From positions 1 to 64,000 of the forward strand of contig JAFGQN010000110.1 of NCBI GenBank assembly GCA_016935665.1: a stretch of 64,000 nucleotides of DNA, written 5' to 3'. The notes beneath the pieces were generated by a model. That model did no database searches. It saw nothing but the letters and a program-made list of their open reading frames with translations, and was not told where the DNA came from. How positions within the stretch are numbered: position 1 is the first letter of the stretch; each line of letters begins with the position of its first letter. The position numbers and the translations under genes are program-made. Below are positions 1 through 64,000 of the stretch, in pieces. The DNA comes from Deltaproteobacteria bacterium. Its GTDB lineage: Bacteria > Myxococcota_A > Polyangia > JAAYKL01.

Positions 1-112
1 GACAGCAAGCAAACCGGTGGGGCTCTCCGTGGTGGGATACGACAGGTCCACTTCGTATGGCTACATGGGGGGCGTGGGCATTCGGCTCATCAACCCGATC
101 ATCCTCGAATAG
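1..112 (+). CDS. C-terminal end of an IgGFc-binding-type surface protein (partial)
   Basis: An open frame runs in from the left edge and stops at the TAG at 110-112. The last residues contain PVGLSVVGYD followed by SYGYMGG, then end INPIILE. The Y-D..SYGY.GG pattern resembles the end of the IgGFc-binding (FCGBP-type) surface domain found in many myxobacterial lipoproteins. Only 36 codons are visible, so the rest of the protein, its signal peptide and linker lie outside the window. The family call rests on this short motif alone. Confidence 0.5.
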   Translation, partial: TASKPVGLSVVGYDRSTSYGYMGGVGIRLINPIILE

Positions 113-158
113 TCAAAACAGAATAAGAAAAACAGCGCTGGGACGCATGGACGGGTTC

Positions 159-175
159 CGCAAGGTGATCTTGCG
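159..175. terminator. Possible terminator hairpin between convergent genes
   Basis: CGCAAG and CTTGCG form a perfect 6-bp stem with a 5-nt loop, 46 bp past the stop of the left-edge gene. The T-rich stretch (about 204-218) comes only some 30 nt later, so this is not a textbook intrinsic terminator. The remaining sequence from 113 to 298 shows no gene. Confidence 0.25.
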
Positions 176-298
176 TCGAATGGTGTGGACCGTCTAGCCT
201 GTATTAATTTTTCTTTTTTCAATCTAAAGAAGATTAAATTGTATTTACATTTTTGAATCTGGATGGGCGACAGAGGAGGCGGGAAGTGCGGTGGATAA

Positions 299-1858
299 CT
301 ATTCCAGGGCCAGCGATGAGTATTCGCCAATGGTTTTGCCCAGAGTGAGCAAAGCGAGTTCGTATTGCAGTTTGGCCAGGACCTGCATCACTTTCTGATT
401 GGCCAGTTCATTGGCGGCGTCGGTCAGTTCCAGGCTGTTGGCCATACCCACTTCGTACTGTCTGGATATCATGTTGTGGTTCTCTTCGGCCAGGGCCACC
501 AGCTCGGCGGTGACTTCCAGATTGCGCTGTTTGGATATTTTTTCCTGCACTTTGCTGGACACATCGGTTTTAATGTCCAGTTTGAGTTCATCAATTTTGT
601 TTTGCGCCATGCGAATTTCCGCAGCCCGCTGTTTCTTTTCGGCCAGCCGGGCGCCCCCTTCGAGGATGGACCAGTTCATGGCAAAAATGAGCATCCAGTT
701 GACTTTTTCGCCGCTGAACCCGCCCGCGTTGGTGATGTCCAGTTTCCACGTGGCATCGAATTTGGGAATCCACTTGTTGCGGGTATCTTTGGCCAGACGG
801 CGGGCCATGGTCACATCCAGTTCAGCGCTCTTTAATTCGATGCGGCTTTCCAGCGCTTCGTCGGTCAGCGTGGCTTCGGTTTTCTGGTGGTCGGCGATTT
901 GCCTGGGCATCACAATCTGAAAGTCGCCTTTGGCGCCAATAAACAGAGCCAGACTCCGTTTGGCCGTGTAGTAGGCATCTACTGCGTCGGCCAGGGTGCG
1001 CTCTTTGTCTTTCACCTGAATTTTGGCGCGCATCACATCAATTTTGGTTCCCTGACCCACCAGGGTGCGCGCTTCGGCCATGCGCAGCGACTCTTTGGCC
1101 ACATTCACGTTGTCGGCGTACACGTACACCAGCTCTTTGAGATTGGCGATTTGGTAGTAGCTGCTGGTCACTGCAAACAGCAAATCGTTGCGAGCGATTT
1201 GCGACTGCAGTCTGGTCAGTTCCACAGCATCGTACGCATACTTAATGAGAGGAATGGAACGGGCGTTGAACAGTGTGATATTTGCTGTAAAATTCAGTGA
1301 CGGCTGCCACTTTTCCTGAATGACCACCTCATCCCCTGGTGGCAAAGGCGCCCCTGCCATGAGCGCGGGGAAGTCAATATTCTCAAAATTCGGTACCGCC
1401 ATCGCTACCTTGTCACGATTCCGTATCAGCTTTGCTTCTGCGCTCAGATTGGGCAGCAGCATGGCCCAGGCGGCCTGAATCTGAGTGTCTGCCAAATAAA
1501 TCTGCTCATCCATGTTTTTAAACGTGGGATGATTTTTCCGGGCCATCTGGTGGGCCCGCTCAAGCGAGATGAGGGGCCCGGTTTCATTGAACTGGTAGCT
1601 GTCTGTGTGCACCACGGGCATCGCCGGGGCGCCTGGGGCCGCATATGGTGCAGGGGGCATGTCCGCTTCCGCTTCCGCGTCACCAGCGGAGGCCGTCTCT
1701 GCTGCCTCGGCGCCTGCGCCATCTGATGCGTCGGCTGTTTCAGTTTCTGCCGCTTCCGTTTTTTTATCCGTTGGCACTGCGGCTGATTCTTTGGTTTGTG
1801 CTGCCCCCATCCGGGTTGCCAACAGCACCATTGACAGAATGATAATTTTGATTTTCAT
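299..1858 (-). CDS. TolC-family outer-membrane efflux protein
   Basis: Outer-membrane channel of a tripartite efflux pump, 519 aa. A signal peptide (KIIILSMVLLATRMGAAQ) is followed by an unusual Ala/Glu/Asp-rich stretch of about 55 residues and then Pro-rich sequence before the first conserved block (PLISLERAHQMARKNHP). The body is rich in long helices of the OEP type (DTQIQAAWAMLLPNLS; LARLQYELALLTL-like repeats near the C-terminus). It starts 12 bp after the RND gene stops, with GAGAGG upstream of the ATG, so it is the last gene of the efflux operon. The low-complexity N-terminal insert is not part of standard TolC proteins and also appears in two other barrel proteins here. Confidence 0.88.
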   Translation of the reverse strand: MKIKIIILSMVLLATRMGAAQTKESAAVPTDKKTEAAETETADASDGAGAEAAETASAGDAEAEADMPPAPYAAPGAPAMPVVHTDSYQFNETGPLISLERAHQMARKNHPTFKNMDEQIYLADTQIQAAWAMLLPNLSAEAKLIRNRDKVAMAVPNFENIDFPALMAGAPLPPGDEVVIQEKWQPSLNFTANITLFNARSIPLIKYAYDAVELTRLQSQIARNDLLFAVTSSYYQIANLKELVYVYADNVNVAKESLRMAEARTLVGQGTKIDVMRAKIQVKDKERTLADAVDAYYTAKRSLALFIGAKGDFQIVMPRQIADHQKTEATLTDEALESRIELKSAELDVTMARRLAKDTRNKWIPKFDATWKLDITNAGGFSGEKVNWMLIFAMNWSILEGGARLAEKKQRAAEIRMAQNKIDELKLDIKTDVSSKVQEKISKQRNLEVTAELVALAEENHNMISRQYEVGMANSLELTDAANELANQKVMQVLAKLQYELALLTLGKTIGEYSSLALE

Positions 1859-1870
1859 ATCTTTAGCCTC

Positions 1871-4800
1871 TCACCTGGATTTTTTTTTCTTCCGGTTTTT
1901 TTTGCCATCCTGCGTGCCGTCACCCGTCGTATTCTTCTCCCTGGTATCCGGCGTATCCGGACTTGATTTCGGAGTGTCAGCCTCATCGTCGACTTTGGGG
2001 GAGGCGCCATCTTTCGCGGAAGCCGTATCCTCTTTTTGCGTTTCCCCCGTTGGAGCGGCGGTATCGGTTCGGCCATGTTTTTTACTGGTTTTGTTCCTTT
2101 TACCGGTTGTATCCCCTTTTTCCAAGCCAAAGAGACGTTTAAAGAAGTTGCTGGTGAGCTCCTGAGAACGATACATTGCGGGTACCAGTATCAGGGTCAG
2201 CAGGGTGGCAAACAGCAATCCAAAGCACACCGCCTGCGCCATGGGACCCCAAAACTCCGAAGACGAGGCATCCATCTCCACGTGCACTCTACCCGTATCC
2301 AGCAGGGTAGTGAAATCGATGCCGATTCCCAGCGCCATGGGGAGGAGTCCCAAAATGGTGGTAATGGCAGTGAGCATTACTGGTCTAAAGCGCACTACAC
2401 CAGCGCGCAGCAGCGCGTCTTTGAGGGGGATGCCCGTTGCCTTGAGCTGATCGGTGTAGTCGATAAGCACAATGGCGTTGTTCACCACCACCCCGGCCAG
2501 CGATATGATGCCCAATCCCGTCATCATCACCGAGAATTTGCTTTGGGTAATAATCAGCCCCACAACAACGCCCACCATGGACATCACCACGGAGCCCAGA
2601 ATGATGCCCGGACGCAGTACTGAGTTAAACTGAGTAATGAGAATGAGCGCCATCAGCATGAAGCCAATCATGAACGCGCGAGCGAGGAAATCCGCCGATT
2701 TCTGTTCTTCTTCGTTGGCGCCGGCGAAGTTGAAGAAGTACCCTGTTGGCAGTTTAATTTTTTTGACCAATTCGCTGGAAACTTCCGCCATCACTTCGCT
2801 GCTGCTCCGCCCCGATGCCTTGGACACGTCGCCAGTAACCGCGATGGTGCGTTTCTGGTCGATATGATTGATGCTGCCATACCCACCGGTGGTGGATACG
2901 GACGCCACGTCCCGAACCGGAATCTGTACGTCGTCTTCGCCGGTGACGCGAATATCGAGAATGTCGTTTATTGACCGCCGCGCGCTTTCGTCGTAGCGAA
3001 CGATGATGTCGAACTCGTCTTCACCTTCACGAAGCACGCTGGCTTCGATGCCATTGATGGCGGCGCGAATGGCTGTAGAGATGGTTTGGGTATTCACTTT
3101 GCGCAGCATGGCTTTTTCCCGGTCCACGGTGACGCGAATCTCCGGTTTGCCGGCTTCGTAGTCGTCCTTCACATCCACGACACCTGTAACGCCATTGAGG
3201 TATTCTTTTACCTGCTGTGCATATTCGTTCAACTGCGCATAATCTTCGCCGGATACTTCCACGCTTACGGGCGCCCCTGCGGGTGGTCCCATTTCTTCGA
3301 CTTCCACCCGATACTCTGCGCCGCCCAGGTTTTTGAGTTCTTCGCGCAGATGCTCAATGGTATCCCAGGGAGACCCAATGCAATCGGCCTTGTCCTTGAA
3401 CTCAAGGTCGATTACGCCCTCGTTCGTTGGTGAACCCAATTGAACCATACCACGGGACATCCCCACGTTCGCCACCACGTTTTTAATGTTTTCTTCTTTT
3501 CCGGCGATGGCTTCTACCGCTTTAACCAGATCATTGGTGTGTTCAAGATCGGTTCCCTGCGGGGCGCTGATGGTAATCTGTGCCCTCTCCGGTGTGGTAA
3601 TCGGAAAGAATTCCGTTCCCTTACCCACTTTGGTAAACAGCATCATGACGCCTACAAAAACAACACCGGCAAACAGTTGCGTCAGCCATGGGTGCCTAAG
3701 CCCCCATTCGAGCAGTTTTTGGTAGCGAGAGGTTATAAAACCCTGTGCCTGCCCGGAGTCGTCGAACATCTTCTGGCCGGATGGCTTGAGGAAATTGGAT
3801 GCCACAACGGGATTGATAACCAGCGCCACAAACAGTGATGAGGTGAGTACTGCGATAACGGTGATGGGCAGATATTTCATGAATTCGCCCATGATACCTG
3901 ACCAGAATAGCAGAGGTGCAAACATCATTACTGTGGTGGCCGTGGAGGCAATAATGGGCCATGCCACTTCTTTTGTGGCAGCCAGTGCCGCTTCTTTTCG
4001 GGACGCGCCTTCGGAGACGTGCCGATAAATGTTTTCCACCACCACAATCGAGTTGTCCACCAGCATTCCCAGGGCCAGAATGAGGGAGAACAACACCACC
4101 ATATTAAGTGTAATATCCATGGACTGAATAATTACAAAACTGATGAGCATGGACATGGGAATGGCAATGGCCACAAAGAATGCGTTTCGCGCACCCATGG
4201 CAAACAGCAGCACCGCCAGCACCAGCAGAAACCCGGTAATTATATTATTTACCAAATCGGTTACAATGTCGTCGATCAGTTCGCTTTGATCCTGACGGAT
4301 AGAGTATCGGGTGCTGGCGGGCCAGTTGTCCTGCTTGTCTTTTAACAGGGTTTTTATCTGCTCGGAGATTTCAACAATGTTGGCGCCCGCACGCTTGACG
4401 ACGCGCAGGGTAATACATTCGGTGGTATCCATTCTGGAAATGGTCTCCCGCTCCTTGTATCCATCCACCACTGCGCCCACATCTTTGAGGCGAATCGGGT
4501 TTCCCCCTGGCGATTTGAGCACAATGTCTTCCATCAGTTGAACATTTTTATATTCACCTGGGATGCGCACAGAGTATTTGCTTCCGCCAAGGTTCAAAGA
4601 ACCCGCCGGGGTAGTGCGGTGCTCCTGTTGGATTCTGTTTATGACCTGACCCACGCCCAGCTTGTAGTACTCCATTTTTCCGGGATCCAGATAGATTTGA
4701 ATTTCCCGGTCCAGTCCACCGGAAAGCCCCACAGACAAAACACCGGGGATGGTTTCAATATCATCCTGAACGGTCTCGGCCACCTGTTTGAGCTTATCCA

Positions 4801-5245
4801 GTTTGTATTCGCCGGAAATGTTCACCAGCATCATGGGGAATTCCGCCACGTTGATTTCGATGATGGTGGGATCCTCCGCATCGGCGGGGAGATCAATTTT
4901 GGCTTTGTCCACCTTGTCGCGGACCTTCTGATACGCCAAATCCAAATCCACATCCGCTTCGAACTCAATGGTGACCGCAGAGTAGGATTCCGCACTGGAC
5001 GAACTCATTTTTTTAACATCCTTAAGGTCCGCCAGTTCCCGTTCCATCACGTTGGTCACCAGACGCTCCATATCTTCCGGCGCCACCCCAGGATAAAGGG
5101 TGGATACAATCATGATGGGAATTTTCACTTCCGGCGCCGCCTCAAGAGGCAGAGATTTCACTGCCATTGAACCGGCGATTATCAGGAAGATGATGAGGAC
5201 GTAAACCGTCACATTAAACTTTAGAGCTGCCTCGGTGATTTTCAT
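1871..5245 (-). CDS. RND-family (HAE1/AcrB-like) efflux permease
   Basis: Inner-membrane proton/drug antiporter, 1124 aa, with the 12-TM, two-large-loop RND plan. The N-terminus (FNVTVYVLIIFLIIAGSMAV) is TM1; the TM4 relay motif reads GMLVDNSIVVVENI, so the first Asp of the usual DD pair is kept and the second is Asn, as seen in several non-enteric RND clades. The second half repeats the pattern (GVVVNNAIVLIDY). After TM12 (ATLLTLILVPAMYR) there is a roughly 90-residue, highly charged tail of Lys/Asp/Thr ending in KKNRKKKKSR that normal AcrB proteins lack. It lies 59 bp after the adaptor gene and 12 bp before tolC. Substrate cannot be read from sequence. Confidence 0.93.
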   Translation of the reverse strand: MKITEAALKFNVTVYVLIIFLIIAGSMAVKSLPLEAAPEVKIPIMIVSTLYPGVAPEDMERLVTNVMERELADLKDVKKMSSSSAESYSAVTIEFEADVDLDLAYQKVRDKVDKAKIDLPADAEDPTIIEINVAEFPMMLVNISGEYKLDKLKQVAETVQDDIETIPGVLSVGLSGGLDREIQIYLDPGKMEYYKLGVGQVINRIQQEHRTTPAGSLNLGGSKYSVRIPGEYKNVQLMEDIVLKSPGGNPIRLKDVGAVVDGYKERETISRMDTTECITLRVVKRAGANIVEISEQIKTLLKDKQDNWPASTRYSIRQDQSELIDDIVTDLVNNIITGFLLVLAVLLFAMGARNAFFVAIAIPMSMLISFVIIQSMDITLNMVVLFSLILALGMLVDNSIVVVENIYRHVSEGASRKEAALAATKEVAWPIIASTATTVMMFAPLLFWSGIMGEFMKYLPITVIAVLTSSLFVALVINPVVASNFLKPSGQKMFDDSGQAQGFITSRYQKLLEWGLRHPWLTQLFAGVVFVGVMMLFTKVGKGTEFFPITTPERAQITISAPQGTDLEHTNDLVKAVEAIAGKEENIKNVVANVGMSRGMVQLGSPTNEGVIDLEFKDKADCIGSPWDTIEHLREELKNLGGAEYRVEVEEMGPPAGAPVSVEVSGEDYAQLNEYAQQVKEYLNGVTGVVDVKDDYEAGKPEIRVTVDREKAMLRKVNTQTISTAIRAAINGIEASVLREGEDEFDIIVRYDESARRSINDILDIRVTGEDDVQIPVRDVASVSTTGGYGSINHIDQKRTIAVTGDVSKASGRSSSEVMAEVSSELVKKIKLPTGYFFNFAGANEEEQKSADFLARAFMIGFMLMALILITQFNSVLRPGIILGSVVMSMVGVVVGLIITQSKFSVMMTGLGIISLAGVVVNNAIVLIDYTDQLKATGIPLKDALLRAGVVRFRPVMLTAITTILGLLPMALGIGIDFTTLLDTGRVHVEMDASSSEFWGPMAQAVCFGLLFATLLTLILVPAMYRSQELTSNFFKRLFGLEKGDTTGKRNKTSKKHGRTDTAAPTGETQKEDTASAKDGASPKVDDEADTPKSSPDTPDTREKNTTGDGTQDGKKNRKKKKSR

Positions 5246-5304
5246 ATCGATGCTCCACTACGCTTGTATTTGTTTGAATTTTTTTTGGTTGTGATTGTGC
5301 CCGG

Positions 5305-6423
5305 TTATCTGATTACGTTGACGGGTTGACCATCAACGAGGTCGCGATGGCCCATCACCACGAGTTTTTCTCCCGGAGTCAATCCGGAAGTGACAACCAC
5401 GCTTCCCCCCTGGTATGCCCCCAGCAGTACTTCTCTGCGTTCCGCTTTGCCGTTATTGACAATAAACGCACTGCGGGTTCCCGACTGCTCTTCGATAATA
5501 GCGTTTTGGGGGGCGATGATCACATCGTTATAACTGTTGGCGTCAATGTTCAGTCGGGCGCTCATTCCCACCAGAATCCGTAAATCCTTGTTTGGGATTT
5601 TCACGCGTGCCGTAAACGTTTTGCTCATTGCATCTGCGGTGGGCAAAATGGTATCCACTGTGCCTTCGAAACTCTCGTTTAATGCGTCAATCTGAACCAT
5701 CACTCGTGATTTTGGAGAAACCGACGCCACTTGAGATTCTGCCAGCTGCGCTTCAACAATGATGGTGCGATAATCAATAACTTCATATAACTGTGTGCCT
5801 GGGCCCACGAATTCGGACTTTTCAACAAACTTCCGGGACACAACGCCGTAGTGATTGGCCTTGATGACTGCCTTGGATACGTTTGCTTCCGTGATGGCCA
5901 CCTGGGCACGGGTATTAATCGTTTGTGCATACGCTTCATCATATTGCTGCTGACTGATCAGACCGTCCTTTTTCAGTCGAGCGAGGCGCTGATACGTGGC
6001 TTCCGCCAGATCGGCCGCACTTTTCGCCTGTTCCGCCTGAGCTTTCAGTGTTTTAAAATCAATGCGCGCCAGAGTGCGTCCCTTTTTCACCACATCACCC
6101 AGTTCAAACCCCATGTACTCAATTTTTCCGGTGATTTCGGCGGAATAGATCACATGATGGTCGGCCATGGTCACACCGTTGGCCAGGGCGCTCTGGGTCA
6201 GGTTTCCGGTTTTAATGTCCTCTGTCTGAACATTCACGGTTTTCAGATTTCGCTTACCGCTTTCAGAACCGTCTTTGGCTGCGACGTCCCCATTCCGATG
6301 ATCTTCGGGCGGGGATGACACTTCCGCGCGTCCTTCCTTGGAGCCGGAGCACCCGGTGATCAGCATGAACAGTATACTCATAAACACGACTATGTTTGTT
6401 TTTCGGATGATGTAATTTTTCAT
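5305..6423 (-). CDS. RND efflux periplasmic adaptor (membrane fusion) lipoprotein
   Basis: Bridges the RND pump and TolC channel. The ATG at 6423 is preferred over one 25 codons upstream because GGAGA sits 7 nt before it and because the protein then begins with a proper lipoprotein signal (FMSILFMLITGC, Cys in a lipobox). 372 aa. Biotinyl/lipoyl-like half-motifs (GKIEYMGFELGDVVKKGRTLARID and VIKANHYGVVSRKFVEKSEFVGPG) flank a helical hairpin of about 60 residues; a beta-barrel and membrane-proximal domain follow (RILVGMSARLNI, GLTPGEKLVVMG). It is second in the operon, 71 bp after the tetR-type gene. Confidence 0.92.
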   Translation of the reverse strand: MKNYIIRKTNIVVFMSILFMLITGCSGSKEGRAEVSSPPEDHRNGDVAAKDGSESGKRNLKTVNVQTEDIKTGNLTQSALANGVTMADHHVIYSAEITGKIEYMGFELGDVVKKGRTLARIDFKTLKAQAEQAKSAADLAEATYQRLARLKKDGLISQQQYDEAYAQTINTRAQVAITEANVSKAVIKANHYGVVSRKFVEKSEFVGPGTQLYEVIDYRTIIVEAQLAESQVASVSPKSRVMVQIDALNESFEGTVDTILPTADAMSKTFTARVKIPNKDLRILVGMSARLNIDANSYNDVIIAPQNAIIEEQSGTRSAFIVNNGKAERREVLLGAYQGGSVVVTSGLTPGEKLVVMGHRDLVDGQPVNVIR

Positions 6424-6494
6424 AATATTTTCTCCACTACCGGAACACCGGTAAAGGTGGTTTTGGTTACCTGCAACTGAAAAAAGTGCCTTTT

Positions 6495-7112
6495 TCATAC
6501 CGTCAGTCTCACTTTGTCGAAAAGAAGCTGTTGTATCGTCTGTTTCATCTGCTGAACGTCTATGACACCCCGGCTCTTCCGCTGCAACAGGAAATAGAAG
6601 GACATCAGAACACCCCAGGTGGTTGCCGTCAGATACGCTTCATCTCCCACATTGACAAACTGACCGCTATCCATCCCTTTTCGGAATATGTCATTAACGC
6701 GGGAGAAAAGTTCCAATTTTCTTTTTTCCAGCGTTTTTAGCCCTGGCGATAACGCGTTACTCTCCAGCGCTGGAAGATAATATGTAAAAAATATCTTAAA
6801 AAAGCGCCTGTGCCGATTGATGGACATCAGAAACGCTTCGATGAGCCGCTCCACCGCCTCGGGGGGCGAAAGAGTATCGTCCAGCGCCGCCTCCATATTG
6901 TCGAAATGGCTTTCCGTGCGAACAACCATCAGCGAATCAATCAATGTGCTCTTGTCTGCGAAATATTTGTATATCGTTCCAACTCCAAATTCCGCAGCTT
7001 GAGCAATATCCGCGACAGATGTGTTCTGCAGCCCCTTTTCAGCAAATAACGTTTCCGCCACCTGCAGAATATGTTCTTTTCGCTGAGCTGTTTCTTTTTC
7101 TTTTCTCGTCAT
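6495..7112 (-). CDS. TetR-family repressor of the efflux operon
   Basis: 205 aa with an N-terminal TetR helix-turn-helix: HILQVAETLFAEKGLQNTSVADIAQAAEFGVGTIYKYFADK. The C-terminal ligand-binding half is not conserved enough to name a ligand. First gene of the minus-strand run tetR-adaptor-RND-tolC, so it probably represses its own operon. A near-perfect 31-bp palindrome lies 74-104 bp upstream of the ATG and is the likely operator. Confidence 0.9.
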   Translation of the reverse strand: MTRKEKETAQRKEHILQVAETLFAEKGLQNTSVADIAQAAEFGVGTIYKYFADKSTLIDSLMVVRTESHFDNMEAALDDTLSPPEAVERLIEAFLMSINRHRRFFKIFFTYYLPALESNALSPGLKTLEKRKLELFSRVNDIFRKGMDSGQFVNVGDEAYLTATTWGVLMSFYFLLQRKSRGVIDVQQMKQTIQQLLFDKVRLTV

Positions 7113-7185
7113 TTTGTCAACCTGCTTACGCTACGTGTGACCGACCTATTTCACTTTTTTTTTACCACCGCATTTTTCTGTCTCA

Positions 7186-7216
7186 GAATCCGTATTCAGA
7201 TTCTGAATTCGGATTC
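7186..7216. promoter_or_regulatory. 31-bp palindromic operator upstream of the tetR-efflux operon
   Basis: GAATCCG at the left end mirrors CGGATTC at the right end, and TTCAGA mirrors TCTGAA inside. Fourteen of fifteen paired positions match around a central base. It lies between the divergent... upstream flank and the tetR start codon (7112), the usual place for a TetR operator. The size is in the range of TetR/QacR-type sites. That TetR binds here is inference. Confidence 0.6.
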
Positions 7217-7460
7217 AACCTTAAAGGGCTAAAATAGTGACGGAGCCGTCGCTGTCAAGCGAAACATGAACAACGATCTGATTTTGTTCCGCATCCTGAG
7301 TCATATATAGGGACTTTTTTTATGGGGTGCATCGCGCTATCGGCTAATACCTGCGCATGGTTCGGTGAATGGCGGATTTCGGTCGATAAACGGCGCGGAT
7401 AACACCGAAAAAAAATCAGCAAAACGTGAGGAAATCAGACGAGGGGAGGGAATCTATGCT

Positions 7461-9002
7461 CTAAAAATTGAATTCCAGCTGAGACGAGAAAAGGAGGTCT
7501 TTGGTGGTGATGATGTCTGTGCCAACCGCCTCGAGGCCCCTGTCCAGGAAAACCGTAAAGTTGTTTTCCAGTTTGAACCCGTGGTTTCCAAAGAAATGGA
7601 TAGTAAGACCACCGGTGATCTCCTGCTGCAGGTCGTCTTTCACATCGTATTTGTGGATAAACGAATAGCGCCATGTAGGTTCAAAATGCTCTTTCAACAG
7701 AATACCGCCCTGGAGATAGGAGCCGATCAGAGCAAGGCCGTTCTGGCTGGAGTCTTCGTCTGTATCCCAGAAATATTCCAATGCCTGATTCTGCAAGGTT
7801 ACAGCCGCACTCAGGGTCAGACCGCTCATTTTAATCATGCCGTCCAGCGACAGATAGTGGACGGTTTTATGGGTTTCTTCGCGTTCGTTGCCATCGTGGT
7901 TGAACTCGGTGGACGCACTGAATCCAACACCGTACCGGAACGGTCCGCCTGCGAAATCGGTGTCATCGTAACCTTTGATGCCATTGTTAAATCCAATTCG
8001 ACCGACAACCACCGGGGCAAAATCCCCTCCCAGCTCCGCCATTTCCGGAGTATATTTGTGAGAGACGTGACTGCCGGTGTTGTTCATTGGTCCGCCGTAT
8101 GCACCGCCGTTAAAGACGCCAACTGCCCATTCCAGACCTTTGGCTTTTTCAAAATCGTTGCTCAGTTGAACACCAATATCCAGAGAACCTCCGATGTCAC
8201 CAATTGGTTCTCGAATGAATCCGCGTTTTGCCGAGGATGTCAGATACCATCTGGATATGGGGCGTTTGAACAGACCCACTTTTATCTGAAGTTTTTTGGG
8301 GATGAACGTCCACGTGGCCAATGCATAAATGGGCTTGTTGGATGAGAAATCCCAATATAGGACGTATCCCAGTCTGGGGTCAAAAGCGTGTCCTGCGAGG
8401 ATAACTCTGGCGTACGGCAGTTCAAAGTTGGAGTGCATGGTGTGATTGGTGCCGGATTCATTGGTGACCGGATCTGCCACGCGGAGCTCATCATTGACAA
8501 AGTTCCAGCGGGCTTTCATCCGGCCGTTTATTTTCAGTTTAAAGTTGCCATCGTTGGTTTTAATGAAGAATCCGCCGTCGTACCCAGTGGTCCCGGATGT
8601 ATCCGGTTCGTCCATGGGCGCCACTTCCGCAATGGGCTCCGGCATCGGGGCGGGGGCTGGCGGAGGCGTCGGTTCGGTGGCCACTTCTTCAGTGGCAGTG
8701 GTCGTCGCTTCGGTTTCTTTAACATCGTCGGCTTTGGCGGCCGCATCGTCCGTTTTAGCGGGCTCTTCTTTGGCGACGGTGGCACTTTTTGCCTTGGCGC
8801 CGGCATTTTTTTTCTTTTCCGCTTTTGGTGTTTCAGCCTTTTTTGCATCGCCATCGGCATCCGCTGATGCATCCGCACCTTTTTCTGCATCACCTTTTGC
8901 TTTTGCCTTTGCGGACAGCGATAGCTGAGCGGACGCAGGCAACGCCAGTAAAATGATTGTTATCCCGGTTAAAAACATTTTCATCTTGTTTTTTCGTTCC
9001 AT
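7461..9002 (-). CDS. Outer-membrane beta-barrel (porin-like) protein with Ala/Lys/Glu-rich N-terminal extension
   Basis: The ATG at 9002 has AAGGA 8 nt upstream and gives a clean signal peptide (KMFLTGITIILLALPASAQ); an ATG 15 codons earlier has no such site. 513 aa. After the signal comes about 110 residues of Ala, Lys, Asp, Glu and then Pro (TPPPAPAPMPEP). The remaining ~370 residues have alternating aromatic/hydrophobic strands with Gly turns (FKLKINGRMKARWNF, LGYVLYWDFSS, KLQIKVGLFKRPISR) and finish in aromatic strand LLFSSQLEFNF, as expected for a barrel. The KVGLFKRP segment resembles phosphate-selective-porin (O/P) like proteins. Single gene; substrate unknown. Confidence 0.75.
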   Translation of the reverse strand: MERKNKMKMFLTGITIILLALPASAQLSLSAKAKAKGDAEKGADASADADGDAKKAETPKAEKKKNAGAKAKSATVAKEEPAKTDDAAAKADDVKETEATTTATEEVATEPTPPPAPAPMPEPIAEVAPMDEPDTSGTTGYDGGFFIKTNDGNFKLKINGRMKARWNFVNDELRVADPVTNESGTNHTMHSNFELPYARVILAGHAFDPRLGYVLYWDFSSNKPIYALATWTFIPKKLQIKVGLFKRPISRWYLTSSAKRGFIREPIGDIGGSLDIGVQLSNDFEKAKGLEWAVGVFNGGAYGGPMNNTGSHVSHKYTPEMAELGGDFAPVVVGRIGFNNGIKGYDDTDFAGGPFRYGVGFSASTEFNHDGNEREETHKTVHYLSLDGMIKMSGLTLSAAVTLQNQALEYFWDTDEDSSQNGLALIGSYLQGGILLKEHFEPTWRYSFIHKYDVKDDLQQEITGGLTIHFFGNHGFKLENNFTVFLDRGLEAVGTDIITTKDLLFSSQLEFNF

Positions 9003-9329
9003 ACATTCATCCTTAGAGTTTGGGGAGTGTGCGGAAAAACCGTTCACTCATCTTTATACCCTGGTTTGCATTAATCGACTGTGCCTCTTTTAGCGTGCAA
9101 GGTAATGTAATGCAACTTTATATCTGTGCAATATTTGAGCTGCAATACGAATTTATTTCAGTGATTCAAGGCTGTTTGAGGATGTTGGATGCGTGTAAAA
9201 TTGTAAATATACATAAATATGGTTATGTGCCGCAATTAAAATTATTAAATCTTTGAAACACAAACCTTCCATGAGTATACAAGGGGGAAGTCTTCTGGAA
9301 ATTTCGCAGCGATACAGGAATCAATTATT
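9003..9329. other. Divergent promoter region between the barrel protein and cysC
   Basis: 327 bp between two divergently transcribed genes. The middle (about 9100-9260) is AT-rich and must hold both promoters. I could not pick a convincing -35/-10 pair or a palindrome, and no small gene is visible. Confidence 0.4.
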
Positions 9330-9950
9330 ATGAATGAGCCGAAAGCAACCAATATTAAGTGGCATCAGCAACATGTAACATCAGAAATGAAAGCGGCGCT
9401 GCATGGGCATCGAGGCGCGACGCTTTGGTTTACGGGATTATCCGGGTCCGGCAAGTCAACCCTCGCCAATGCTGTAGCGCTGGCGCTGCACAGGCGCAAC
9501 GTCAGCACTTATGTGTTGGATGGAGACAATATACGTTACGGATTGAGTCGCAATCTGGGGTTTTCCACCGATGACCGGGTTGAAAATATTCGTCGGATCG
9601 GTGAGGTGGCCAAGCTGTTTACCGATTCTGCTGTGGTCAATCTGACAGCATTCATCAGCCCGTTCCGCTCGGACCGTCAAATCGCAAGAGATTTGCAGCC
9701 TGATTCATTTGTGGAAGTTTACTGCAAGGCCGATGTATCGGTTTGTGAGTCACGAGATCCCAAAGGGCTTTATAAAAAGGCGCGCGCTGGCGAAATAACG
9801 GGATTCACCGGCATTGATGCCCCGTATGAGGAACCGGAGAGCGCGGAGGTCGTGGTGGATACCGGTGCGGATCCAATCGAAGTATCCGTGCAAAAAGTGG
9901 TTTCCTATCTGGAACAGGCTCAAATTATCCCGCCGGAATCAGTGGCATAG
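9330..9950 (+). CDS. cysC: Adenylylsulfate (APS) kinase
   Basis: Phosphorylates APS to PAPS with ATP. 206 aa, typical for stand-alone CysC. The P-loop GLSGSGKST is at about residues 36-44, followed by [19 protein letters not shown] and the FISPFRSDR segment with the conserved Ser, then [27 protein letters not shown]. All are family signatures. No ATP sulfurylase gene lies next to it. It heads a plus-strand series with a thiE-like gene, a TPR protein and a MATE exporter, although 150 bp separate it from thiE. PAPS may serve sulfotransfer rather than reduction, because the reductase at 32.7 kb is of the APS type. Confidence 0.93.
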
Positions 9951-10100
9951 CGATTCTGCCGCCTGGAACCTGCCGAAACTTTTCGTCTTGAACACTGTCT
10001 CTGCATTTAAAGCGGGTGTCCCGATTCGGTTTGGACACGGTCTTTTTCCTCCAGTTTTTGGGTTGCTCGTGATAAAAGGGGCGCGAAAGGTAATTGGATT

Positions 10101-10727
10101 ATGACAGACTTGTTGGAAATTGGATTTTATGGAATTTTGACCAATCCTGTGGTGGGCTACGAGAAGCTGACGGAGGTGATGGTTGAGCGCGGGGTTAAAA
10201 TCATTCAATTGCGCATGAAAGATGCGCCGGAAAACACGGTGCTCGAAATGGCTCGCACGTTACGTGTACTGATTCCCTTGTCGGTGAAGTTTATAGTGAA
10301 CGATAATCCCCTTGTTGCGCTGGAATCCGGCGCGGATGGAGTGCATCTGGGGCAATCGGATATGGCATACACTGAAGCGCGCACGTTGATGGGCAAGGAT
10401 GCGATAATCGGATTATCCACCCATAACCCGGAACAGATCCGTGCGGCATGTCTGCTCGCGCCAAACTACATTGGCGTGGGACCCGTGTATGCAACTCCCA
10501 CCAAGCAGATTCCAGACCCGGTGCTGGGCATTTCGGGGATGCAGGAGATGCTGGCGCTGGCAACCGTTCCCGCTGTCTGCCTGGGAGGAATCGACCACGA
10601 AAATGTGGATGATGTGTTATCCGGTGGAGCGCAAAATATTTGCGCGGTTAGATGCATCAACGCGTCTGCGGATCCAGGTGCGGAACTCGATAAAATGCTT
10701 GGAAAGCTGAGAGAACGGGGGCTCTGA
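10101..10727 (+). CDS. thiE: Thiamine-phosphate synthase-like protein
   Basis: TIM-barrel enzyme joining HMP-pyrophosphate and the thiazole phosphate in thiamine synthesis. 208 aa. ThiE signatures in order: KIIQLRMKD, FIVNDNPLVALESGADGVHLGQSD, IIGLSTHN, YIGVGPVYATPTK and VCLGGIDHENV. Pyrophosphate-binding residues (R-x-K, N-D, T-x-T-K) appear kept. No other thiamine gene is nearby. TenI-type relatives (thiazole tautomerase) share this fold, but the full VYATPTK motif favours ThiE. Confidence 0.85.
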   Translation: MTDLLEIGFYGILTNPVVGYEKLTEVMVERGVKIIQLRMKDAPENTVLEMARTLRVLIPLSVKFIVNDNPLVALESGADGVHLGQSDMAYTEARTLMGKDAIIGLSTHNPEQIRAACLLAPNYIGVGPVYATPTKQIPDPVLGISGMQEMLALATVPAVCLGGIDHENVDDVLSGGAQNICAVRCINASADPGAELDKMLGKLRERGL

Positions 10728-10780
10728 GTGTGCACCCCAGTGAAAAAGCATGTAGAAACGGTTTCCGATTTATTTGAGAT

Positions 10781-11746
10781 ATGACTGAAAACAGATATAA
10801 AAAGAAAATGTCGCTCACTGGAGTGGTGGCGCAACTGGTGACCATTGGACTGTTGTTTGTGTTTTGGAGATTGGGGCAAAAATGGGTCATCGTTCCCGCA
10901 GCGGCACTTCTCGTGTTTCTACTGGTTTTCCTGCCAAAGGTAATTGGAAAACTGGAGGAGAGATTTCACAAAAAGGCCCTGTTATTGCTGGCGACCGGCA
11001 AAGCGGCAGACGTAACCTCGCTGGCATCCAGACAGGTGCTTCTGTCTTTGTTTGGCGCCAGCGCGCCCATCGACGCGAAACTGGGTCTGGCGCTGTCGCA
11101 GCTGGGGCGATTTGAAGAAGCGATTGATTGTCTTGGGAACGCGATTCCCTACGCCCCCCAGAGCGAGCTCCCCGCGCTGCAGACCGCGCATGTGAAAGCC
11201 CTGCTGGTGACAGGCGATACTGCCCGTGCCGAAGCGGAGGGGCGACAGATGTTGAAGGAAGGTGTGCGGCTTCCGGAGGTGATGGTGCTGGTGGCCAGAG
11301 CGCGGCTGGGGCTTGGAAAAGGCGGTCCCGACACGCTGGCACTGCTGGAGGAGGCTGCGGCACATTCTTCCGGCGGCGATGTGGCGTTGATGCTGCGGCT
11401 GACAAAAATCGAAACGCAGCTGGCATATGGCAAAAAGCCCGAAGAACTGAAAAGCGATGCTGACAGCAGTCAACCTTTTTTGCGCGCATGGTTGCATCTG
11501 GTTCGCGGAAAGCTGCGTGAGCATCGCGGCAAAATCGATGATGCGCTCACTTCGTATGCAAAAGCGGTAAAAGAGGGTAAAGAGGAGCGCTGCTGGTTTA
11601 CGGAAATCGCCCGTGAGCGATTTGAAATGCTTTCCAAAAAGGGTAGCCATGTCGCTTCAAAAATGACCTCGGAGTCACCGGTGTCGATAGATGACGCAAC
11701 AGCGATGGACGATGTGGCTCGCCGAAAACGACGAAAGCGCCGATAA
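10781..11746 (+). CDS. Membrane-anchored TPR protein
   Basis: 321 aa of unknown role. Two adjacent N-terminal membrane helices (VVAQLVTIGLLFVFWRL and VIVPAAALLVFLLVFLP) are followed by a soluble part with TPR-like helix pairs (AKLGLALSQLGRFEEAIDCLGNAIPYAP; LREHRGKIDDALTSYAKAVKEGKEE). The C-terminus is basic (RRKRRKRR). The topology suggests a short hairpin anchor with the TPR domain in the cytoplasm. It sits 53 bp after thiE and 23 bp before the MATE gene, so it may be co-transcribed. Confidence 0.7.
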   Translation: MTENRYKKKMSLTGVVAQLVTIGLLFVFWRLGQKWVIVPAAALLVFLLVFLPKVIGKLEERFHKKALLLLATGKAADVTSLASRQVLLSLFGASAPIDAKLGLALSQLGRFEEAIDCLGNAIPYAPQSELPALQTAHVKALLVTGDTARAEAEGRQMLKEGVRLPEVMVLVARARLGLGKGGPDTLALLEEAAAHSSGGDVALMLRLTKIETQLAYGKKPEELKSDADSSQPFLRAWLHLVRGKLREHRGKIDDALTSYAKAVKEGKEERCWFTEIARERFEMLSKKGSHVASKMTSESPVSIDDATAMDDVARRKRRKRR

Positions 11747-11769
11747 TCAATAATGATTGCAGCAAACAT

Positions 11770-13119
11770 ATGAAACTCCCCCACAACCAGGATAGACTGT
11801 CCCGATTTTTAGCGCATCCCAATCGCGCCCTGTGGGTGATAGCCGCGCCCATGATGATGGGTTTTACGATTCATTCGCTGTATTCCATTGTGGATTCCAT
11901 TTTCGTGGGCAAGTTGGGCGCCGAAGCTCTGGCGGCCACCGGATACATCGGCGCCATCTTTTTTGCCGCCATTTCCTTAACCAATGGTCTCTCCACTGGA
12001 ATCACCGCTTGTGTCTCCAGAGCGTTCGGTGCACGCGACCAGGGGCGGATGGATCATCTGGCATCCAACGGACTGATGCTGTCGGTATCTGTGGGAACCC
12101 TGTTTTCAGCGGTGGGTCTCCTCATTGGACCCAGACTCATCACGTTACTCGGTGCATCGGGACACACCGCCGAGTTGGCCTGGCAATACATGCTTCCCCT
12201 CTGGCTGGGTATGCCTCTTTTTTTCCTGACGACGGCCCTGCGCTCGGTGATTAATGGCGAAGGCGATGCCAAAACGCCCATGATCGTATTGGGGATGTCC
12301 ACCATGATGAATATGCTGCTCGATCCCCTGTTTATGTTTGTTTTGGATATGGGAATTGAGGGGGCGTCAATCGCCACGATTGTGGCGCACAGTTTCGCTG
12401 TACTGGCATTGATGTACGTGGTGTTTGTCAGAAAAAGAGTATCCAGTCGCTATTCGTTTGCCAATATGGTTCCCCGGCGCGAATTGCTCGGGGCTATTGT
12501 GGCCATCGGACTTCCCGCCACCATGGGACAACTCATGATGGCCGGGGGAATGGTTTTTGTAAACAAGGTGTTGTCCACCTTTGGACAGCTGGCGGTGGCG
12601 GGATATGTGGCGGGAAACCGTGTGGATATGGTGGTGGCATTGCCCATTCTGGGCATCGCATCAGGTACCATGACCATGGTGGGTATCTTTTCGGGAGCAG
12701 GCAGGCCCGACCTGGTGCGGTCAACCACATTGTATGCCTATCGCTGGTCCGTGATATTGGCAATTGTTCTGGGAGGGGGCATTTATCTGATTTCCGACAG
12801 TGTGGTGGGCATGTTTGTGGACGATGCCGAGGCATTGCGCATTGGGCGGCAGTATCTGGGATACGCAGTGTTTGCCTATCCACTCATGGCCGTGGGAATG
12901 ACCACGGGACGCGTCCTGCAGGGGCTGGGATTCGGCTGGCCCAGTCTGGTAATCACGTCGGTGCGGGTACTGTTATTTGGCGGTGTGGGGGCCTATGTGG
13001 CGGTGTATGTTTTTTCGGCAGGAATTCATTTTGTGTGGATGTCGTTTATTGCGGGGGGAACAGGGTCGCTGTTTCTATCGGTATACTGGGTGCGTAAGTT
13101 TCTGTGGAAGGTTCAGTGA
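11770..13119 (+). CDS. MATE-family efflux transporter
   Basis: 449 aa with about 12 membrane helices in two repeated halves. N-terminal MATE signatures: IAAPMMMGFTIHSLYSIVDSIFVGKLGAEALAATG, then GLSTGITACVSRAFGARD; the second half begins GLPATMGQLMMAGGMVFVNKVL. Exports cations or organic drugs with Na+ or H+; the substrate cannot be called. The Shine-Dalgarno site is weak. A second, distinct MATE gene is at 37.9 kb. Confidence 0.9.
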   Translation: MKLPHNQDRLSRFLAHPNRALWVIAAPMMMGFTIHSLYSIVDSIFVGKLGAEALAATGYIGAIFFAAISLTNGLSTGITACVSRAFGARDQGRMDHLASNGLMLSVSVGTLFSAVGLLIGPRLITLLGASGHTAELAWQYMLPLWLGMPLFFLTTALRSVINGEGDAKTPMIVLGMSTMMNMLLDPLFMFVLDMGIEGASIATIVAHSFAVLALMYVVFVRKRVSSRYSFANMVPRRELLGAIVAIGLPATMGQLMMAGGMVFVNKVLSTFGQLAVAGYVAGNRVDMVVALPILGIASGTMTMVGIFSGAGRPDLVRSTTLYAYRWSVILAIVLGGGIYLISDSVVGMFVDDAEALRIGRQYLGYAVFAYPLMAVGMTTGRVLQGLGFGWPSLVITSVRVLLFGGVGAYVAVYVFSAGIHFVWMSFIAGGTGSLFLSVYWVRKFLWKVQ

Positions 13120-13159
13120 AAAAAGAATCGTTTTGACCCATCCGCCGCTGATTCAGCTG

Positions 13160-13978
13160 CTAATCATTGTCATCATCTGGATCGAACGATGGAGGAGGGA
13201 AGAGTGTATCCAGCTTGATGGGTGCCCACAGCGCCTCTTTTTTTTCTACATCGAAAGGGACGAACATTTGCTGGTCGCCCCAATAATCAACCTCTGGGTT
13301 GGGGAATTCGTCGTCATCTCTGTGATTTAGAATTGCGGCAAGAACAGGTGGATTTTCCCCGACATCGCACAGAACGCCCGCATCAAAAAATGCTTGAGAG
13401 CTGGGCTCGTTCCACCAGAAATCGGGATTCACTTCATTGCACTTGCCTTCAATAGCACCATCTGTCTGGAGAGTATAAACCGTGAAATCACGATTTTGGG
13501 GAATAATATATACGCAGAGCGAATGAGGAACGTGAAACTTATCTCTGTAATCGGGCCAAAAAACATCGACTTTGAGCGGCAGATCGTGCCAATCAACCTT
13601 ATCTGAAGTGTCACTATCCGAGAATGAATCCGTACAACACGGGTCATCTGTTGGTTTTTCAATTTCAGTTTCAGTTTCAGTTCCAGTTCCTGTTCCAGTT
13701 TCGGTTTCGGTTCCAGTTCCAGTGTCAGTTTCGGTTTCGGTTTTAGTCTCTGTGTGTGTCTCTGGCTCTGTCTCGGGGGCGCTATCCGAATCTCCGTTGA
13801 GGCTATCTGATTCTGTTTCGGAAGTGGCTTGTTCCTCCTCCTCGCTTCCACCGGAATCGTTATCTTCGCTGGGACTCCCCAGTGAGATATCACCATCCCA
13901 GTCACAACCGGAAGTCGCCAGAAGCACCAGTGCCACAGCAATGAACAGGGCCGGAAAGTCAATCAGTTTGTACCGCAT
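13160..13978 (-). CDS. Surface lipoprotein with Thr/Glu/Gly spacer
   Basis: 272 aa, not a known family. The signal peptide ends in a lipobox (LVLLATSGC). Residues about 30-115 are an acidic spacer (EEEEQ, then a run of TETE and TGTGTE repeats encoded by a degenerate hexamer tract at about 13655-13760). A compact C-terminal domain of about 155 residues follows, with several Cys and many Trp/aromatics (WHDLPLKVDVFWPDYRDKFHVPH). Its ATG lies inside the end of the FecR-type gene (16-bp overlap), so it is translationally linked to the sigma/anti-sigma operon and may be part of its sensing or output. Confidence 0.7.
   Translation of the reverse strand: MRYKLIDFPALFIAVALVLLATSGCDWDGDISLGSPSEDNDSGGSEEEEQATSETESDSLNGDSDSAPETEPETHTETKTETETDTGTGTETETGTGTGTETETEIEKPTDDPCCTDSFSDSDTSDKVDWHDLPLKVDVFWPDYRDKFHVPHSLCVYIIPQNRDFTVYTLQTDGAIEGKCNEVNPDFWWNEPSSQAFFDAGVLCDVGENPPVLAAILNHRDDDEFPNPEVDYWGDQQMFVPFDVEKKEALWAPIKLDTLFPPPSFDPDDDND
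13655..13760 (-). repeat. Degenerate hexanucleotide repeat coding a Thr-Glu/Thr-Gly spacer
   Basis: Alternating GTTTCA, GTTTCG and GTTCCA units on the plus strand encode Thr-Glu and Thr-Gly dipeptides on the minus strand. The tract is prone to length change by slippage in steps of two residues, without breaking the frame. Confidence 0.6.
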
Positions 13979-15480
13979 GCCGCCAGTCCCTCACGTGCCT
14001 GTGTGGCTTTTCTGGAATCGGGCCATCGGGTGATGATGGCTTTAAAGTCTTTTTGAGCCAGACCGCATTTACCGGTCTGTTGATGGATTTGGCCGCGATA
14101 AAGGAGCATTTCAGATGCAAACGAACCTTTTCCAAATTTAGCCAAATAGTTGTTCGATGTCTGGAACAGGGCGCTGTCATTGCCAATTTGACGCAACGCG
14201 CGCGCTTTGCCAATCAGAGCTGTTTCAGACAAATAACCACTGGGCACCGATGCCAGGTATGTATCGAAGTACGCCAGCGCCACATTCGGCTTGCCAAGTG
14301 CGTTCAATTCCAGTTGCGCCAGGGCCACCATGGCGTTCTGGGCTGCGGTAGTGCGGCTGTAATCGCCGATCAGCTGCTTGTAAATGGCTTCGGCAGCCGC
14401 GTAATTCTGTTGTTGGCGATACGCGCGCGCCAATCGTGCCAGCAGGTCGGGGACATCCTGCGATTGCGTATCTGACTGCTGAGCCTCTTCAATGTGGCGT
14501 CTGGCTTCTCCAAGACGTTTCTCTTTGATGGCTTTTTGAGCCAGTTTAGTTGCGTTTTGTTCGGTTCTGGATGATTTGTCTTTCGCCGCACCCCGGGAGC
14601 CGTTGTTTCCAGCCTGCGCGGAACGGATATTCGCCTTAAGTGTCCCCATTAATTCCCGATCACTGTCCAGCTCTTGTTTTGATGCAATCACCGATCCCTT
14701 ATCGTCTCCGATTGTGAGTTGATGGTTTTTCGAAACTACGCTGGTTTTTCCAGAACGTTTGTTATTAACCTTAACTTTGCCTCTAAGCACACGCACATGC
14801 TGGACCCCAAGGTCATCCACTTCCACCGAGAAGATGGTTCCCACCACTTCAACCACACCGCCCGGACCCACCACTTCAAATTTTTCGCCGGCTTTTCGTT
14901 TGGTCACTTCCACAACGATTCGTCCCTGAATCAGTTCGATGCGGGTCAACTCGTTGGAAAGTATGTTTAAATTGACCAGTGCGTGTTCCGTTCCCCATAC
15001 TTTGTCCTCTCGCATCAGTTTGACTGGCGTTGATTTCTCAAATTGAATGAGGTTGTATGCCTTTGGCGCAATAGTTTCGGTTTCGATTTTTTTCGCAACC
15101 TGTTGCCGCAGTTCATTAGACTGTTCGCCATTGTCCTGTGCACCGGGCCAGAATAATACGAAAGCGATAACGACCGCTGCAGCAATGCCGGCGACAGCCA
15201 TCCACGGTGCCAGGCGACCTGCAAACAACGGCTCCCTTGATGAACCGGGCATTCGGCCTTCCAGAGCATCGGTGATGATTTTGCGCTCTTTAAACGGTGA
15301 AACCGCTGGTGCACTCAATTTTGCCCACTGACGCATTTCATCGGATAACTCTTTCAAATCGCTGCAGTGCAGGCAATCCTGGAGATGCTCTTCGATAATT
15401 CGCTTTTCGTGCTCGAGCAAATATTCGGTTGGTGGTTTCGCCAGTTTCATTGAAACCCAGCGACACATGGTATTACTCAT
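13963..15480 (-). CDS. Zinc-finger/FecR/TPR membrane regulator (probable anti-sigma factor)
   Basis: 505 aa from the ATG at 15480, which has GGAGG upstream and overlaps the sigma-factor stop as ATGA; an ATG ten codons earlier lies inside the sigma gene. Domains: a zf-HC2-like anti-sigma zinc motif (HLQDCLHC, H-x3-C-x2-C) near residue 35, one membrane helix (MAVAGIAAAVVIAFVLFW) near 90-110, a periplasmic FecR domain (KFEVVGPGGVVEVVGTIFSVEV, VLRGKVKV), then Ala/Lys-rich linker and several TPRs. Family knowledge: it would hold the sigma factor until a periplasmic signal. The fusion of all three modules in one chain is the notable point. Confidence 0.83.
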   Translation of the reverse strand: MSNTMCRWVSMKLAKPPTEYLLEHEKRIIEEHLQDCLHCSDLKELSDEMRQWAKLSAPAVSPFKERKIITDALEGRMPGSSREPLFAGRLAPWMAVAGIAAAVVIAFVLFWPGAQDNGEQSNELRQQVAKKIETETIAPKAYNLIQFEKSTPVKLMREDKVWGTEHALVNLNILSNELTRIELIQGRIVVEVTKRKAGEKFEVVGPGGVVEVVGTIFSVEVDDLGVQHVRVLRGKVKVNNKRSGKTSVVSKNHQLTIGDDKGSVIASKQELDSDRELMGTLKANIRSAQAGNNGSRGAAKDKSSRTEQNATKLAQKAIKEKRLGEARRHIEEAQQSDTQSQDVPDLLARLARAYRQQQNYAAAEAIYKQLIGDYSRTTAAQNAMVALAQLELNALGKPNVALAYFDTYLASVPSGYLSETALIGKARALRQIGNDSALFQTSNNYLAKFGKGSFASEMLLYRGQIHQQTGKCGLAQKDFKAIITRWPDSRKATQAREGLAACGTN

Positions 15481-16097
15481 TGGAATGCCTCCTTCAGCAA
15501 ACCACTGCACCCAGGGTCTTTTAGAACTCGTTCCATCAGTTCTTTACGACCATGTTGAATGCGTTTCTTAGCGGTTTCCACACTGCAATCCATGATTTGG
15601 GCCACTTCAGAATCGACGTACCCAAAAAATATTGACATTACCGCGGCGTTCCGTTTCCGCGGTGCAATCCGGTTTAAGTGGTGCTGCAACAAATTAATCA
15701 GTTGATGTCCGACCTGTTCGTCTTCCGGTGTGATATCCCAGTGCCGACTATCCTGCGACGGATCCGCATCGGCAAACAGGCTTGTGAAACGAATCCGTTT
15801 CCTTCCCTGAGTTCGCACCACATTGTATACAACGGTATCCAACCACGCGGTAAACCGATCGTAATTTCTCAACCCAGGAAGATCTCTGAATACGGTAACC
15901 ATAGCGATTTGTGTCACGTCGTCAATGTCATATCGATTTCCATATGACAAATACACCAATTTTCGTACTCTCGGAAATGCTGCGACAGCCAACGCTTCGC
16001 GCGCCATGGGGTCGCCGGATACTGCACGCTCCACCAATTCCGCGTTTTTCAGAATTTCGGTTTTGTTGCCTTGAGTTTTTGCTTGTACCGTATGCAT
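15477..16097 (-). CDS. ECF-type RNA polymerase sigma factor
   Basis: About 206 aa. Region 2: FPRVRKLVYLSYGNRYDIDDVTQIAMVTVFRDLPGLRNYDRFTAWLDTVVYNVVR. Region 4: helix-turn-helix FFGYVDSEVAQIMDCSVETAKKRIQHGRKEL. The ATG at 16097 is used; a GTG at 16118 is an alternative. The stop codon overlaps the start of the zinc-finger/FecR gene as ATGA, so both are made together. The upstream gene ends only about 40-60 bp away, consistent with one operon. Confidence 0.88.
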   Translation of the reverse strand: MHTVQAKTQGNKTEILKNAELVERAVSGDPMAREALAVAAFPRVRKLVYLSYGNRYDIDDVTQIAMVTVFRDLPGLRNYDRFTAWLDTVVYNVVRTQGRKRIRFTSLFADADPSQDSRHWDITPEDEQVGHQLINLLQHHLNRIAPRKRNAAVMSIFFGYVDSEVAQIMDCSVETAKKRIQHGRKELMERVLKDPGCSGLLKEAFQ

Positions 16098-16157
16098 ATA
16101 AAATTGCCACACCTTCACATCATAGAGCGCACTTTGCGCACAAAAAGGGAAAATTAT

Positions 16158-17258
16158 CTAGCGCAGCCAGAAAATAACCCCCAGCAGAGCTCGGCCCTGT
16201 AGTTCGCCATAGTAGAATATCAGATTTTCGCCGTACAAGTAACGATTTGCTGACTGAAAAAGGTCTCCACCCACTCGGGCGACAATTGAAAATATCGGGT
16301 TTACATTGTAAGTGAACGATAGTGACGCGCCCATACCGAAATATATTTCGCCATCTGCATTACCGAACGATTGGGATGACGATGACGACGACACACGTGT
16401 CACATCCAGAATGAACGACATTCCAATACCCAGTGAGAATGATGGCGCTGCCCAGAACAATTCTCCCCTGAACCGCAGCGGAATACGGAGCAGGTTAAAT
16501 GATAGATTGGAAGTGAAAGCAATTCCAGGCTCAATTCCAAAAAGCAGCAGACGACCCACTTTAAGGCACAGCATTGCAGTGGCGCCATTGCTCCACACAT
16601 TTTTCCTGGACATCACCCATGGACTGAATCCGGCGCCAATTCCCGGTCTCAAAGTCAATGGGGATGTATTTCGGAAGCGGCGTTTCCGTTTTTTTACCTC
16701 TGTTATGCGCTTATTGCTGTCGGACAGAGCTGGTTTGGCGGGCGTTCCATTGACAGTGGTTTCGGTTGGCGTTGAAGGTTGTATCTCGTTGGCGTCTTCG
16801 GCGGGGGCGGGGGTAAGCCAGGGGGACAACATTGCCTGGATCACTGCGGCAATGGCATCGCATTGAACCTCCCAGCTGCCTGTGTTCTCAGGGAGTTGTC
16901 TTGTGAACAAATGATTTTCGTCGTCTACACTAACGAAAAGATAAAACTGCACCGCATTCAGCCAAAGCACGGCCTTCGTTCCCGTCTGCTGCTGCAGGCG
17001 TCTGGCGTCTGCCACGGTGGACGCATCGTATTCCAGGGGAGATTCGGGGATATACATTTTTGATGTGGTGTTGTAGTCCATCAGTTGCGCATTGAGAGAA
17101 TCCTGAAGCGCCCGGTGTTTTTTTTGAGATTCCCGGGGCGTCAACAAAAGCAGATCAGAGGCCTCCGCTCTGTCTGGGCAATAGATGGAACCAAGTGCGA
17201 CGTATACCGCAATATGAACCAATATAGCAGCAGGCGACGTGAAAAACGCAACGTTCAT
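16158..17258 (-). CDS. Putative outer-membrane protein of the sigma operon
   Basis: 366 aa, no family recognised. A signal peptide (ILVHIAVYVALGSIY) is followed by a globular part of about 130 residues (LLLLTPRESQKKHRALQDSLNAQL, with QQTGTKAVLWLNAVQFYLFVSV), a Pro/Thr-rich linker, a basic patch (KKRKRRFRN), and about 150 residues of Gly/aromatic alternating strands (LFGIEPGIAFTSNLSFNLLRIPLRFRGELFW) ending in VIFWLR, which look like a small beta-barrel. It is the first gene ahead of the ECF sigma factor and may be its target or sensor. Confidence 0.6.
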   Translation of the reverse strand: MNVAFFTSPAAILVHIAVYVALGSIYCPDRAEASDLLLLTPRESQKKHRALQDSLNAQLMDYNTTSKMYIPESPLEYDASTVADARRLQQQTGTKAVLWLNAVQFYLFVSVDDENHLFTRQLPENTGSWEVQCDAIAAVIQAMLSPWLTPAPAEDANEIQPSTPTETTVNGTPAKPALSDSNKRITEVKKRKRRFRNTSPLTLRPGIGAGFSPWVMSRKNVWSNGATAMLCLKVGRLLLFGIEPGIAFTSNLSFNLLRIPLRFRGELFWAAPSFSLGIGMSFILDVTRVSSSSSSQSFGNADGEIYFGMGASLSFTYNVNPIFSIVARVGGDLFQSANRYLYGENLIFYYGELQGRALLGVIFWLR

Positions 17259-17315
17259 TCGAAATACTTTATAGATTGTTGCAGGGTTTTACAATGCCAA
17301 TCACGAGAGGGGCAG

Positions 17316-17341
17316 AGATATCGGTTTACACAACGATATCT
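17316..17341. promoter_or_regulatory. Inverted repeat upstream of the sigma-factor operon
   Basis: AGATATCG and CGATATCT form perfect 8-bp arms around a 10-bp spacer, 58 bp upstream of the first gene of the sigma operon and 37 bp downstream of rnfE. No T-run follows on the minus strand, so an operator or promoter-proximal site is more likely than a terminator. The binding protein is unknown. Confidence 0.45.
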
Positions 17342-17378
17342 TTATAAAAGGGGAAAGATATTCGGAAGATAGGAGCTA

Positions 17379-18014
17379 CTATCGTTCCAGTCTGCGTTGG
17401 ATGGCGTTTTTGGCGGCCAGCATGAAGCCCAGTGCGAGGAATGCGCCGGGTGGGAGAATCATGACCAGAATTCCCGGATAATTTTTGCCGAGAACGAAGA
17501 ATTTAATTTCGGTTTCTCCCATTTGGAAAAGTGTGAGCGTACCCGAACCAATGATTTCCCGGATGGCTCCCAGCACAAAAAGAGCCAGGGTGAACCCAAG
17601 GGTCATTCCGATGGCATCCAGAAAAGAGCGAAATACAGTGTTTCTGGATGCAAACGCCTCGGCGCGGCCCATGATGACGCAGTTTACAACAATCAGCGGC
17701 ACAAACAGTCCCAGACTTTGTGAGAGTTCAAACATGAACGCCTTTAAACTCATATCAACAATGGTCACGAATGTGGCAATGACCACGATGTACACAGGGA
17801 TGCGGACGCTTTTGGGAATGATGGGTTTGAGGATGGAAATGAGAATATTGGAACAAATCAGAACAAATCCAGTGGCGACGCCCATGCCAATGCCGTTGTA
17901 TGCCGAGTTGGTGACGGCCAGTGTCGGGCAGAGTCCCAGTAACAGGGACAGAACCGGATTGTCCCGCCACATTCCTTTTAATATTTCACCCACTGTTGTT
18001 TCTTTACTTGCCAT
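17379..18014 (-). CDS. rnfE: Rnf electron-transport complex subunit E
   Basis: Integral membrane subunit of the Rnf ferredoxin:NAD+ oxidoreductase. 211 aa with six membrane helices; signatures NPVLSLLLGLCPTLAVTNSAYNGIGMG and LFVPLIVVNCVIMGRAEAFASRN are those of RnfE/NqrD. With RnfA it forms the inverted-repeat core of the membrane part. A GGGGAGG site precedes the ATG and the gene overlaps rnfG by 11 bp. Last gene of the operon. Confidence 0.95.
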   Translation of the reverse strand: MASKETTVGEILKGMWRDNPVLSLLLGLCPTLAVTNSAYNGIGMGVATGFVLICSNILISILKPIIPKSVRIPVYIVVIATFVTIVDMSLKAFMFELSQSLGLFVPLIVVNCVIMGRAEAFASRNTVFRSFLDAIGMTLGFTLALFVLGAIREIIGSGTLTLFQMGETEIKFFVLGKNYPGILVMILPPGAFLALGFMLAAKNAIQRRLER

Positions 18015-18642
18015 TGCAAACCTCCCCTTGTGCCAGAGGCTTCTGGTTGAGGATGTCGTCCCGATTGTTTTTCCAAATCTCCTGCGCCTTGTGAATGGCG
18101 TTCAGAAGGCTGCGCGATGTAATGGTGGCGCCACTGATTTGGTTTACATCGCCACCGTCTTTGACAACGGTCCAGTTGATATCGGTGGGCCCTTTTCCAA
18201 CCATCTGCTGCTGAAATTCGCATTTGGTCATAACGGAGCCCAGTCCCGGTGTTTCGGCGTGCTTAAGTACTTTTAATCCCGAGAGCTGCCCATCGCTCAT
18301 GCGTATGCCCACCAACACCGTGATGGTGCCCGAGTAGGCTTCCTCGCCAATGGCTTCCACCGCAATGCCAACGATATTATTTCCCTTGCGGCCGCGATAT
18401 ACTGTTGATGCACCCACGCAAATGGCGTCCCGATCGGGGGCGTTGTCAAAGGCTGCAGCGTATTTCTTACAGGCGTCCGGAATGTCCGCTTCGGGAATCA
18501 CCGTATTGATGGACGTGAGGGTGTAGTTGCGATTATTGGCTTCGGCCAGAGGTTTGGTGTAGTCATTTACAGCCGATAGCCCAAGCCCCGCTGCGCCGGC
18601 AATCAAGGTCAGCACCAGGATCATTTTAACTGATTCAGGCAT
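18004..18642 (-). CDS. rnfG: Rnf complex subunit G (covalent FMN protein)
   Basis: 212 aa from the ATG at 18642, which overlaps the rnfD stop by 8 bp; an ATG 13 codons upstream lies within rnfD. One N-terminal membrane helix (MILVLTLIAGAAGLGLSAV) anchors a periplasmic flavin domain. The FMN-attachment motif is SGATITS, where the Thr carries FMN in characterised RnfG proteins. Also visible: GYSGTITVLVGI-type strand and HAETPGLGSV, which are family signatures. Confidence 0.94.
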   Translation of the reverse strand: MPESVKMILVLTLIAGAAGLGLSAVNDYTKPLAEANNRNYTLTSINTVIPEADIPDACKKYAAAFDNAPDRDAICVGASTVYRGRKGNNIVGIAVEAIGEEAYSGTITVLVGIRMSDGQLSGLKVLKHAETPGLGSVMTKCEFQQQMVGKGPTDINWTVVKDGGDVNQISGATITSRSLLNAIHKAQEIWKNNRDDILNQKPLAQGEVCNGK

Positions 18643-19699
18643 TGGCGGCCTCCTTCGATTCTCCCAGCTGTTGCAATCCAAATTTTTTCGGTTTGGTGTA
18701 CGTGTTGATGATGGGCACGCAGGCGTTCATAAGCAGCACTGCGAAGGACACCCCTTCGGGATACCCGGCCCACAGACGAATGACCATGGTGAGAATGCCG
18801 CAACCGGAGCCGAAAATCAGCTTACCTTTATTGTACATGGGGCTGGTCACGTAGTCGGTGGCCATAAACCATGCACCAATGATGACACCGCCGGACAACA
18901 GATGAAACAGGGCACCTGCGTACTGTTCCGGATTGGCCAGGTTTGTGAGGCCGGCAATAACCGCCACGGCAGCCATGAATGAAACCGGGATGTGCCAGCT
19001 GATGATTTTGCGAATTAAAAGGAAAATCCCCCCGGCCAGCAGGATAAACGCGGCGGTTTCCCCCAGAGAACCGTTAATATTTCCAATGAGAAATGCCGAC
19101 GAGGTATCCAGTCCAGACACCGCTTTGGCACCTTCTTCACCCAGAAGTCCCAGCGGGGTTGCGGCCGTGATGGCGTCCACGTTGCCGGAGCCTGCATCCA
19201 CCAGATTGCCCGCAGCGTCGAAGGCACTCACATTTTTACCAAAGAGAGTATCTCCGGTCCCGGAGGGAACCAGCCAGCGGGTGAGAGGCGCGGGAAAGGC
19301 GATGAGCAGAAATACACGGCCCGTCATGGCGGGATTGAATGGATTTTGTCCCAGCCCGCCAAACACCGATTTGGCCACCACAATGGCCACGAACGCGCCA
19401 ATGCCACAAATCCAGACAGGTAACCCCGGTGGCAGCGTCAGTGCAAGAATGAGTCCGGTCAGTGCGGCGGAACCGTCTTTCAGGCTCACGGGCTTTTTCA
19501 TGGCATAGTTGGTCAGGCCTTCAAACACAATGCAAAATACGATTGTGGAAAGCAGCACTGTTGCGGCGGGCAGGCCAAACAGATAAATGGCGTACGCCGC
19601 TGCCGGCACCAGGGAAAAGAACACCGTCCACATGATTTTAGAGGTGGTGGTACCGCTATGTGCATGGGGAGATGAGGAGACAATTAATTGCTTGCTCAT
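18635..19699 (-). CDS. rnfD: Rnf complex subunit D
   Basis: Membrane subunit with a covalently bound flavin, 354 aa. Signatures: SPHAHSGTTTSKIMWTVFFSLVP at the N-terminus, GGLGQNPFNPAMTGRVFLLIAFP, the flavin-attachment region DAITAATPLGLL, and GSGCGILTMVIRLWAGYPEGVSFAVLLMNACVPIIN near the C-terminus. GGAGG precedes the ATG. The gene follows rnfC by 15 bp. Confidence 0.95.
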   Translation of the reverse strand: MSKQLIVSSSPHAHSGTTTSKIMWTVFFSLVPAAAYAIYLFGLPAATVLLSTIVFCIVFEGLTNYAMKKPVSLKDGSAALTGLILALTLPPGLPVWICGIGAFVAIVVAKSVFGGLGQNPFNPAMTGRVFLLIAFPAPLTRWLVPSGTGDTLFGKNVSAFDAAGNLVDAGSGNVDAITAATPLGLLGEEGAKAVSGLDTSSAFLIGNINGSLGETAAFILLAGGIFLLIRKIISWHIPVSFMAAVAVIAGLTNLANPEQYAGALFHLLSGGVIIGAWFMATDYVTSPMYNKGKLIFGSGCGILTMVIRLWAGYPEGVSFAVLLMNACVPIINTYTKPKKFGLQQLGESKEAANA

Positions 19700-19714
19700 G
19701 GTGTGAAAGCCTCC

Positions 19715-21034
19715 TTATCCTTTCTTTCTTCTGGCCGCCATAATTTCCTGTTTGGCCAGTCTGATTTTTTGAACCAATGGAATCTGTGACGGACATTCGT
19801 GGGCACACGAACCGCATTCCATGCAGTCCATGGCGTCAAATTCCTCTGCTTTGTCGTACATTCGACATTCACTGAACGCCGCGATTTCTGCCGGAACCAG
19901 TCGCATGGGACAGGCGTGAAGACAGCGACCGCATCGAATACAGGCGACAGGGGGCACAAGGGTCACATCTTTGGCGTCAAACACCAGAATACCACTGGTG
20001 CCTTTGGTCACCGGCGGTGCTGCGGAATATTGCGCAAATCCCATCATGGGACCGCCCAGAATCAATTTTCCCGCCGTATCCAGGTCGACACCGCAATGTG
20101 CCAGAACCACAGATACCGGGGTGCCAATGGAAATCATGAAATTCCCTGGTTTGGGAACCGCACTGCCCGTCACGGTGACCACGCGTTCAAATAACGGAAT
20201 GCCTTTGGTGACCGCGTCATATACCGCTTTGGCGGTGCCCACATTCTGCACCACAACACCCACGTCCATGGGGAGGCCGCCAGAGGGGACCTCTTTTTTC
20301 AGCAACGCTTCGATAAGCTGCTTTTCGCCGCCCTGTGGATATTTAATTTCGAGCCGGGCCACTTTTATATCTGTGCCTTTACAGGCGGTTTCCATGGCGG
20401 CGATGGCATCGGGTTTGTTTACTTCGATACCAATGTATCCGTTTTGAGCGCCGAGTATTTTGCGAATAATCTGCAGGCCCTCCACCACGTCTTCCGCGTA
20501 TTCAACCATCACGCGATGGTCCGCTGTGAGATAGGGTTCGCATTCCGCGCCATTCAGAATCACGGTGTCAATGGGTTTCGCTGCCGGAGGAGACAGTTTT
20601 ACATGGGTTGGAAAGGTTGCGCCGCCCATCCCCACAATGCCTGCCTCTGAAATCATATTCTTCAACGTTTCCTTATCCGCCGTTTTCCAGTTCTCCAGGC
20701 CTTTGAGCGGTGCCATTTCGTTTTGCTCATTGTTTGCAATCACAACGCAAAGCACATCGACACCAAGGGCGCCGGGACGTGGCTCCACCGCCGTTACCTG
20801 TCCGGATACACTCGAGTGTACCGGCGCCGAGACAAAGCCGCCCGCCTCTCCAATAACCTGACCCTTTTGCACCATGTCTCCTTTTTCGACACAGGCTTTG
20901 GCGGGTGCGCCAATGTGTTGCGACAACGGAATAATGATTTCCTTAGGGGCTGCAACGCACTCAATTGCCGCCTTTTCGCTTCGACTTTTATTGTAGTTGG
21001 GATGAATGCCACCTTTGAACGTTTGGACTCTCAT
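19715..21034 (-). CDS. rnfC: Rnf complex subunit C (NADH/FMN and 2x[4Fe-4S])
   Basis: Peripheral subunit that exchanges electrons with NAD. 439 aa. An N-terminal barrel-sandwich part (HIGAPAKACVEKGDMVQKGQVIGE) is followed by the GMGGATFPTH nucleotide/FMN motif and VILNGAECEPYLTADHRVM; two cluster motifs follow, CIRCGRCLHACP and CMECGSCAHECP. It lacks the long repeat tail seen in enterobacterial RsxC. Its ATG overlaps the rnfB stop (ATGA). Confidence 0.95.
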   Translation of the reverse strand: MRVQTFKGGIHPNYNKSRSEKAAIECVAAPKEIIIPLSQHIGAPAKACVEKGDMVQKGQVIGEAGGFVSAPVHSSVSGQVTAVEPRPGALGVDVLCVVIANNEQNEMAPLKGLENWKTADKETLKNMISEAGIVGMGGATFPTHVKLSPPAAKPIDTVILNGAECEPYLTADHRVMVEYAEDVVEGLQIIRKILGAQNGYIGIEVNKPDAIAAMETACKGTDIKVARLEIKYPQGGEKQLIEALLKKEVPSGGLPMDVGVVVQNVGTAKAVYDAVTKGIPLFERVVTVTGSAVPKPGNFMISIGTPVSVVLAHCGVDLDTAGKLILGGPMMGFAQYSAAPPVTKGTSGILVFDAKDVTLVPPVACIRCGRCLHACPMRLVPAEIAAFSECRMYDKAEEFDAMDCMECGSCAHECPSQIPLVQKIRLAKQEIMAARRKKG

Positions 21035-21975
21035 GACTCCACTCCCTTATTTGCTTTTTGAGCATCCGCTTTGGCCGTTGCTTTGGCTTTGGCCTCTGCC
21101 TTGCGCTTTTTCTCGGCGGTTTTCCACTCGTCAGCGCGTTTTTCAAATGTATCGCGAGTAGACTTGTTACTCAGCCAGTCGGTGAGCGCATATTCCCTGG
21201 AATCAAAGATGGCCGCCTGCGGGCAGGCGAGCGCTGCGGTGTCGGGAATCTCCGTCCCGCTGTCGTAATCCACCACTGCCAGAGCCTCCTGCACTTTGAT
21301 GAGCTTTGACTGTTTCACGCACAGTTTACAGCCGGTGCATCCCACCGAACAAACCGCCTTAACCGCTTTGGCTTTATCAGGGTTCGTGCAAAGGACATGA
21401 ACCGTTGCCTTTTTGGGGACCATTTTAATAATGCCGCGCGGGCAGGTGGCCACGCATTTTTTACAGCCGGTGCATTTGTCGGGGTCCACTCGAACCAGAC
21501 CGTTTTCGGTTTTGTACATGGCATCGAACGCGCAGACATCGATACAGGACCCGAGTCCCAGACATCCATGGGTGCAGGACTTGAAACCTCCGGCGACCAC
21601 GTGGGCGGCTTTGCAGTCCGAAATGCCGCTGTACACGCTGCGTTTGGGAGACGCATCGTCCCCACCTGCACATGCCACCAGTGCCACCATGGGCTCGGAT
21701 GTCTCCACATCAACGCCCAGAATTTTTCCGATTTCGGCGGCCAAATCATCGCCCCCCGGGGGGCAGGCGGTGGGCGATGCCGAGCCTTGCACCAGTGCAT
21801 TGGCATAGCCGCTGCAACCCGGGAACCCGCAACCGCCACAATTGGCGCCGGGCATGATATCCATGAGCAATTCCAGTTTCCTATCCACCTCCACCGCGAA
21901 CGCCTTGCGTCCGATGGCCAGCAGAATCGCCATAACCAGACCGACGCCACATAATACCAATAGTGCTGTTATCAT
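21031..21975 (-). CDS. rnfB: Rnf complex subunit B (long, multi-cluster ferredoxin subunit)
   Basis: Accepts electrons from ferredoxin. 314 aa, much longer than enterobacterial RsxB (about 190). An N-terminal helix (ALLVLCGVGLVMAILLAIG) precedes the first cluster motif ANCGGCGFPGCSGYA..ACPPGG. Further motifs: CTHGCLGLGSCIDVC, CTGCKKCVATCP, CSVGCTGCKLCVK and ALACPQ. The C-terminus is a Lys/Ala coiled tail (EKKRKAEAKAKATAKADAQ). The length and extra clusters are like RnfB of anaerobes such as clostridia, although the gene order is proteobacterial. Confidence 0.95.
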   Translation of the reverse strand: MITALLVLCGVGLVMAILLAIGRKAFAVEVDRKLELLMDIMPGANCGGCGFPGCSGYANALVQGSASPTACPPGGDDLAAEIGKILGVDVETSEPMVALVACAGGDDASPKRSVYSGISDCKAAHVVAGGFKSCTHGCLGLGSCIDVCAFDAMYKTENGLVRVDPDKCTGCKKCVATCPRGIIKMVPKKATVHVLCTNPDKAKAVKAVCSVGCTGCKLCVKQSKLIKVQEALAVVDYDSGTEIPDTAALACPQAAIFDSREYALTDWLSNKSTRDTFEKRADEWKTAEKKRKAEAKAKATAKADAQKANKGVES

Positions 21976-21986
21976 TGGTTCCTCAC

Positions 21987-22568
21987 TTAATTCGCCGGTG
22001 CCAGACCGGAAAAGCCCATGAACGCAAGGGATAGAATTCCCGCCGTCACAAAGGCGATGGCAGCACCCTTAAAAGATTCAGGAACGTTGGCGGTATCCAT
22101 TTTTTCCCGCAGACCGGCAAACAGGAGCAGGGCAATTGCAAAGCCCGCTGCCGCGCCGATGGCGTTAAACAGCACTTCCAACAGATTGAATCCTTTGTCG
22201 ATATTCAGAACCGCCAGCCCCAGTACCGCACAGTTGGTGGTAATCAGCGGCAAAAAGATTCCCAGTGCCTCATATAGAGATGGTGACAGCTTCTGAATCG
22301 CCATTTCGGTAAGCTGGACTGTTGACGCGATTACTATAATAAACACAATGGTTTGAAGATAGGTCGCCTCAAAAGGGTCCAGCACCCAGGTGCTCAACGT
22401 ATATGTCAGGAGTGAGGCCACCAGCATGACGAAAAGCACCGCCATGGCCATCCCGGCCGCCGTTCCCATACGCCTTGAAACACCAAGAAAAGGACAGATA
22501 CCCAGAAACTTGGAAAGAACATAGTTCTCGGTGAGCATTGCCAGCAACACAATTACTAAAATATTCAT
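21987..22568 (-). CDS. rnfA: Rnf complex subunit A
   Basis: 193 aa, six membrane helices. Signatures: LTENYVLSKFLGICPFLGVSRRMGTAAGMAMAV at the N-terminus and LPLITTNCAVLGLAVLN in the middle; the two conserved Cys that bind the membrane [2Fe-2S] cluster together with RnfE are in GICPF and TNCAV. First gene of the six-gene operon, with AGAGGA before the ATG. The 180 bp upstream, shared with the end of the kinase gene, must hold the promoter. Confidence 0.95.
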   Translation of the reverse strand: MNILVIVLLAMLTENYVLSKFLGICPFLGVSRRMGTAAGMAMAVLFVMLVASLLTYTLSTWVLDPFEATYLQTIVFIIVIASTVQLTEMAIQKLSPSLYEALGIFLPLITTNCAVLGLAVLNIDKGFNLLEVLFNAIGAAAGFAIALLLFAGLREKMDTANVPESFKGAAIAFVTAGILSLAFMGFSGLAPAN

Positions 22569-22748
22569 TACTCAATCCTCTGGTTTGAAATGGAAAATCA
22601 AAAAAAGCATGTAAAATCCGCGCAGTTTTCGACTTCGGCCAGGTCAGCTCTAGTTTTTTTAAAAAGATTTTTCAAGTATAAAGAAGTGCTTATCCATATT
22701 GTGGCGAAAAGTGTCTTTATATTGGGGACAGTTTGGGAAAAGTTGTAC

Positions 22749-25700
22749 TCAGATTGTACTCAGCAGCGTATTAATCTGGTTTTTGTAAAATTCATTGTGA
22801 TATTCCCGGATAAGCGCCTTTGCACTTTGCAGGCTGGTCCGGGCATCATCGGGCCTGTTTAGAGACAGGTATATATTACCCAACACGTATCCTGTGACAA
22901 TACGCGATTCCACATCCAGCGAATCGGTATCCCGTGCTTCCAGCTGTGCGAGTGCCGTTTGATTGCCGAATTTGACCGCATCGATGAACCAGAGCCCAAT
23001 CTGAGTGCGGTCTTTGAGACTTTTAAACTGAATTATGGTTGATATTTCTATGGATTCCCGCAAGTGGTCAAAAGCCTGCCGGTAGTTTTTCTGCTCCAGG
23101 CAGCAGGTGGCCATGAGGTGGTGCAGTATAGCGAGTTCCCGCTTCATATTCTGTTGATGGGCGAACGTCAGTGCTGTGCCAAAGGCTTCCAGCGCCAATT
23201 CGTATTTTCGCATCATGAAATGGCAATGCCCTTCCGCTGTCAGGTAGTGGATTGAGATGGGAGCGATAGTGGTGGAGGGACTATGCACCTCGATTCGCTC
23301 CAGTGCTTTGTCTGTCTCCCCCTTTAAAGCGAGGCAGACTGTCAGGAACGCGTTGGCGAACGGATGCAGTTCCCGGGAGGACTCATCGACAATCTCTTCG
23401 AGCAGTCTGGTAGCCTCTGCAATATTGCCAAGGTTGAGCAGTATTTCGGCCAGCGTGCGCTTCGATAACAGGGATTCGGCGCCATCCTGCCGTGAAATCA
23501 CCTCCTGCAATTGCTCCACCGCTTCATTGTATTCGCCCACATGAGCCAGAAGCGTCGCCTCCTGCGCTGCCAGCGTGTTTTGATTGCCCGTTGCCGGTTT
23601 TTCATCTGTCGATGTGGCCTGGAGCTCAGATCTGAGCAGAATGGCCTGTTTTAAAACCTGGTTGGCCTGACTGGTCTGTGGCGCCATCACGACTAACTGT
23701 TCAAAAATATCAAAGCTGGATATATTCCCAATGCCAGCCATGGCAAGCTCGAAGGCCAACAGATAGTACCTCACAGAGGTTTCGTTATCGAGTGTAACCG
23801 CTGCGTTTTGTGCCGCGATGACCAAATATTCAAACGCGGCTCTCTTTTCGCCGCATTTCAGATAGTGTATCGCCAGGGGTTCGGCGTATTTTTCAAGATC
23901 CTTCGGGTACTCCTGTTCAAGGCGTTGCGCCAGCGTCTTGTGAATAAGTTGACGGTCGGTGCGCGCAATGCTCTGGTAGGCGGTCTGCTGAATATACGGC
24001 GATGGAAATGCGAATGTGGACTCATCGAGTTGTGAGAGCAATTTCACTTTCACCAGCATTTGCAGAATCGGAATGAGGTCAGCCGGTTCTCTGTTCATCA
24101 GAAGCGCCAGAATTTCCACTTCGATTTTTTCGCGTAGACAGCCGGCCAGCTGTACGATTTTTCTGCGATCCCAGGGCAGGGCAAACAGCTCTGATGCCAC
24201 CAGATCTCGGACGGTCGGCGGACATGAGAGTTCCTGAGGCAGGTAGATGCTTTCGTTTTGAGCGGTTTTCAGTGCCCCCCGCCGCTGCAACTCCATAATG
24301 GTTTCCTCTGCAAATCTGGGAATACTCGCACTGACTGCCAGTATGTCGCGAATGAGCCGTTCCGAAGGCATGGGAATGCAGGACTGGATAAGCTGCTCCA
24401 TTTCGTTTTCGCAGAGCGGTTCCACATCGCACTGAGTGAATATCGGGCTGCCTTCGAACCCGTGAATATATCCCAGTCGGATGGATACAATTAACAGTAC
24501 CGGGACATCTGAGATACTGTGGGAAAGGGCGTGAATGATGTCAAGGGATTCATCGTCCACGGCTGTCAGGTTGTCAATGGCGACAATCGTCATTGACGTG
24601 CGGGCGCTGCGGCGAATAATGCGAATGAACGCCGATTTCAGAACGTGAGTGTTTTCCACCAGACCCGTGGTGATGAATTTTCGAACCAGAGTCAGCTCGT
24701 GGCTGGGCAGACCGTAAATTTCCATCAAATCAATCTGGGCCTGAATACCCTCCGGTGTTTCATCATCATTAATATCAGCAATGTTTCTCAGAAGTGATTG
24801 CAGCGTTGAAAAGCTTTTCTTCCGCTGCCATGGCAAACACCTGGTGTCAAACCACGACACTTTATGCCCCGCAGCTGTGAGGCGCTGTTTTACCTCCTGC
24901 AGAATCCGGGTTTTCCCAACGCCCACTGGTCCAGTGAGCGCAAGAATGTGACCTTTGCCCTCGCTCACCCCTGCCAAAAGGTCGCCAATTTTCCTGAATT
25001 CCTCCCGGCGCCCGATCAGTTTCGTCAGGGCAGGAGAATCAGCACGGGGTTTCACCAGTTGAAAGAGGTCGGTGTACTCGTCGTTGGGATAGATTTCGCA
25101 ATCGTACCATCGGTTGAGCAGTGGATGGATAAGGGACCGATAAAGTATAGCGTCGGACGGAATGCGCGAGAGTGCGAGACTGTCTTCGATGGCCACCTTG
25201 TATGCGCTGTTCAGTTTGATCTGGGCGTTAAACTCCACTGCGAGTTCCGCCTGGTGAATACCGGCGCCGAAAACGCCCGCTGCCTTGAATGCATTGTCGT
25301 CGCTCATGGCTGCTGTAACGCTCAGAGCAGCTTTGGCAGCGGTGACCAACGCAGCCGAGGGCACCTGTACTCCAAATCCGAACACCATGCTTGTCTCTTC
25401 TTTTTCAAGTAAAATGGCGCCAAACGACTCTGCGATTTTTTCGAGTTTTCTTGAATCGAAGCTTTTGGATTCCCATGAATATGCAAGCAGCGCCACTTCC
25501 CGGATACCCACCGATAGCTGTATGGCATTTTTATCTTCGAATTGGGCCATGTCCGCATCTGAGGGACGCTGGACGGATGTGCTTCGGCCAGATGATTCGT
25601 GAATCGAACTGATGCGTGAGGCGCGGGGAGCTATGGAAGTCAATTGAGAGCTATCGCTGTTGCGCTCGCGCTCCGATACCAGCGGCGCGATGTACTCGGC

Positions 25701-26591
25701 AAGGGACGAGGCGCCCGCTCGCAGGCCTTCCACGTAGGCGAATGTGAGTAGCGCTTCGTACAGCTCCGCCGCGGATTCGTATCTGTCGTTCGGGTCGGGC
25801 GCCAGCGCCTTGCGCAAAATGGGCTCCAAATCAACGGGAATGGATTCCAGTGTTCCACAACACGGCACCTGATAGTCCGGAAAACTTTTGTCATTGATCA
25901 GTTTGAGGTTTTCAACAGGTGAACGATCTTTAAGGGGATTGGCGCCCGTTAGCAATTCGTAAAACACCACTCCGGCAGAAAAGATGTCCACTCGCTTGTC
26001 ATGGGGGGCAGCAATAGCCTGTTCCGGAGCCATGTAGGCGTATTTTCCCCGAACTGGCGAATGGGTGTCGTCTTCAAGAACATTTAATGCCCGGGCAACA
26101 CCAAAATCGGTGATTTTAACTTCTCCCTCGGTGGATATGAGAATATTTTGCGGGCTGACATCCCTGTGAATGATGTTGAGGGGGTTGAGATCCTGGTCCT
26201 TTTTACGGTGAGCGTAGTCCAGACCTTTGGCCACTTCGCATATGATGTGAATGGCCGCTTCCAGCGGAAATGGCTTTCCTGTTTCATTGCCCCAATCAAT
26301 AACATCCGCGAGATCCATTCCCTGAACGTATTCCATCGCCATAAAATAGGAGTCGCCGGCTTTTCCCAGATCATAAATCTGAACAATGTTTGCATGATTG
26401 AGCGAAACGGCAATTTTCGCTTCGTTGACAAACATTTCGACAAATTCCTCGTTATCGGAATACATGGACAGGATTCGCTTGATAACAAGTAGCTTTTCGA
26501 AACCTTCCACGCCATATGACTTGGCTTTGAAAACCTCCGCCATGCCGCCTGTGCCAAGGAGTTCAAGTAGTTGGTATTTTCCAAATATCAC
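22749..26591 (-). CDS. Ser/Thr protein kinase fused to a cyclase-like domain, AAA ATPase and TPRs
   Basis: 1280 aa soluble signalling protein. The kinase domain occupies about residues 1-280: GTGGMAEVFKA glycine loop, VIKR lysine, HRDVSPQN catalytic loop near 145, DFGVA, and MAPEQ. After a Ser-rich linker, about residues 355-500 (VALLAYSWESKSFDSRKLEKIAESFGAILLEKEE) recall a degenerate nucleotide-cyclase-like fold without clear metal residues. IGRREEFRKIGDLL and a Walker A (TGPVGVGKTR, near 560) start an AAA_16-type ATPase; the rest (about 900-1270) is TPR helices. This layout is common in myxobacterial kinases. Single gene, divergent from the STAS-like gene. Confidence 0.88.
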   Translation of the reverse strand: MIFGKYQLLELLGTGGMAEVFKAKSYGVEGFEKLLVIKRILSMYSDNEEFVEMFVNEAKIAVSLNHANIVQIYDLGKAGDSYFMAMEYVQGMDLADVIDWGNETGKPFPLEAAIHIICEVAKGLDYAHRKKDQDLNPLNIIHRDVSPQNILISTEGEVKITDFGVARALNVLEDDTHSPVRGKYAYMAPEQAIAAPHDKRVDIFSAGVVFYELLTGANPLKDRSPVENLKLINDKSFPDYQVPCCGTLESIPVDLEPILRKALAPDPNDRYESAAELYEALLTFAYVEGLRAGASSLAEYIAPLVSERERNSDSSQLTSIAPRASRISSIHESSGRSTSVQRPSDADMAQFEDKNAIQLSVGIREVALLAYSWESKSFDSRKLEKIAESFGAILLEKEETSMVFGFGVQVPSAALVTAAKAALSVTAAMSDDNAFKAAGVFGAGIHQAELAVEFNAQIKLNSAYKVAIEDSLALSRIPSDAILYRSLIHPLLNRWYDCEIYPNDEYTDLFQLVKPRADSPALTKLIGRREEFRKIGDLLAGVSEGKGHILALTGPVGVGKTRILQEVKQRLTAAGHKVSWFDTRCLPWQRKKSFSTLQSLLRNIADINDDETPEGIQAQIDLMEIYGLPSHELTLVRKFITTGLVENTHVLKSAFIRIIRRSARTSMTIVAIDNLTAVDDESLDIIHALSHSISDVPVLLIVSIRLGYIHGFEGSPIFTQCDVEPLCENEMEQLIQSCIPMPSERLIRDILAVSASIPRFAEETIMELQRRGALKTAQNESIYLPQELSCPPTVRDLVASELFALPWDRRKIVQLAGCLREKIEVEILALLMNREPADLIPILQMLVKVKLLSQLDESTFAFPSPYIQQTAYQSIARTDRQLIHKTLAQRLEQEYPKDLEKYAEPLAIHYLKCGEKRAAFEYLVIAAQNAAVTLDNETSVRYYLLAFELAMAGIGNISSFDIFEQLVVMAPQTSQANQVLKQAILLRSELQATSTDEKPATGNQNTLAAQEATLLAHVGEYNEAVEQLQEVISRQDGAESLLSKRTLAEILLNLGNIAEATRLLEEIVDESSRELHPFANAFLTVCLALKGETDKALERIEVHSPSTTIAPISIHYLTAEGHCHFMMRKYELALEAFGTALTFAHQQNMKRELAILHHLMATCCLEQKNYRQAFDHLRESIEISTIIQFKSLKDRTQIGLWFIDAVKFGNQTALAQLEARDTDSLDVESRIVTGYVLGNIYLSLNRPDDARTSLQSAKALIREYHNEFYKNQINTLLSTI

Positions 26592-26844
26592 GTGTTCAAA
26601 CCTGCCAGGAAATCTTAATTGTTACTGGGTTCCCCGATTATGTATATGCTAGAAATACAATATTTCATAATGCATTTAATAGTTTAGTGCCACATTTTGC
26701 AAAAAAGGGATGGAATCGGAAACGACACTCCTCTAATGCGACTGCCCGTCAAGTATGCTATAAGATTACGAATTGGGAATTTGCAACTGCGGCTGGACCA
26801 GGTGAACAGCTGCGCCGGTCACAGAAAATAGAAGGAGATTCCGG

Positions 26845-27255
26845 ATGACCGAACAGCGTATGACTATATGGGAAGACAAAAATGCAACCATCTGGGTATA
26901 TCCGAAGCACTGCATAATGCATCATCAACTGCATCATTTTTTTTATGGACTCGCGTTTCGTTCGATACTGACGGCGAGTCTCGATGCATTTGAAACGTAC
27001 AATTGCACCAAGTGGCTGTCTGACGACCGGAATTTTGGCGCCATTTTGCCGGATGATAAAGCCTGGGGAGATGATGTGTGGCGCCCTCGAATGCTTGAAG
27101 CCGGGTGGAAATTCTGGGCCATGGTGCCTCCCAGTAAAGTCACGGGGAAGATGAACATTCAGAAAATGGTTGAGGAGTATATGGCGTTGGGTGTGAGCAG
27201 CGCATTTTTTACACAGCCGGAGGAGGCCCTGGATTGGCTTCTCGCGCAAATATAG
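26845..27255 (+). CDS. STAS/SpoIIAA-like small protein
   Basis: 136 aa. The pattern WLSDDRNFGAILPDDKAWGDDVWRPRMLEAGWKFWAMVPP, ending in FFTQPEEALDWL, resembles a group of short STAS-like (SpoIIAA/SEC14-type) proteins widespread in Bacteroidota and Myxococcota. The phospho-acceptor Ser of true anti-anti-sigma factors cannot be placed. AAGGAG lies 7 nt before the ATG. It is transcribed away from the big kinase across a 253-bp AT-rich gap, so a functional link is possible but unproved. Confidence 0.6.
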   Translation: MTEQRMTIWEDKNATIWVYPKHCIMHHQLHHFFYGLAFRSILTASLDAFETYNCTKWLSDDRNFGAILPDDKAWGDDVWRPRMLEAGWKFWAMVPPSKVTGKMNIQKMVEEYMALGVSSAFFTQPEEALDWLLAQI

Positions 27256-27263
27256 TTGGCGCA

Positions 27264-28238
27264 ATGAGATGTTCATCAGGCAGATATTGGGCAGGTTTCG
27301 TTGCGGATCTGGTTATCGGGATGCACATCTTCGCACTAGCCCTGGCCTTTGGGCTCTGTGCGTGCGGAAAAGGTTACAATTCGGAACAATCCACAGACTC
27401 GAAAAAGCCAGACAAAGCGGTCGCGCCCGCGCTGCAGTCTGAGTCGGAGACCGACGAGGCTGTGTTCCGTGTGAATGCCAGACTCTATCCGGATGCGCGG
27501 TCCGCGCTGGCGGATGTGATGCTGAAAACAAATCCAACGGTTATTGGATTTGGAGAATTTCATCAAAACACCGGCACGCGGAAAATCCGTTCCGCGCTGG
27601 AACGATTTCGCCAGGAGCTGTTGCCATTGGTCGCCGCAGCGAGCAGCGATTTGATTATTGAGACGTGGGTTCCCAAAGGATGCGGTAAAGTGGAGCAAAA
27701 AGTGATCCGCGATGTAGAGAAAGTGACCGAACGTCCCAAAGAAACCGAAGACGAAACCGTTCGGCTGATTCGAGCGTCGCAGCAACAGGGCGTTTCACCC
27801 CACATTCTGGATGTGAAATGCGAGCAGTATGAAGCACTGTTCGATACGGATGGAGAGATGGATTATCTCGCCATGCTGACCCTTGTGGGGACGTTGATGG
27901 GAGATACGGCGGAAAAAGCGTTGGGATACAGAAAGTCTAATCCCGCTGGAAATGGCAGAAACAGAGTGCTTTTATATGGGGGCGCCATCCACAACGATTT
28001 GCAGTTCGACGATATTTGGAAAGAGTGCACCTTTGGACCCCGTTTGCAACAATTGGTGCCGAAATATATTGCGGTAGATTTATTTGTTCCCGAATTTATC
28101 AAAAACAATTCGCTCATCCAAACCCAGACCTGGTATGGTCTATTTGAAAAACACGTCTCCGCAGATCATGTGGTGCTTATCGAAAAAGCACCGAATTCAT
28201 TCATTATTATCTTTAAATCGGGCATTCAAAACGGTTGA
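27264..28238 (+). CDS. Lipoprotein with ChaN/EreA-like (Tiki-type) fold
   Basis: About 324 aa. Start is uncertain: the ATG at 27264 gives an Arg-containing N-terminus before a hydrophobic stretch that ends in a lipobox (LAFGLCAC); a TTG at 27234 has a better Shine-Dalgarno site but lies in the preceding gene, and an ATG at 27321 is also possible. The mature part has VIGFGEFHQN near its start, an IIETW strand and LYGGAIHND near the end; the G-E-x-H and late His pattern recalls ChaN/EreA/TraB-type (Tiki) metalloproteins. Function unknown. Confidence 0.6.
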   Translation: MRCSSGRYWAGFVADLVIGMHIFALALAFGLCACGKGYNSEQSTDSKKPDKAVAPALQSESETDEAVFRVNARLYPDARSALADVMLKTNPTVIGFGEFHQNTGTRKIRSALERFRQELLPLVAAASSDLIIETWVPKGCGKVEQKVIRDVEKVTERPKETEDETVRLIRASQQQGVSPHILDVKCEQYEALFDTDGEMDYLAMLTLVGTLMGDTAEKALGYRKSNPAGNGRNRVLLYGGAIHNDLQFDDIWKECTFGPRLQQLVPKYIAVDLFVPEFIKNNSLIQTQTWYGLFEKHVSADHVVLIEKAPNSFIIIFKSGIQNG

Positions 28239-28260
28239 TTGCGAAATCATCGCAATGGAG

Positions 28261-28283
28261 CGTTGTCCCTTTGGGGACGACGC
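28261..28283. terminator. GC-rich hairpin after the ChaN-like gene
   Basis: CGTTGTCCC pairs with GGGACGACG (one G-T pair) around a short loop, about 25 bp after the stop codon. No T-run follows directly; a T8 run comes about 40 bp later. It may still end transcription ahead of the sulfur operon. Confidence 0.35.
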
Positions 28284-28335
28284 GGCGTTCAGTCCCATTT
28301 GGTTCTTGATTTGATGTATCGGTTTTTTTTTGTTG

Positions 28336-28360
28336 CCTCTTTACGTCGATGGCAAAGAGG
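28336..28360. promoter_or_regulatory. Inverted repeat upstream of the cysteine operon
   Basis: CCTCTTT and AAAGAGG are perfect 7-bp arms with an 11-bp spacer, 51 bp before the cysK ATG. A TATGCT/TATAAA stretch (about 28375-28385) that could be a -10 box follows. The position fits an operator for a sulfur regulator; no regulator gene is nearby to test this. Confidence 0.4.
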
Positions 28361-28410
28361 TATATGGATACTTGTATGCTATAAATGGGCCTAAAAAATG
28401 AGGAATCCAA

Positions 28411-29334
28411 ATGAGAGCAAAATTAACAAATGTAACAAGTCTTATTGGCAATACGCCAATGGTCGCACTCAAAAAGGTTGTTCCGGAGGACGCAATTGTT
28501 TTTGCCAAACTGGAAATGTTTAATCCGGGGTCATCGGTAAAGGACCGTATTGCGCTTTCGATGATAGAGGAAGCGGAGAAATATGGCGGTTTGAAACCGG
28601 GTATGACGATTGTCGAGCCCACGTCCGGAAACACGGGCATTGGCCTCGCTATGGTTGGTCGTTTGAAAGGCTACAGGGTTGTGTTGACGATGCCGGAATC
28701 CATGAGCGTGGAGCGACGAAAAATGCTTCGTTCTCTGGGCGCGGAAATTGTGCTGACTGAAGCTGGGGAGGGAATGCTGGGGGCCATCGCCGAGGCGGCT
28801 AAACTGGTGGATGAATTGGGGGGATACATGCCAAAGCAGTTTGAAAACCCGGCGAATCCCCGGATTCACTATAAGACAACTGGTCCTGAAATATGGAAAG
28901 CCACCGGTGGTCAGGTGGATGTTCTGGTGGCCGGAGTGGGAACCGGTGGAACCATTTCCGGGGCGGGAAAATTTTTGAAAGAGAGGAATCCCTCGATGCG
29001 TGTGGTGGCTGTGGAACCGGCCGAATCGGCAGTGATTTCGGGAGAGCCGGCCGGGCCGCACATGATTCAGGGGATTGGCGCGGGATTTTTGCCTAAAAAT
29101 CTGGATATGAATGTGGTTGATGAGGCTGTTCAGGTGAGCAGTGCCGACGCCATCGCCATGGCAAAACGGATTTCGAGAGAGGAATGTCTGCTGGTGGGGA
29201 TTTCTTCCGGCGCGGCAGCTCATGCGGCGATTGAAGTGGCGAAAAGACTCGAGTTTAAAGGAAAAACGATTGCAGTGATATTTCCGGATACCAGCGAACG
29301 GTATGCGTCCACACTGCTGTTTTACGAAGACTGA
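28411..29334 (+). CDS. cysK: Cysteine synthase (O-acetylserine sulfhydrylase)
   Basis: PLP enzyme making cysteine from O-acetylserine and sulfide. 307 aa, usual length. Signatures: LIGNTPMVAL, the PLP-lysine segment PGSSVKDRIA, VEPTSGNTGIGLA, GVGTGGTISGAGK, and SSGAAAHAA near the end. First gene of the run cysK-sulfite reductase-flavoprotein-cysH, with only 13 bp to the next gene, so sulfide made by the reductase is consumed by the first gene product. Confidence 0.95.
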   Translation: MRAKLTNVTSLIGNTPMVALKKVVPEDAIVFAKLEMFNPGSSVKDRIALSMIEEAEKYGGLKPGMTIVEPTSGNTGIGLAMVGRLKGYRVVLTMPESMSVERRKMLRSLGAEIVLTEAGEGMLGAIAEAAKLVDELGGYMPKQFENPANPRIHYKTTGPEIWKATGGQVDVLVAGVGTGGTISGAGKFLKERNPSMRVVAVEPAESAVISGEPAGPHMIQGIGAGFLPKNLDMNVVDEAVQVSSADAIAMAKRISREECLLVGISSGAAAHAAIEVAKRLEFKGKTIAVIFPDTSERYASTLLFYED

Positions 29335-29347
29335 AAGGGAGCTTCGA

Positions 29348-30922
29348 ATGCCCAAAAACTTAATATTTAAACGGCGCAGTGAAGACGAGGATATTAAAGC
29401 GTCGGGGATGTATCTCGATTTCGACGAGATGGGAAAAAAAGGAGTGATGTCCTCGGCAGATTCGAGCATCGCCAAATGGTACGGCATTTACAAGAGTCGC
29501 CAGCCGGGTCAGCATATGGCGCGAATTGTCATTCCCGGTGGTGTGGTGACCAGCGAGCAGGCGAAAAACATCGCAGCGGTGTCTGAAAAGTACGGTCAGG
29601 GGATCATCAATGTCACCACGCGTCAGGCGTTGCAGTTTCACTGGCTTAAAGTGCCCAATCTGGCGGATGTGATGCGAGAGCTTTTTGAGTACGGGAATTC
29701 AACCAGGCATGGTTGCGGCGATGTGACGCGAAATGTCACGGCGTGTCCGCTTGCGGAAACGTGTCCCGCCGCTCGAATCAATGCGCGCAAGTGGGCCCGG
29801 AAAACCGCAGATGTATTGGGCGCCCAGCGAGACCTGGACGATTTGCCCCGAAAATTTAAAATTAACTACTCCGGGTGCCGCGCGGATTGTGCGCAGCCAC
29901 ATATTAACTGTGTGGGGCTCAGTGGTGTTGTGTATAAAGGGCAACCGGGGTTCAAAGTGGTGATTGGTGGCGGTATGGGTTGGAAGCCGTTTGTGGCGCA
30001 GCCGCTGTTTGGTTTTATTCCCGAGGCCAGTGCTGTTGATGTCTGCCGTGCAGTGGCGCTTCTTTTCAGGGAGCACGGCGATCGCTTTAATCGGGCGAAA
30101 TCCAGATTGAAATTTGTGGTTCATCGCAATGGTATTGATTTTTGCCGTGACGTGGTATTGCAGAATCTGTTGTCCGAAGGAAAGTCCCAGGAAGGCTTTG
30201 TTGTTGAAGACATTGACGATGAAGGCACTTCATATGAAGAGCGTCCCCTGCTGCAGGATACCCCAAAGGGGACAGATGGTCTGTTTACCGTTCGTGTTAT
30301 CATTCCCAAAGGCGAACTGCCGTTTCGTAAGTTTTACGAGCTGGCGAAGTTGTCCGAACAATATGGGGACCAGCGGCTCTATACGTCCAACAGGCAGAAT
30401 CTCGAAATGCATGGCGTGGAATCCAGAGATGTATCGAATTTAAAATTCGCCATTCACAATCTGGGCTTTGAGACAGATGGCAGTTTTTCGTTACGGGATA
30501 TCGTCACCTGTGTCGGGACAACGTACTGCCCCAAAGCGGTTACGGAAACGCGGGTGTTGTTCGACAGAATACACCGACTGGTGTCCAGGGACACATATCG
30601 GGGAATTCTGTCCAGCGGTATTATCAACATTACCGGATGCCCAAACTCCTGTTCACCGTATCGCATTGCCGATATTGGATTTAGAGGGATGCGTATTCGG
30701 GAAGAAGAGGGATCTGTCGAAGGATACGAAGTGCTGCTTGGGGGCTCGCAGACATCGTTTGGTGAAAAACTGGGTGAGTTTAAACTTTGCGACTGCGAAG
30801 AGGTGGTCACCCTTGTGCTGGATGCGTTTATGATGGTTCGCAGGGATGACGAATTTTTGACGCGGTGTGTACAGCGCGTTGGCATTGAATATTTCAGGAG
30901 AGCGGTATATGGCGAGGTTTAA
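29348..30922 (+). CDS. Siroheme sulfite/nitrite reductase (NirA/SiR type)
   Basis: Six-electron reduction of sulfite to sulfide, 524 aa. The ATG at 29348 follows GGGAGC; an earlier ATG lies inside cysK. Two ferredoxin-reductase half-domains are visible, NVTTRQALQFHWLKV and YTSNRQNLEMHGV, and the siroheme-[4Fe-4S] ligands follow at C388-x5-C394 (CVGTTYC) and C431-x3-C435 (CPNSC). The family includes nitrite reductases; the neighbours (cysK, cysH) favour sulfite. Monomeric ferredoxin-type enzymes need a donor, and the next gene overlaps this one by 14 bp. Confidence 0.92.
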   Translation: MPKNLIFKRRSEDEDIKASGMYLDFDEMGKKGVMSSADSSIAKWYGIYKSRQPGQHMARIVIPGGVVTSEQAKNIAAVSEKYGQGIINVTTRQALQFHWLKVPNLADVMRELFEYGNSTRHGCGDVTRNVTACPLAETCPAARINARKWARKTADVLGAQRDLDDLPRKFKINYSGCRADCAQPHINCVGLSGVVYKGQPGFKVVIGGGMGWKPFVAQPLFGFIPEASAVDVCRAVALLFREHGDRFNRAKSRLKFVVHRNGIDFCRDVVLQNLLSEGKSQEGFVVEDIDDEGTSYEERPLLQDTPKGTDGLFTVRVIIPKGELPFRKFYELAKLSEQYGDQRLYTSNRQNLEMHGVESRDVSNLKFAIHNLGFETDGSFSLRDIVTCVGTTYCPKAVTETRVLFDRIHRLVSRDTYRGILSSGIINITGCPNSCSPYRIADIGFRGMRIREEEGSVEGYEVLLGGSQTSFGEKLGEFKLCDCEEVVTLVLDAFMMVRRDDEFLTRCVQRVGIEYFRRAVYGEV

Positions 30923-32669
30923 ATACAACAAAGCGGCGAAGCCACTGGAATCAACAGTGGAAACCGGAATTGGCACATCTGCGCTGGATTTGAAAACGAT
31001 TGCCAAAGCCATTCCCTGTCAGGAAGCGTGTCCGGCCAAAACAAACGTGCCCGCATATATCGAGGCCATTGCCCGCGGGGAGGATGACAAAGCCTACCGT
31101 ATCAATCAGGAAGATAACATTTTTCCCGGTGTGCTGGGGCGAATCTGCACGCGGGTGTGTGAAGATGCGTGTCGGCATAAATGGACCAATGTGGAGGGGC
31201 CGGTTCAGATTTGCCACCTGAAACGCTATGCGGCGGACAATATCAAAGAGAAACAGTCTGCAATGCCGCCATGGTTTGGTCCCACCGGAAAGAAAATCAT
31301 GGTCATTGGCGCCGGCCCCGCCGGATTGAGCGCCGCCAGGGACCTTTCGCGCATGGGGCATCAGGTGACGGTAGTGGAAAAGGCGCCTGCCCCCGGGGGA
31401 ATGCTGGTGGATGGCATTCCAGCGTTTCGCCTGCCGCGCGACATCGTATCCGCTGAAATTGCGTTGATAGAGCAGGGGGGAGTGGAAATTCGAACCGACG
31501 TCCACGTTACCCAGACGATGGTGGATGATTATTGCAACGCTTACGACGCGGTACTGCTGGCGGCGGGCACAACCGTCACCAACAGCATTGCCATTCCCGG
31601 CGCAGAAGACCGGCAGATAAGCGGACTGGATTTTATGCGCGGATATAATCGCGGCGAAGTGACCGCGGTCAGAGGGAACGTTGTTGTGGTTGGCGGTGGA
31701 TTTACAGCGGTGGACTGCGCCAGGGCGGCAAGACGCGTGGGGGAAAAGGACGCGCTGGTCAGCATCGCCTATCGACGGACCGAAGCATCGATGGCTGCGG
31801 ATAAAAATGAGTTTCAGGCCATGGCGGAAGAGGAAATTGCCATTCGGACGCTGCTGTCACCGTTGCGATTTGAACTCAACGACAGAGGGGCCGGAACACT
31901 GGTGCTCCAGCGCAATCTCGTGGCGGACGGAACGCTGGGCGTCAAGGCAAAAATTGTCCCCCTCGAAGGCAGTGAGGTTCGCATACCCTGCGACACGCTG
32001 ATTGTGGCCATTGGACAAAAAAGAGATGAATCGCTCCTTCCGTTTGGTGTGGATTCCGAGGAGGACGGCAAAACGAGCAAACCCGGATTGTTTGTCTCCG
32101 GAGATTTCAAGGGCGGCAGTGCGGACGTAATTTCTGCTGTGGCGTCCGGAAAAAATGTGGCGCGGCTTATGGATGAGTATCTGATGGGAAAACGGCGTTT
32201 GATGCGGGGAGTAAAATACGAAGTCACCGATTGCGATGGCGAGACCGGGCGTTACAGGGATCACGACATTCAGTTTCCGCTTCCCATGCCTATGGCGCCA
32301 GTGGCGCAACGATTTGAAAATAATGCCGAGGTGGAAACCGGTTTCACACAGTTGATTGCTCAGAACGCCGCCGCGCGCTGTTATTTGTGCCACTACAAAT
32401 TCGAAATCGATCAGGACAAGTGCATTCACTGCAACTGGTGCATCGAAGCATCGCCCAGAGATTGCATTAAAAAAGCGGCGAGAATCTTTTATGATGCGGA
32501 CGGCTTTCCCACAAAGGTATTTGAAGCGGAACGGAACCAGGACGCCACATACATTTACATTGATAACGATGAGTGTATCCGTTGTGGCAAATGTTTGCGG
32601 GTATGTCCCACAGAGGCGATTCGTATGCGTAAACTGGAGGCCGGCGACTGCGTCAAATGCGACGACTGA
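30909..32669 (+). CDS. GltD-like FAD/NAD(P)H oxidoreductase with C-terminal ferredoxin domain
   Basis: 586 aa; the ATG at 30909 has AGGAG 8 nt upstream. N-terminal cluster segment: CQEACPAKTNVPAYI and CTRVCEDACRHKW as in the glutamate-synthase small subunit. Then two Rossmann motifs: VIGAGPAGLSAARDLSRMGHQVTVVEK (FAD) and VVGGGFTAVDCARAARRVG (NAD(P)H), and GLFVSGDFKGGSADVISAVASGK. The C-terminal ferredoxin has one full motif (CIRCGKCLRVCP); in the other, C505, C508 and C511 are present but the fourth position is Ser515, with Cys519 further on. It overlaps the sulfite-reductase gene and is its likely electron donor, like DsrL for DsrAB. Confidence 0.88.
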   Translation: MARFKYNKAAKPLESTVETGIGTSALDLKTIAKAIPCQEACPAKTNVPAYIEAIARGEDDKAYRINQEDNIFPGVLGRICTRVCEDACRHKWTNVEGPVQICHLKRYAADNIKEKQSAMPPWFGPTGKKIMVIGAGPAGLSAARDLSRMGHQVTVVEKAPAPGGMLVDGIPAFRLPRDIVSAEIALIEQGGVEIRTDVHVTQTMVDDYCNAYDAVLLAAGTTVTNSIAIPGAEDRQISGLDFMRGYNRGEVTAVRGNVVVVGGGFTAVDCARAARRVGEKDALVSIAYRRTEASMAADKNEFQAMAEEEIAIRTLLSPLRFELNDRGAGTLVLQRNLVADGTLGVKAKIVPLEGSEVRIPCDTLIVAIGQKRDESLLPFGVDSEEDGKTSKPGLFVSGDFKGGSADVISAVASGKNVARLMDEYLMGKRRLMRGVKYEVTDCDGETGRYRDHDIQFPLPMPMAPVAQRFENNAEVETGFTQLIAQNAAARCYLCHYKFEIDQDKCIHCNWCIEASPRDCIKKAARIFYDADGFPTKVFEAERNQDATYIYIDNDECIRCGKCLRVCPTEAIRMRKLEAGDCVKCDD

Positions 32670-32720
32670 ACTGCGAATACACAACCTTGCAACAGAAATA
32701 ATCAAAGAGAGTAATAGCTG

Positions 32721-33446
32721 ATGCTTGATCTTCAGATGACTAATGAAGCGTTGAAAGACAAGACCGCTTTGGAGCGTGTCGAGTTTGGCATATCCACATT
32801 TGGAAAAGGCGCTGTGCTCCTTTCCAGTATGCAGAAAACCGCGTCTGTATTGATGCATATGTTTCATCGTTTAAAGGCCGACAACGAAATACTGTTCGTG
32901 GACACCGGTTTTCATTTTCATGAAACCCTGCAGTTGAGAGATGAGTTCCTGCATAGATACAGGCTCAATATTCGGACATTGTATCCCACGCTCACGCCGG
33001 AACAACAGGAAGAACAGTATCGCTGTAAACTGTATCAAACAGTGGAAGGGCAACCGGCCTGTTGTGATTTGCGCAAGGGAAAGCCGTTTTTGCGTCATAT
33101 GAAAAAAGAGGGTCATAAGCTGGTTTTTGGCGGTCGGCGTCGCCAGGAGGGCAGTGCTCGGGCCAATATCGATATTGTTTCAACGGATCCGCGTTTTGAT
33201 GGGTACAATCTAAACCCCATTGTGGATTGGTCCAGCGATAGGGTGACTGAATATTTACAGGAGCACAAGGTGCCGGTTCATTCGCTGCACAGCCTGTGTT
33301 ATCCGAGCATCGGTTGCCAATGCTGCACCACCCCTGTCATGGAGGGCGAAGAAGAACGCGCCGGGCGCTGGCGACATCTGCGCGAAGAGGGACGCAGGGG
33401 CCCCGCCTACTGTGGTATTAATTTTACCGATGGTTCCGGAATTTAG
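32721..33446 (+). CDS. cysH: APS-type (phospho)adenylylsulfate reductase
   Basis: Reduces APS (or PAPS) to sulfite. 241 aa. Adenylyl-sulfate fold: LSSMQKTASVLMHMF near the N-terminus, EILFVDTGFHFHETLQ, and RRRQEGSARANIDIV. The [4Fe-4S] ligand pattern of APS reductases is present: C114-C115 (ACCDLRKGKPF) and C199-x2-C202 (GCQCC), then EERAGRW. The catalytic C-terminal Cys is C231 in YCGIN (usually ECGLH). The cluster cysteines argue for APS as substrate rather than PAPS. Last gene of the operon. Confidence 0.9.
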   Translation: MLDLQMTNEALKDKTALERVEFGISTFGKGAVLLSSMQKTASVLMHMFHRLKADNEILFVDTGFHFHETLQLRDEFLHRYRLNIRTLYPTLTPEQQEEQYRCKLYQTVEGQPACCDLRKGKPFLRHMKKEGHKLVFGGRRRQEGSARANIDIVSTDPRFDGYNLNPIVDWSSDRVTEYLQEHKVPVHSLHSLCYPSIGCQCCTTPVMEGEEERAGRWRHLREEGRRGPAYCGINFTDGSGI

Positions 33447-33484
33447 TCTCCCTTTTGTCTGTATCCTGTGCTATGCCACGGGAT

Positions 33485-34417
33485 ATGGACACATTGTTAA
33501 CGATTAAAAAACGAATTTTGGGGTACCGCAATATCATTTGGTTGATGTTTGCATTAACAACCTGTGTCGCTGGTTTAAACGGGTGTGATGCAGAAACCAT
33601 TTCCCCCGAAGGACAATCCGATTCCAAAGAGTGCGTGGATCATCTGGATAACGATCTCGATTACGCTGTGGATTGCAGCGATACGGATTGTGCCGGCACC
33701 GCAATCTGTCAGGGGGATACATCGGCGGTATTAATTAGTGCACAACAACTGAACGCTGGAACGATCAGCGCCGGAGCGGATGGCGTGCTACAGATTTGGA
33801 CTGTGGGCGACTCCCTGACCCGAGGTGTTGATAATGGTTATCGGAATCAGATATGGACAACATTGAAAGGCAACGGCTATCTGGTTGATTTTGTGGGATC
33901 TGCGGTGCACAGCACTGCGGACACGGAAGTGTGCCCGGATGCAGATCACGACGGACATCCTCAAAAAAAAATCGGCTTTATCGACGAGCACATAACTGAT
34001 TGGTATTCCTCGATAGCCGAACCAGATGTGATTTTGTTGATGGCAGGGACCAATGATCTTGCATGGATCGTTCCCAATCGAACGGCCTCTTTGGCTGCGG
34101 CGCGCAGAATGCTGCAACTGGTGGAAAAAACACTCGCGTTGAATTCCCGATCGATTCTGATTGTTTCAACCATTCCCCCTATCTCCGATGCCAAAATATC
34201 GGAACCTGAAATCGAAAGAGGCATATTGTTTGTTGAGTATAATGAAATGCTGAAGCGATTGGTTTCCATGCATGCCGAGTTCGGAAATCGGCTATGGTTG
34301 GCGGATGTGTTTTCTTCTGTAACAGTGAACGATTTGACCGATGGTGTTCACCCGTCAAGAACTGCATACGATAAAGTGGGAAATGCCTGGTTGGAAGTGA
34401 TGCTACCGTTGTTGTAA
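33485..34417 (+). CDS. SGNH/GDSL hydrolase lipoprotein
   Basis: About 310 aa; ATG at 33485 (33473 also possible). A long signal peptide ends in LNGC. A short calcium-like acidic module follows (CVDHLDNDLDYAVDCSDTDCAG), typical of myxobacterial surface proteins. The catalytic domain has all SGNH blocks: GDSLTRG (Ser), a Gly between strands, AGTND (Asn), and DGVHPS (Asp-His). It most resembles CE2/CE3-type carbohydrate esterases, so removal of acetyl groups from plant polysaccharide is a reasonable guess given the xylan genes at the right end, but it is a guess. Confidence 0.8.
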   Translation: MDTLLTIKKRILGYRNIIWLMFALTTCVAGLNGCDAETISPEGQSDSKECVDHLDNDLDYAVDCSDTDCAGTAICQGDTSAVLISAQQLNAGTISAGADGVLQIWTVGDSLTRGVDNGYRNQIWTTLKGNGYLVDFVGSAVHSTADTEVCPDADHDGHPQKKIGFIDEHITDWYSSIAEPDVILLMAGTNDLAWIVPNRTASLAAARRMLQLVEKTLALNSRSILIVSTIPPISDAKISEPEIERGILFVEYNEMLKRLVSMHAEFGNRLWLADVFSSVTVNDLTDGVHPSRTAYDKVGNAWLEVMLPLL

Positions 34418-34428
34418 TAGTAGTGGGG

Positions 34429-35253
34429 TTACGAAGCGGATTTATCGACGATGCGCAGGCTCTCGTACTGGAACTTCAGCAGATTGCACATGTACCATGC
34501 GCCATAAATTCCCAACGTAATGGATGTTAAAAGACCACCGACGAAATTGACAGCAAAATACTTGCCGCCCGTGCCGGTGAAATCACCTGAGTAGGTTTTG
34601 TTATTCAGTGTAACGTCAGTGTGGTTGTTAAAATACTTCATCAGGTTGACAGCGAACCAGAAGGAGTAAATTCCGAAGGTAATACCGGTGAGTATGCCCC
34701 CAAGAATATAAACACCAAAAAGTTCTCCTCCCTGACCGGTGAATGCGAAAGACCCCACTTTGTTTCCGCCTTCCATGATATCCATGTTTTCGGTGAAAAA
34801 TTTAGTCAGTTTAACCATGAACCATGGCCCGTAGATACCAAAGGTGATACCTGTGAGCAGTGCGCCTACAAAATAGGTGCCAAACAACGAGCCGCCGGAC
34901 CCATTGAATTTAATGACGTATTCTTTGCCATCCGCCGTTTGACCTTTAGTATTTTCGGTAAAGAATTTGGCAAGATTAACCATAAACCATGCCGCGTATA
35001 TTCCCACTGTAAGCCCCGTGAGAATGGCACCGACGAGGTACGTGCCAAATAGACTCCCGCCCGTTCCACTGAAGGAGAATTTTACGTCGCCGCTTTCTGT
35101 TTTTAGTGTGAGATTTTCGCAGATGTATTTCTGCAGACCGACAATAAACCACGGAGCATAAATCCCAAACGTAATTCCTGTCAGAATCATCCCCACAATA
35201 AATTTGCCCAAAAGTGCGCCACCCGTACCTGTAAATTCGAATCTTCTTTCCAT
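34429..35253 (-). CDS. Five-repeat DUF898 membrane protein
   Basis: 274 aa made entirely of five tandem copies of a unit of about 53 residues: F-x-G-x-G-G-x-L-F-G-x-Y-x-V-G, then LTGITFGIY and W-F/Y. Each unit has one or two membrane helices, with a short loop and an FTEN-like end. DUF898 (YjgN-like) proteins in other bacteria usually have fewer units and flanking helices. GGAGGAC precedes the ATG. The function is unknown. It is a single gene between the SGNH hydrolase (convergent) and the HEAT lipoprotein. Confidence 0.8.
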   Translation of the reverse strand: MERRFEFTGTGGALLGKFIVGMILTGITFGIYAPWFIVGLQKYICENLTLKTESGDVKFSFSGTGGSLFGTYLVGAILTGLTVGIYAAWFMVNLAKFFTENTKGQTADGKEYVIKFNGSGGSLFGTYFVGALLTGITFGIYGPWFMVKLTKFFTENMDIMEGGNKVGSFAFTGQGGELFGVYILGGILTGITFGIYSFWFAVNLMKYFNNHTDVTLNNKTYSGDFTGTGGKYFAVNFVGGLLTSITLGIYGAWYMCNLLKFQYESLRIVDKSAS

Positions 35254-35408
35254 GTTTTGTCCTCCACTGTTACTGCCAAAAAATCAGGGAGCATTGCTTC
35301 CCTGCGGCATCGTCTTGTTAAACGGTGTGAAAAATGTAGCACCAAACCCAGGGGCTGCCATGAAAATTAAAATCGTATATGTATCAATGTGAGTGTGATT
35401 ATCTGGAA

Positions 35409-36365
35409 TTATTTGCGAGTCGGGCGAGGGTGGCCTTTGGGTCCGCCTTTTTTGGGATTTTGCTGATTGGCGGCCGCATGCTGATTCTGAATCTGCTGTA
35501 TCGCATTTTTCGCTGCGGAACTGATTTTAGGGGAGGAAGAGGACATCGCCTCATACAGGGCCGGCATAACGAGGGGATGCTGGTCCCCAACAGTCATAAA
35601 TGTTTGTATCACCGAGTATTGAACAGCTTCAGGTGCGTTTTTCATCAGTTCAAGCATCGGTGGCAGCGCCGCGGAAGCGCTGCGACCTGTTTTGCGAATC
35701 TGTTGTAAACTCGCAAGGACGACTTTGGTCGACGGATGAGATAATCCGGTTATGTAAAGAGATAAAAACCGCGAGCCCTGACTTTGCAACTGAGTCGACA
35801 ATTCCTTTTCCAGTGTGTAATTGGCATCGGAATTCGTGGGACAGTGTTTTTGGGCGGCTTTGCTGGAGGCCAGAAAACTGAGAATGGTTGGATTGGCGCT
35901 GGCATCCATTCGAAACAGTGATTTCAGCGCATAAAGGCGGACGTTGGGATGGTCGTCGCAAATGGCGTTAATAACAGCTGCCACTCCGGACGGATTGCCG
36001 GTCACTTCTCCCAACGCGCGCACCGCGGCGCTGCGAACACGCGGTTCCGCATCGTTCTCAACCAGTGCGGTGAGTGCCTTGACTGCAGCGGGAGAGGATG
36101 CAGACATGTTCTTCAGGCGAAGGGCTGCCGCCCTGCGAACTCGTTTGTCATTGGAGGTCGCATACCCTACCGCAGTGGCTTCGTCAGTGTTTTCCATGCT
36201 TTTCAGGATTTCGGCAACCTTTTCGAAAGCCTGCTGCTTCGTTTCAAGATTTTCGGGCTGGTCGGCGAACTCCTCCATGGGATAACAGCCGCTGACTCCG
36301 GCAGCAGCAATAATAATTATCGCGATTAAATAATTAATAAAATTCATTGATAACGTTCTGTTCAT
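35409..36365 (-). CDS. HEAT-repeat lipoprotein
   Basis: 318 aa. The ATG at 36365 overlaps the preceding stop as ATGA. A hydrophobic signal ends in the lipobox VSGC, followed by about 270 residues of HEAT/armadillo-like helix pairs (RRAAALRLKNMSASSPAAVKALTALVEN; VRSAAVRALGEVTGNPSGVAAVINAI; VRLYALKSLFRM). The C-terminus is basic (KKGGPKGHPRPTRK). It is the last gene of the UbiA/SMR cluster. HEAT lipoproteins are usually scaffolds; the partner is unknown. Confidence 0.75.
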   Translation of the reverse strand: MNRTLSMNFINYLIAIIIIAAAGVSGCYPMEEFADQPENLETKQQAFEKVAEILKSMENTDEATAVGYATSNDKRVRRAAALRLKNMSASSPAAVKALTALVENDAEPRVRSAAVRALGEVTGNPSGVAAVINAICDDHPNVRLYALKSLFRMDASANPTILSFLASSKAAQKHCPTNSDANYTLEKELSTQLQSQGSRFLSLYITGLSHPSTKVVLASLQQIRKTGRSASAALPPMLELMKNAPEAVQYSVIQTFMTVGDQHPLVMPALYEAMSSSSPKISSAAKNAIQQIQNQHAAANQQNPKKGGPKGHPRPTRK

Positions 36366-36718
36366 TTGGCCACCAGAATGACACCGCCGATAATCAGGGC
36401 GAAGCCAATCCATTGAAAGTTGCTGATTGTTTCTTTAAATAACACAAGTGAGCCACCAATTACAATCAGTCCAGTGAGAGAAACCATAATCGGGTATGCC
36501 ACAGACAATGGAATCCGACTCAGGGACTGTGTGTATGCAATGATATTGAGTGCAAATAGTGTCAGACCCAACAGAATGGGCCAGGATGTCAGATAGTGTT
36601 TAACGGCATCGCCAATTCCACTGTGGGACTCGGTGCCCAGCATCCCCTTTTTCATTAAAACATTGGCAACACCGTTAAAAATCACCGCGATGCCCAATAA
36701 AATAAACCCTTTTACCAT
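36362..36718 (-). CDS. Small SMR/EamA-type transporter (four helices)
   Basis: 118 aa. The ATG at 36718 starts MVKGFILLGIAVIFNGVANVLMKKGM, with four membrane helices, LSVAYPIMVSLTGLIVIGG and FQWIGFALIIGGVILVAK, the SMR/ArnE-like pattern. An upstream in-frame extension lies within the UbiA gene and is not used. It lies 10 bp after the UbiA gene and overlaps the HEAT lipoprotein gene (ATGA). Small four-helix proteins of this group act as drug pumps or as flippases of lipid-linked sugars (ArnE/ArnF); the UbiA neighbour favours the second. Confidence 0.78.
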   Translation of the reverse strand: MVKGFILLGIAVIFNGVANVLMKKGMLGTESHSGIGDAVKHYLTSWPILLGLTLFALNIIAYTQSLSRIPLSVAYPIMVSLTGLIVIGGSLVLFKETISNFQWIGFALIIGGVILVAK

Positions 36719-36728
36719 CCTGTAACTC

Positions 36729-37640
36729 TTATCTCTCCGTAAACAGTTCAACAATTGGATTGCCGAACAGTATGATGACGGTACACAGTATCGCCCACGC
36801 GCCGCCTGTAAGCAGCAGCGGAACATCTGTGAACACGGTTTTGGTTGGATCACCACCGGATTTGTCGTGATACACCAGGTAGAGGTATCGAAAAATGCCA
36901 TACAACACCAGGGGGACACTGAATAAAAGCAATCTACTGCCCACCATGATGACGGTCTGCGGATCCACAGTATACAGAATATAACAGATGACCGTTGCTG
37001 CAGTTACAATGGAAATAATCTGGTCCAGAAACGACTCGTTATAGGACGCCAACACCTTCCGATGCTGAATGGCCATTTCACCGAGGTAGACGATTTCCGC
37101 TTTTCGTTTTGTGAAACCCAAAAATAGCGAGATGGTAACACCGCACAGAATGAGCCAGGTGGATGGCAGTCGGGATATGGCGGCGGCGCCGGCCAGGATG
37201 CGAAGTACAAATCCTGCAGATATGAGGAGGACATCAATGATCACCACATTTTTCAGCCCGAGGGAATATCCCAGATTGAGGAGCAGATAAAAAAGAACAA
37301 TTAATGTGGAAACGAAACCCAGTGTAAACCAGGTGATGGTTAAACCGCCCAGCGCGAGAACCACAAATCCGACGCTTCCGGCCCACCCAGGAAGTATTCC
37401 GGCCGCCAGTGGACGATTTCGTTTTCTTTCGTGAAGTCTGTCTTCCGACATATCGATGAAATCATTCAAATAATACACTGCACTGGATACCATGGAGAAC
37501 GTGGCGAATGCGATAATCGCATCGATTAGAGGAATGATTTCAAACACCAGCCCGGAGAAAATGAGTGACGTGAACACAAAAATGTTTTTGACCCATTGAG
37601 CAGGGCGGGCAAGTATGACTAATGCTTTAATCCTTTGCAT
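36729..37640 (-). CDS. UbiA-family prenyltransferase (decaprenyl-phosphate phosphoribosyltransferase-like)
   Basis: 303 aa, eight to nine membrane helices. Signatures: ARPAQWVKNIFVFTSLIFSG and the Asp-rich motif YYLNDFIDMSEDRLHERKRNRPLAAG. These are closest to DPPR synthase (the UbiA enzyme that adds phosphoribosyl to decaprenyl phosphate in mycobacterial arabinan synthesis) rather than to quinone-pathway UbiA, which has the ARP..P but a different Asp motif. Product would be polyprenyl-phosphate ribose phosphate. First gene of the cluster; the Shine-Dalgarno is weak. Confidence 0.8.
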   Translation of the reverse strand: MQRIKALVILARPAQWVKNIFVFTSLIFSGLVFEIIPLIDAIIAFATFSMVSSAVYYLNDFIDMSEDRLHERKRNRPLAAGILPGWAGSVGFVVLALGGLTITWFTLGFVSTLIVLFYLLLNLGYSLGLKNVVIIDVLLISAGFVLRILAGAAAISRLPSTWLILCGVTISLFLGFTKRKAEIVYLGEMAIQHRKVLASYNESFLDQIISIVTAATVICYILYTVDPQTVIMVGSRLLLFSVPLVLYGIFRYLYLVYHDKSGGDPTKTVFTDVPLLLTGGAWAILCTVIILFGNPIVELFTER

Positions 37641-37889
37641 AGACGAGGCTAGATATCACAGGTCGGCACTATTGAAAAGATTCATTTCAATCAGATAACT
37701 GTCTGCTAACCTATTTCGGCGTTCATCTCCGGCCGGGTGGCATTTTAAGAATCCTAAAAAAACAATGCCTATTTTATCTGTTTTGTGCCATAGGTGCACC
37801 GCAACCCGTGCGTGAAAATTGAAGCTTGCATAGGTCCAGACGCCAGGCGAATGGTTTCACCTGCAATACGGTATTGGGCGACGGTATAT

Positions 37890-39278
37890 ATGATGAAGCG
37901 ATTTGGTTTAAAATTCGATGGAGAAGGGGGCGCTCTGGACTTGTTGCGTATCGCAGCGCCACTGATTGTATCATACGCATGCGACACGATTATGCTCTTT
38001 ACTGACAGACTGTTCCTGTCCCGCCTTGGTGGCGCCCACATGAGCGCAGCAATGACCGGCGGGTTGTCCGCGTTCATGTTCACCACTTTCTTTGTGGGAC
38101 TTATCGGATATACCACCGCAATGGTGGCGCAACGTCTCGGTGCTGGAAAAAAGGAACTGTGTGGCGTCATCACCACTCAAGGGGGGATTGTGGCTCTGGC
38201 GGCGTTTCCGCTGCTTCTGCTGCTGATACCGGTGGGCAAAAAACTGTTTACAACTTTTGGCATTGACGACGAACAGTTGGCACTGCAATCGCGCTATTTT
38301 GGATTGCTGATGTTGGGCTCCGCACTGCCTCTTCTTCGCAGCACGCTGGCCAATTTTTTTAGCGGTATTGGCCGAACGCGCCTCGTTATGCTGGCTGCTC
38401 TGGTGAGTATGCTGGTGAATGTGGGGCTGAACTACGTGCTTATTTTTGGAAAACTGGGCATGCCCAAACTTGGAATTTCCGGGGCCGCATACGGAACCAT
38501 TATTGCAAGTGCTATTGGCGTGCTGGTATTGGCGCTGTCCTATTTTAACCGAACCAATCGTGAAGAATTTCATGTGGTTAAGGGGCTTCGTCTTCATCGG
38601 CGATTCATGGGAGAACTCTGGCGGCTGGGCACTCCTTCGGGAATTGAACTCTTTTTAAATCTGCTGGCCTTTACGCTGATGATTACCATTTTTCACGGTC
38701 AGGGAATTGTTGTGGCCTCGGCCATTACGATTACGTTCAATTGGGATATGGTGGCGTTCATTCCTCTGTTGGGTATCAATGTGGGGGTTACAACGCTGGT
38801 TGGCAGATACGTGGGCAAACAGGATTTGTCTATCGCGCATCGCTCAATGAAGTCTGGTCTGGTGCTGGCCTGTACATATGTTTTGGGATTGATGGTGCTT
38901 TTTGCATTGGTCCCCGAACCTCTGGTGGTGTTGTTCCGCCCTGCCGAAACGGGTGATTACTGGTCACAGATTCAGCCTCTGGCGGTGCAAATGGTGCGAT
39001 TGATCAGTATTTATTTGCTGGCAGACGCGTTAACCATTGTTTTCAGCGGCGCGCTGCGTGGCGCCGGGGATACCTTCTGGACCATGATTCTGTCCGTTGG
39101 AATTCACTGGGTGCTGACCGGAGCGGCATACGTGGGATTTCACATCATGGACCTGGGGCCGCTGTCCACGTGGATAGCTGTAATTGTTCTGTTTTGCCTC
39201 ATGGCGTCTGTGTACACTGTTCGATATTACAAAGGAAACTGGCGGGAAAAAGCGCTGTTGCTGGTAAGAGAATCGTAG
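37890..39278 (+). CDS. MATE-family efflux transporter (second copy)
   Basis: 462 aa from the ATG at 37890; earlier ATGs would add about 30 hydrophilic residues and lack a ribosome site. Twelve membrane helices. Signatures: RIAAPLIVSYACDTIMLFTDRLFLSRLGGAHMSA, VAQRLGAGKK, and LGTPSGIELFLNLLAFTLMITIFHG in the second half. It is only distantly like the first MATE at 11.8 kb, so the two are not a recent duplicate. It converges with the thioredoxin gene (9 bp apart). Confidence 0.9.
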   Translation: MMKRFGLKFDGEGGALDLLRIAAPLIVSYACDTIMLFTDRLFLSRLGGAHMSAAMTGGLSAFMFTTFFVGLIGYTTAMVAQRLGAGKKELCGVITTQGGIVALAAFPLLLLLIPVGKKLFTTFGIDDEQLALQSRYFGLLMLGSALPLLRSTLANFFSGIGRTRLVMLAALVSMLVNVGLNYVLIFGKLGMPKLGISGAAYGTIIASAIGVLVLALSYFNRTNREEFHVVKGLRLHRRFMGELWRLGTPSGIELFLNLLAFTLMITIFHGQGIVVASAITITFNWDMVAFIPLLGINVGVTTLVGRYVGKQDLSIAHRSMKSGLVLACTYVLGLMVLFALVPEPLVVLFRPAETGDYWSQIQPLAVQMVRLISIYLLADALTIVFSGALRGAGDTFWTMILSVGIHWVLTGAAYVGFHIMDLGPLSTWIAVIVLFCLMASVYTVRYYKGNWREKALLLVRES

Positions 39279-39287
39279 GTTCCAAAA

Positions 39288-39656
39288 CTATTTCGCCTGC
39301 TTTTTCGCGTCCATTTCCTTGCGCACGTCGTCCATATCCAGTTCTTTTACCTTTTCTACCAGTTCGTCCAGCGCCGCCGGCGGCAACGCACCCGGTTGCT
39401 GGAAAATCATGATGCCTTCCTTGAACACCGCAAGGGTGGGAATGGAACGAATTCCAAACTGTGCTGCCACATCCTGATGAGCTTCGGTGTCGCATTTGGC
39501 AAAAACAATATCACCATTTTTTTCCGACGCAGCCTCAAATGTGGGGCCGAACATTTTACAGGGACCGCACCAATCCGCCCAGAAGTCGATAAAAAGAATG
39601 TTGCTATCGGTAATCAGTGATTCAAGATTTTTTGCTGTTAATTGTTGTGTTGCCAT
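39288..39656 (-). CDS. trxA: Thioredoxin
   Basis: 122 aa; GGAAGTGAGGG precedes the ATG at 39656. Active site WCGPC in FIDFWADWCGPCKMFGPTFE, cis-Pro loop IRSIPTLAVFKEG. The C-terminus is longer than usual, with an extra acidic/basic helix (VEKVKELDMDDVRKEMDAKKQ). A cytoplasmic disulfide reductase; it could supply electrons to the APS reductase at 32.7 kb. Single gene. Confidence 0.93.
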   Translation of the reverse strand: MATQQLTAKNLESLITDSNILFIDFWADWCGPCKMFGPTFEAASEKNGDIVFAKCDTEAHQDVAAQFGIRSIPTLAVFKEGIMIFQQPGALPPAALDELVEKVKELDMDDVRKEMDAKKQAK

Positions 39657-39782
39657 TTTTACCCTCACTTCCTTTCAAAATACTCCGCTGACCTCAATTA
39701 TTTGAAGTTAAACATAATATCGTTTCATGAGATTGCAATTTTTGTTTCGTACTGTCCCCATATTCACTAACATGAGCAGCTA

Positions 39783-39819
39783 AGTGACTAGTTGGTGTCA
39801 CTGGTGTTGTTTTTTTTTT
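39783..39819 (+). terminator. Terminator-like hairpin with T-run
   Basis: AGTGAC and GTCACT form a perfect 6-bp stem around an 8-nt loop, followed after GGTGTTG by ten T residues. It is oriented for plus-strand transcription, but no plus-strand gene precedes it (trxA is on the minus strand). It may be the end of a short unannotated transcript starting in 39660-39780, or a chance structure. Confidence 0.4.
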
Positions 39820-39923
39820 CTCAACATGGAATAACACATTTTATTTTATTGTTATTTCGGGCAATTATTGACATGAAAGAGAAACCATGCGTACCCATGG
39901 AGCTAGTTATGGAGGTAAGAATA

Positions 39924-40664
39924 ATGGCAAAAAAAACGGGAATTATTGTATCTGTTGTGTTTGGTGCGTTGCTGGTGGTTGGGTGTAAACCCGATTATCC
40001 CAACTGTAAAACGGATGAGCATTGTCACGAGGGCGAATTTTGTGTGAATAACATTTGTCAGCAGTGCCGCGACAATCAGGACTGTCCGGAAGGGCAGGAA
40101 TGTTCGGGGGGCGGCTGTCGTGATATTCCAAATTATTGTTCAACCAGCGCTGATTGTGCAGCCGGTCAGGTATGTCGTGACAACACCTGCGGTCCCTGCA
40201 CACAGAACAGCGAATGTAGCGACGGACAGATTTGCGCAGACGGCGCCTGCATTAGCGCGGAATGTCAGGCGGACGGCGATTGTCCCGCCGGCACCCAGTG
40301 CGTGAACTACAAGTGTGAAGCAAAACCGGAACCAACACCCACAATGGCGCCTGAGTGCACACTTGAATCGGTTTACTTCGAATTTGATTCTTCGGAAGTT
40401 GATTCTGCCGGTCGTTCCGTACTGGACAACAACTTTGCCTGTCTGCAAACGCGTGGTGGTGGCCAGATTACCCTGGAAGGTCATTGCGATGCTGCGGGCA
40501 CAACCGAGTACAACATGGCATTGGGTGAGCGTCGGGCGAGAATGGTTCACAAATTGATGAAAGCCATGGGGGTTGAAGGCAAAGATATGCGTGTGGTATC
40601 CAAAGGCGAAGAAGAGTCCGAGGGTGGAAATGTCGCTAAAGACAGAAGGGTGGATTTCAAGTGA
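39924..40664 (+). CDS. pal: Pal-type OmpA-domain lipoprotein with Cys-rich repeats
   Basis: Peptidoglycan-associated lipoprotein of the Tol-Pal envelope system. 246 aa from the ATG at 39924, with GGAGG 8 nt upstream. Lipobox LLVVGC is followed by about 110 residues of five to six short C-x(5)-DC-x2-G-x2-C repeats (QDCPEGQECSGGGC; ADCAAGQVCRDNTC), a Pro-Thr hinge and a C-terminal OmpA domain (VYFEFDSSEVDSAGRSVLDNN, EGHCDAAGTTEYNMALGERRA) with the peptidoglycan-binding Asp/Arg. Normal Pal lacks the Cys-rich part. The stop overlaps cpoB (GTGA). Confidence 0.85.
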   Translation: MAKKTGIIVSVVFGALLVVGCKPDYPNCKTDEHCHEGEFCVNNICQQCRDNQDCPEGQECSGGGCRDIPNYCSTSADCAAGQVCRDNTCGPCTQNSECSDGQICADGACISAECQADGDCPAGTQCVNYKCEAKPEPTPTMAPECTLESVYFEFDSSEVDSAGRSVLDNNFACLQTRGGGQITLEGHCDAAGTTEYNMALGERRARMVHKLMKAMGVEGKDMRVVSKGEEESEGGNVAKDRRVDFK

Positions 40665-41506
40665 CAATTCGTTCGGTTGCACTGCCGGGATTTCTGGTGT
40701 TTGTCGGGCTTCTGCTGAACGGTTGTTTTCTGTTTACCACACGGGATGACGGAGAGCGACTGAAGCAGGAGGTGCAGCATCTGCAGGATCGGCTGGTAAA
40801 GCTGGAGGCAGACGCCGGTGCCAATCGGACAGAACTTGAAGACATGATAGAGCGGGCGCAGGAGCAGGTGGAGAGTCTGGACGAGACACTGAGCAAGGCA
40901 ACACGCGTATTGGCACGCAATTCAGCGGATTTTGGAGCGGAAATGGAAGTGCTCCGCAATGATATCAACGAGTCCAAAGGCGCCGTTGCGGAGCTCTCCC
41001 ATGAATTGGATAATATTAAAAAAAACGTCGACAACACTGACAAAAAAGTGGTTGAGGTGGCTTTGGCCGCTGGGCTGGATATGCCGATAGAAGAATCTCA
41101 GGTCCCTAAAGCCGCCAGTGAGCATTTCAGTATGATCAAGGATTCGTTGGCCAATGGGCGATACGGAGAGGCCCGATCCCTCGCCAAGGTGTATCAGGAC
41201 AGGTATCCGCGCGCCTCAAATCTGGACGAACTCCAACTGATTATCGGTCAATCCTACTCCGAGCAAAAACGATATGCCAAAGCGCTGGGCGCACTGAGGC
41301 GGTTTATGGATTTGTACCCCAAAAGTGAGTACGCTCCGGAAGTGCTCTATGAAATGGCAAATTCCTTTTTCATGCTTGGGGATTGCACGGATGCGCGAAT
41401 TCTGGTGGATACCATCACCAAGCGGTATAAAACGAGTCCCTTTGCGTTAAAAGCGCAGAAATTGAAGTCCACCATTGATGCGTCTCGCGCCAAATGTACA
41501 TCCTGA
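40661..41506 (+). CDS. cpoB: CpoB/YbgF-like periplasmic coiled-coil TPR lipoprotein
   Basis: 281 aa; starts with GTG overlapping the pal stop (GTGA). The signal peptide ends in LLNGC (lipobox), an extra feature compared with enteric CpoB. A coiled coil (RLKQEVQHLQDRLVKLEADAG... to about residue 130) precedes two TPRs (SLANGRYGEARSLAKVYQDRYPRASNLDELQLIIGQSYSEQKRYAKALGALRRFMDLYPKS) and a final repeat. CpoB couples Tol-Pal to wall synthesis at division in E. coli. tolQ, tolR, tolA and tolB are not in the window. Confidence 0.82.
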   Translation: MTIRSVALPGFLVFVGLLLNGCFLFTTRDDGERLKQEVQHLQDRLVKLEADAGANRTELEDMIERAQEQVESLDETLSKATRVLARNSADFGAEMEVLRNDINESKGAVAELSHELDNIKKNVDNTDKKVVEVALAAGLDMPIEESQVPKAASEHFSMIKDSLANGRYGEARSLAKVYQDRYPRASNLDELQLIIGQSYSEQKRYAKALGALRRFMDLYPKSEYAPEVLYEMANSFFMLGDCTDARILVDTITKRYKTSPFALKAQKLKSTIDASRAKCTS

Positions 41507-41582
41507 GCCTGTGAATGCCCAACTCCGGAAGTTGAACATCTGAACCCCTGAAATCACCTATCTTTTATTAAGCTGAATTCTC

Positions 41583-42476
41583 ATGTGGATAATCCCTGGT
41601 ATTTTTTCCGCCCTGTTTCTTGGAATATACGATGTGTGTAAAAAGTGGTCCCTGCGCGACAATAACGTACTCGGCGTGCTGTTTCTTTCAAATTGCGCCG
41701 CACTTCTGCTAACGGTACCCGTATTTATTGCTTCGTTCATTTCTCCGGCGATCATGGCGCGGATGTCGCTTTACGCCGGAATCCCCACTTTTTCACAGCA
41801 TTTTTACATTATATTCAAAACGCTGCTGGTGTCGTCGTCCTGGATTTCAGCGTTTTTTGCTCTGAAGCATCTGCCCATATCCATTGTTTCGCCCATTCGC
41901 GCCTCGGCGCCGTTGTGGACACTGTTGGGCGCCACGCTGCTGTTTGGCGAGAATTTTAAAGTGTTGCACTGGGTGGCGATTGGTGTGACGTTTGTGTCGT
42001 ATTATGCCTTTTCCATTATTGGAAAGTTGGAAGGTATTTCCTTTGCTGGAAACAAGTGGATGCTGTTGGTGGGTGTCGCCACTTTAACCGGGGCACTAAG
42101 TGCGCTGTATGACAAATATCTTTTGCATTCCATCGGAATAAACCCAGTAACCATGCAGGTATGGTTTTCGTTTTACCTGGTACTGGTAAATGGAAGTATT
42201 TTTCTCATATCCGGATTGGCTTCCCGGTGGTCGACGAAACTCCAGTGGCGGCACACTATTTTGCTCATTGGGGTTTTCCTGATAGTAGCCGATTATTTAT
42301 ACTTTAAGGCTCTCAGTCACGAAGATGCCATGATAGCAGCGCTGTCCATTGTGAGGCGCAGTAGTGTGGTGGTTTCATTCGTGGTGGGCGGGATTCTGTT
42401 AAAAGAGCTGAATAAGCGCAAAAAGATGATTCCGCTGGCCGGTGTTTTACTCGGTGTGGTATTGCTTTTATTCTGA
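41583..42476 (+). CDS. EamA/DMT-family transporter
   Basis: 297 aa with ten predicted membrane helices and two EamA halves. The first half ends LPISIVSPIRASAPLWTLLGATLLFGE, the second DAMIAALSIVRRSSVVVSFVVGGILLKE, each with the family's conserved Glu at the end. Export of small metabolites; substrate unknown. It is 76 bp after cpoB and 21 bp before the B3/B4 gene. Confidence 0.85.
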   Translation: MWIIPGIFSALFLGIYDVCKKWSLRDNNVLGVLFLSNCAALLLTVPVFIASFISPAIMARMSLYAGIPTFSQHFYIIFKTLLVSSSWISAFFALKHLPISIVSPIRASAPLWTLLGATLLFGENFKVLHWVAIGVTFVSYYAFSIIGKLEGISFAGNKWMLLVGVATLTGALSALYDKYLLHSIGINPVTMQVWFSFYLVLVNGSIFLISGLASRWSTKLQWRHTILLIGVFLIVADYLYFKALSHEDAMIAALSIVRRSSVVVSFVVGGILLKELNKRKKMIPLAGVLLGVVLLLF

Positions 42477-42497
42477 ATCGGATAAGGAGATTGATTA

Positions 42498-43160
42498 ATG
42501 GAGATTATCCTCGATGAACCGTTGAAAAATGTGGTTCGAGTCGGAGTCGCGTTGTTTACCGGCATTGTGAATCCACCCGATGGCGGCGATGCCATATGGG
42601 CACTGTTCAGTGATTTAAGTGACACGTTATGCAGGCAGCACAAGGGCAAAACAGCGGCTCAGGTGGATGGCGTCCAGGATGCCAGAAAATTTTATCGCGC
42701 AGTGGGATTGGACCCCACCAAAACCAGACCCTCATCGGAAGCTCTGTTGCGTCGGAGTCTAAAAGGAAAAGGCGTGTATCGCGTTCACCCGGTGGTGGAT
42801 TTGCTCAATTATGTGAGTCTTAAACAGCTGATGCCTGTGGGGTTGTACGACATTTCAAAAATTGAAGGAGAGCAGGTTCGCATCGTGATAGGTGGGGCGG
42901 ACTGGGGATTCGATGGCATTCGCAAAGCCCGGGTGAATGTGTCTGGACGGCTGTGCGTTACGGACGCATTGGGCCCCTTTGGGTCACCCACATCGGACTC
43001 TCTAAGAACGTCCATCAATGGCCATGTGACCGATGCGCTGGTACTATTTTATCAATCCATTGAGGGCGACGCGCGCTTTCTGACCGATTCTCTGGCGCTG
43101 ACCGTATCCCTGGTGTCAAAGCACATTTGCGGCCAGGCAATTCTGCAACAGATTTTATAA
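42498..43160 (+). CDS. B3/B4 tRNA-binding domain protein
   Basis: 220 aa. The fold is that of the B3/B4 editing domain of phenylalanyl-tRNA synthetase beta: RPSSEALLRRSLKGKGVYRVHPVVDLLNYVSLKQLMPVGLYDISKIEG and DALGPFGSPTSDS. Stand-alone versions of this domain are found widely and may edit mischarged tRNA or bind amino acids. AAGGAG lies 9 nt upstream of the ATG. Function unproved. Confidence 0.8.
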   Translation: MEIILDEPLKNVVRVGVALFTGIVNPPDGGDAIWALFSDLSDTLCRQHKGKTAAQVDGVQDARKFYRAVGLDPTKTRPSSEALLRRSLKGKGVYRVHPVVDLLNYVSLKQLMPVGLYDISKIEGEQVRIVIGGADWGFDGIRKARVNVSGRLCVTDALGPFGSPTSDSLRTSINGHVTDALVLFYQSIEGDARFLTDSLALTVSLVSKHICGQAILQQIL

Positions 43161-43223
43161 GTCCCCCAGGTTATTCATGAATACAAACTGGTATAAAAAT
43201 ACCAATTATTTGGGGTCACTGGC

Positions 43224-43251
43224 TTGACTCGCCCGCAGACAGTCTTATTTT
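43224..43251 (+). promoter_or_regulatory. Probable sigma-70 promoter of the HesB/IscA gene
   Basis: TTGACT and TATTTT with a 16-bp spacer, 42 bp before the start codon at 43294. This is a good match to the -35 consensus and a fair -10. Confidence 0.45.
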
Positions 43252-43293
43252 TCCAGCCAGAAACTGTTATTCATTTTATTTTAAGGAGATGCA

Positions 43294-43614
43294 ATGAAAT
43301 TGAATATTACTGATAAGGCCAAACAGGAACTATTTGCCGGCGGAGTGGGTAAGGACGCGTACCTGCGTCTTGCTGTTACTCCCGGGGGATGTGCAGGTAT
43401 GTCGTACAGCATGCTGCTGGATGACGCCATGCGTGAGGGGGATCAGATGGTTTATCACCAGGGCGAGCTGCGCGTGGTGACGGATCCGGAATCGGCACAG
43501 TATCTGGATGGACTCAACATCGATTACTCGGATGACCTGGTTGAATCAGGATTTCGGCTGCATAATCCAAACGCTCAAAAGTCGTGCGGATGCGGATCCA
43601 GTTTCGGCTGCTAG
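43294..43614 (+). CDS. HesB/IscA-family iron-sulfur carrier
   Basis: 106 aa A-type carrier that passes [2Fe-2S]/[4Fe-4S] clusters to target proteins. The three cluster Cys are visible: GGCAGMSYSM and SCGCGSSFGC. AAGGAGA precedes the ATG. The window encodes several Fe-S enzymes (Rnf, sulfite reductase, APS reductase) that would need it. ErpA and IscA cannot be told apart here. No iscU/iscS nearby. Confidence 0.88.
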   Translation: MKLNITDKAKQELFAGGVGKDAYLRLAVTPGGCAGMSYSMLLDDAMREGDQMVYHQGELRVVTDPESAQYLDGLNIDYSDDLVESGFRLHNPNAQKSCGCGSSFGC

Positions 43615-43623
43615 GAGGGGGGT

Positions 43624-43839
43624 ATGGAAGCAACTGCAAAAAGTCTGATGGGCGGACCATCCGCATATTGCATATCAACCGGACAACTGAAGAGCGCATA
43701 TCACCTTGCCAATGAAGATCCCCATTCTTCGCCCAGGATACAGGGTGAAATCGAACGCCTGGAAGATGCATTAACACGTAACGAGCGCGCCGCCCTGGCA
43801 TTCGTTTTAATTGAACGATTGCGGGATTCCCACCAGTAG
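43624..43839 (+). CDS. Small hypothetical protein downstream of HesB
   Basis: 71 aa, no family recognised. AGGAGG lies directly upstream and the gap to hesB is 9 bp, so it is likely in the same transcript. It is mostly helical at the C-terminus (EIERLEDALTRNERAALAFVLIERLRD). No Cys-rich or membrane features. Confidence 0.55.
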   Translation: MEATAKSLMGGPSAYCISTGQLKSAYHLANEDPHSSPRIQGEIERLEDALTRNERAALAFVLIERLRDSHQ

Positions 43840-44070
43840 ATTTCCGATTCTTTTATGGAATTCCTGTAAATATGCATTTTATTGGTATGATTGTATCTGT
43901 AAATCAGTACAGTTGTATTTTTGCGCTGATGCGACAATCTTCGGGATTTCGCGAGGTTGCGCGTTCCAGGTACTGACTTTCCGGGTCATATGGACCACTT
44001 TGCGTCAATTGTCACCCAGTTGCAGGGTATTTTTGTCCGCATTAAATTTGATGAAGGCAAGGAGGTCGAA

Positions 44071-44499
44071 ATGCATCAATATCGACCGGCACGTGTTGCC
44101 GCTTCACTACCGGTGGAACTTTACACGGTTCCTTTTTTACCGCCGTTTCGAATGCGGATTGAGAATATCAGCACGGGCGGCATGTTTATTCGTACTTCCA
44201 TTGGATTTCATGTGGGCGAAATATTAATGGCCAAAACGTGGCTGCCCAACATGGACAAACCTGGATTATTCATCTCTCGAGTGGCGCGCTCTTTCATGCC
44301 AGGGCAGGATGTTCTGGACGAGTACAGTGGCCTGGGGCTGCAATTTCTGCATGGCAACAAATGGCAACGTCAGAAACTGGCTGAGTTTATTCGCAGCCAG
44401 AATACCCCTGAATCTGATTCCGATGCACCATCGGAATCTCGACCTGTCCATCATTCGCAGCCGCTGACAGATGATGCGTCCAGCGGTAGCCTGGGATAA
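44071..44499 (+). CDS. PilZ-domain protein
   Basis: 142 aa. The ATG at 44071 has AAGGAGG 5 nt upstream; longer in-frame starts (43957, 43990) lack any ribosome site. PilZ features: YRPARVAASLPVEL, then MRIENISTGGMFIRT, the N-x-S-x2-G element that binds c-di-GMP; the arginine motif reads R-x2-R rather than R-x3-R. C-terminal Ser/Pro/Asp-rich tail. Suggests c-di-GMP control of some surface or motility target; partner unknown. Confidence 0.78.
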   Translation: MHQYRPARVAASLPVELYTVPFLPPFRMRIENISTGGMFIRTSIGFHVGEILMAKTWLPNMDKPGLFISRVARSFMPGQDVLDEYSGLGLQFLHGNKWQRQKLAEFIRSQNTPESDSDAPSESRPVHHSQPLTDDASSGSLG

Positions 44500-44574
44500 C
44501 TTTCCAGGTTGCACCGGTGGAACATGAACTGAATTCTATTCTGTAGCATCCGCAGTGAGTCCGCTTACGGCGAC

Positions 44575-44883
44575 ATGGATGATCGACTGAGCTTTGCCAC
44601 CATGCTGGTAAAATCCAATGATTTGTTTTTCGCCTCCGCCGATATGGGACTGGCGTTGTACCGGGATGGAATGCCCATAACAGGCGATGTGACAGAGATG
44701 GTCTACTTGTGGGACGCGGGCACAGAAGTGAATGAAGTACCCGGGTTTGGCCCCAATCAGCCCATCAATCAAACGGAATTGACGATTCCGGTCGACGAAA
44801 TGGGGCATGTGATGATGGTCGACGATGGATTTCATTATCCAGCGGTAAATCGTTTCCTCAAAGTAACTGTCGGTGTAGAGTAA
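44575..44883 (+). pseudogene. Spondin-domain remnant (C-terminal part only)
   Basis: 102 codons match the C-terminal two thirds of a Spondin_N-type domain as found in bacterial surface proteins: SFATMLVKSNDLFFA, GDVTEMVYLWDAGTEVNEVPGFGPNQ. The N-terminal part of the domain and any signal peptide are missing; in frame upstream there are only 12 codons before a TGA. The PilZ gene ends 75 bp earlier. So this is most likely a truncated remnant, or a frameshift/assembly break upstream. Confidence 0.6.
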
Positions 44884-44891
44884 TTTTCGAA

Positions 44892-45404
44892 ATGGCCGCA
44901 TCAATCGCCACACCTTTTTCAAATACCCATTTAGTGCAGCTGTTGCGATGGTTTGCTGCCGTGATAGCCGATGCATGGGTCCGCGTTGGTTGGCAGCTGG
45001 ATATTCTCTGGTGCGCCGTGTTCGCAGATGGCGCATTATCCGATTTGAGTGCAGTGCTGACGCTGCACATGTGGTTGATGGTGCGCCCCCTCCATCGGTC
45101 CCCTCTGGCCCAATGGAAACGGTTGAGACTGGTGTTGACAACGGTTCTGATAGTGATGTTGCCTCTGCTGTTGCCAGCGGCCCATAGCTTACATATTGTT
45201 GTATTTGGACGATTGCTCATTCGCGGTGGAAAAAAAGCCGACATTGTGAATGTCCCACTGTTTTGGGCGGCGGGCATGTTCGCGCTTTTCAGTCTGCATC
45301 TTCATTGTCCAATCGTTCATCCCATGCATATAGCCCTTGGACATTCTTCAATCATGGGTGTCATATGGGGGCTTTCGCTGTTGAAACGTATCGTTCGAAT
45401 TTAA
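44892..45404 (+). CDS. Predicted small membrane protein
   Basis: 170 aa, no family recognised. Four to five hydrophobic segments (LDILWCAVFADGALSDLSAVLTLHMWLMV; LVLTTVLIVMLPLLLPAAHSLHIVVF; NVPLFWAAGMFALFSLHLH; SSIMGVIWGLSLL) with positive loops. It ends 11 bp before the TetR gene, in the same direction, which favours a real gene over a chance frame. The opposite strand also has long open frames here, so certainty is limited. Confidence 0.45.
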   Translation: MAASIATPFSNTHLVQLLRWFAAVIADAWVRVGWQLDILWCAVFADGALSDLSAVLTLHMWLMVRPLHRSPLAQWKRLRLVLTTVLIVMLPLLLPAAHSLHIVVFGRLLIRGGKKADIVNVPLFWAAGMFALFSLHLHCPIVHPMHIALGHSSIMGVIWGLSLLKRIVRI

Positions 45405-45415
45405 AAAAGGAAATC

Positions 45416-46039
45416 ATGACTGATTTGAAAACTGAAAAAGCCATTTTGGACGCGGCACTTGCAGAATTCGCCGAAAAAGGCTTTCATGGCGCCAGGATGC
45501 AGACCATCGCCAATCGTGCCGGCGCCAATAAAGCATTGGTTCATTATTATTATCGCTCCAAAGAGCAATTGTACCTTACAGCACTGACACTGATTTCAGT
45601 CGCGTTTCGAGAAGCGGTTGATTCTCAGATACATCGTTTGGCAGTTGGTGATATTCGCGGTCTTGCCAAAGTGCTGGCGACGTTCGTAGTGACGGAAACA
45701 CAAAAAGCGCCGTATTCAAAAATATTGATTACAGAGCTTGCTGTGGGAGGGCCGTATTTAAAGAAGTTGTCCGCTCTTTTTGTGGAGGCGCTGGGTGAGC
45801 AACCGAACGCAGTGCAGAAATTTATCCAGAAGGGAATAACGGCTGGAAAAATCAAACCGGCGCATCCCATGAAAATTTTCAGTTGCCTCATGGGGATGTG
45901 CTGGAACATTTTTTTAATGGCCCCCATTGCCGATGTCTTTTATGAACGGGATGGTGTCCATCAGGATGCTTCATTTTTTACGGACTACATAGAATTGATT
46001 TCTGAGATGGCGGCGTCGGGGTTGGGGGTAAACGGGTAA
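45416..46039 (+). CDS. TetR-family transcriptional regulator
   Basis: 207 aa from the ATG at 45416 (AAAGGA upstream); a longer in-frame extension is not used. Helix-turn-helix: AILDAALAEFAEKGFHGARMQTIANRAGANKALVHYYYRSKEQLY. This variant, with HYYYRSKEQLY, is like the TetR/CerR group. C-terminal domain of unknown ligand. It may control the small membrane protein in front of it. Confidence 0.88.
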   Translation: MTDLKTEKAILDAALAEFAEKGFHGARMQTIANRAGANKALVHYYYRSKEQLYLTALTLISVAFREAVDSQIHRLAVGDIRGLAKVLATFVVTETQKAPYSKILITELAVGGPYLKKLSALFVEALGEQPNAVQKFIQKGITAGKIKPAHPMKIFSCLMGMCWNIFLMAPIADVFYERDGVHQDASFFTDYIELISEMAASGLGVNG

Positions 46040-46053
46040 AGGTGTTGCGCCTG

Positions 46054-46983
46054 TTAGAGCAGAATAAGTATTATCATGCCCGCCGACTCCAACGCACCAT
46101 TACAGACGTCACGAATTCGCCCACCCGACATCCCCGGTCGGTTTTCCGGAAAATACAGAGAAGACAAGGTGCAAATCAACAATGCGCATATGGGATGCCC
46201 AGCAAAGGACAGCAGGCGTGTGGTTTCGCTCCCCTGTGGGGCCATTGAATCGAGGCATCCCATGAGCATTAATCCAATGGGGAGGCCAATTAGCCCGATT
46301 ACAGCGCCTGCCCCAGAGCGGCGAGTGCGTGACTCAATACCAACGGAGAGGTGAGGCGATTCAGTATCAAACCCTTTGGGGATTTGCCCAGGGGCTCTCC
46401 CATGGATGAAACGACCAAAGAGCGACCCGCCAATATATGTAGCGGGAATGGCCGCAATGGCACCAAACAGAATGACCCATCTCAAATCCGCCCCGAGTAT
46501 TTCCGCTGCGGCGATGGGGCCTGGGGTAGGAGGGACGAATGTATGCGTGGCCACCAGACCGGCGAGGAGCGGCAATGCAAAAAACATGATGGACTTGTTG
46601 GGTTTGTTTTTCAGTCCATAGATGGCAGGTGCGAGAAGAACCCGTCCGGCGTTAAAGAAAACAGGAATTTTTGTAATATATCCCGCAACAGCCATTGCGC
46701 TTCGTGATTTGGATGCGCCAAACCTGCCGAGAAGTGTTTCTGCCCAAATGGTTGCCCCCCCCCGCGATGCTTCCAACTTCCTGCCAAACACCGTTCCAAG
46801 GGCCACGATGAGTGCAACCTCTGCGAGGGTGTCCCCCATGCCCACAGTGATGGCTTTGATGATGTCGCCCAAAGACATGCCCGCAGCGGCGCCAATAACC
46901 ATACTGGAAATGAGCAGTGCAGTGCCACTCAATTCACATGACGCCCGTATTGCATGATGCGCGTTAATCGGACAGAGTCCCAT
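46054..46983 (-). pseudogene. Truncated GntP-family permease
   Basis: About 309 codons of a gluconate/H+ symporter-like protein that is normally about 440. Kept: VIGAAAGMSLGDIIKAI, GTVFGRKLEASRGGA, AVAGYITKIPVFFNAGRVLLAP and THTFVPPTPGPIAAAEILGADL. The first membrane helix is missing, and the end stops at GMIILILL where the family continues with GAGGAFG and several helices. Both ends are lost, so it is probably non-functional. It ends 14 bp from the TetR gene. Confidence 0.7.
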
Positions 46984-47313
46984 GTGGACCAGATTATCAA
47001 TGTGAACAAAAAATTACCCAAAATGACATGTCGAATGCCACTATTACAGTGATAAGAGCTTGATGAAAGCAGAGAAATTTTAGCATATGTGGATAATTAA
47101 AATATTAGTGCAGAATAATAATTGTTCAGTTATGACAACACTAAAAATGGCATCCCACAGGTGATAATATTGTGTTATTGTGGCACACATATGTGGTAGA
47201 TGAACACCCACATATGCGTGCAAACATGAAAAAAATGGTATGCATCAATCGCGTCACACCAGAAAATGGAGTGGCTTAAACCATATGTTCTTAAATTTGG
47301 GAGGACAGCAGAA
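46984..47313. other. AT-rich regulatory gap before the GH12-like gene
   Basis: 330 bp, rich in A/T, with three copies of a CATATGTGG-type motif (47084-47092, 47186-47196, and its inverse at 47208-47216). No gene is visible. Confidence 0.5.
47183..47221. promoter_or_regulatory. Pair of CACATATGTG operators (large inverted repeat)
   Basis: GCACACATATGTGG and CCACATATGCGTGC form 14-bp arms with one mismatch and an 11-bp spacer. Each arm is itself a palindrome, centred 23 bp apart, so this could be two sites for one dimeric regulator. It sits 93-131 bp before the GH12-like gene. A third partial copy is at 47084. Confidence 0.5.
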
Positions 47314-49047
47314 ATGAAACGACTACTTTTATTATTTTTGGTTCTTTGGCTTGCCGCTTGCGGGTCGGATGGTGGAGGCACAATTTACGTTGATGACAGC
47401 AATAGCGATAGCAGCGATGGCGACAGCGACAGCGATGGCGACAGTGATAGCGATGGCGACAGCGACAGCGATGGCGACAGTGATAGCGATGGCGACAGCG
47501 ACAGCGATGGCGACAGCGACAGCGATGGTGACAGTGACAGCGATGGTGACAGCGACAGTGACAGCGACGGCGACAGTGACAGCGACGGCGACAGCGACAG
47601 CGATGGAGATGGGACGGTTCCAGGTTATATCGCTACTGGTGATTGGCACGGATGTGCGTGGACAGGTACCGATGGCATGAAAAAAGGCGAAGAGGATAAA
47701 GACGGTAATGTTCTCAGTGTCGTTACTTCTACTGACCCTCTCGATTTCATTAAAAGAAAATCAGATGAAAACTTTTGTATCTCCGGGTCCGTTGGGGACA
47801 CATACGAATCGGTTGCTTTGCTGGGATTCAACCTTAACGAAGATGCCGCTGACGCTGATTGTTCCTATGATCCCGATGCAAACAGTGGCGAAGGCCCCCC
47901 CGAAGTCGAAATCAAGGATGACGGTATTGTTGTGAATATCGCCAGTAATATGAGCAGTGCAACCATCCGTATTCAGATTCAAACCAAAGATGGCGCCGAC
48001 AACGCAGATGAACGCTGGTGCTATGACCTGGGTGTAACGGGTGCTGAGTCTTCGGACGGCGTCAGGGTGTTTGCTCCTTATAAAGAATTTCATAGTACAT
48101 GTTGGGATATTGAAGGCCAGTGGGGCGACCCCGGCGAGTACTACGATAATCAGCCCATTTCAGCAGTTGTTTTCCTGGTTCCTGGGGACACAAAGGAAAC
48201 AGAGTACGACTTCTGTGTGCTTGGCTTTGTTGAAGGCAACGAAGATACCCCAACGCCAGAGAAATTTGGCGACGTGGTAGTGGGCGTTCAAAAAGGGACA
48301 TGTGGCGGTAATGGTGGAGAGGATGACAATTACGACCGTAAAATGGTGTCGGCAGAGGGCTCTTCTTACATCATCCAGAACAACTATTGGGGCAATACGT
48401 CCGGTTGGCAGGAATTATCCTTCGAAGGCAACAGCTGGGAGATCACCCACTTTGAAGGCTCATCCCCGGGCGGAGCGCCAGTATCATTCCCCTCCATTTA
48501 CGTTGGGCAAAATGGCAGCAAAGCATTGAAGACTACCGCAACAGATAATTTGCCTGCGCGCATCAGTGATATTTCCAGTGCTCAGACAACAGTGAAATGG
48601 AGTGGCACTGACCTTGGTGGTGCAAATATGGCATATGATATTTGGTTCTCTGAAGACAGCCCTCCTTTCGGTGGAAAAGAATATGGTGATGCAGTATCTG
48701 GGTTTGCCATGTTGTGGCTGCATATGCCAAACAATGAAGTACCTATTGGTAGTTCTAACGCAACAGCTAATTTCTGCGGTCATAGTTGGGATGTCTGGGT
48801 TGGTCCTCGTGGGAGCTCTCCTGATTACCCTGAGCTTAATTCGAATCGTCCGGTTATTTCATACGTTGTTCAAGGTGGGGATGTGAAGGATTTCAGTTGC
48901 GATCTTAAAGAAATGATGAATGATGCAACCCAGCGCGGGCTTCAATCGAGCTGGTATCTGTCAGATGTTTTTGCCGGATTTGAAATTTGGAGCGGCAATC
49001 CTACTGGTTCCAAGATTAACGAATTCACAATAAAGGTGGAAAAGTAA
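47314..49047 (+). CDS. GH12-like surface lipoprotein with Ser/Asp spacer
   Basis: 577 aa; GGAGG precedes the ATG at 47314. Lipobox LAAC, then about 70 residues of S-D-G-D-S-D repeats. A first domain (about 105-330; DWHGCAWTGTD, ENFCISGSVGDTYESVALLGFNLNE) looks like a jelly-roll carbohydrate-binding module. The second (about 345-577; IIQNNYWGNTSGW, ANMAYDIWFS, VFAGFEIWSG) follows glycoside hydrolase family 12. The acid/base Glu is E557, but the nucleophile position in the family's YE-x-MIWL motif reads GFAMLWL, i.e. Phe464, so it may bind rather than cut glucan. Confidence 0.72.
   Translation: MKRLLLLFLVLWLAACGSDGGGTIYVDDSNSDSSDGDSDSDGDSDSDGDSDSDGDSDSDGDSDSDGDSDSDGDSDSDGDSDSDSDGDSDSDGDSDSDGDGTVPGYIATGDWHGCAWTGTDGMKKGEEDKDGNVLSVVTSTDPLDFIKRKSDENFCISGSVGDTYESVALLGFNLNEDAADADCSYDPDANSGEGPPEVEIKDDGIVVNIASNMSSATIRIQIQTKDGADNADERWCYDLGVTGAESSDGVRVFAPYKEFHSTCWDIEGQWGDPGEYYDNQPISAVVFLVPGDTKETEYDFCVLGFVEGNEDTPTPEKFGDVVVGVQKGTCGGNGGEDDNYDRKMVSAEGSSYIIQNNYWGNTSGWQELSFEGNSWEITHFEGSSPGGAPVSFPSIYVGQNGSKALKTTATDNLPARISDISSAQTTVKWSGTDLGGANMAYDIWFSEDSPPFGGKEYGDAVSGFAMLWLHMPNNEVPIGSSNATANFCGHSWDVWVGPRGSSPDYPELNSNRPVISYVVQGGDVKDFSCDLKEMMNDATQRGLQSSWYLSDVFAGFEIWSGNPTGSKINEFTIKVEK
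47404..47608 (+). repeat. 18-bp tandem repeat coding the Asp-Gly-Asp-Ser-Asp-Ser spacer
   Basis: About eleven imperfect copies of an 18-bp unit (GATGGCGACAGCGACAGC and variants) encode D-G-D-S-D-S repeats of an extended acidic linker. Copy number is likely to vary between strains. Confidence 0.75.
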
Positions 49048-49061
49048 TCGGCTATCTTTAA

Positions 49062-49093
49062 GGAAGCCTCTTTAGGATTTCCGAGTGGCTTCC
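49062..49093 (+). terminator. Possible terminator of the GH12-like gene
   Basis: GGAAGCC and GGCTTCC (7 bp) enclose 18 nt, 15 bp after the stop codon, followed by the pyrimidine-rich GTCTTCTTTCTTC. The stem is moderate. Confidence 0.5.
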
Positions 49094-49243
49094 GTCTTCT
49101 TTCTTCGCTATTTTTCCTTTTAAAATCATGCTGTAGTAAATATGCGTTCTGGTGTGCTGCACAGCTGTAGCATCACTGCAAAAATTGTAGAAGAGTCAAA
49201 TGCATGTTTGCCAGTTGTACCGCGAATGCAATGATTGAGTCTC

Positions 49244-49341
49244 AATTTAAAATCCGTGTTTTCTAAAATTTGTTTTAAACGCATCATTTCCCTTTACAAC
49301 AGTAACACAGTGTTTATCGTAGGGCAGTTGAACTGAACGTA
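49244..49341 (-). repeat. 98-bp inverted-repeat arm A
   Basis: On the minus strand this 98 bp is about 85% identical to 52052-52149 on the plus strand. The shared core includes CTGTTGTAAAGGGAAATGATG and TTAGAAAACACG. Within it, AAAGGGA then ATG ATG gives an open frame MMRLKQILENTDFK, suggesting a gene 5' end. The two arms face each other across the PEGA and lipoprotein genes. Confidence 0.65.
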
Positions 49342-49506
49342 TTGAATAGCCCCCGTCGATTTCTTTTTGGGGTTGATGAGTTGGCATACCGTCAGTTGAC
49401 CATGGAAGCATGGGCATTTGTTTTCACCGGCTGGTTCGAATTGACTGTTATCGCAGTAGTTAAAGTGACGTTGGGCACCATTGGGCGCCATTGATAAGGA
49501 AAAAAT

Positions 49507-50550
49507 ATGAAAAGTAATGTGAGGTTGATTGTTATTGGGTGTTTTCCGTTGCTGGTTGCTTTGCAGTCCGCGATGTTGGAGGCGAAGGACGTTGACAGTA
49601 GCGAACAGGGGTCGGAAACGCTGGCTGATTTATACCTGAAAGGAAGGTCGCATTTTCACTTAAAGGAATACGCCGAAGCGGCCGAAGCCTTTCGACGCGT
49701 GATAGAGTTGAGCCCCAGACATGAGTATCATTTGGATGTGGGGGAGTGTGAATACCTGCGCGGGCGTTTTGACCTTGCCATGGAGGAGTTTGAAATTTTT
49801 CGCGAGGGCGCGGGGAAAAACATGGCTGATGACGCGCGCGCGTTGGTTGACAAGGTGTTTAAAGAGGGGGCGTTAAAGGTTGGGTATTTGAACTTTACTG
49901 AAACAGAATCTTTCGAGGTGTGGATAGACGGGGAACATCGTGGAAATACGCCATTGTCAAAGCCGATTATTGTGATGTCGGGGAAACACGATATTGTATT
50001 TAAGCAAAATGGGCAGCCGGTGTCTGACACAAAAGTGACATTGTTAAGTGGCGCCACCATTGATATTGTACGCCCGGAACCACAGCCAGAGCCGCAGAGC
50101 GAAGCTACGCCTTTGGAGCAACCCCAAAAAGACGAAAACGATTTGAATACACAAACGCCCGTTGACGAAGGCATTTTAGCTCCAAAGCCAAAGAAATTGT
50201 CTCCGCTGAAAATCGCAGGATTTGCAACCGTCGGATTAGGGGGCGCGTTGTTGGTGGCCAGCGCTATCACGGGTAAAATGGCCAATTCCAAAGCCGACAG
50301 GCTCGATGATAAATGCAGCTTGGTAAATCAGCCGTGTGATACTAAATACGAAGATATAAATACCAAAGGGGAGTCCCTTAAAAAAGCCAATATAGCGCTG
50401 TTTATTGCCGGTACTGCGGCAACAGTGACCGGTGTGGTACTGGCCGTTGTTGGAATAAAACGAAGCCGTTCCGGCGAAAAGATAACCCTTAAAACGTCGC
50501 CGGTTGTTGGTGCAAACACAGCGGGATGGGTTGTTGAGGGGAGGTTTTAA
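49507..50550 (+). CDS. TPR/PEGA-domain protein
   Basis: 347 aa; AAGGAA precedes the ATG. A signal-like N-terminal helix (LIVIGCFPLLVALQSAM) is followed by two TPRs (YLKGRSHFHLKEYAEAAEAFRRVIELSPRHEYHLDVGECEYLRGRFDLAMEEF), a PEGA-type beta domain (FEVWIDGEHRGNTPLSKPIIVMSGKHDIVF), a Pro/Glu linker, and two membrane helices (IAGFATVGLGGALLVASAI; ALFIAGTAATVTGVVLAVVGI). This layout is common in myxobacteria, often beside Ser/Thr kinases. It overlaps nothing but is 2 bp from the next gene. Confidence 0.8.
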   Translation: MKSNVRLIVIGCFPLLVALQSAMLEAKDVDSSEQGSETLADLYLKGRSHFHLKEYAEAAEAFRRVIELSPRHEYHLDVGECEYLRGRFDLAMEEFEIFREGAGKNMADDARALVDKVFKEGALKVGYLNFTETESFEVWIDGEHRGNTPLSKPIIVMSGKHDIVFKQNGQPVSDTKVTLLSGATIDIVRPEPQPEPQSEATPLEQPQKDENDLNTQTPVDEGILAPKPKKLSPLKIAGFATVGLGGALLVASAITGKMANSKADRLDDKCSLVNQPCDTKYEDINTKGESLKKANIALFIAGTAATVTGVVLAVVGIKRSRSGEKITLKTSPVVGANTAGWVVEGRF

Positions 50551-50552
50551 TT

Positions 50553-51914
50553 ATGAAAGCCACGATAAACGAGATTTGTGCAGCCCGCCCCAAATGGAAC
50601 GCGCGGACGGCCATGGGGCATGATGTCGGGTTGAAGACAGGTTTTGGGGGCAATATCCGCACGTTGGCACATCCATTTTTGCTGTTGGCGCTGCTATGGC
50701 TTTTAACCGGATGCGCCCTGAATACCGATTTTGACAAATATACATTTGGACCGCCTGACAGTGACTCCAATATTGCGTCATCCACTGACGATAACCAGGT
50801 GGTGGGAAGTGATTCGGATTCGGTTGTCGATACCGGTTTAAATGGTGATTCCAATGGTTATACCGGCAGTGAAACAGACGTATTACCCACTGACACCAGT
50901 CAAAACAGCCAAACGGTCGACACATCCACTGAAACAGCCACGAGTGAACAATCTCACACCGACAGCGATACTTGTGCCCTTGAATCTGATTGCTGTTCCA
51001 ATACCGATTGCTCGAATGGTGAGACATGCAGCGAGAGCGGGATTTGCGTTGATGCGTTATCCCCTTCTGTTGTAAGTATCTCTCCACCAGACGGTGCGCC
51101 TGGCGTTGATGCAAATTCAGAAATTGTCATTACCTTTAGTGAACCAATGGACACGTCAAGTATCGAAGGCATGATTTCTGTTTCTGGAATTTCCATCCAA
51201 AATTTGTCGTTTTCATGGAATATAACTGGTACGATATTAACTATCGCATCCTCAAATGGATGGGAATATGCCAGCGGTGTTACGCCTGAAAGCACCCAAG
51301 CACGAATATACACAATATTCGTTGAATCCAACGTTGCAGATGTCGTGGGCAACCCCATGGGAGTGCGATTACAAGCAGAATTCTCCACTCTCCGTAGAAT
51401 AACTCAAACCTTTGCTCCAGTCGTAAATTCGAACTATTTTAGTTATGCGGTGTCTACGTATGAAACCATCAATTATTGTGACGGCAAGGACGATATCATC
51501 AAGATAGGGGAATCTGCTTACATGGGAGGCGGAGGTGATTGGCGAAGTGCAGTTATATTTAACACTGCTCTTCCCAAGTCTATTGCGAATATCAACAATG
51601 CGTATTTAAGTATCAATCAAGCTACACCGGAAGACGATTTCTATGCTTCAGGTAAAGTTGCAATAGAGCAACTATTATATCAGAATATTGATTCTACTAT
51701 TCTCACAGCGGTCACAAAAAGAGAATTAGGTATTCTCTCTACGCTCTTGGAACCTGTTTCCACCATTGACATAACAGAAGCGTTTGCCACAGATATTGCT
51801 GCAGGAGAAGTAGACTTTTTGTTTAGATTGTATAACCTTGACAGCGAAACAAATACTTACGCGAAATTTTTCTGTGACACTTACACACTTACAGTCGAAT
51901 ACCTGCTGCCATAA
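50553..51914 (+). CDS. Surface lipoprotein with Ig-like and DNRLRE-like domains
   Basis: 453 aa. An unusually long signal (lipobox LLTGC near residue 54) is followed by an acidic/Ser/Thr spacer, a Cys-rich stretch (ESDCCSNTDCSNGETCSESGIC), a Big_5/SbsA-type Ig domain (SISPPDGAPGVDANSEIVITFSEPMD ... YTIFVESNVADVVGNPMG) and a C-terminal beta-sandwich (IGESAYMGGGGDWRSAVIFNTALP, YLSINQ) like DNRLRE. The gene starts 2 bp after the PEGA gene stops, so the two are coupled. A surface adhesin-like role is inferred. Confidence 0.78.
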   Translation: MKATINEICAARPKWNARTAMGHDVGLKTGFGGNIRTLAHPFLLLALLWLLTGCALNTDFDKYTFGPPDSDSNIASSTDDNQVVGSDSDSVVDTGLNGDSNGYTGSETDVLPTDTSQNSQTVDTSTETATSEQSHTDSDTCALESDCCSNTDCSNGETCSESGICVDALSPSVVSISPPDGAPGVDANSEIVITFSEPMDTSSIEGMISVSGISIQNLSFSWNITGTILTIASSNGWEYASGVTPESTQARIYTIFVESNVADVVGNPMGVRLQAEFSTLRRITQTFAPVVNSNYFSYAVSTYETINYCDGKDDIIKIGESAYMGGGGDWRSAVIFNTALPKSIANINNAYLSINQATPEDDFYASGKVAIEQLLYQNIDSTILTAVTKRELGILSTLLEPVSTIDITEAFATDIAAGEVDFLFRLYNLDSETNTYAKFFCDTYTLTVEYLLP

Positions 51915-52051
51915 TATTCCCCCAGTTCCGGAAAAACGACCCATTTTTTTTGACATTTAAGCGGGGTTAAACAAATTCGCATGTTTTGATTGTCATCAAA
52001 CGGAATTTAGTTTCGTCAATCCCGTAAAATGATGAATATCTGGTTTATCTT

Positions 52052-52149
52052 TACGCTCAGGTCAACTCGCCTACAATAAACACTGTTCTGCTGTTGTAAA
52101 GGGAAATGATGTGTTTTGAACAAATATTAGAAAACACGAATTTTAAATT
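52052..52149 (+). repeat. 98-bp inverted-repeat arm B
   Basis: Mate of 49244-49341. The ATG ATG after AAAGGGA opens MMCFEQILENTNFK, parallel to the other arm, but the frame closes after about 24 codons. The arms lie 2.7 kb apart, enclosing the PEGA/lipoprotein pair. Confidence 0.65.
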
Positions 52150-52624
52150 TTCGTCATGGCATACGACGCGTGTCTGACAATTGCGTGTCAATCTGTTATA
52201 TCCCTGCCTGTGCACTGCTTTTCGACCGACTGATCAATGCTGGGGCGAAAATGGCTCTGGACAACTGGGGCGAGAGACCGAAGAGAATTACTACGTTGAT
52301 ACCCCCGCTCCTGTTGACGGATTGTTTTAGCGCGCTGTTTTTGTTATTAATTTCTTTCAATCAAAAAGGGGTCTTCAGAAGAATCTGTGGGTAAAAACAG
52401 ATAAATCTTGAGCTGAACGGTCAATTGTTAGCGAATTAAAAGATGCATCCTGCACGCTGGTTTGCAAAGGTGTATTCATTAAGACAAACCTCAAACTCAC
52501 GGTTCAGGATGCGTTTTCAAACTATTCTCAATTTTGTCGAACAGTACGGTTCTTTTGTGTATGGCACAGGAATGATCCAAAGTAATCAAGTCGAGTTCTG
52601 TTCCACTGCAGGTCTTTTCCTGTA

Positions 52625-53295
52625 GTCGATTTTCTCCAGTTCGAAACAAAATACGGCGATTCAGCGGACTGGCGTCAGCTGCTCGGTGTATTTATCCGCG
52701 CCGCGGGTTTGATTGACTGGAAGGTTGAAAAAATGACGCCCGGCCCCGAATTATATTTTGGAGGTAATTATCTTCCGTTCCCGCAGACCTGCTATGTCAT
52801 CTTCTCGCGCGGCAATGAGTGTGTTGTATACCCAGCGCTCATCGCGCCTGCCATCCGTCGTGTCTTTATAGTTATTTTTGACATTAGCCTCTCTATTTCT
52901 CTTGTGGCCGAGACCATTATATACCGCCCTGTCGGTCGGCCAGTTCCTTCGGGAGTGGCGGCAACATGGGGCAGGGCGTTTAGTTTCCAATCACATATAC
53001 CAGCTGCCACGATGTAACGGTGCTTTCCGACTCATCTCCAGGCCTTTTTTCGTTTTGCAAATTTATGTCCGGTTGATGAACTCAACGGAGCGCGCGGGAA
53101 ATCCCGACTGTTTCCAGGGATAACTGCTTCTGGACAAATGACTTTGAATCAAACCTGCAAATTGCAGTTTCGCCCGGATATTCGGAGATCAGGGGCCGTA
53201 AGAGTTTGCATTGGGGGCGCCGTCTCATACTGACAGAACATGCAGATGCCGCTGCGGATGTAAATAAGTTGAAACATGTTACGCCCCTGGATTGA
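52625..53295 (+). pseudogene. Possible decayed unidentified gene
   Basis: Fragments that look protein-like occur in one direction but in shifted frames: DFLQFETKYGDSADWRQLLGVFIRAAG from 52628, PTHLQAFFRFANLCPVDELNG near 53020-53090, then after one shift NCFWTNDFESNLQIAVSPGYSEI to a TGA at 53293-53295. I do not recognise the family. A single stop and one frameshift would join the later parts. The call rests on appearance only. Confidence 0.25.
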
Positions 53296-53357
53296 TTCGT
53301 CTGTCCGGATTCAGCGTCATTCAGGATGCCTGTGATTACAGTTTTTTATCGCAACAG

Positions 53358-55484
53358 CTATTGGTCATTGTCCTGTTCAGTCAATGATGTTTTTGCAAAA
53401 TCGTGGGACTTGGCGGAGCCGATGTTCTCCGCGAGAACCGCAGCCAATCGGTCCAAAATCTGCAATCGTCGATAGGGTTTCTGGATGAACGCGTTGACAC
53501 CATCGGCAAGCAGATTCCTGGTTTCATTGTTGAGGCTATATCCGGATGCGAGCAGCACACGAACGGACGGATTTATCTCCTTCATGGCTCGGTAGGTTTC
53601 TGGGCCGTCCATGACGGGCATAACCATATCAAGAATAACCGCGTCAATGGTCCGCCAATTGGCTCTATAGTAGTCGAGTGCCACCTGTCCGTCTGAAGCA
53701 GTCACCACGCTGTATCCCTGCGTCGACAACATGTCCACACCCAAATTCCGAATGGCTTCTTCGTCGTCAACAATCAATATTACTGCGGGTCGAGATGCCA
53801 CGGTCATATACTCTGGTAAAGACGGCTGGATTGCTTTCTGGTGCTCAATCGGAAGATAGAGGGTAAATGTCGTGCCGCTTCCAGGCGTGCTCTTAACATC
53901 GATCGCGCCATGATGTTGTTTGATGGTTCCATAAACCGCAGCCAGCCCAAGCCCTGTCCCTTTGTTCTGTTTTTTGGTACTGAAAAACGGCTCAAAAATA
54001 TGTGGCAGATTTTCTTTGGGAATCCCGCATCCCGTATCCGCAATTGCGATACTCACGTACGTCCCCGGACGCAGTTCCGCAGAAAGTTGGTGGCAGCAGG
54101 ATTCATCAAGGTTGGTCACATTGGTGGTGAACGTCAGGGTACCCTGTTCATCTGTGGCATCCGCAGCATTGATTGCGATGTTGAGAAGGGCGTTCTCCAG
54201 CAGGGTAGGATCGCCGAGCGTGGTGGACGGTGAAGCCAACAGGTGCAGCCCGATGGCTATCTTCTTGTGAATACTGTGGCTGAGAAAGTCGCAAACCTCC
54301 CGAATCATTTCGTTGATGTCAACTACGACAGACTGGTATTGGCCTTTTCGTGCGAAGGCGAGAAGTTTGGAAGTGAGATCGCTGGCTCGCTGGCTTGCGG
54401 CGACAATGTGTTGTGTGTAACGCAGCAGTTCCGGATCGGCAAGATTGTCATGCAACAGGTCTGCATATCCCATGATGCCGGCGAGCTGGTTGTTGAAATC
54501 GTGTGCAATACCTCCGGCAAGTTGACCAATGGCGTTCATTTTTTCCATCTGTCGCAGTTTCTCCTCAGCTACCTTCTGATCGGTTATATCATCGTAAATG
54601 CCAAGCACGCCCAGCGGACGTCGGTTCTCATCCAACAATGGCGCTTTGGAAGTGTCAATCCAGATTCGGGTACCGTCCTTCTTTTGAAGCGGTTCCACAA
54701 TATGAAGCTTCTGCTGACCGGTCTCCAGAACTTCCATATCGTCTCTGCGATACGCTTCCGTCTCGTGAATTGGCCACGGGAGATCATAATCGGTTTTCCC
54801 GATAATTTCCTCGGGACTCTCGAAACCTGCATGGTTGGCGAAAACACGATTGCAGCCGAGATAAACGCCATCTCGGTCTTTCCAGAAGATCGACTGGGGG
54901 ACTGTATCAAGAACAGTATTAAGCATATTTTTGCTTTTTCTCAGCTCGCCAAGCGCCTGTTCCGTCTCTTTGCGTGCCTGTCCCATTTCACCGATGAGGC
55001 GAGTGAGCCTGTTGAAAAAATCCATTAGTGTTCGAACGTAAAATTCACTGAGGATGGGGACGCGGTCCAGGGCTGCCATATATTTGTCCCTATCGTACCC
55101 GAAATGAAGCGCCTGTTGTTCGAAGCGTTCGCGACTCGGCGGTTCAAAAAAAAATTGGCCGGTAAAAAAGTTGGCGACATGCTGATCGCCGATGACGATG
55201 GGAATCGCAACATCGACAAGCCCGTTTTTGCATTTGTAAACGTTATACTCATGTCCGTTGGCGAGTTGTTGGGCAAGATGCGTATCGCTCTCACGACATC
55301 GGCAGGCGGTCTCCGGGTGTTTGCGATGAAATTCAGTGCAAATATCCTGCCAGCCGGTGGCGATGAGAATATTGCCATCCAAATCGAGTATTGCTGTCAC
55401 CGCACCGGTTAACCTGGTGAAGCTTTCACAGAGCCCATGAAGTTGAGCTACGTCCACGAGCTCCGCGAATATTGCACGTGTCAC
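53358..55484 (-). CDS. PocR/PAS hybrid sensor histidine kinase
   Basis: 708 aa, cytoplasmic. Residues about 1-165 form a PocR-type ligand domain ([62 protein letters not shown]), then a coiled coil, one PAS domain ([28 protein letters not shown]), a kinase core with [13 protein letters not shown] (His), [21 protein letters not shown] and GTGLGLA, and a C-terminal receiver ([13 protein letters not shown] ... [14 protein letters not shown], phospho-Asp). No DNA-binding output. PocR domains bind small diols or hydrocarbons in known cases. Confidence 0.9.
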
Positions 55485-56030
55485 AGCACACTCCCCCTTT
55501 TTTAAATACCGTTGATTTGGTTAAAATTCAACAGTCGTACTATTTTCAATAAATGAATATAAGAGCGAAAATACTTTGTTCAAAATTAATTTATCCACAA
55601 AATATGCATAATCCTTCTTTGTCAGAAGTAAGATTTTTGCGCATCAGACGTATTCCTGCCCCCACTGCAGCGCTGGATTTTTTGCCCGGCGACCAACTGG
55701 GCCAGGCGTCAGATAAACTACCGCTACAGTTTCGGGCAATTTAACAAGTAATTTCGTTCCAGCGCTGCTTAAAGACTCTCGTGGTCGCGGCAATTAGACA
55801 AGAGTGCTACAGGATGGATATATGTGACAATAAGTCAGTTTTGCGAAAGGGGAGGCGCAAATGGTCACATCGTACAAAACATTGAATTCTTAGGGCACAC
55901 ATCACACACATTCGACGGTTTTGTACGTTGCTGTGGCTTCATCAAATTATTTGAAAGAATCAGGAAATGTCGGTCAGACGGATTGGAGTGGGATGTTTAT
56001 CCCAAATCCAATTTGGGAAGGGGGCTGTTT
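55485..56030. other. Intergenic region upstream of the hybrid kinase
   Basis: 546 bp: promoter side of the kinase gene (AT-rich 55500-55610) and the 3' side of the barrel-protein gene. No supported gene. A short hairpin at 56001-56017 is listed separately. Confidence 0.4.
56001..56017 (-). terminator. Hairpin after the barrel-protein gene
   Basis: CCCAAAT and ATTTGGG, 7 bp perfect stem with a 3-nt loop, 14 bp beyond the stop at 56031-56033. No T-run follows on the minus strand. Confidence 0.4.
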
Positions 56031-57704
56031 TTAGAAACTCATAACCGCCTGCATCTTGAAAACAAGTGCATCGGGGCCATCTGCCATACCAGAGCCATCT
56101 TTGATATCGTCGTCATAGATATACTTGGAAACCTGGAACCACAGTTGCTCAGAGGAGAGGAAGTGGGACGTGAAAATCAAGCGAGGTGTAATAACCTTGA
56201 TCTTCCCAGCTTCGTCCAGATTTACGCCGTCATAACGGAGCATCATAGCCATCCAGGAGGTTGGCCAGAAAGCGACATCGGCGCCACCTTTGATTTGCAT
56301 CATTGAATCTTCGGCACCATCAGGTACATCGTCGCCTTTTGAAGAAGCCATCATACCGAAAATTTCAAATGTTAAATCGGGGAACGCATTCCCTTTGTCT
56401 CCGCCCATGAGGCCCTGTAAGGAGTTTTCATACAACCATGCAACGGCGTTCACCGCACCACTTTGCGTAGCGGACGTTGGCAGGTAGTTGGTTGCGAGAT
56501 TGGCGCCGCCATTAGGAGAGTGCAGTACTTCGATTCCACCGGAAAGGAATCCGCCATTGGTAACTGCAATGTGGGAGAATGCGGCCCACAGATGACCGAA
56601 TCTGGGTAGTCTCAGGTGAACATCGGCGCCGATTACTCTCATGCGGGCATCCTGTACATCTTCAAAAGCGGCTGGGGTTGCGCCCACTTCGATGTGAGAG
56701 GGATCATTGGTCCACGAAGAGTTGTAATACACACCAATGTCTGCTTTTCCGCCAACGTTCATAACAGCGGCCACGTAGTGGGACAAATTAGCGGATATAG
56801 TGTCGTTATCATTGTTACCATCGTCGTTGCCATAGGCAGGTGTAGCGAACAAACCGTTTTTGTTGAGACCAAAACCCTGGGTCAGAGTCAGTTTGAAACC
56901 ATCGCTGATGGGCAGGGTGAGTTCGACCTGTTCACCCATGAGGTGTGAACGCTGAAACATGTACGTGTCGTAAATGCCGAAACCGCCAAATACTTTCAAA
57001 AAAGCACCCATGGTCAACGCAATGTTTGGCCTGATGGAACCGAGGTTAAAATCTGTATCCAGGGTCAGGAAACCAAGTCCAGGTGAAACGCTGCCGTTGG
57101 GATTGCCTGCGCCAACAAATTGATAATACGAACCCATCAGGGCGACAGTGGCGGCGATGTGATCGTGCTTGGCGGTGAGAAGTATTTCTGCCCATTCTGT
57201 TTCCTGCAAACGGGTAAATGCGAACGTGTCATAACCACTATCGACTAAGTGTCTGGCTAAATAAGTGCTCTGAATTTTGTCATCACCGTCGGGATCATTT
57301 GGATCCGGTCTTCTGGCGATGCTGAATCCAGCGGGAGCGCGGACATAGCCGTGCCATTCCGTTGTCCAGTTCTTATACCAGGGCGTTTCGTCAGCTGCGG
57401 GAGCGGCTTCTTCTGCTGGTGCATTGTCTGCTTCTGTCGCAACCGGAGCAGGAGCGGCCTCTGGCTCTGGAGGAGGAGGAGCTGCTTCTGCTTCGGCATC
57501 TGCATCTGCAGCAGCGTCTCCGCCCAGAGATAAGGAAGCTTCGCCACTTGCTGTTGCGTCACCAGCTGCGTCGCCTTCACCGTCTTCGACCTGAGCCAGA
57601 AGAAGACCGGCAGCAGGCTGCACGATTTCTGTTTCTGCCGCTGCGAGATTGGCAGAGAGAATTAGACCCGACAACAAACATGACAATTGGATTAATCGGC
57701 TCAT
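56031..57704 (-). CDS. Outer-membrane beta-barrel protein of the xylan locus
   Basis: 557 aa; GGAAAGG precedes the ATG at 57704, which gives a good signal peptide (LIQLSCLLSGLILSANLAAA). About 90 residues of Ala/Glu/Asp/Pro follow (GGDAAADADAEAEAAPPPPEPEAAP), then a long barrel with aromatic and Gly alternation (WYKNWTTEWHGYVRAPAGFSIARRPDP, GSYYQFVGAGN, WMAMMLRYDGVNLDEAGKIKVITPRLIFTSHFLSSEQLWFQVSKYIY) ending in VMSF. It lies 163 bp after the xylose-permease gene on the same strand, so it may be an oligosaccharide or sugar porin. No match to LamB or OprB motifs was seen. Confidence 0.7.
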   Translation of the reverse strand: MSRLIQLSCLLSGLILSANLAAAETEIVQPAAGLLLAQVEDGEGDAAGDATASGEASLSLGGDAAADADAEAEAAPPPPEPEAAPAPVATEADNAPAEEAAPAADETPWYKNWTTEWHGYVRAPAGFSIARRPDPNDPDGDDKIQSTYLARHLVDSGYDTFAFTRLQETEWAEILLTAKHDHIAATVALMGSYYQFVGAGNPNGSVSPGLGFLTLDTDFNLGSIRPNIALTMGAFLKVFGGFGIYDTYMFQRSHLMGEQVELTLPISDGFKLTLTQGFGLNKNGLFATPAYGNDDGNNDNDTISANLSHYVAAVMNVGGKADIGVYYNSSWTNDPSHIEVGATPAAFEDVQDARMRVIGADVHLRLPRFGHLWAAFSHIAVTNGGFLSGGIEVLHSPNGGANLATNYLPTSATQSGAVNAVAWLYENSLQGLMGGDKGNAFPDLTFEIFGMMASSKGDDVPDGAEDSMMQIKGGADVAFWPTSWMAMMLRYDGVNLDEAGKIKVITPRLIFTSHFLSSEQLWFQVSKYIYDDDIKDGSGMADGPDALVFKMQAVMSF

Positions 57705-57867
57705 GTGATACCTTTCCAGACCACTCAGGATTCGTTGTTCCATATGTGACCTTTGTGTTGTTAATGAGATTTTCAAAATCTCAGTTAGTTACGGATTGTT
57801 TCCAATTCTACACATTAATTTTAAAATCGCGAGATTTTCTATTCGCAATTTCAGTTAAAATTTACAA

Positions 57868-59142
57868 TTAACTTTTTCCTTTACGTTTTGATTGAACGTC
57901 AACAAATACTGCAAGAATCAGAACCAGTCCCTGAACCACCCATTGTTTGGATGTTGTCCAACCTAAAATGTCCATACCGTTGTTCAAGCTGCCGATGACC
58001 AGCGCACCAACAACAGCACCGGCAACAGCGCCTTCTCCACCCATGAGACTTGTTCCACCAATAACACACGCGGCGATAGTAAAGAGTTCGTAGTAAGCGC
58101 CACCAGTTGTTGTTCCCATTCCCACATATCCGGTAAGCACCACGCCACAGAGCGCACAAAGAATGCCCATCAGTACAAACACTTTGAAAACAACTTTTTG
58201 GGTGTTAATACCTGAGAGTCTTGTTGCTTCCTGATTGCCACCAAGCGCGTAGATGTACCGACCGAATTTCGTATTGTTGGTAATATAGTGGAAAATCAAC
58301 AAAATAATGACCATCAACAGCACAGGAATTTGAATTCCTTCGTATCCGTTGGCCACATAGAGTACGTAAAACAACACTACTGATGAAATCACACCAGCTT
58401 TGAAAATGTCTTTGGAAAGTGGGTATTTCTCGAAACCATATTTGAATTTCTGTTTACGGCTATAAAGAGTAATGGCAAAAATACATGCCACAACAAGAAT
58501 GGCGAGAATCAGTCCCAGTGTTTTGGGTACATATCCCTGTCCCAGAGACTTTAGAGTGTTTTCAACCGGACCGATGGTTCTGCCGCCGCTCACCAGGAGA
58601 ATGCCGCCCTTGAACCCAAGATAACCACCCAGAGTCACAATAAAAGCAGGTATTCGCAGATACGCAATAAGCGACCCTTGCCAGAGCCCGACAACCAAAC
58701 CGACAATGAGCGCGACTATAATCGACAGGAACGTCGATAACACTCCGTTCATGCTGGTTTCCACGCCCATGAATGTGGTTTGTGCCTGCCAGGCGGGAAA
58801 TGCGCCTGCAAGTATATCCGGGAATATGAAGAATTGGCAATATGCCACAATAACACTGATAAAGCCCACCACCGATCCCACAGACAGGTCGATGTTTCCC
58901 GTAACAATAACGGGTACCATGCCAATCGCTAGGATGGCAATGAGTATCATTTGTCTAACAAGGTTGGAAAGATTTCGGGGAGTAAAAAATACGCCATCTG
59001 TCAGGATACCAAATAATATCCAAATCAACACCAGCGCAATGATCATCGTATACGTTCGAAAATTTGCGCGTATGGAGTCCGCTATCTTTCCCTTGTTTTC
59101 CTGCACAAAATTTTGGATTAGTTCTGTAATGTTCGCAGTCAT
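57868..59142 (-). CDS. xylH: Sugar ABC transporter permease (XylH type)
   Basis: Membrane subunit of a xylose-type importer, 424 aa, about ten helices. Family signatures: [76 protein letters not shown], and the EAA-like loop [22 protein letters not shown]. The long cytoplasmic loop with [12 protein letters not shown] is as in E. coli XylH. It is 9 bp after the ATP-binding gene. Confidence 0.92.
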
Positions 59143-59151
59143 TTTGTTTCC

Positions 59152-60696
59152 TCAGCTGTGTAAAACTTCTACGCCGGTTGCCAGGGTCATAATTCGCTCC
59201 TGGGTTGCATTTTCGTCATTCGGAATGATGCCTGTGCATTTTCCCTCGTGCATAACCAGAATTCGATCACTCATACCCAAAACCTCGGGAAGCTCACTGG
59301 AGACCATTATTATCGCTACGCCCTGGGCAGTTAGAGTGTTCATTAACTTGTAGATTTCGTACTTGGCTCCCACATCGATTCCGCGAGTAGGTTCATCCAG
59401 AATGAGCACTTTCGGCGCCGTCATAATACATTTGGCAATAACAACTTTCTGCTGGTTACCCCCGCTGAGTGTATTAACCGGTACATGAATGCTATGACAT
59501 TTCACCGACAGTTTCTTTGCAGTTTCGTTACATTCATAAAATTCCTTGTTTTGATTTATGCTGAAACGCTCCGCAAATTTATTCATATTGGGGAGGGAAA
59601 TATTTTTCAAGATGGATTGCATAAGAACAAGACCATGTAGTTTTCTGTCCTCGGGCACAAGGCTGATGCCGGCATTCATTGCACTACTTGCGGAATGAAT
59701 GCCGACAGTCTCGCCATCTATCGAAATAGTTCCTTCGAAATTTTTTCCGTATTCTCCAAACAGCGTCGTAACAAGCTCTGTTCGTCCGGCGCCCATGAGA
59801 CCCGCAACACCAAGAATTTCGCCTCGTCGAACTGAAAAAGAGACATTATCCACGCAATTTTTATGAGGCAATACGGGATCAGGCACGGTGATTCCCCGTG
59901 CTTCCAATACGACATCTCCGGGAGTTGCTTCCCTTGCGGGATATCTTTCTGTCATCTCCCGACCCACCATCATCGCAATGATTTTTTCATGGTTAAGGTC
60001 TTTGGTTCTTACGGTATCCACCAAAGTGCCATCCCGCATTATCGTCATGGTGTCAGTGATTCTGAAGAACTCATCCAGCTTGTGTGTAATGTAGATACAT
60101 GTCATACCTTCATTGCGCAGTCGCTCCAGAATTTCCATCAGAACGTCCACTTCTGACTCCGTCAATGCGGAAGTAGGTTCGTCGAGAATCAATATCTTCG
60201 CATTTTCGGACAAGGCTTTGGCAATAACAACCAGTTGCTGTTTGCCCACACCGAGAGAAGAAATTTTCGCGGCAAATGGAATCTTCAGGTTGTATCGCTT
60301 TAATATTTTGTCGGTTTCGGAATACAGTTTGTGCCAATTTATCGCGCCCTTGCTATTGATCGGCTCTCTTCCCAAAAAGATATTCTCGCCGACGGTCATC
60401 TCGGGTACCAGAACCAGTTCCTGGTAAACAATGGCAATTCCCCTTTCAATCGCTTCTTTAATCGCAGTGGATTGAAAGTTGAGTTGCTCATTGTCGAAAA
60501 TGACCTCTCCCTCATAGGAATCTGAAGGGTGGACCCCCGACAATATCTTCATCAGAGTTGATTTACCGGCACCGTTTTCTCCGCAAAGACCATGTATCTC
60601 TCCTCGCTTTACGTTGAAGGAAATATTTGACAATGCGGTGACACCGGGAAACTTCTTCGTCACATTCCGTATTTCTAAAATGTTGTCATCAGTCAT
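59152..60696 (-). CDS. xylG: Sugar ABC transporter ATP-binding protein (XylG type)
   Basis: 514 aa, two ABC domains, as in XylG/RbsA/AraG. GGAAAGC precedes the ATG at 60696. First domain: GLCGENGAGKSTLMK, LSEN-type signature region with SLGVGKQQLVVIAKALSENAKILILDEPTSAL. Second domain has the degenerate Walker A typical for the family (GLMGAGRTEL) but a good signature (LSGGNQQKVVIAKCI) and LILDEPTRGIDVGA. In the same operon between the binding protein and permease. Confidence 0.94.
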   Translation of the reverse strand: MTDDNILEIRNVTKKFPGVTALSNISFNVKRGEIHGLCGENGAGKSTLMKILSGVHPSDSYEGEVIFDNEQLNFQSTAIKEAIERGIAIVYQELVLVPEMTVGENIFLGREPINSKGAINWHKLYSETDKILKRYNLKIPFAAKISSLGVGKQQLVVIAKALSENAKILILDEPTSALTESEVDVLMEILERLRNEGMTCIYITHKLDEFFRITDTMTIMRDGTLVDTVRTKDLNHEKIIAMMVGREMTERYPAREATPGDVVLEARGITVPDPVLPHKNCVDNVSFSVRRGEILGVAGLMGAGRTELVTTLFGEYGKNFEGTISIDGETVGIHSASSAMNAGISLVPEDRKLHGLVLMQSILKNISLPNMNKFAERFSINQNKEFYECNETAKKLSVKCHSIHVPVNTLSGGNQQKVVIAKCIMTAPKVLILDEPTRGIDVGAKYEIYKLMNTLTAQGVAIIMVSSELPEVLGMSDRILVMHEGKCTGIIPNDENATQERIMTLATGVEVLHS

Positions 60697-60860
60697 GTTG
60701 TCGCTTTCCAAATTCGCATCCTCGGTTGTGTCTCAGCTGGCCGAATTTTAATGCTTCAATATTGTGTTCACAAAACACCAGGTGCGTTGCGCTTGTATAC
60801 AAAGTTAATAATGAAGCGGTGTTAACAGTTATTCAGCTGCTGTGGAAGTCTACTCGTTCA

Positions 60861-61991
60861 TCACGGTTTCGGAGGACGCTGATCTTCTGGAACACCAGCG
60901 TACACTTCTTCCCATTTCTGGAATCCGCTCTTAACTACTACGTCGTAAACATTGCCCTTGTCGACCTGAACAACTTTGAGAAATTTACAGGGAACTTCGC
61001 CCTGAAGTTTGTTATCCAGTGTCAGCTCGGCCAGTGAGAAATTCTGCAGACCATCAACGGACTCTTTTTTGGCGAGTTTGTCAGCGATGTCAACTGCGAG
61101 AGGAGTCAGTTCACGAACGTCTTTGAAAACCGTCATGGTCAATTCGCCTTCAACGATAGAACGGCAACCAGGTCCAGTTGCATCCTGTCCGGATATTGGA
61201 ACTTTACCAGCCAGCTTTTGAGCTTTCATTGCCTGGAGAGCACCCAGAGCAGTACCGTCGTTGGATGCTACAACCGCATCGATTTTGTTTTTCTGAGAAG
61301 TCAGAATGTTCTCCATTTTCTTAACAGCAGTTGCCGGGTCCCAGTTTTCTACCCACTGATCAGCAACGATTTTGATGTCGCCTTTGTCGATGAGCGGTTT
61401 CAACACTTCCATCTGGCCGTTTCTGAAAAGAATCGCATTGTTGTCGGTGGGGCTGCCACCCAAAAGAACGAAGTTTCCGCTCTTTTTCTCTTTCAGAATA
61501 CCATTGGCCTGTTGACGACCTACTTCAACGTTGTCAAAGGAAATGTAGCAAGCTACTTTGGGAGATTTGATAAGGCGATCATACGCGATAACCGGAACGC
61601 CTGCTTTGGCTGCATTATCCACAGCAGTGGCTGCGGCAGCGCCATCTTCAGCAATAACGATGATTGCGGCAACACCCTGGGTAACCATGTTTTCGATTTG
61701 GTCGTTCTGGGTTTTGGAATCGTTGTTTGCGCCCTGTGCGATAACTTCGTAACCTTTTTCCTCGAACATTTTCGTCATCAGGTCACGTTCACGAGCCCAT
61801 CTGGCAGTCGCAAAATCAGAAAAGGAAAGACCGATTTTTTTCTTGCCAGGTGCTTTGTTCTCTCCCGCGTCTCCTCCTACTGCATCATTAGGACTAGCGT
61901 CTGTGCCTGTGCTTGACTTGTCGCCGCCGCATCCAAAGGCAAACATGGCTCCAAGTAAGAGCGTAACGAATAAAACAGAATTCTTTCTCAT
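60861..61991 (-). CDS. xylF: D-xylose-type ABC substrate-binding lipoprotein
   Basis: 376 aa; GGAGGAAAG precedes the ATG at 61991, and an upstream in-frame extension is rejected. Lipobox LGAMFAFGC (the E. coli XylF is not a lipoprotein). Periplasmic-binding-protein fold of cluster B: GLSFSDFATARWARERDLMTKMFEEKGYEVIAQGANND, PVIAYDRLI, FDNVEVGRQQA, VVASNDGTALGALQAM, and GQDATG. AYDRLI and the W-A-R-D/E-R segment are those of the XylF group. The GH10 xylanase next to it supports xylose. Confidence 0.92.
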   Translation of the reverse strand: MRKNSVLFVTLLLGAMFAFGCGGDKSSTGTDASPNDAVGGDAGENKAPGKKKIGLSFSDFATARWARERDLMTKMFEEKGYEVIAQGANNDSKTQNDQIENMVTQGVAAIIVIAEDGAAAATAVDNAAKAGVPVIAYDRLIKSPKVACYISFDNVEVGRQQANGILKEKKSGNFVLLGGSPTDNNAILFRNGQMEVLKPLIDKGDIKIVADQWVENWDPATAVKKMENILTSQKNKIDAVVASNDGTALGALQAMKAQKLAGKVPISGQDATGPGCRSIVEGELTMTVFKDVRELTPLAVDIADKLAKKESVDGLQNFSLAELTLDNKLQGEVPCKFLKVVQVDKGNVYDVVVKSGFQKWEEVYAGVPEDQRPPKP

Positions 61992-62633
61992 TTCTTTCCT
62001 CCTGATTAATTGAACCATAGTGCACACTTTATTTTTCGAGCCCAATTGCTCCGAAAAAAGGGTGAACTGATTAAAAATGTCTCCACTCAGGGCAATCAAA
62101 AATGTTTTTTGATAAAACCCTGGAATTTTTTTTAACGCACTTTGTTTACACTACAGACTCATTCCACAAATGTGCGAAAAGTGAAAGTGTAAAATACATA
62201 GTCTGGCAGTCTTTAAGTGCGAAAAATTAAAACGAGAAGAAATATTACGTAAAGAAATATTATTATTGGTGACCATAATGAAACAAACGTTTCTGAAAAT
62301 CCAGGGTTTTTTTAAAAAAAAACAATTGTTCAGGTAAACATTCTGCCGACAGTGCATAGAATGTATCCTCGTTGAAAAATTTTCAAGAAAATTGCTATTT
62401 GGGTGACAAAGGAACTGCAAAAATGCGGTTATATGATGATATTTGTTTTTTAATATTACCGTTTGACTGCATATGATCTCTGTGGTACTTAGGACGGTCC
62501 TGAGTAATACTGCTGCCCAATTCACGGTTTTTCCCAAAAGCACGGTTGAGTATCTCAATTTCGGGGAATGCTTATCTCTGCTGCATTCCCTGGTTATTCT
62601 GAAGCCATAAAGTATTTGCTGATATTATTGCGA
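61992..62633. other. Control region between the xylanase and the xylose transporter
   Basis: 642 bp, strongly AT-rich, no supported gene. It must end xylanase transcription and start xylFGH transcription. Two direct repeats stand out: GTGCGAAAA at 62172-62180 and 62217-62225, and AAGAAATATTA at 62237-62247 and 62252-62262 (15 bp apart). Confidence 0.5.
62237..62262. repeat. 11-bp direct repeat in the xyl control region
   Basis: AAGAAATATTA twice with a 4-bp spacer, i.e. on nearly one and a half turns of the helix. This could be a regulator site or part of the promoter; 245 bp upstream of xylF. Confidence 0.35.
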
Positions 62634-64000
62634 TTATTTTCCAGTTAAAGCGTTCAACACCTGAGTGTAGGTTTCTTTAGGCTGGTTGTTGCTGAAAAGA
62701 AGAGAATTGGAACTGCCACCGTTGCAAAGCGCGCCACTCCAGCTGTTTAACCATGAATTCTGGTCGTTGACGCCCCAAACCGTCAGGGCGGTACATTTGG
62801 GTCTTTTCACGCATTCAGCAGTGATGTCGTGATAGAGCTGCAGCTGTTGCTGCGCGGAAACCTGGTTGCCGCACAGATTAATATCCATTTCGGAGATGAG
62901 GACTTCCAGACCCAGTCCAATGTAGTAATCCATATTGTCGGCCACGTCCTGAGCCGTGGGAATGTTATTGGGCGGACCAATATGCATCTGGAACCCTACA
63001 CCGTCAATCGGAACATTGCGGTCAACCAGCCCTTTGATCATCTGTCTGGCGAATCGTGATTTGTCATTGTCAGCGTCTATACTATAATCATTATAATATA
63101 GCTTCATGTCGTTCCATCCGTTTTGGTCCGCGATTTCACGTGCGTAATTGAACGCAATATCAATATAATCGTCGCCGACCTGTGTATAGAATACCGAATC
63201 TCGCATGCGCGCATTGCCAACGCCGGTATCACTGTCTGTTTTGATGGCTTCGTTCACCACATCCCAGGAGTGAATTCTGTTCCCCCAATGCTCCATCACC
63301 TTTTTAATGTGATTTTGCATGATGCCGACAAGTCGGTCTCTCCCGCGAGACTGTTCCACCCATCCCGCCAACTGGCTGTGCCAAATCAGACAGTGCCCTT
63401 TCACCTTGATTCCAGAACCCGCAGCGTTGACGATACTATCGCCGCCACCGAACGAAAATGAATTTTCGCTGCCCTCAACATTTTGCCATTTCATTTCATT
63501 TTCAGCAGTCCAGTAATTGAAGTGCTCTTTGGCAACGCCATTGGTATTGCCGCTTGATACCGCCGTCCCCATTAAAAGTGGCGGGTCGAGGCATGCGCCG
63601 GCATCTTTAATGTTATTTACCGACTTGCTGCACGGCTGGCGTTCTTCAGGTGCATTTCCAGTATCTGGCTCCGAATCCGGTTCCCCTGTTCCACTATCGG
63701 AATCGTTGTCGCTATCTTCAGTATCTTCGACACCGTCACAACATTGGTCGTTTCCGGGACACTCGCCATCCATAACCGTTCCGCCCCAGGATTGACAGTG
63801 CGGCAGGCATTCATATTGACAGGGGTCGTCGCCATCAGAATCCGAGTCGGAGTCGCCGTCTGCATCGGAGTCGCCATCTGCATCGGAATCGCCGTCTGCA
63901 TCGGAGTCACCGTCCGCATCAGAGTCCCCATCCGCATCTGTATCTCCATCTGAATCTCCGTCCGAGTCAGAATCAGAATCAGAATCTGAATCCCCGTCAC
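62634..64000 (-). CDS. GH10 endo-1,4-beta-xylanase with acidic spacer (N-terminus off the window)
   Basis: The frame runs open to the right edge, so the start is not seen. Visible from that side: a long D-S-D-G-D-S-D-A spacer (63838-64000), a six-Cys stretch (CQYECLPHCQSWGGTVMDGECPGNDQCC), a second acidic spacer, and then a complete GH10 domain of about 330 residues: EHFNYWTAENEMKWQNVEG, GHCLIWHSQLAGWVEQ, the acid/base Glu in WDVVNEAI, and the nucleophile Glu in LISEMDIN. It cuts the xylan backbone outside the cell. Next to the xylose importer. Confidence 0.9.
   Translation of the reverse strand, partial: DGDSDSDSDSDSDGDSDGDTDADGDSDADGDSDADGDSDADGDSDADGDSDSDSDGDDPCQYECLPHCQSWGGTVMDGECPGNDQCCDGVEDTEDSDNDSDSGTGEPDSEPDTGNAPEERQPCSKSVNNIKDAGACLDPPLLMGTAVSSGNTNGVAKEHFNYWTAENEMKWQNVEGSENSFSFGGGDSIVNAAGSGIKVKGHCLIWHSQLAGWVEQSRGRDRLVGIMQNHIKKVMEHWGNRIHSWDVVNEAIKTDSDTGVGNARMRDSVFYTQVGDDYIDIAFNYAREIADQNGWNDMKLYYNDYSIDADNDKSRFARQMIKGLVDRNVPIDGVGFQMHIGPPNNIPTAQDVADNMDYYIGLGLEVLISEMDINLCGNQVSAQQQLQLYHDITAECVKRPKCTALTVWGVNDQNSWLNSWSGALCNGGSSNSLLFSNNQPKETYTQVLNALTGK
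63838..64000 (-). repeat. 18-bp tandem repeat coding the Asp/Ser/Ala spacer of the xylanase
   Basis: Repeats of an 18-bp unit, read on the minus strand as D-A-D-G-D-S, continue to the window edge. Same unit length and similar sense to the repeat in the GH12-like gene on the other strand. Confidence 0.7.

Follow-up and report, generated by a model that had tools for sequence, protein, structure and literature searches.

We describe here a four-gene operon of a deltaproteobacterium that, on balance, probably acts as a cell-surface-signalling unit with no need of a TonB receptor, in which an outer-membrane barrel protein would provide the input, a regulator carrying FecR and TPR domains the receiver, and an ECF sigma factor the output. 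The operon lies in a 64 kb stretch of DNA, hereafter the window, taken from a genome of 8.16 Mb in 249 contigs. Instead of one odd operon, we find a module that recurs and whose barrel partner, the main novelty, has no annotation. Gene order, linkage, domain content and, as models, the protein folds are what the analysis shows, and they are set out first.

All four genes lie on the minus strand and are tightly packed in the order barrel protein, ECF sigma factor, regulator and spacer lipoprotein. The first gene (16158..17258) encodes the outer-membrane barrel protein of 366 aa, and is followed by the genes of the sigma factor (213 aa, 15477..16118), of a membrane anti-sigma-type regulator (505 aa from an ATG start, 13963..15480) and of a lipoprotein with a Thr/Glu spacer and a lipobox at Cys25 (272 aa, 13160..13978). 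The ATG of the regulator overlaps the stop codon of the sigma gene (15480 versus 15477), and the start of the lipoprotein gene (13978) overlaps the end of the regulator gene (13963). A GTG at 15510 is a possible alternative start of the regulator. A preliminary description of this DNA had placed the same four genes in one operon and had seen no TonB receptor gene nearby; indeed, all four ORFs are found where it had placed them, and a profile search matched no TonB receptor on the entire contig. An Rfam search of the window returned 0 matches. The sigma factor scores 54.3 bits with the sigma70-ECF profile against a cut-off of 42.9, contains Pfam regions 2 and 4 (Sigma70_r2, E 4.3e-7; r4_2, E 5.4e-6), and is encoded next to the regulator as in the FecI/FecR/FecA systems. 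The lipoprotein, which has counterparts in the operons of five relatives, probably serves as an accessory in the outer membrane or at the surface; its mature start, C-[DEQ]-W-[DN]-G-[DNT]-I (13886..13906, minus strand), is conserved in 5/6 aligned lipoproteins.

The barrel protein has no match in Pfam at E 1, and none of 22 family members has one at E 0.01. Its AF2 model, made from a shallow alignment of 8 rows and with a mean pLDDT of 75.9, begins with a periplasmic domain of TolB-N / anticodon-binding-like fold at residues 33-148 (16815..17162, minus strand), whose topology over residues 35-148 is beta-alpha-beta-alpha-beta-beta-beta-alpha. Residues 32-147 align with TolB 7mx5_A (VIA-align; Z 10.7, rmsd 3.0, 106 aligned), and the same domain matches the anticodon domains of class II tRNA synthetases (HisRS 3net_B, Z 9.2; 1kmm_B, Z 8.7). 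It is followed by a disordered linker at residues ~149-200 (16659..16814, minus strand; pLDDT <50 for 152-199), in which 0/50 columns are invariant in alignment A6, and by a C-terminal 8-strand outer-membrane barrel at residues 201-366 (16161..16658, minus strand; VIA-align), where eight long strands at 203-364 are modelled with a pLDDT of mostly ~90. In structure-match listings, from which the absence of a family excludes nothing, this barrel matches NspA 1p4t (Z 18.1, rmsd 2.5, 151 aligned) and, as an OmpA-family 8-strand barrel, OmpA 1qjp (Z 17.5), which together with the model bears out the earlier impression of a barrel-like protein. The plug and 22-strand barrel of a TonB-dependent receptor are absent from it, as is an OmpA-like peptidoglycan-binding domain, for which there was no Pfam match in the 22 members; the barrel itself forms the C-terminus. 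The first domain matches that of TolB in fold, but it is a barrel and not a propeller that follows.

In the regulator, profiles and a model (from a shallow alignment of 9 rows; mean pLDDT 77.1) give the order anti-sigma part, membrane helix, FecR domain, TPRs. The fusion of a zinc motif, a membrane helix, a periplasmic FecR domain and TPRs proposed earlier is thus backed by the Pfam FecR and TPR matches, by motif conservation and by the model. The cytoplasmic anti-sigma domain (15256..15480, minus strand) is modelled with helices at residues 6-14, 23-35, 37-54 and 62-73. Its Cys6, His32, Cys36 and Cys39, on whose conservation in homologues the preliminary description had made its proposal depend, are invariant in 8/8 aligned regulators (that of the window and seven from relatives) and form the Hx3Cx2C motif with upstream Cys of a zinc-type class I anti-sigma domain. 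Hx3Cx2C is present in only 11/29 sigma-linked regulators of the genome; to judge from these sequences the zinc motif is therefore not essential to the regulator family in this genome, and the role of zinc may be structural. A mixture of zinc and non-zinc members is likewise described for class I anti-sigma groups (PMC7406223). Zinc motif versus barrel position gave a Fisher p of 0.03 in a post hoc test. The anti-sigma domain is followed by a membrane helix at residues 90-110 (15151..15213, minus strand; hydropathy and model) and by a periplasmic FecR domain at residues ~143-260 (14701..15054, minus strand; Pfam FecR, E 8.6e-8). Residues 140-279 of the model align with residues 111-249 of PupR 6ovk_R (VIA-align; Z 18.1), the first periplasmic subdomain of PupR, so that the regulator has the FecR or juxta-membrane fold of the FecI/FecR/FecA systems. 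After this beta domain, residues 310-501 (13978..14553, minus strand) are modelled entirely as TPR helices, eleven of them, with a pLDDT of mostly >90. This BamD/CpoB-like part matches PDB CpoB in sequence (E 1.8e-8), and residues 380-505 match BamD 2yhc (Z 18.2) and YbgF 2xev (Z 17.5) in structure, Z values of ~15-18 being common to many TPR proteins. No STN or DUF4974 was matched in the regulator at E <=1, and neither family turned up in 9 homologues at E 0.01; the C-terminal STN subdomain of the FecI/FecR/FecA systems is missing, and in the model it is the TPRs that stand in the place of a PupR-type STN subdomain. The TPRs also hold the most invariant columns of the narrower alignment A3 (39/192, with 14/75 in the anti-sigma and 17/118 in the FecR domain); binomial values, which used a rough background of 3.3%, are left out of the evidence.

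Is this an isolated arrangement? Profile searches of the source genome gave 33 FecR places, 68 sigma70-ECF places and 12 TonB-receptor barrel places. At 29/34 examined places, namely the 33 FecR places and one (C224) from the zf-HC2 list, a same-strand sigma gene begins the pair, no more than 1.5 kb upstream. The preliminary description had seen a self-contained envelope-sensing device; its idea of an envelope-sensing unit unlike the usual pair of FecR and TonB receptor is supported, but the pairing of sigma factor and regulator at 29 of 34 places means that it is not a single odd operon. As a genome search with the barrel sequence of the window alone matched only itself, profiles were needed. 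By profile, a barrel-family member is present at 20/29 sigma-linked places, 14 before the sigma gene, 5 after the regulator on the same strand and 1 convergent, and at the other nine the broader profile A5 found no barrel. For three of these nine (C112, C195, C241) an iterated profile gave a barrel, though its first-pass E was no better than 2e-4 to 4e-4; these inclusions and that of C208 are weak (first-pass E 9e-5 to 4e-4 overall), and E values after inclusion are inflated. C3, C88 and C108 each have, behind the regulator, a gene whose layout looks alike by eye but which is no barrel member at E 1e-3; a downstream-type profile gave E 0.0023 for C88, E 0.037 for C3 and no listing for C108. 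The A5 search of its own genome is partly circular, 18/22 places being its own rows, and three of the four non-row places adjoin a sigma or FecR gene while one does not. The linkage claim therefore rests on a second profile, A2, and on other genomes.

The relatives compared are metagenome assemblies named 'Deltaproteobacteria bacterium' and, at greater distance, Polyangia, Sandaracinaceae, Myxococcales and Myxococcota. Because these assemblies are in many pieces, contig ends cut through several of the loci. A neighbourhood survey of the four genes, which the preliminary description had suggested, found the full set side by side in the window and at five loci of relatives (G002:C150, G005:C56, G010:C461, G011:C94 and G004:C347), making six complete operons. 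Barrel, sigma and regulator genes are seen before the contig end in G001:C323 and G004:C338, the barrel gene is placed after the regulator in G008, and in G007 the orthologous barrel (L102) and the sigma/regulator pair (L101) are on different contigs. The flanks in G002 match those of the window, with two extra spacer lipoproteins just upstream; from their translations we take the shared flanks to be rnf genes before the operon and a MATE-type gene after it.

Profile A2 consists of nine rows, all orthologues or homologues of the barrel of this operon, and was run on 14 genomes, each of which has FecR places (4 to 33). Its output of 45 rows, less 7 own rows and one for a protein split in two, comprises 37 further barrel members, and 35/37 adjoin a sigma/FecR locus: for 29 of them a FecR place is listed no further than 4 kb away, and for 6 more the fetched sequence contains a sigma factor and regulator, one of these regulators being cut by a contig end. 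The remaining two (G004:C268 and G004:C121) stand alone. Profile A5, with six candidates scored per genome, matched 33/282 genomes of the phylum at E <=1e-6, and 30 loci were fetched, one per genome, from 30/33 matching genomes. A sigma gene lies within ~1.5 kb in 23/30 of these loci and a sigma or regulator gene in 27/30; outside the family of the window the counts are 20/27 and 24/27. A regulator profile brought in 20 named loci, among them two of Sphingobacterium (L113, L114) and one of Achromobacter (L123). These three contain no barrel-family member; instead a long protein follows the regulator (1103, 1091 and 811 aa, respectively), which from its N-terminal sequence is presumably a TonB receptor.

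The preliminary description had also drawn attention to a perfect 8+8 inverted repeat ahead of the operon. The repeat is present (17316..17341) but lies outside the conserved unit, and its significance did not stand. As the 64 kb window contains 27 perfect 8+8 repeats with spacers of 3-20 nt, which puts it at chance level, and as it is absent from the six orthologous upstream stretches compared (0/6), the repeat is no evidence of an operator and was rejected as one. Between it and the barrel start codon lies a promoter-like element, TTGTAA-N17-TAAAGT (17266..17294, minus strand); 7 nt separate its end from the start codon. Comparison with close orthologues places a TANNNT box 6-9 nt ahead of the ATG in 6/6, window included, and TTG-N17 in 4/6. 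Of 23 further barrel genes inspected, the majority lack a TTG-N17/TANNNT-type element. Leaderless starts as a genome-wide habit were unsupported, Shine-Dalgarno-like sites being dominant.

How might such a unit work? The scheme that we propose reaches beyond sequence, linkage and models: that the proteins touch, and in which direction this works, is inferred, as are proteolysis, signal and regulon. The regulator would cross the inner membrane once, and would hold and hand over the ECF sigma factor through its cytoplasmic N-terminal zinc-type anti-sigma domain. The 8-strand barrel would anchor its protein in the outer membrane, from where the TolB-N-like domain on a disordered linker of ~50 residues may reach towards the inner membrane. 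By analogy with known systems, this domain would take the place of a signalling domain, and the periplasmic FecR and TPR parts of the regulator would receive its input. A change at the barrel would then alter the contact between the N-terminal domain and FecR/TPR, and the altered contact would leave the regulator open to cleavage of the kind known from FoxR/FecR, with release of active sigma factor. The linkage in other genomes, the domains and folds of regulator and barrel protein, the invariant zinc residues, the six complete operons, the contrast with the Sphingobacterium and Achromobacter loci and the precedent of known transducers speak for this reading. More tentatively, and short of what we would call probable, the operon may belong to a phylum-wide, many-copy signalling class in which a TolB-N/8-strand-barrel protein replaces the TonB transducer, TPRs replace the STN, and a lipoprotein on or through the barrel serves as surface probe, with single genomes holding at least 20 channels. 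The lipoprotein as surface probe is a guess, and its role is the least certain part of the scheme.

An unlikely alternative, although one that deserves weight, is that the barrel protein and lipoprotein are merely targets, the sigma/regulator pair sensing some other periplasmic input and controlling these surface proteins. Sigma operons often include their own targets, and the separation of barrel and sigma/regulator in G007 and the two further spacer lipoproteins just upstream in G002 agree with this reading. However, the sigma-70-like element common to close orthologues is unlike that of an ECF target, and a constitutive-looking promoter before the barrel gene, as read from sequence, is more what one would expect of a sensor than of a target. 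Moreover, a flexible linker sets the N-terminal domain of the barrel protein apart, and the genes stay linked whichever comes first (14 upstream, 5 downstream and 1 convergent, of 29). Against reading the barrel protein as a receptor stand the two lone A2 matches, the split in G007, the 9/29 places without an A5 barrel, the match in only 33/282 genomes of the phylum, the shallow alignments behind the models, and linkage that would suit a regulated target equally well.

It is improbable that the regulator is instead a private assembly monitor, whose BamD/CpoB-like TPRs would bind the C-terminal strand of the unassembled cognate barrel. The unit would then report failed assembly in the outer membrane, as a stress switch of the RseA/DegS kind that serves a single client. 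Such a role is suggested by BamD as top structure match of the TPRs (Z 18.2), by CpoB/YbgF as next in structure and sequence, and by a cognate barrel that adjoins in 20/29 places, but many TPR proteins reach a similar Z, and the TolB-N-like and FecR domains would be left roleless. A canonical FecI/FecR system with its TonB-dependent transducer encoded elsewhere could draw on the 12 TonB-receptor barrel places of the genome, but we give it very little credence, since these face 33 FecR places, none of the 12 is on this contig and the regulator is without an STN subdomain. If signalling does run from the barrel protein through the regulator to the sigma factor, cell-surface signalling would extend beyond iron and TonB, and a role would be suggested for a Pfam-less barrel family and for many sigma factors in the poorly studied Myxococcota/Deltaproteobacteria. 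What our data offer is one particular family of outer-membrane proteins, unannotated so far, as the partner, and its periplasmic domain is delimited and can be expressed and tested against the regulator.

In the open-access PMC literature, searched by title and start of abstract and with subscription papers outside its scope, we found no description of a sigma/FecR-TPR/barrel unit. For Leptospira, FecR-like regulators that lack an evident receptor are described as an open question (PMC12155086). There, LIC_12757/LIC_12756 of Leptospira interrogans likewise combine an ECF sigma factor with a FecR-like single-pass regulator, and no TonB receptor that bears a signalling extension is known for them, whereas 'tetratricopeptide' is absent from the main text of that paper, which names no barrel partner in the part concerned. 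VreA-VreI-VreR (PUMA3) of P. aeruginosa resembles the present unit in pairing FecR-type signalling with a small and unusual partner, which is no ordinary TonB receptor and carries a TolA-like domain; VreA is described as having an STN-like N-terminus and no barrel, whereas here there are a barrel and a TolB-N-like domain (PMC2729926). With TolB and BamD/CpoB only folds are shared, that of the N-terminal domain of the barrel protein and that of the TPRs, and here there is no propeller and the anchoring differs. FecI-FecR-FecA and PupI-PupR-PupB share with our operon the ECF sigma factor, the regulator that crosses the membrane once and has an anti-sigma domain at its N-terminus and a juxta-membrane domain of FecR fold, the outer-membrane barrel protein with N-terminal periplasmic domain, and the adjacency of the genes. 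Unlike them, no TonB-dependent transducer with a signalling domain adjoins the regulator here; there is no TonB receptor, plug or STN, TPRs replace the STN subdomain of the regulator, the barrel has 8 strands, the candidate signalling domain is TolB-N-like and the anti-sigma domain carries a zinc motif. The periplasmic part of PupR has a juxta-membrane subdomain at residues 110-238 and an STN subdomain at 250-324, and binding of the transducer signalling domain is reported to need both (PMC7186176); the STN subdomain is the part missing in our regulator. In known systems the transducer signalling domain is described as bound to the regulator before the signal, and in FoxA/FoxR this shields the regulator from proteolysis (PMC11637429). 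The order found in FecA, a signalling domain and then a barrel, is also the order in this barrel protein.

Ahead of the barrel gene of the window operon, on the minus strand, the sequence contains a promoter-like element at 17256-17294, and comparison of upstream sequences revealed that this element is common to the close orthologues. Since it lies very near the ATG, the barrel transcript may be leaderless. Leaderless arrangement as a general habit of this genome was not borne out: Shine-Dalgarno-like sites dominate.

The barrel gene and its sigma/regulator pair are not always adjacent. In the relative G007, the orthologous barrel (L102) and a sigma/regulator pair (L101) are found on separate contigs and may work in trans. 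When the barrel family was followed into the phylum's other families, three of the matching loci (L147, L154 and L162) had no sigma or regulator gene within 1.5 kb. Of the 34 places examined in the window's own genome, G000, five FecR-domain places had no sigma gene upstream (contig C62, C241:23878, C243:54557, C36:121287 and C201:6893).

The barrel gene is convergent to the sigma/regulator pair on G000:C210 (L038) and on G001:C136 (L133) of a relative; this odd layout is therefore common to two genomes of the genus. On G000:C157 (L130), barrel, sigma and regulator genes occur together, with the regulator matched as two overlapping pieces; the locus has the appearance of a copy that is decaying or carries a frameshift. 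G000:C191 (L053) carries two divergent sigma/FecR/barrel operons separated by ~9 kb, with spacer lipoproteins in the gap.

Elsewhere in the window, an ORF at 7461-9047 encodes a Porin_O_P-like protein whose N-terminal segment is rich in Lys/Ala/Glu. Lipoproteins with long Ser/Asp/Thr/Gly/Glu spacers occur in very large number across loci L031-L062, where some operon lipoproteins, inspected by eye, carry a short hydrophobic stretch directly after the lipid Cys.

Follow-up and report, generated by a model that had tools for sequence, protein, structure and literature searches.

The covalent glycosyl-enzyme of the retaining mechanism cannot be formed by a protein of glycoside hydrolase family 12 (GH12) that is without its nucleophile. 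In the GH12 domain of Acidothermus GuxA the nucleophile is Glu131, the acid/base is Glu216 and Asp114 is the strictly conserved active-site Asp (PMC9181691). Loss of an essential Glu in this family has been described for PsXLP1 of the oomycete Phytophthora sojae, a GH12 paralogue which is catalytically inactive (PMC8960721). In another family, GH45, the enzymes of subfamily C are active without the canonical base, and the expansins keep the acid only (PMC10909974). A nucleophile-less bacterial GH12 group or clade was not found described in open-access full text.

The window, that is the whole stretch of 64,000 nucleotides that was analysed, carries at 47314-49047 (+ strand) an ATG-initiated gene for a lipoprotein of 577 aa whose C-terminal domain is a GH12 domain lacking the nucleophile (pseudo-GH12). 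The sequence GGGAGG lies upstream of this ATG at 47299-47304. The protein begins with MKRLLLLFLVLWLAAC-G, in which the signal peptide and the lipobox LAAC (47314-47361, +; recognised from the sequence and by a lipobox rule) end at the predicted acylated Cys16, followed by Gly. A low-complexity linker made mostly of SDSDGD repeats comes next (47362-47610, +), and its matches in NCBIfam were only adhesin Ser-Asp repeat stretches below the cut-off. The linker of one paralogue (L003, G000:C218) contains about 50 consecutive Asp residues, and SDGD repeats were seen in other paralogues. The rest of the protein comprises an N-terminal beta-sandwich domain with a CBM11/CBM30-like fold (residues ~104-315; 47623-48258, +) and the GH12-fold domain (residues 349-577; 48358-49044, +).

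The sole significant Pfam family was Glyco_hydro_12 (PF01670), which matched residues 351-576 with 82.4 bits against a cut-off of 27 (E 6e-23). The phmmer search against PDB sequences gave 28 matches with 1oa4 as the best (2e-30), and the matches listed were all named endoglucanases, cellulases, xyloglucanases or glycoside hydrolases; the GH12 domain of GuxA (7mkr) was the second-best solved relative. The two domains were modelled with AlphaFold2 using 37 rows of our own, with a mean pLDDT of 87.4 (model residue number + 97 gives the protein numbering). The best 50 PDB matches of the model in Foldseek were GH12 structures, and 1oa4 (Cel12A) stood first with a TM by target of 0.90 and an rmsd of 2.5. 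The profile, the beta-jelly-roll fold, the acid/base Glu and the active-site Asp of GH12 are all present in this domain, while the nucleophile Glu of the E-x-M-x-W strand is absent. The fold is the GH12 jelly roll and not the double-psi beta-barrel of expansins and loosenins. The preliminary description had called the domain GH12-like, and this was borne out by the HMM search and the structure prediction; its residue numbering and its landmarks, namely NNYWG (356-360), AYDIWFS with Asp442, GFAMLWL with Phe464 and AGFEIWSG with Glu557, were also correct.

The residue occupying the nucleophile position was analysed by multiple alignment, which placed the GH12 nucleophile, acid/base and Asp columns on Phe464 (TTT, 48703-48705, +), Glu557 (GAA, 48982-48984, +) and Asp442 (48637-48639, +), the equivalents of Glu131, Glu216 and Asp114 of GuxA. 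The model is in accordance with the alignment for Phe464, as the predicted strand 463-470 (GFAMLWLH) is continuous, and all 55 rows of the clade treated below have their aromatic residue or Leu precisely two positions ahead of the invariant Met466. Phe464 had been put at the nucleophile Glu in the preliminary description, with the expectation that homologues would share the change; the alignment and the uninterrupted strand uphold this position, and 55 Myxococcota rows with F, Y, W or L, all in one clade, share it. Another conserved Glu at this position had been named there as the finding that would speak against the idea. A substitute carboxylate was accordingly searched for in all columns and in the 12 residues upstream of the aromatic, and no replacement Glu or Asp was conserved across the 55-row clade. 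The acidic columns over the threshold besides D442 and E557 were D530 (89% of the clade and 83% of the canonical rows) and D537 (87% and 42%), both lying outside the nucleophile strand and neither being invariant. An Asp five positions before the aromatic (Asp459 here) occurs in 18 of the 27 Phe rows, in both Leu rows and in none of the 25 Tyr rows; a role in the Phe branch is conceivable, but the clade as a whole cannot be explained by it. Sequencing error or chance was rejected as the cause of Phe464, as three base changes are required between TTT and GAA or GAG, and a non-Glu residue stands at the same column in a 74%-identical homologue of the same genus (L005/L105) and in about 50 more distant homologues.

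The homologues were drawn from GTDB genome contigs and relatives, covering two phyla, Myxococcota and Actinomycetota, and 151 domains were aligned by HMM. The nucleophile column of the distinct rows held E in 76, F in 27, Y in 25, L in 2, W, S and D in one each and a gap in 3, and the acid/base Glu was present in every distinct row. Among the rows analysed, E or D stood there in all 10 from actinobacteria (Glu throughout) and in all 26 canonical ones from Myxococcota. The 55 Myxococcota clade rows showed F (27), Y (25), W (1) and L (2) at this column, whereas the equivalents of Glu557 and Asp442 were kept in 55/55. Four GH12 domains were detected in the host genome (8.16 Mb) with F, F, W and Y at the nucleophile column, and the host is therefore without a canonical-nucleophile GH12 among those detected. 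Glu-bearing canonical Myxococcota GH12s coexist with the aromatic type within one genome in other cases (e.g. G061, G066, G040, G001 and G002), and lineage bias is thus not the cause of the aromatic residue. The aromatic type was found in at least five family codes (f1, f4, f7, f11 and f25) of one bacterial class, and a second, evenly drawn sample of the phylum added three genomes (G342, G374 and G398), again mostly aromatic.

The phylogeny of 91 rows was calculated using IQ-TREE with the nucleophile column removed and two very divergent rows (L134 and L140) left out. All 55 non-Glu rows fell on one side of one branch with a support of 98/96; this split was present in 98% of the bootstrap trees, and shuffling gave a mean of 28 changes. 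Several independent losses of Glu were rejected on the basis of this one clade at 98/96, with L140 and L134 omitted. L140 carries Glu at the nucleophile position on a branch of length 1.7 and fell inside the clade in a quick tree with both rows included, which may reflect one reversal or a misplacement. The other row, L134 (G001:C365), has Ser at the nucleophile and Lys at the active-site Asp, and still keeps the acid/base Glu. At least 10 changes between F, Y, W and L are needed within the clade on the tree made without this column, indicating that the site is free to vary yet remains bulky and hydrophobic.

The positions conserved at 100% in the clade were Y352, N357, W359, P393, G398, P414, D442, M466, W468, P477, G555 and E557, of which Asn357 and Trp359 are encoded within 48382-48390 (+); several of the clade-invariant positions are less conserved in the canonical rows, which are more diverse. 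The dN/dS values (Nei-Gojobori) for eight unsaturated clade pairs ranged from 0.07 to 0.35, and in the pair of the window gene with L005 the synonymous sites were saturated (pS 0.76, pN 0.19). The values of the eight pairs indicate purifying selection and not decay. The aromatic-for-Glu change is not a private mutation; it marks a whole clade of single origin whose cleft is otherwise strictly conserved.

The N-terminal domain modelled alone had a pLDDT of 85. The top Foldseek match was a complex I assembly-intermediate (assembly-factor) chain (1.9e-4), the match to CBM11 of Clostridium thermocellum was weak (E 3e-4 to 6e-4, TM by target 0.54-0.60, rmsd 6-8 A) and that to CBM30 was weaker. This CBM11 belongs to the cellulase Lic26A-Cel5E (1v0a, 6r31), and it matches the present domain in its beta-sandwich fold with a TM by target of ~0.6 and at <15% identity. 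The N-terminal part of the lipoprotein had no match in Pfam. At best, the model suggests a CBM11/CBM30-type jelly roll, and the domain, being without a Pfam family, may be an undescribed CBM. Within the set, 46 ORFs with GH12 contain it (some of them one gene fetched twice); Glu stands at the nucleophile column in two of these, L114 and L140, and Ser in a third, L134, while the remainder are of the aromatic or Leu type. The host genome has the same domain joined to a GH5 enzyme in L152 (PF00150, 65 bits) and by itself in L153. A Cys-rich segment lies between the N-type domain and GH5 in the former (G000:C195, 1198-3096). None of the homologue ORFs gathered showed a pseudo-GH12 joined to a catalytic domain. 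Seven Tyr/Phe-type proteins (L021, L023, L025, L026, L029, L043 and L115) are devoid of the CBM11-like domain and have another, unnamed, Cys-containing N-terminal domain (QGxxYxYGDG...CCxSG). Tandem pseudo-GH12 lipoprotein genes were observed at L122 (G002:C248), where a further protein with the N-domain adjoins, and on G005:C38 (L086 and L100).

The crude lipobox rule was passed by 33 of the 45 complete clade ORFs, 9 of the 21 canonical Myxococcota ORFs and none of the 10 actinobacterial ORFs. These counts include one false positive in the clade (L016) and one among the canonical Myxococcota (L101), and several clade ORFs with a lipobox visible by eye were left unscored by the rule (e.g. L025, L043, L131 and L136).

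The nearest neighbours of the lipoprotein gene are a GntP-type permease ORF, a TetR regulator, a TPR protein and a Big_5 lipoprotein. A hybrid histidine kinase with a PocR sensory domain, PAS and a receiver domain is encoded near the lipoprotein genes at 53358-55484. A sugar ABC transporter consisting of permease, ATPase and periplasmic binding protein (57868-62099, - strand) and, behind it, a GH10 xylanase (62634-63773, -) lie 9-15 kb from the lipoprotein gene and likely constitute a xylan/xylose uptake group (57868-63773). These genes fit a saprophyte and form no gene cluster with the lipoprotein. Ten scanned ORFs from the flanks of homologues encode efflux, kinase, transporter and unknown proteins and no wall enzymes, so that a shared CAZyme neighbourhood was not seen among them. 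The earlier suggestion that the protein is kept beside true plant-wall enzymes is therefore weak, as the nearest such gene among the ORFs from 37.8 kb on is the GH10 at 13.6 kb and the scanned ORFs of the homologue flanks show no shared enzyme cluster.

Considering these results together, it is likely, though well short of certain, that the lipoprotein represents an old and maintained pseudo-GH12 clade, tethered to the surface, which has lost its nucleophile and probably serves as a glucan-binding module with the CBM11-like domain. In the proposed course of events, a GH12 endoglucanase of a Myxococcota ancestor would have had its nucleophile Glu replaced by an aromatic residue, and the domain would no longer be able to form the glycosyl-enzyme intermediate. 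The glucan cleft is otherwise kept (Trp359, Asn357, Asp442, Trp468 and Glu557) with an aromatic ring in place of Glu. The lipoprotein, with its acidic linker, CBM11-like domain and C-terminal pseudo-GH12, is probably displayed on the outer surface, where the two domains would most likely hold beta-glucan near the cell, within reach of secreted enzymes that cut it. The pseudo-GH12 would have lost hydrolysis; GH45 subfamily C illustrates that an enzyme lacking a catalytic residue can remain active. The invariant Glu557 and Asp442 are not obviously needed by a pure binding module, and Glu557 is the main unexplained point of the binding reading; it may form a hydrogen bond to the bound sugar or may perform residual chemistry.

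It is possible, if doubtful, that this old GH12-derived Myxococcota clade acts on glucans by the general acid alone, either as a non-hydrolytic wall loosener that emerged in the GH12 fold much as expansins did beside GH45, or as a nucleophile-free glycosidase/transglycosylase. An enzyme still working by an unusual mechanism, with Glu557 as the acid and Asp442, or the loop Asp459 in the Phe branch, as base or nucleophile, or with Tyr as the nucleophile in the Tyr-type members, is unlikely. In favour of such an enzyme, sialidases use Tyr as a nucleophile, no member of the clade has lost Glu557 or Asp442, and the Asp at -5 is retained in most Phe-type and both Leu-type rows. On the other hand, Phe, Trp and Leu are unable to serve as nucleophiles, F and Y interchange repeatedly, the acid at -5 is missing from every Tyr-type row and no new carboxylate is conserved clade-wide. 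Tyr as the nucleophile throughout the clade was rejected, half of the members having Phe. The cutting of cellulose by GH45 subfamily C without the canonical base (PMC10909974) again speaks for an unusual enzyme. Loosening of the wall in the manner of expansins, in which the cleft and the general acid would disturb the packing of glucan without cutting it, is quite unlikely: the pattern of acid kept and base lost separates expansins, loosenins and swollenins from GH45 (PMC10909974) and the acid is invariant here, but the fold differs from that of expansins and a lipid anchor would confine the action to the cell surface.

The remaining explanations are far less probable. A functionless pseudoenzyme in decay is hardly credible; L134 has lost more than the nucleophile and some members (L002 and L004) lie on long branches, but decay is contradicted by the dN/dS values of the eight clade pairs, the open frames, the invariant cleft and the many paralogues and lineages. 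That another Glu or Asp truly occupies the nucleophile position, and Phe464 is misaligned, is very improbable as well. Pairwise phmmer does set a four-residue gap inside the strand, directly before Met466, by which the Glu slips to Ala461 or its neighbours. In our judgement this slip is an artefact of alignment, because the strand is unbroken in the model, the invariant Met466 and Trp468 anchor the alignment, and the residue stands exactly two before Met in 55 homologues; the 12 residues before the aromatic also hold no acid conserved clade-wide.

The pseudo-GH12 favoured here resembles the GH12 endoglucanases Cel12A (1oa4), Streptomyces CelB2 (1nlr) and Acidothermus GuxA (7mkr) in fold, Pfam family, acid/base Glu, active-site Asp and the Trp and Asn of the cleft, and differs from them in the aromatic residue for the nucleophile Glu and in belonging to a lipoprotein with a CBM11-like domain. 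In PsXLP1 a C-terminal deletion removed the other catalytic residue, and PsXLP1 is a single decoy protein rather than a clade of long standing in which the nucleophile has specifically given way to an aromatic residue. GH45 subfamily C and the expansins and loosenins, like the present clade, kept the general acid and lost the second catalytic residue (PMC10909974), whereas they have a double-psi barrel, belong to an inverting family and use other residues, and subfamily C is still active. A GH12 inactivated in another way was already known in an oomycete; for the nucleophile-less bacterial GH12 clade, the open-access papers searched held no description.

Profile-based annotation labels the proteins of this clade as cellulases (GH12). 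Counts of cellulases in Myxococcota, those for fen and soil genomes included, are inflated because the profiles call the clade GH12, and all four GH12 calls of the host genome are without the nucleophile. The clade also offers a natural experiment across many genomes, in which a retaining glycosidase is turning into something else, with one catalytic residue lost, an aromatic residue chosen repeatedly and the acid strictly kept. If glucan binding is true, the domain would be a binding module derived from a glycoside hydrolase; if it acts on glucan, it would represent a new mechanism in the GH12 fold.
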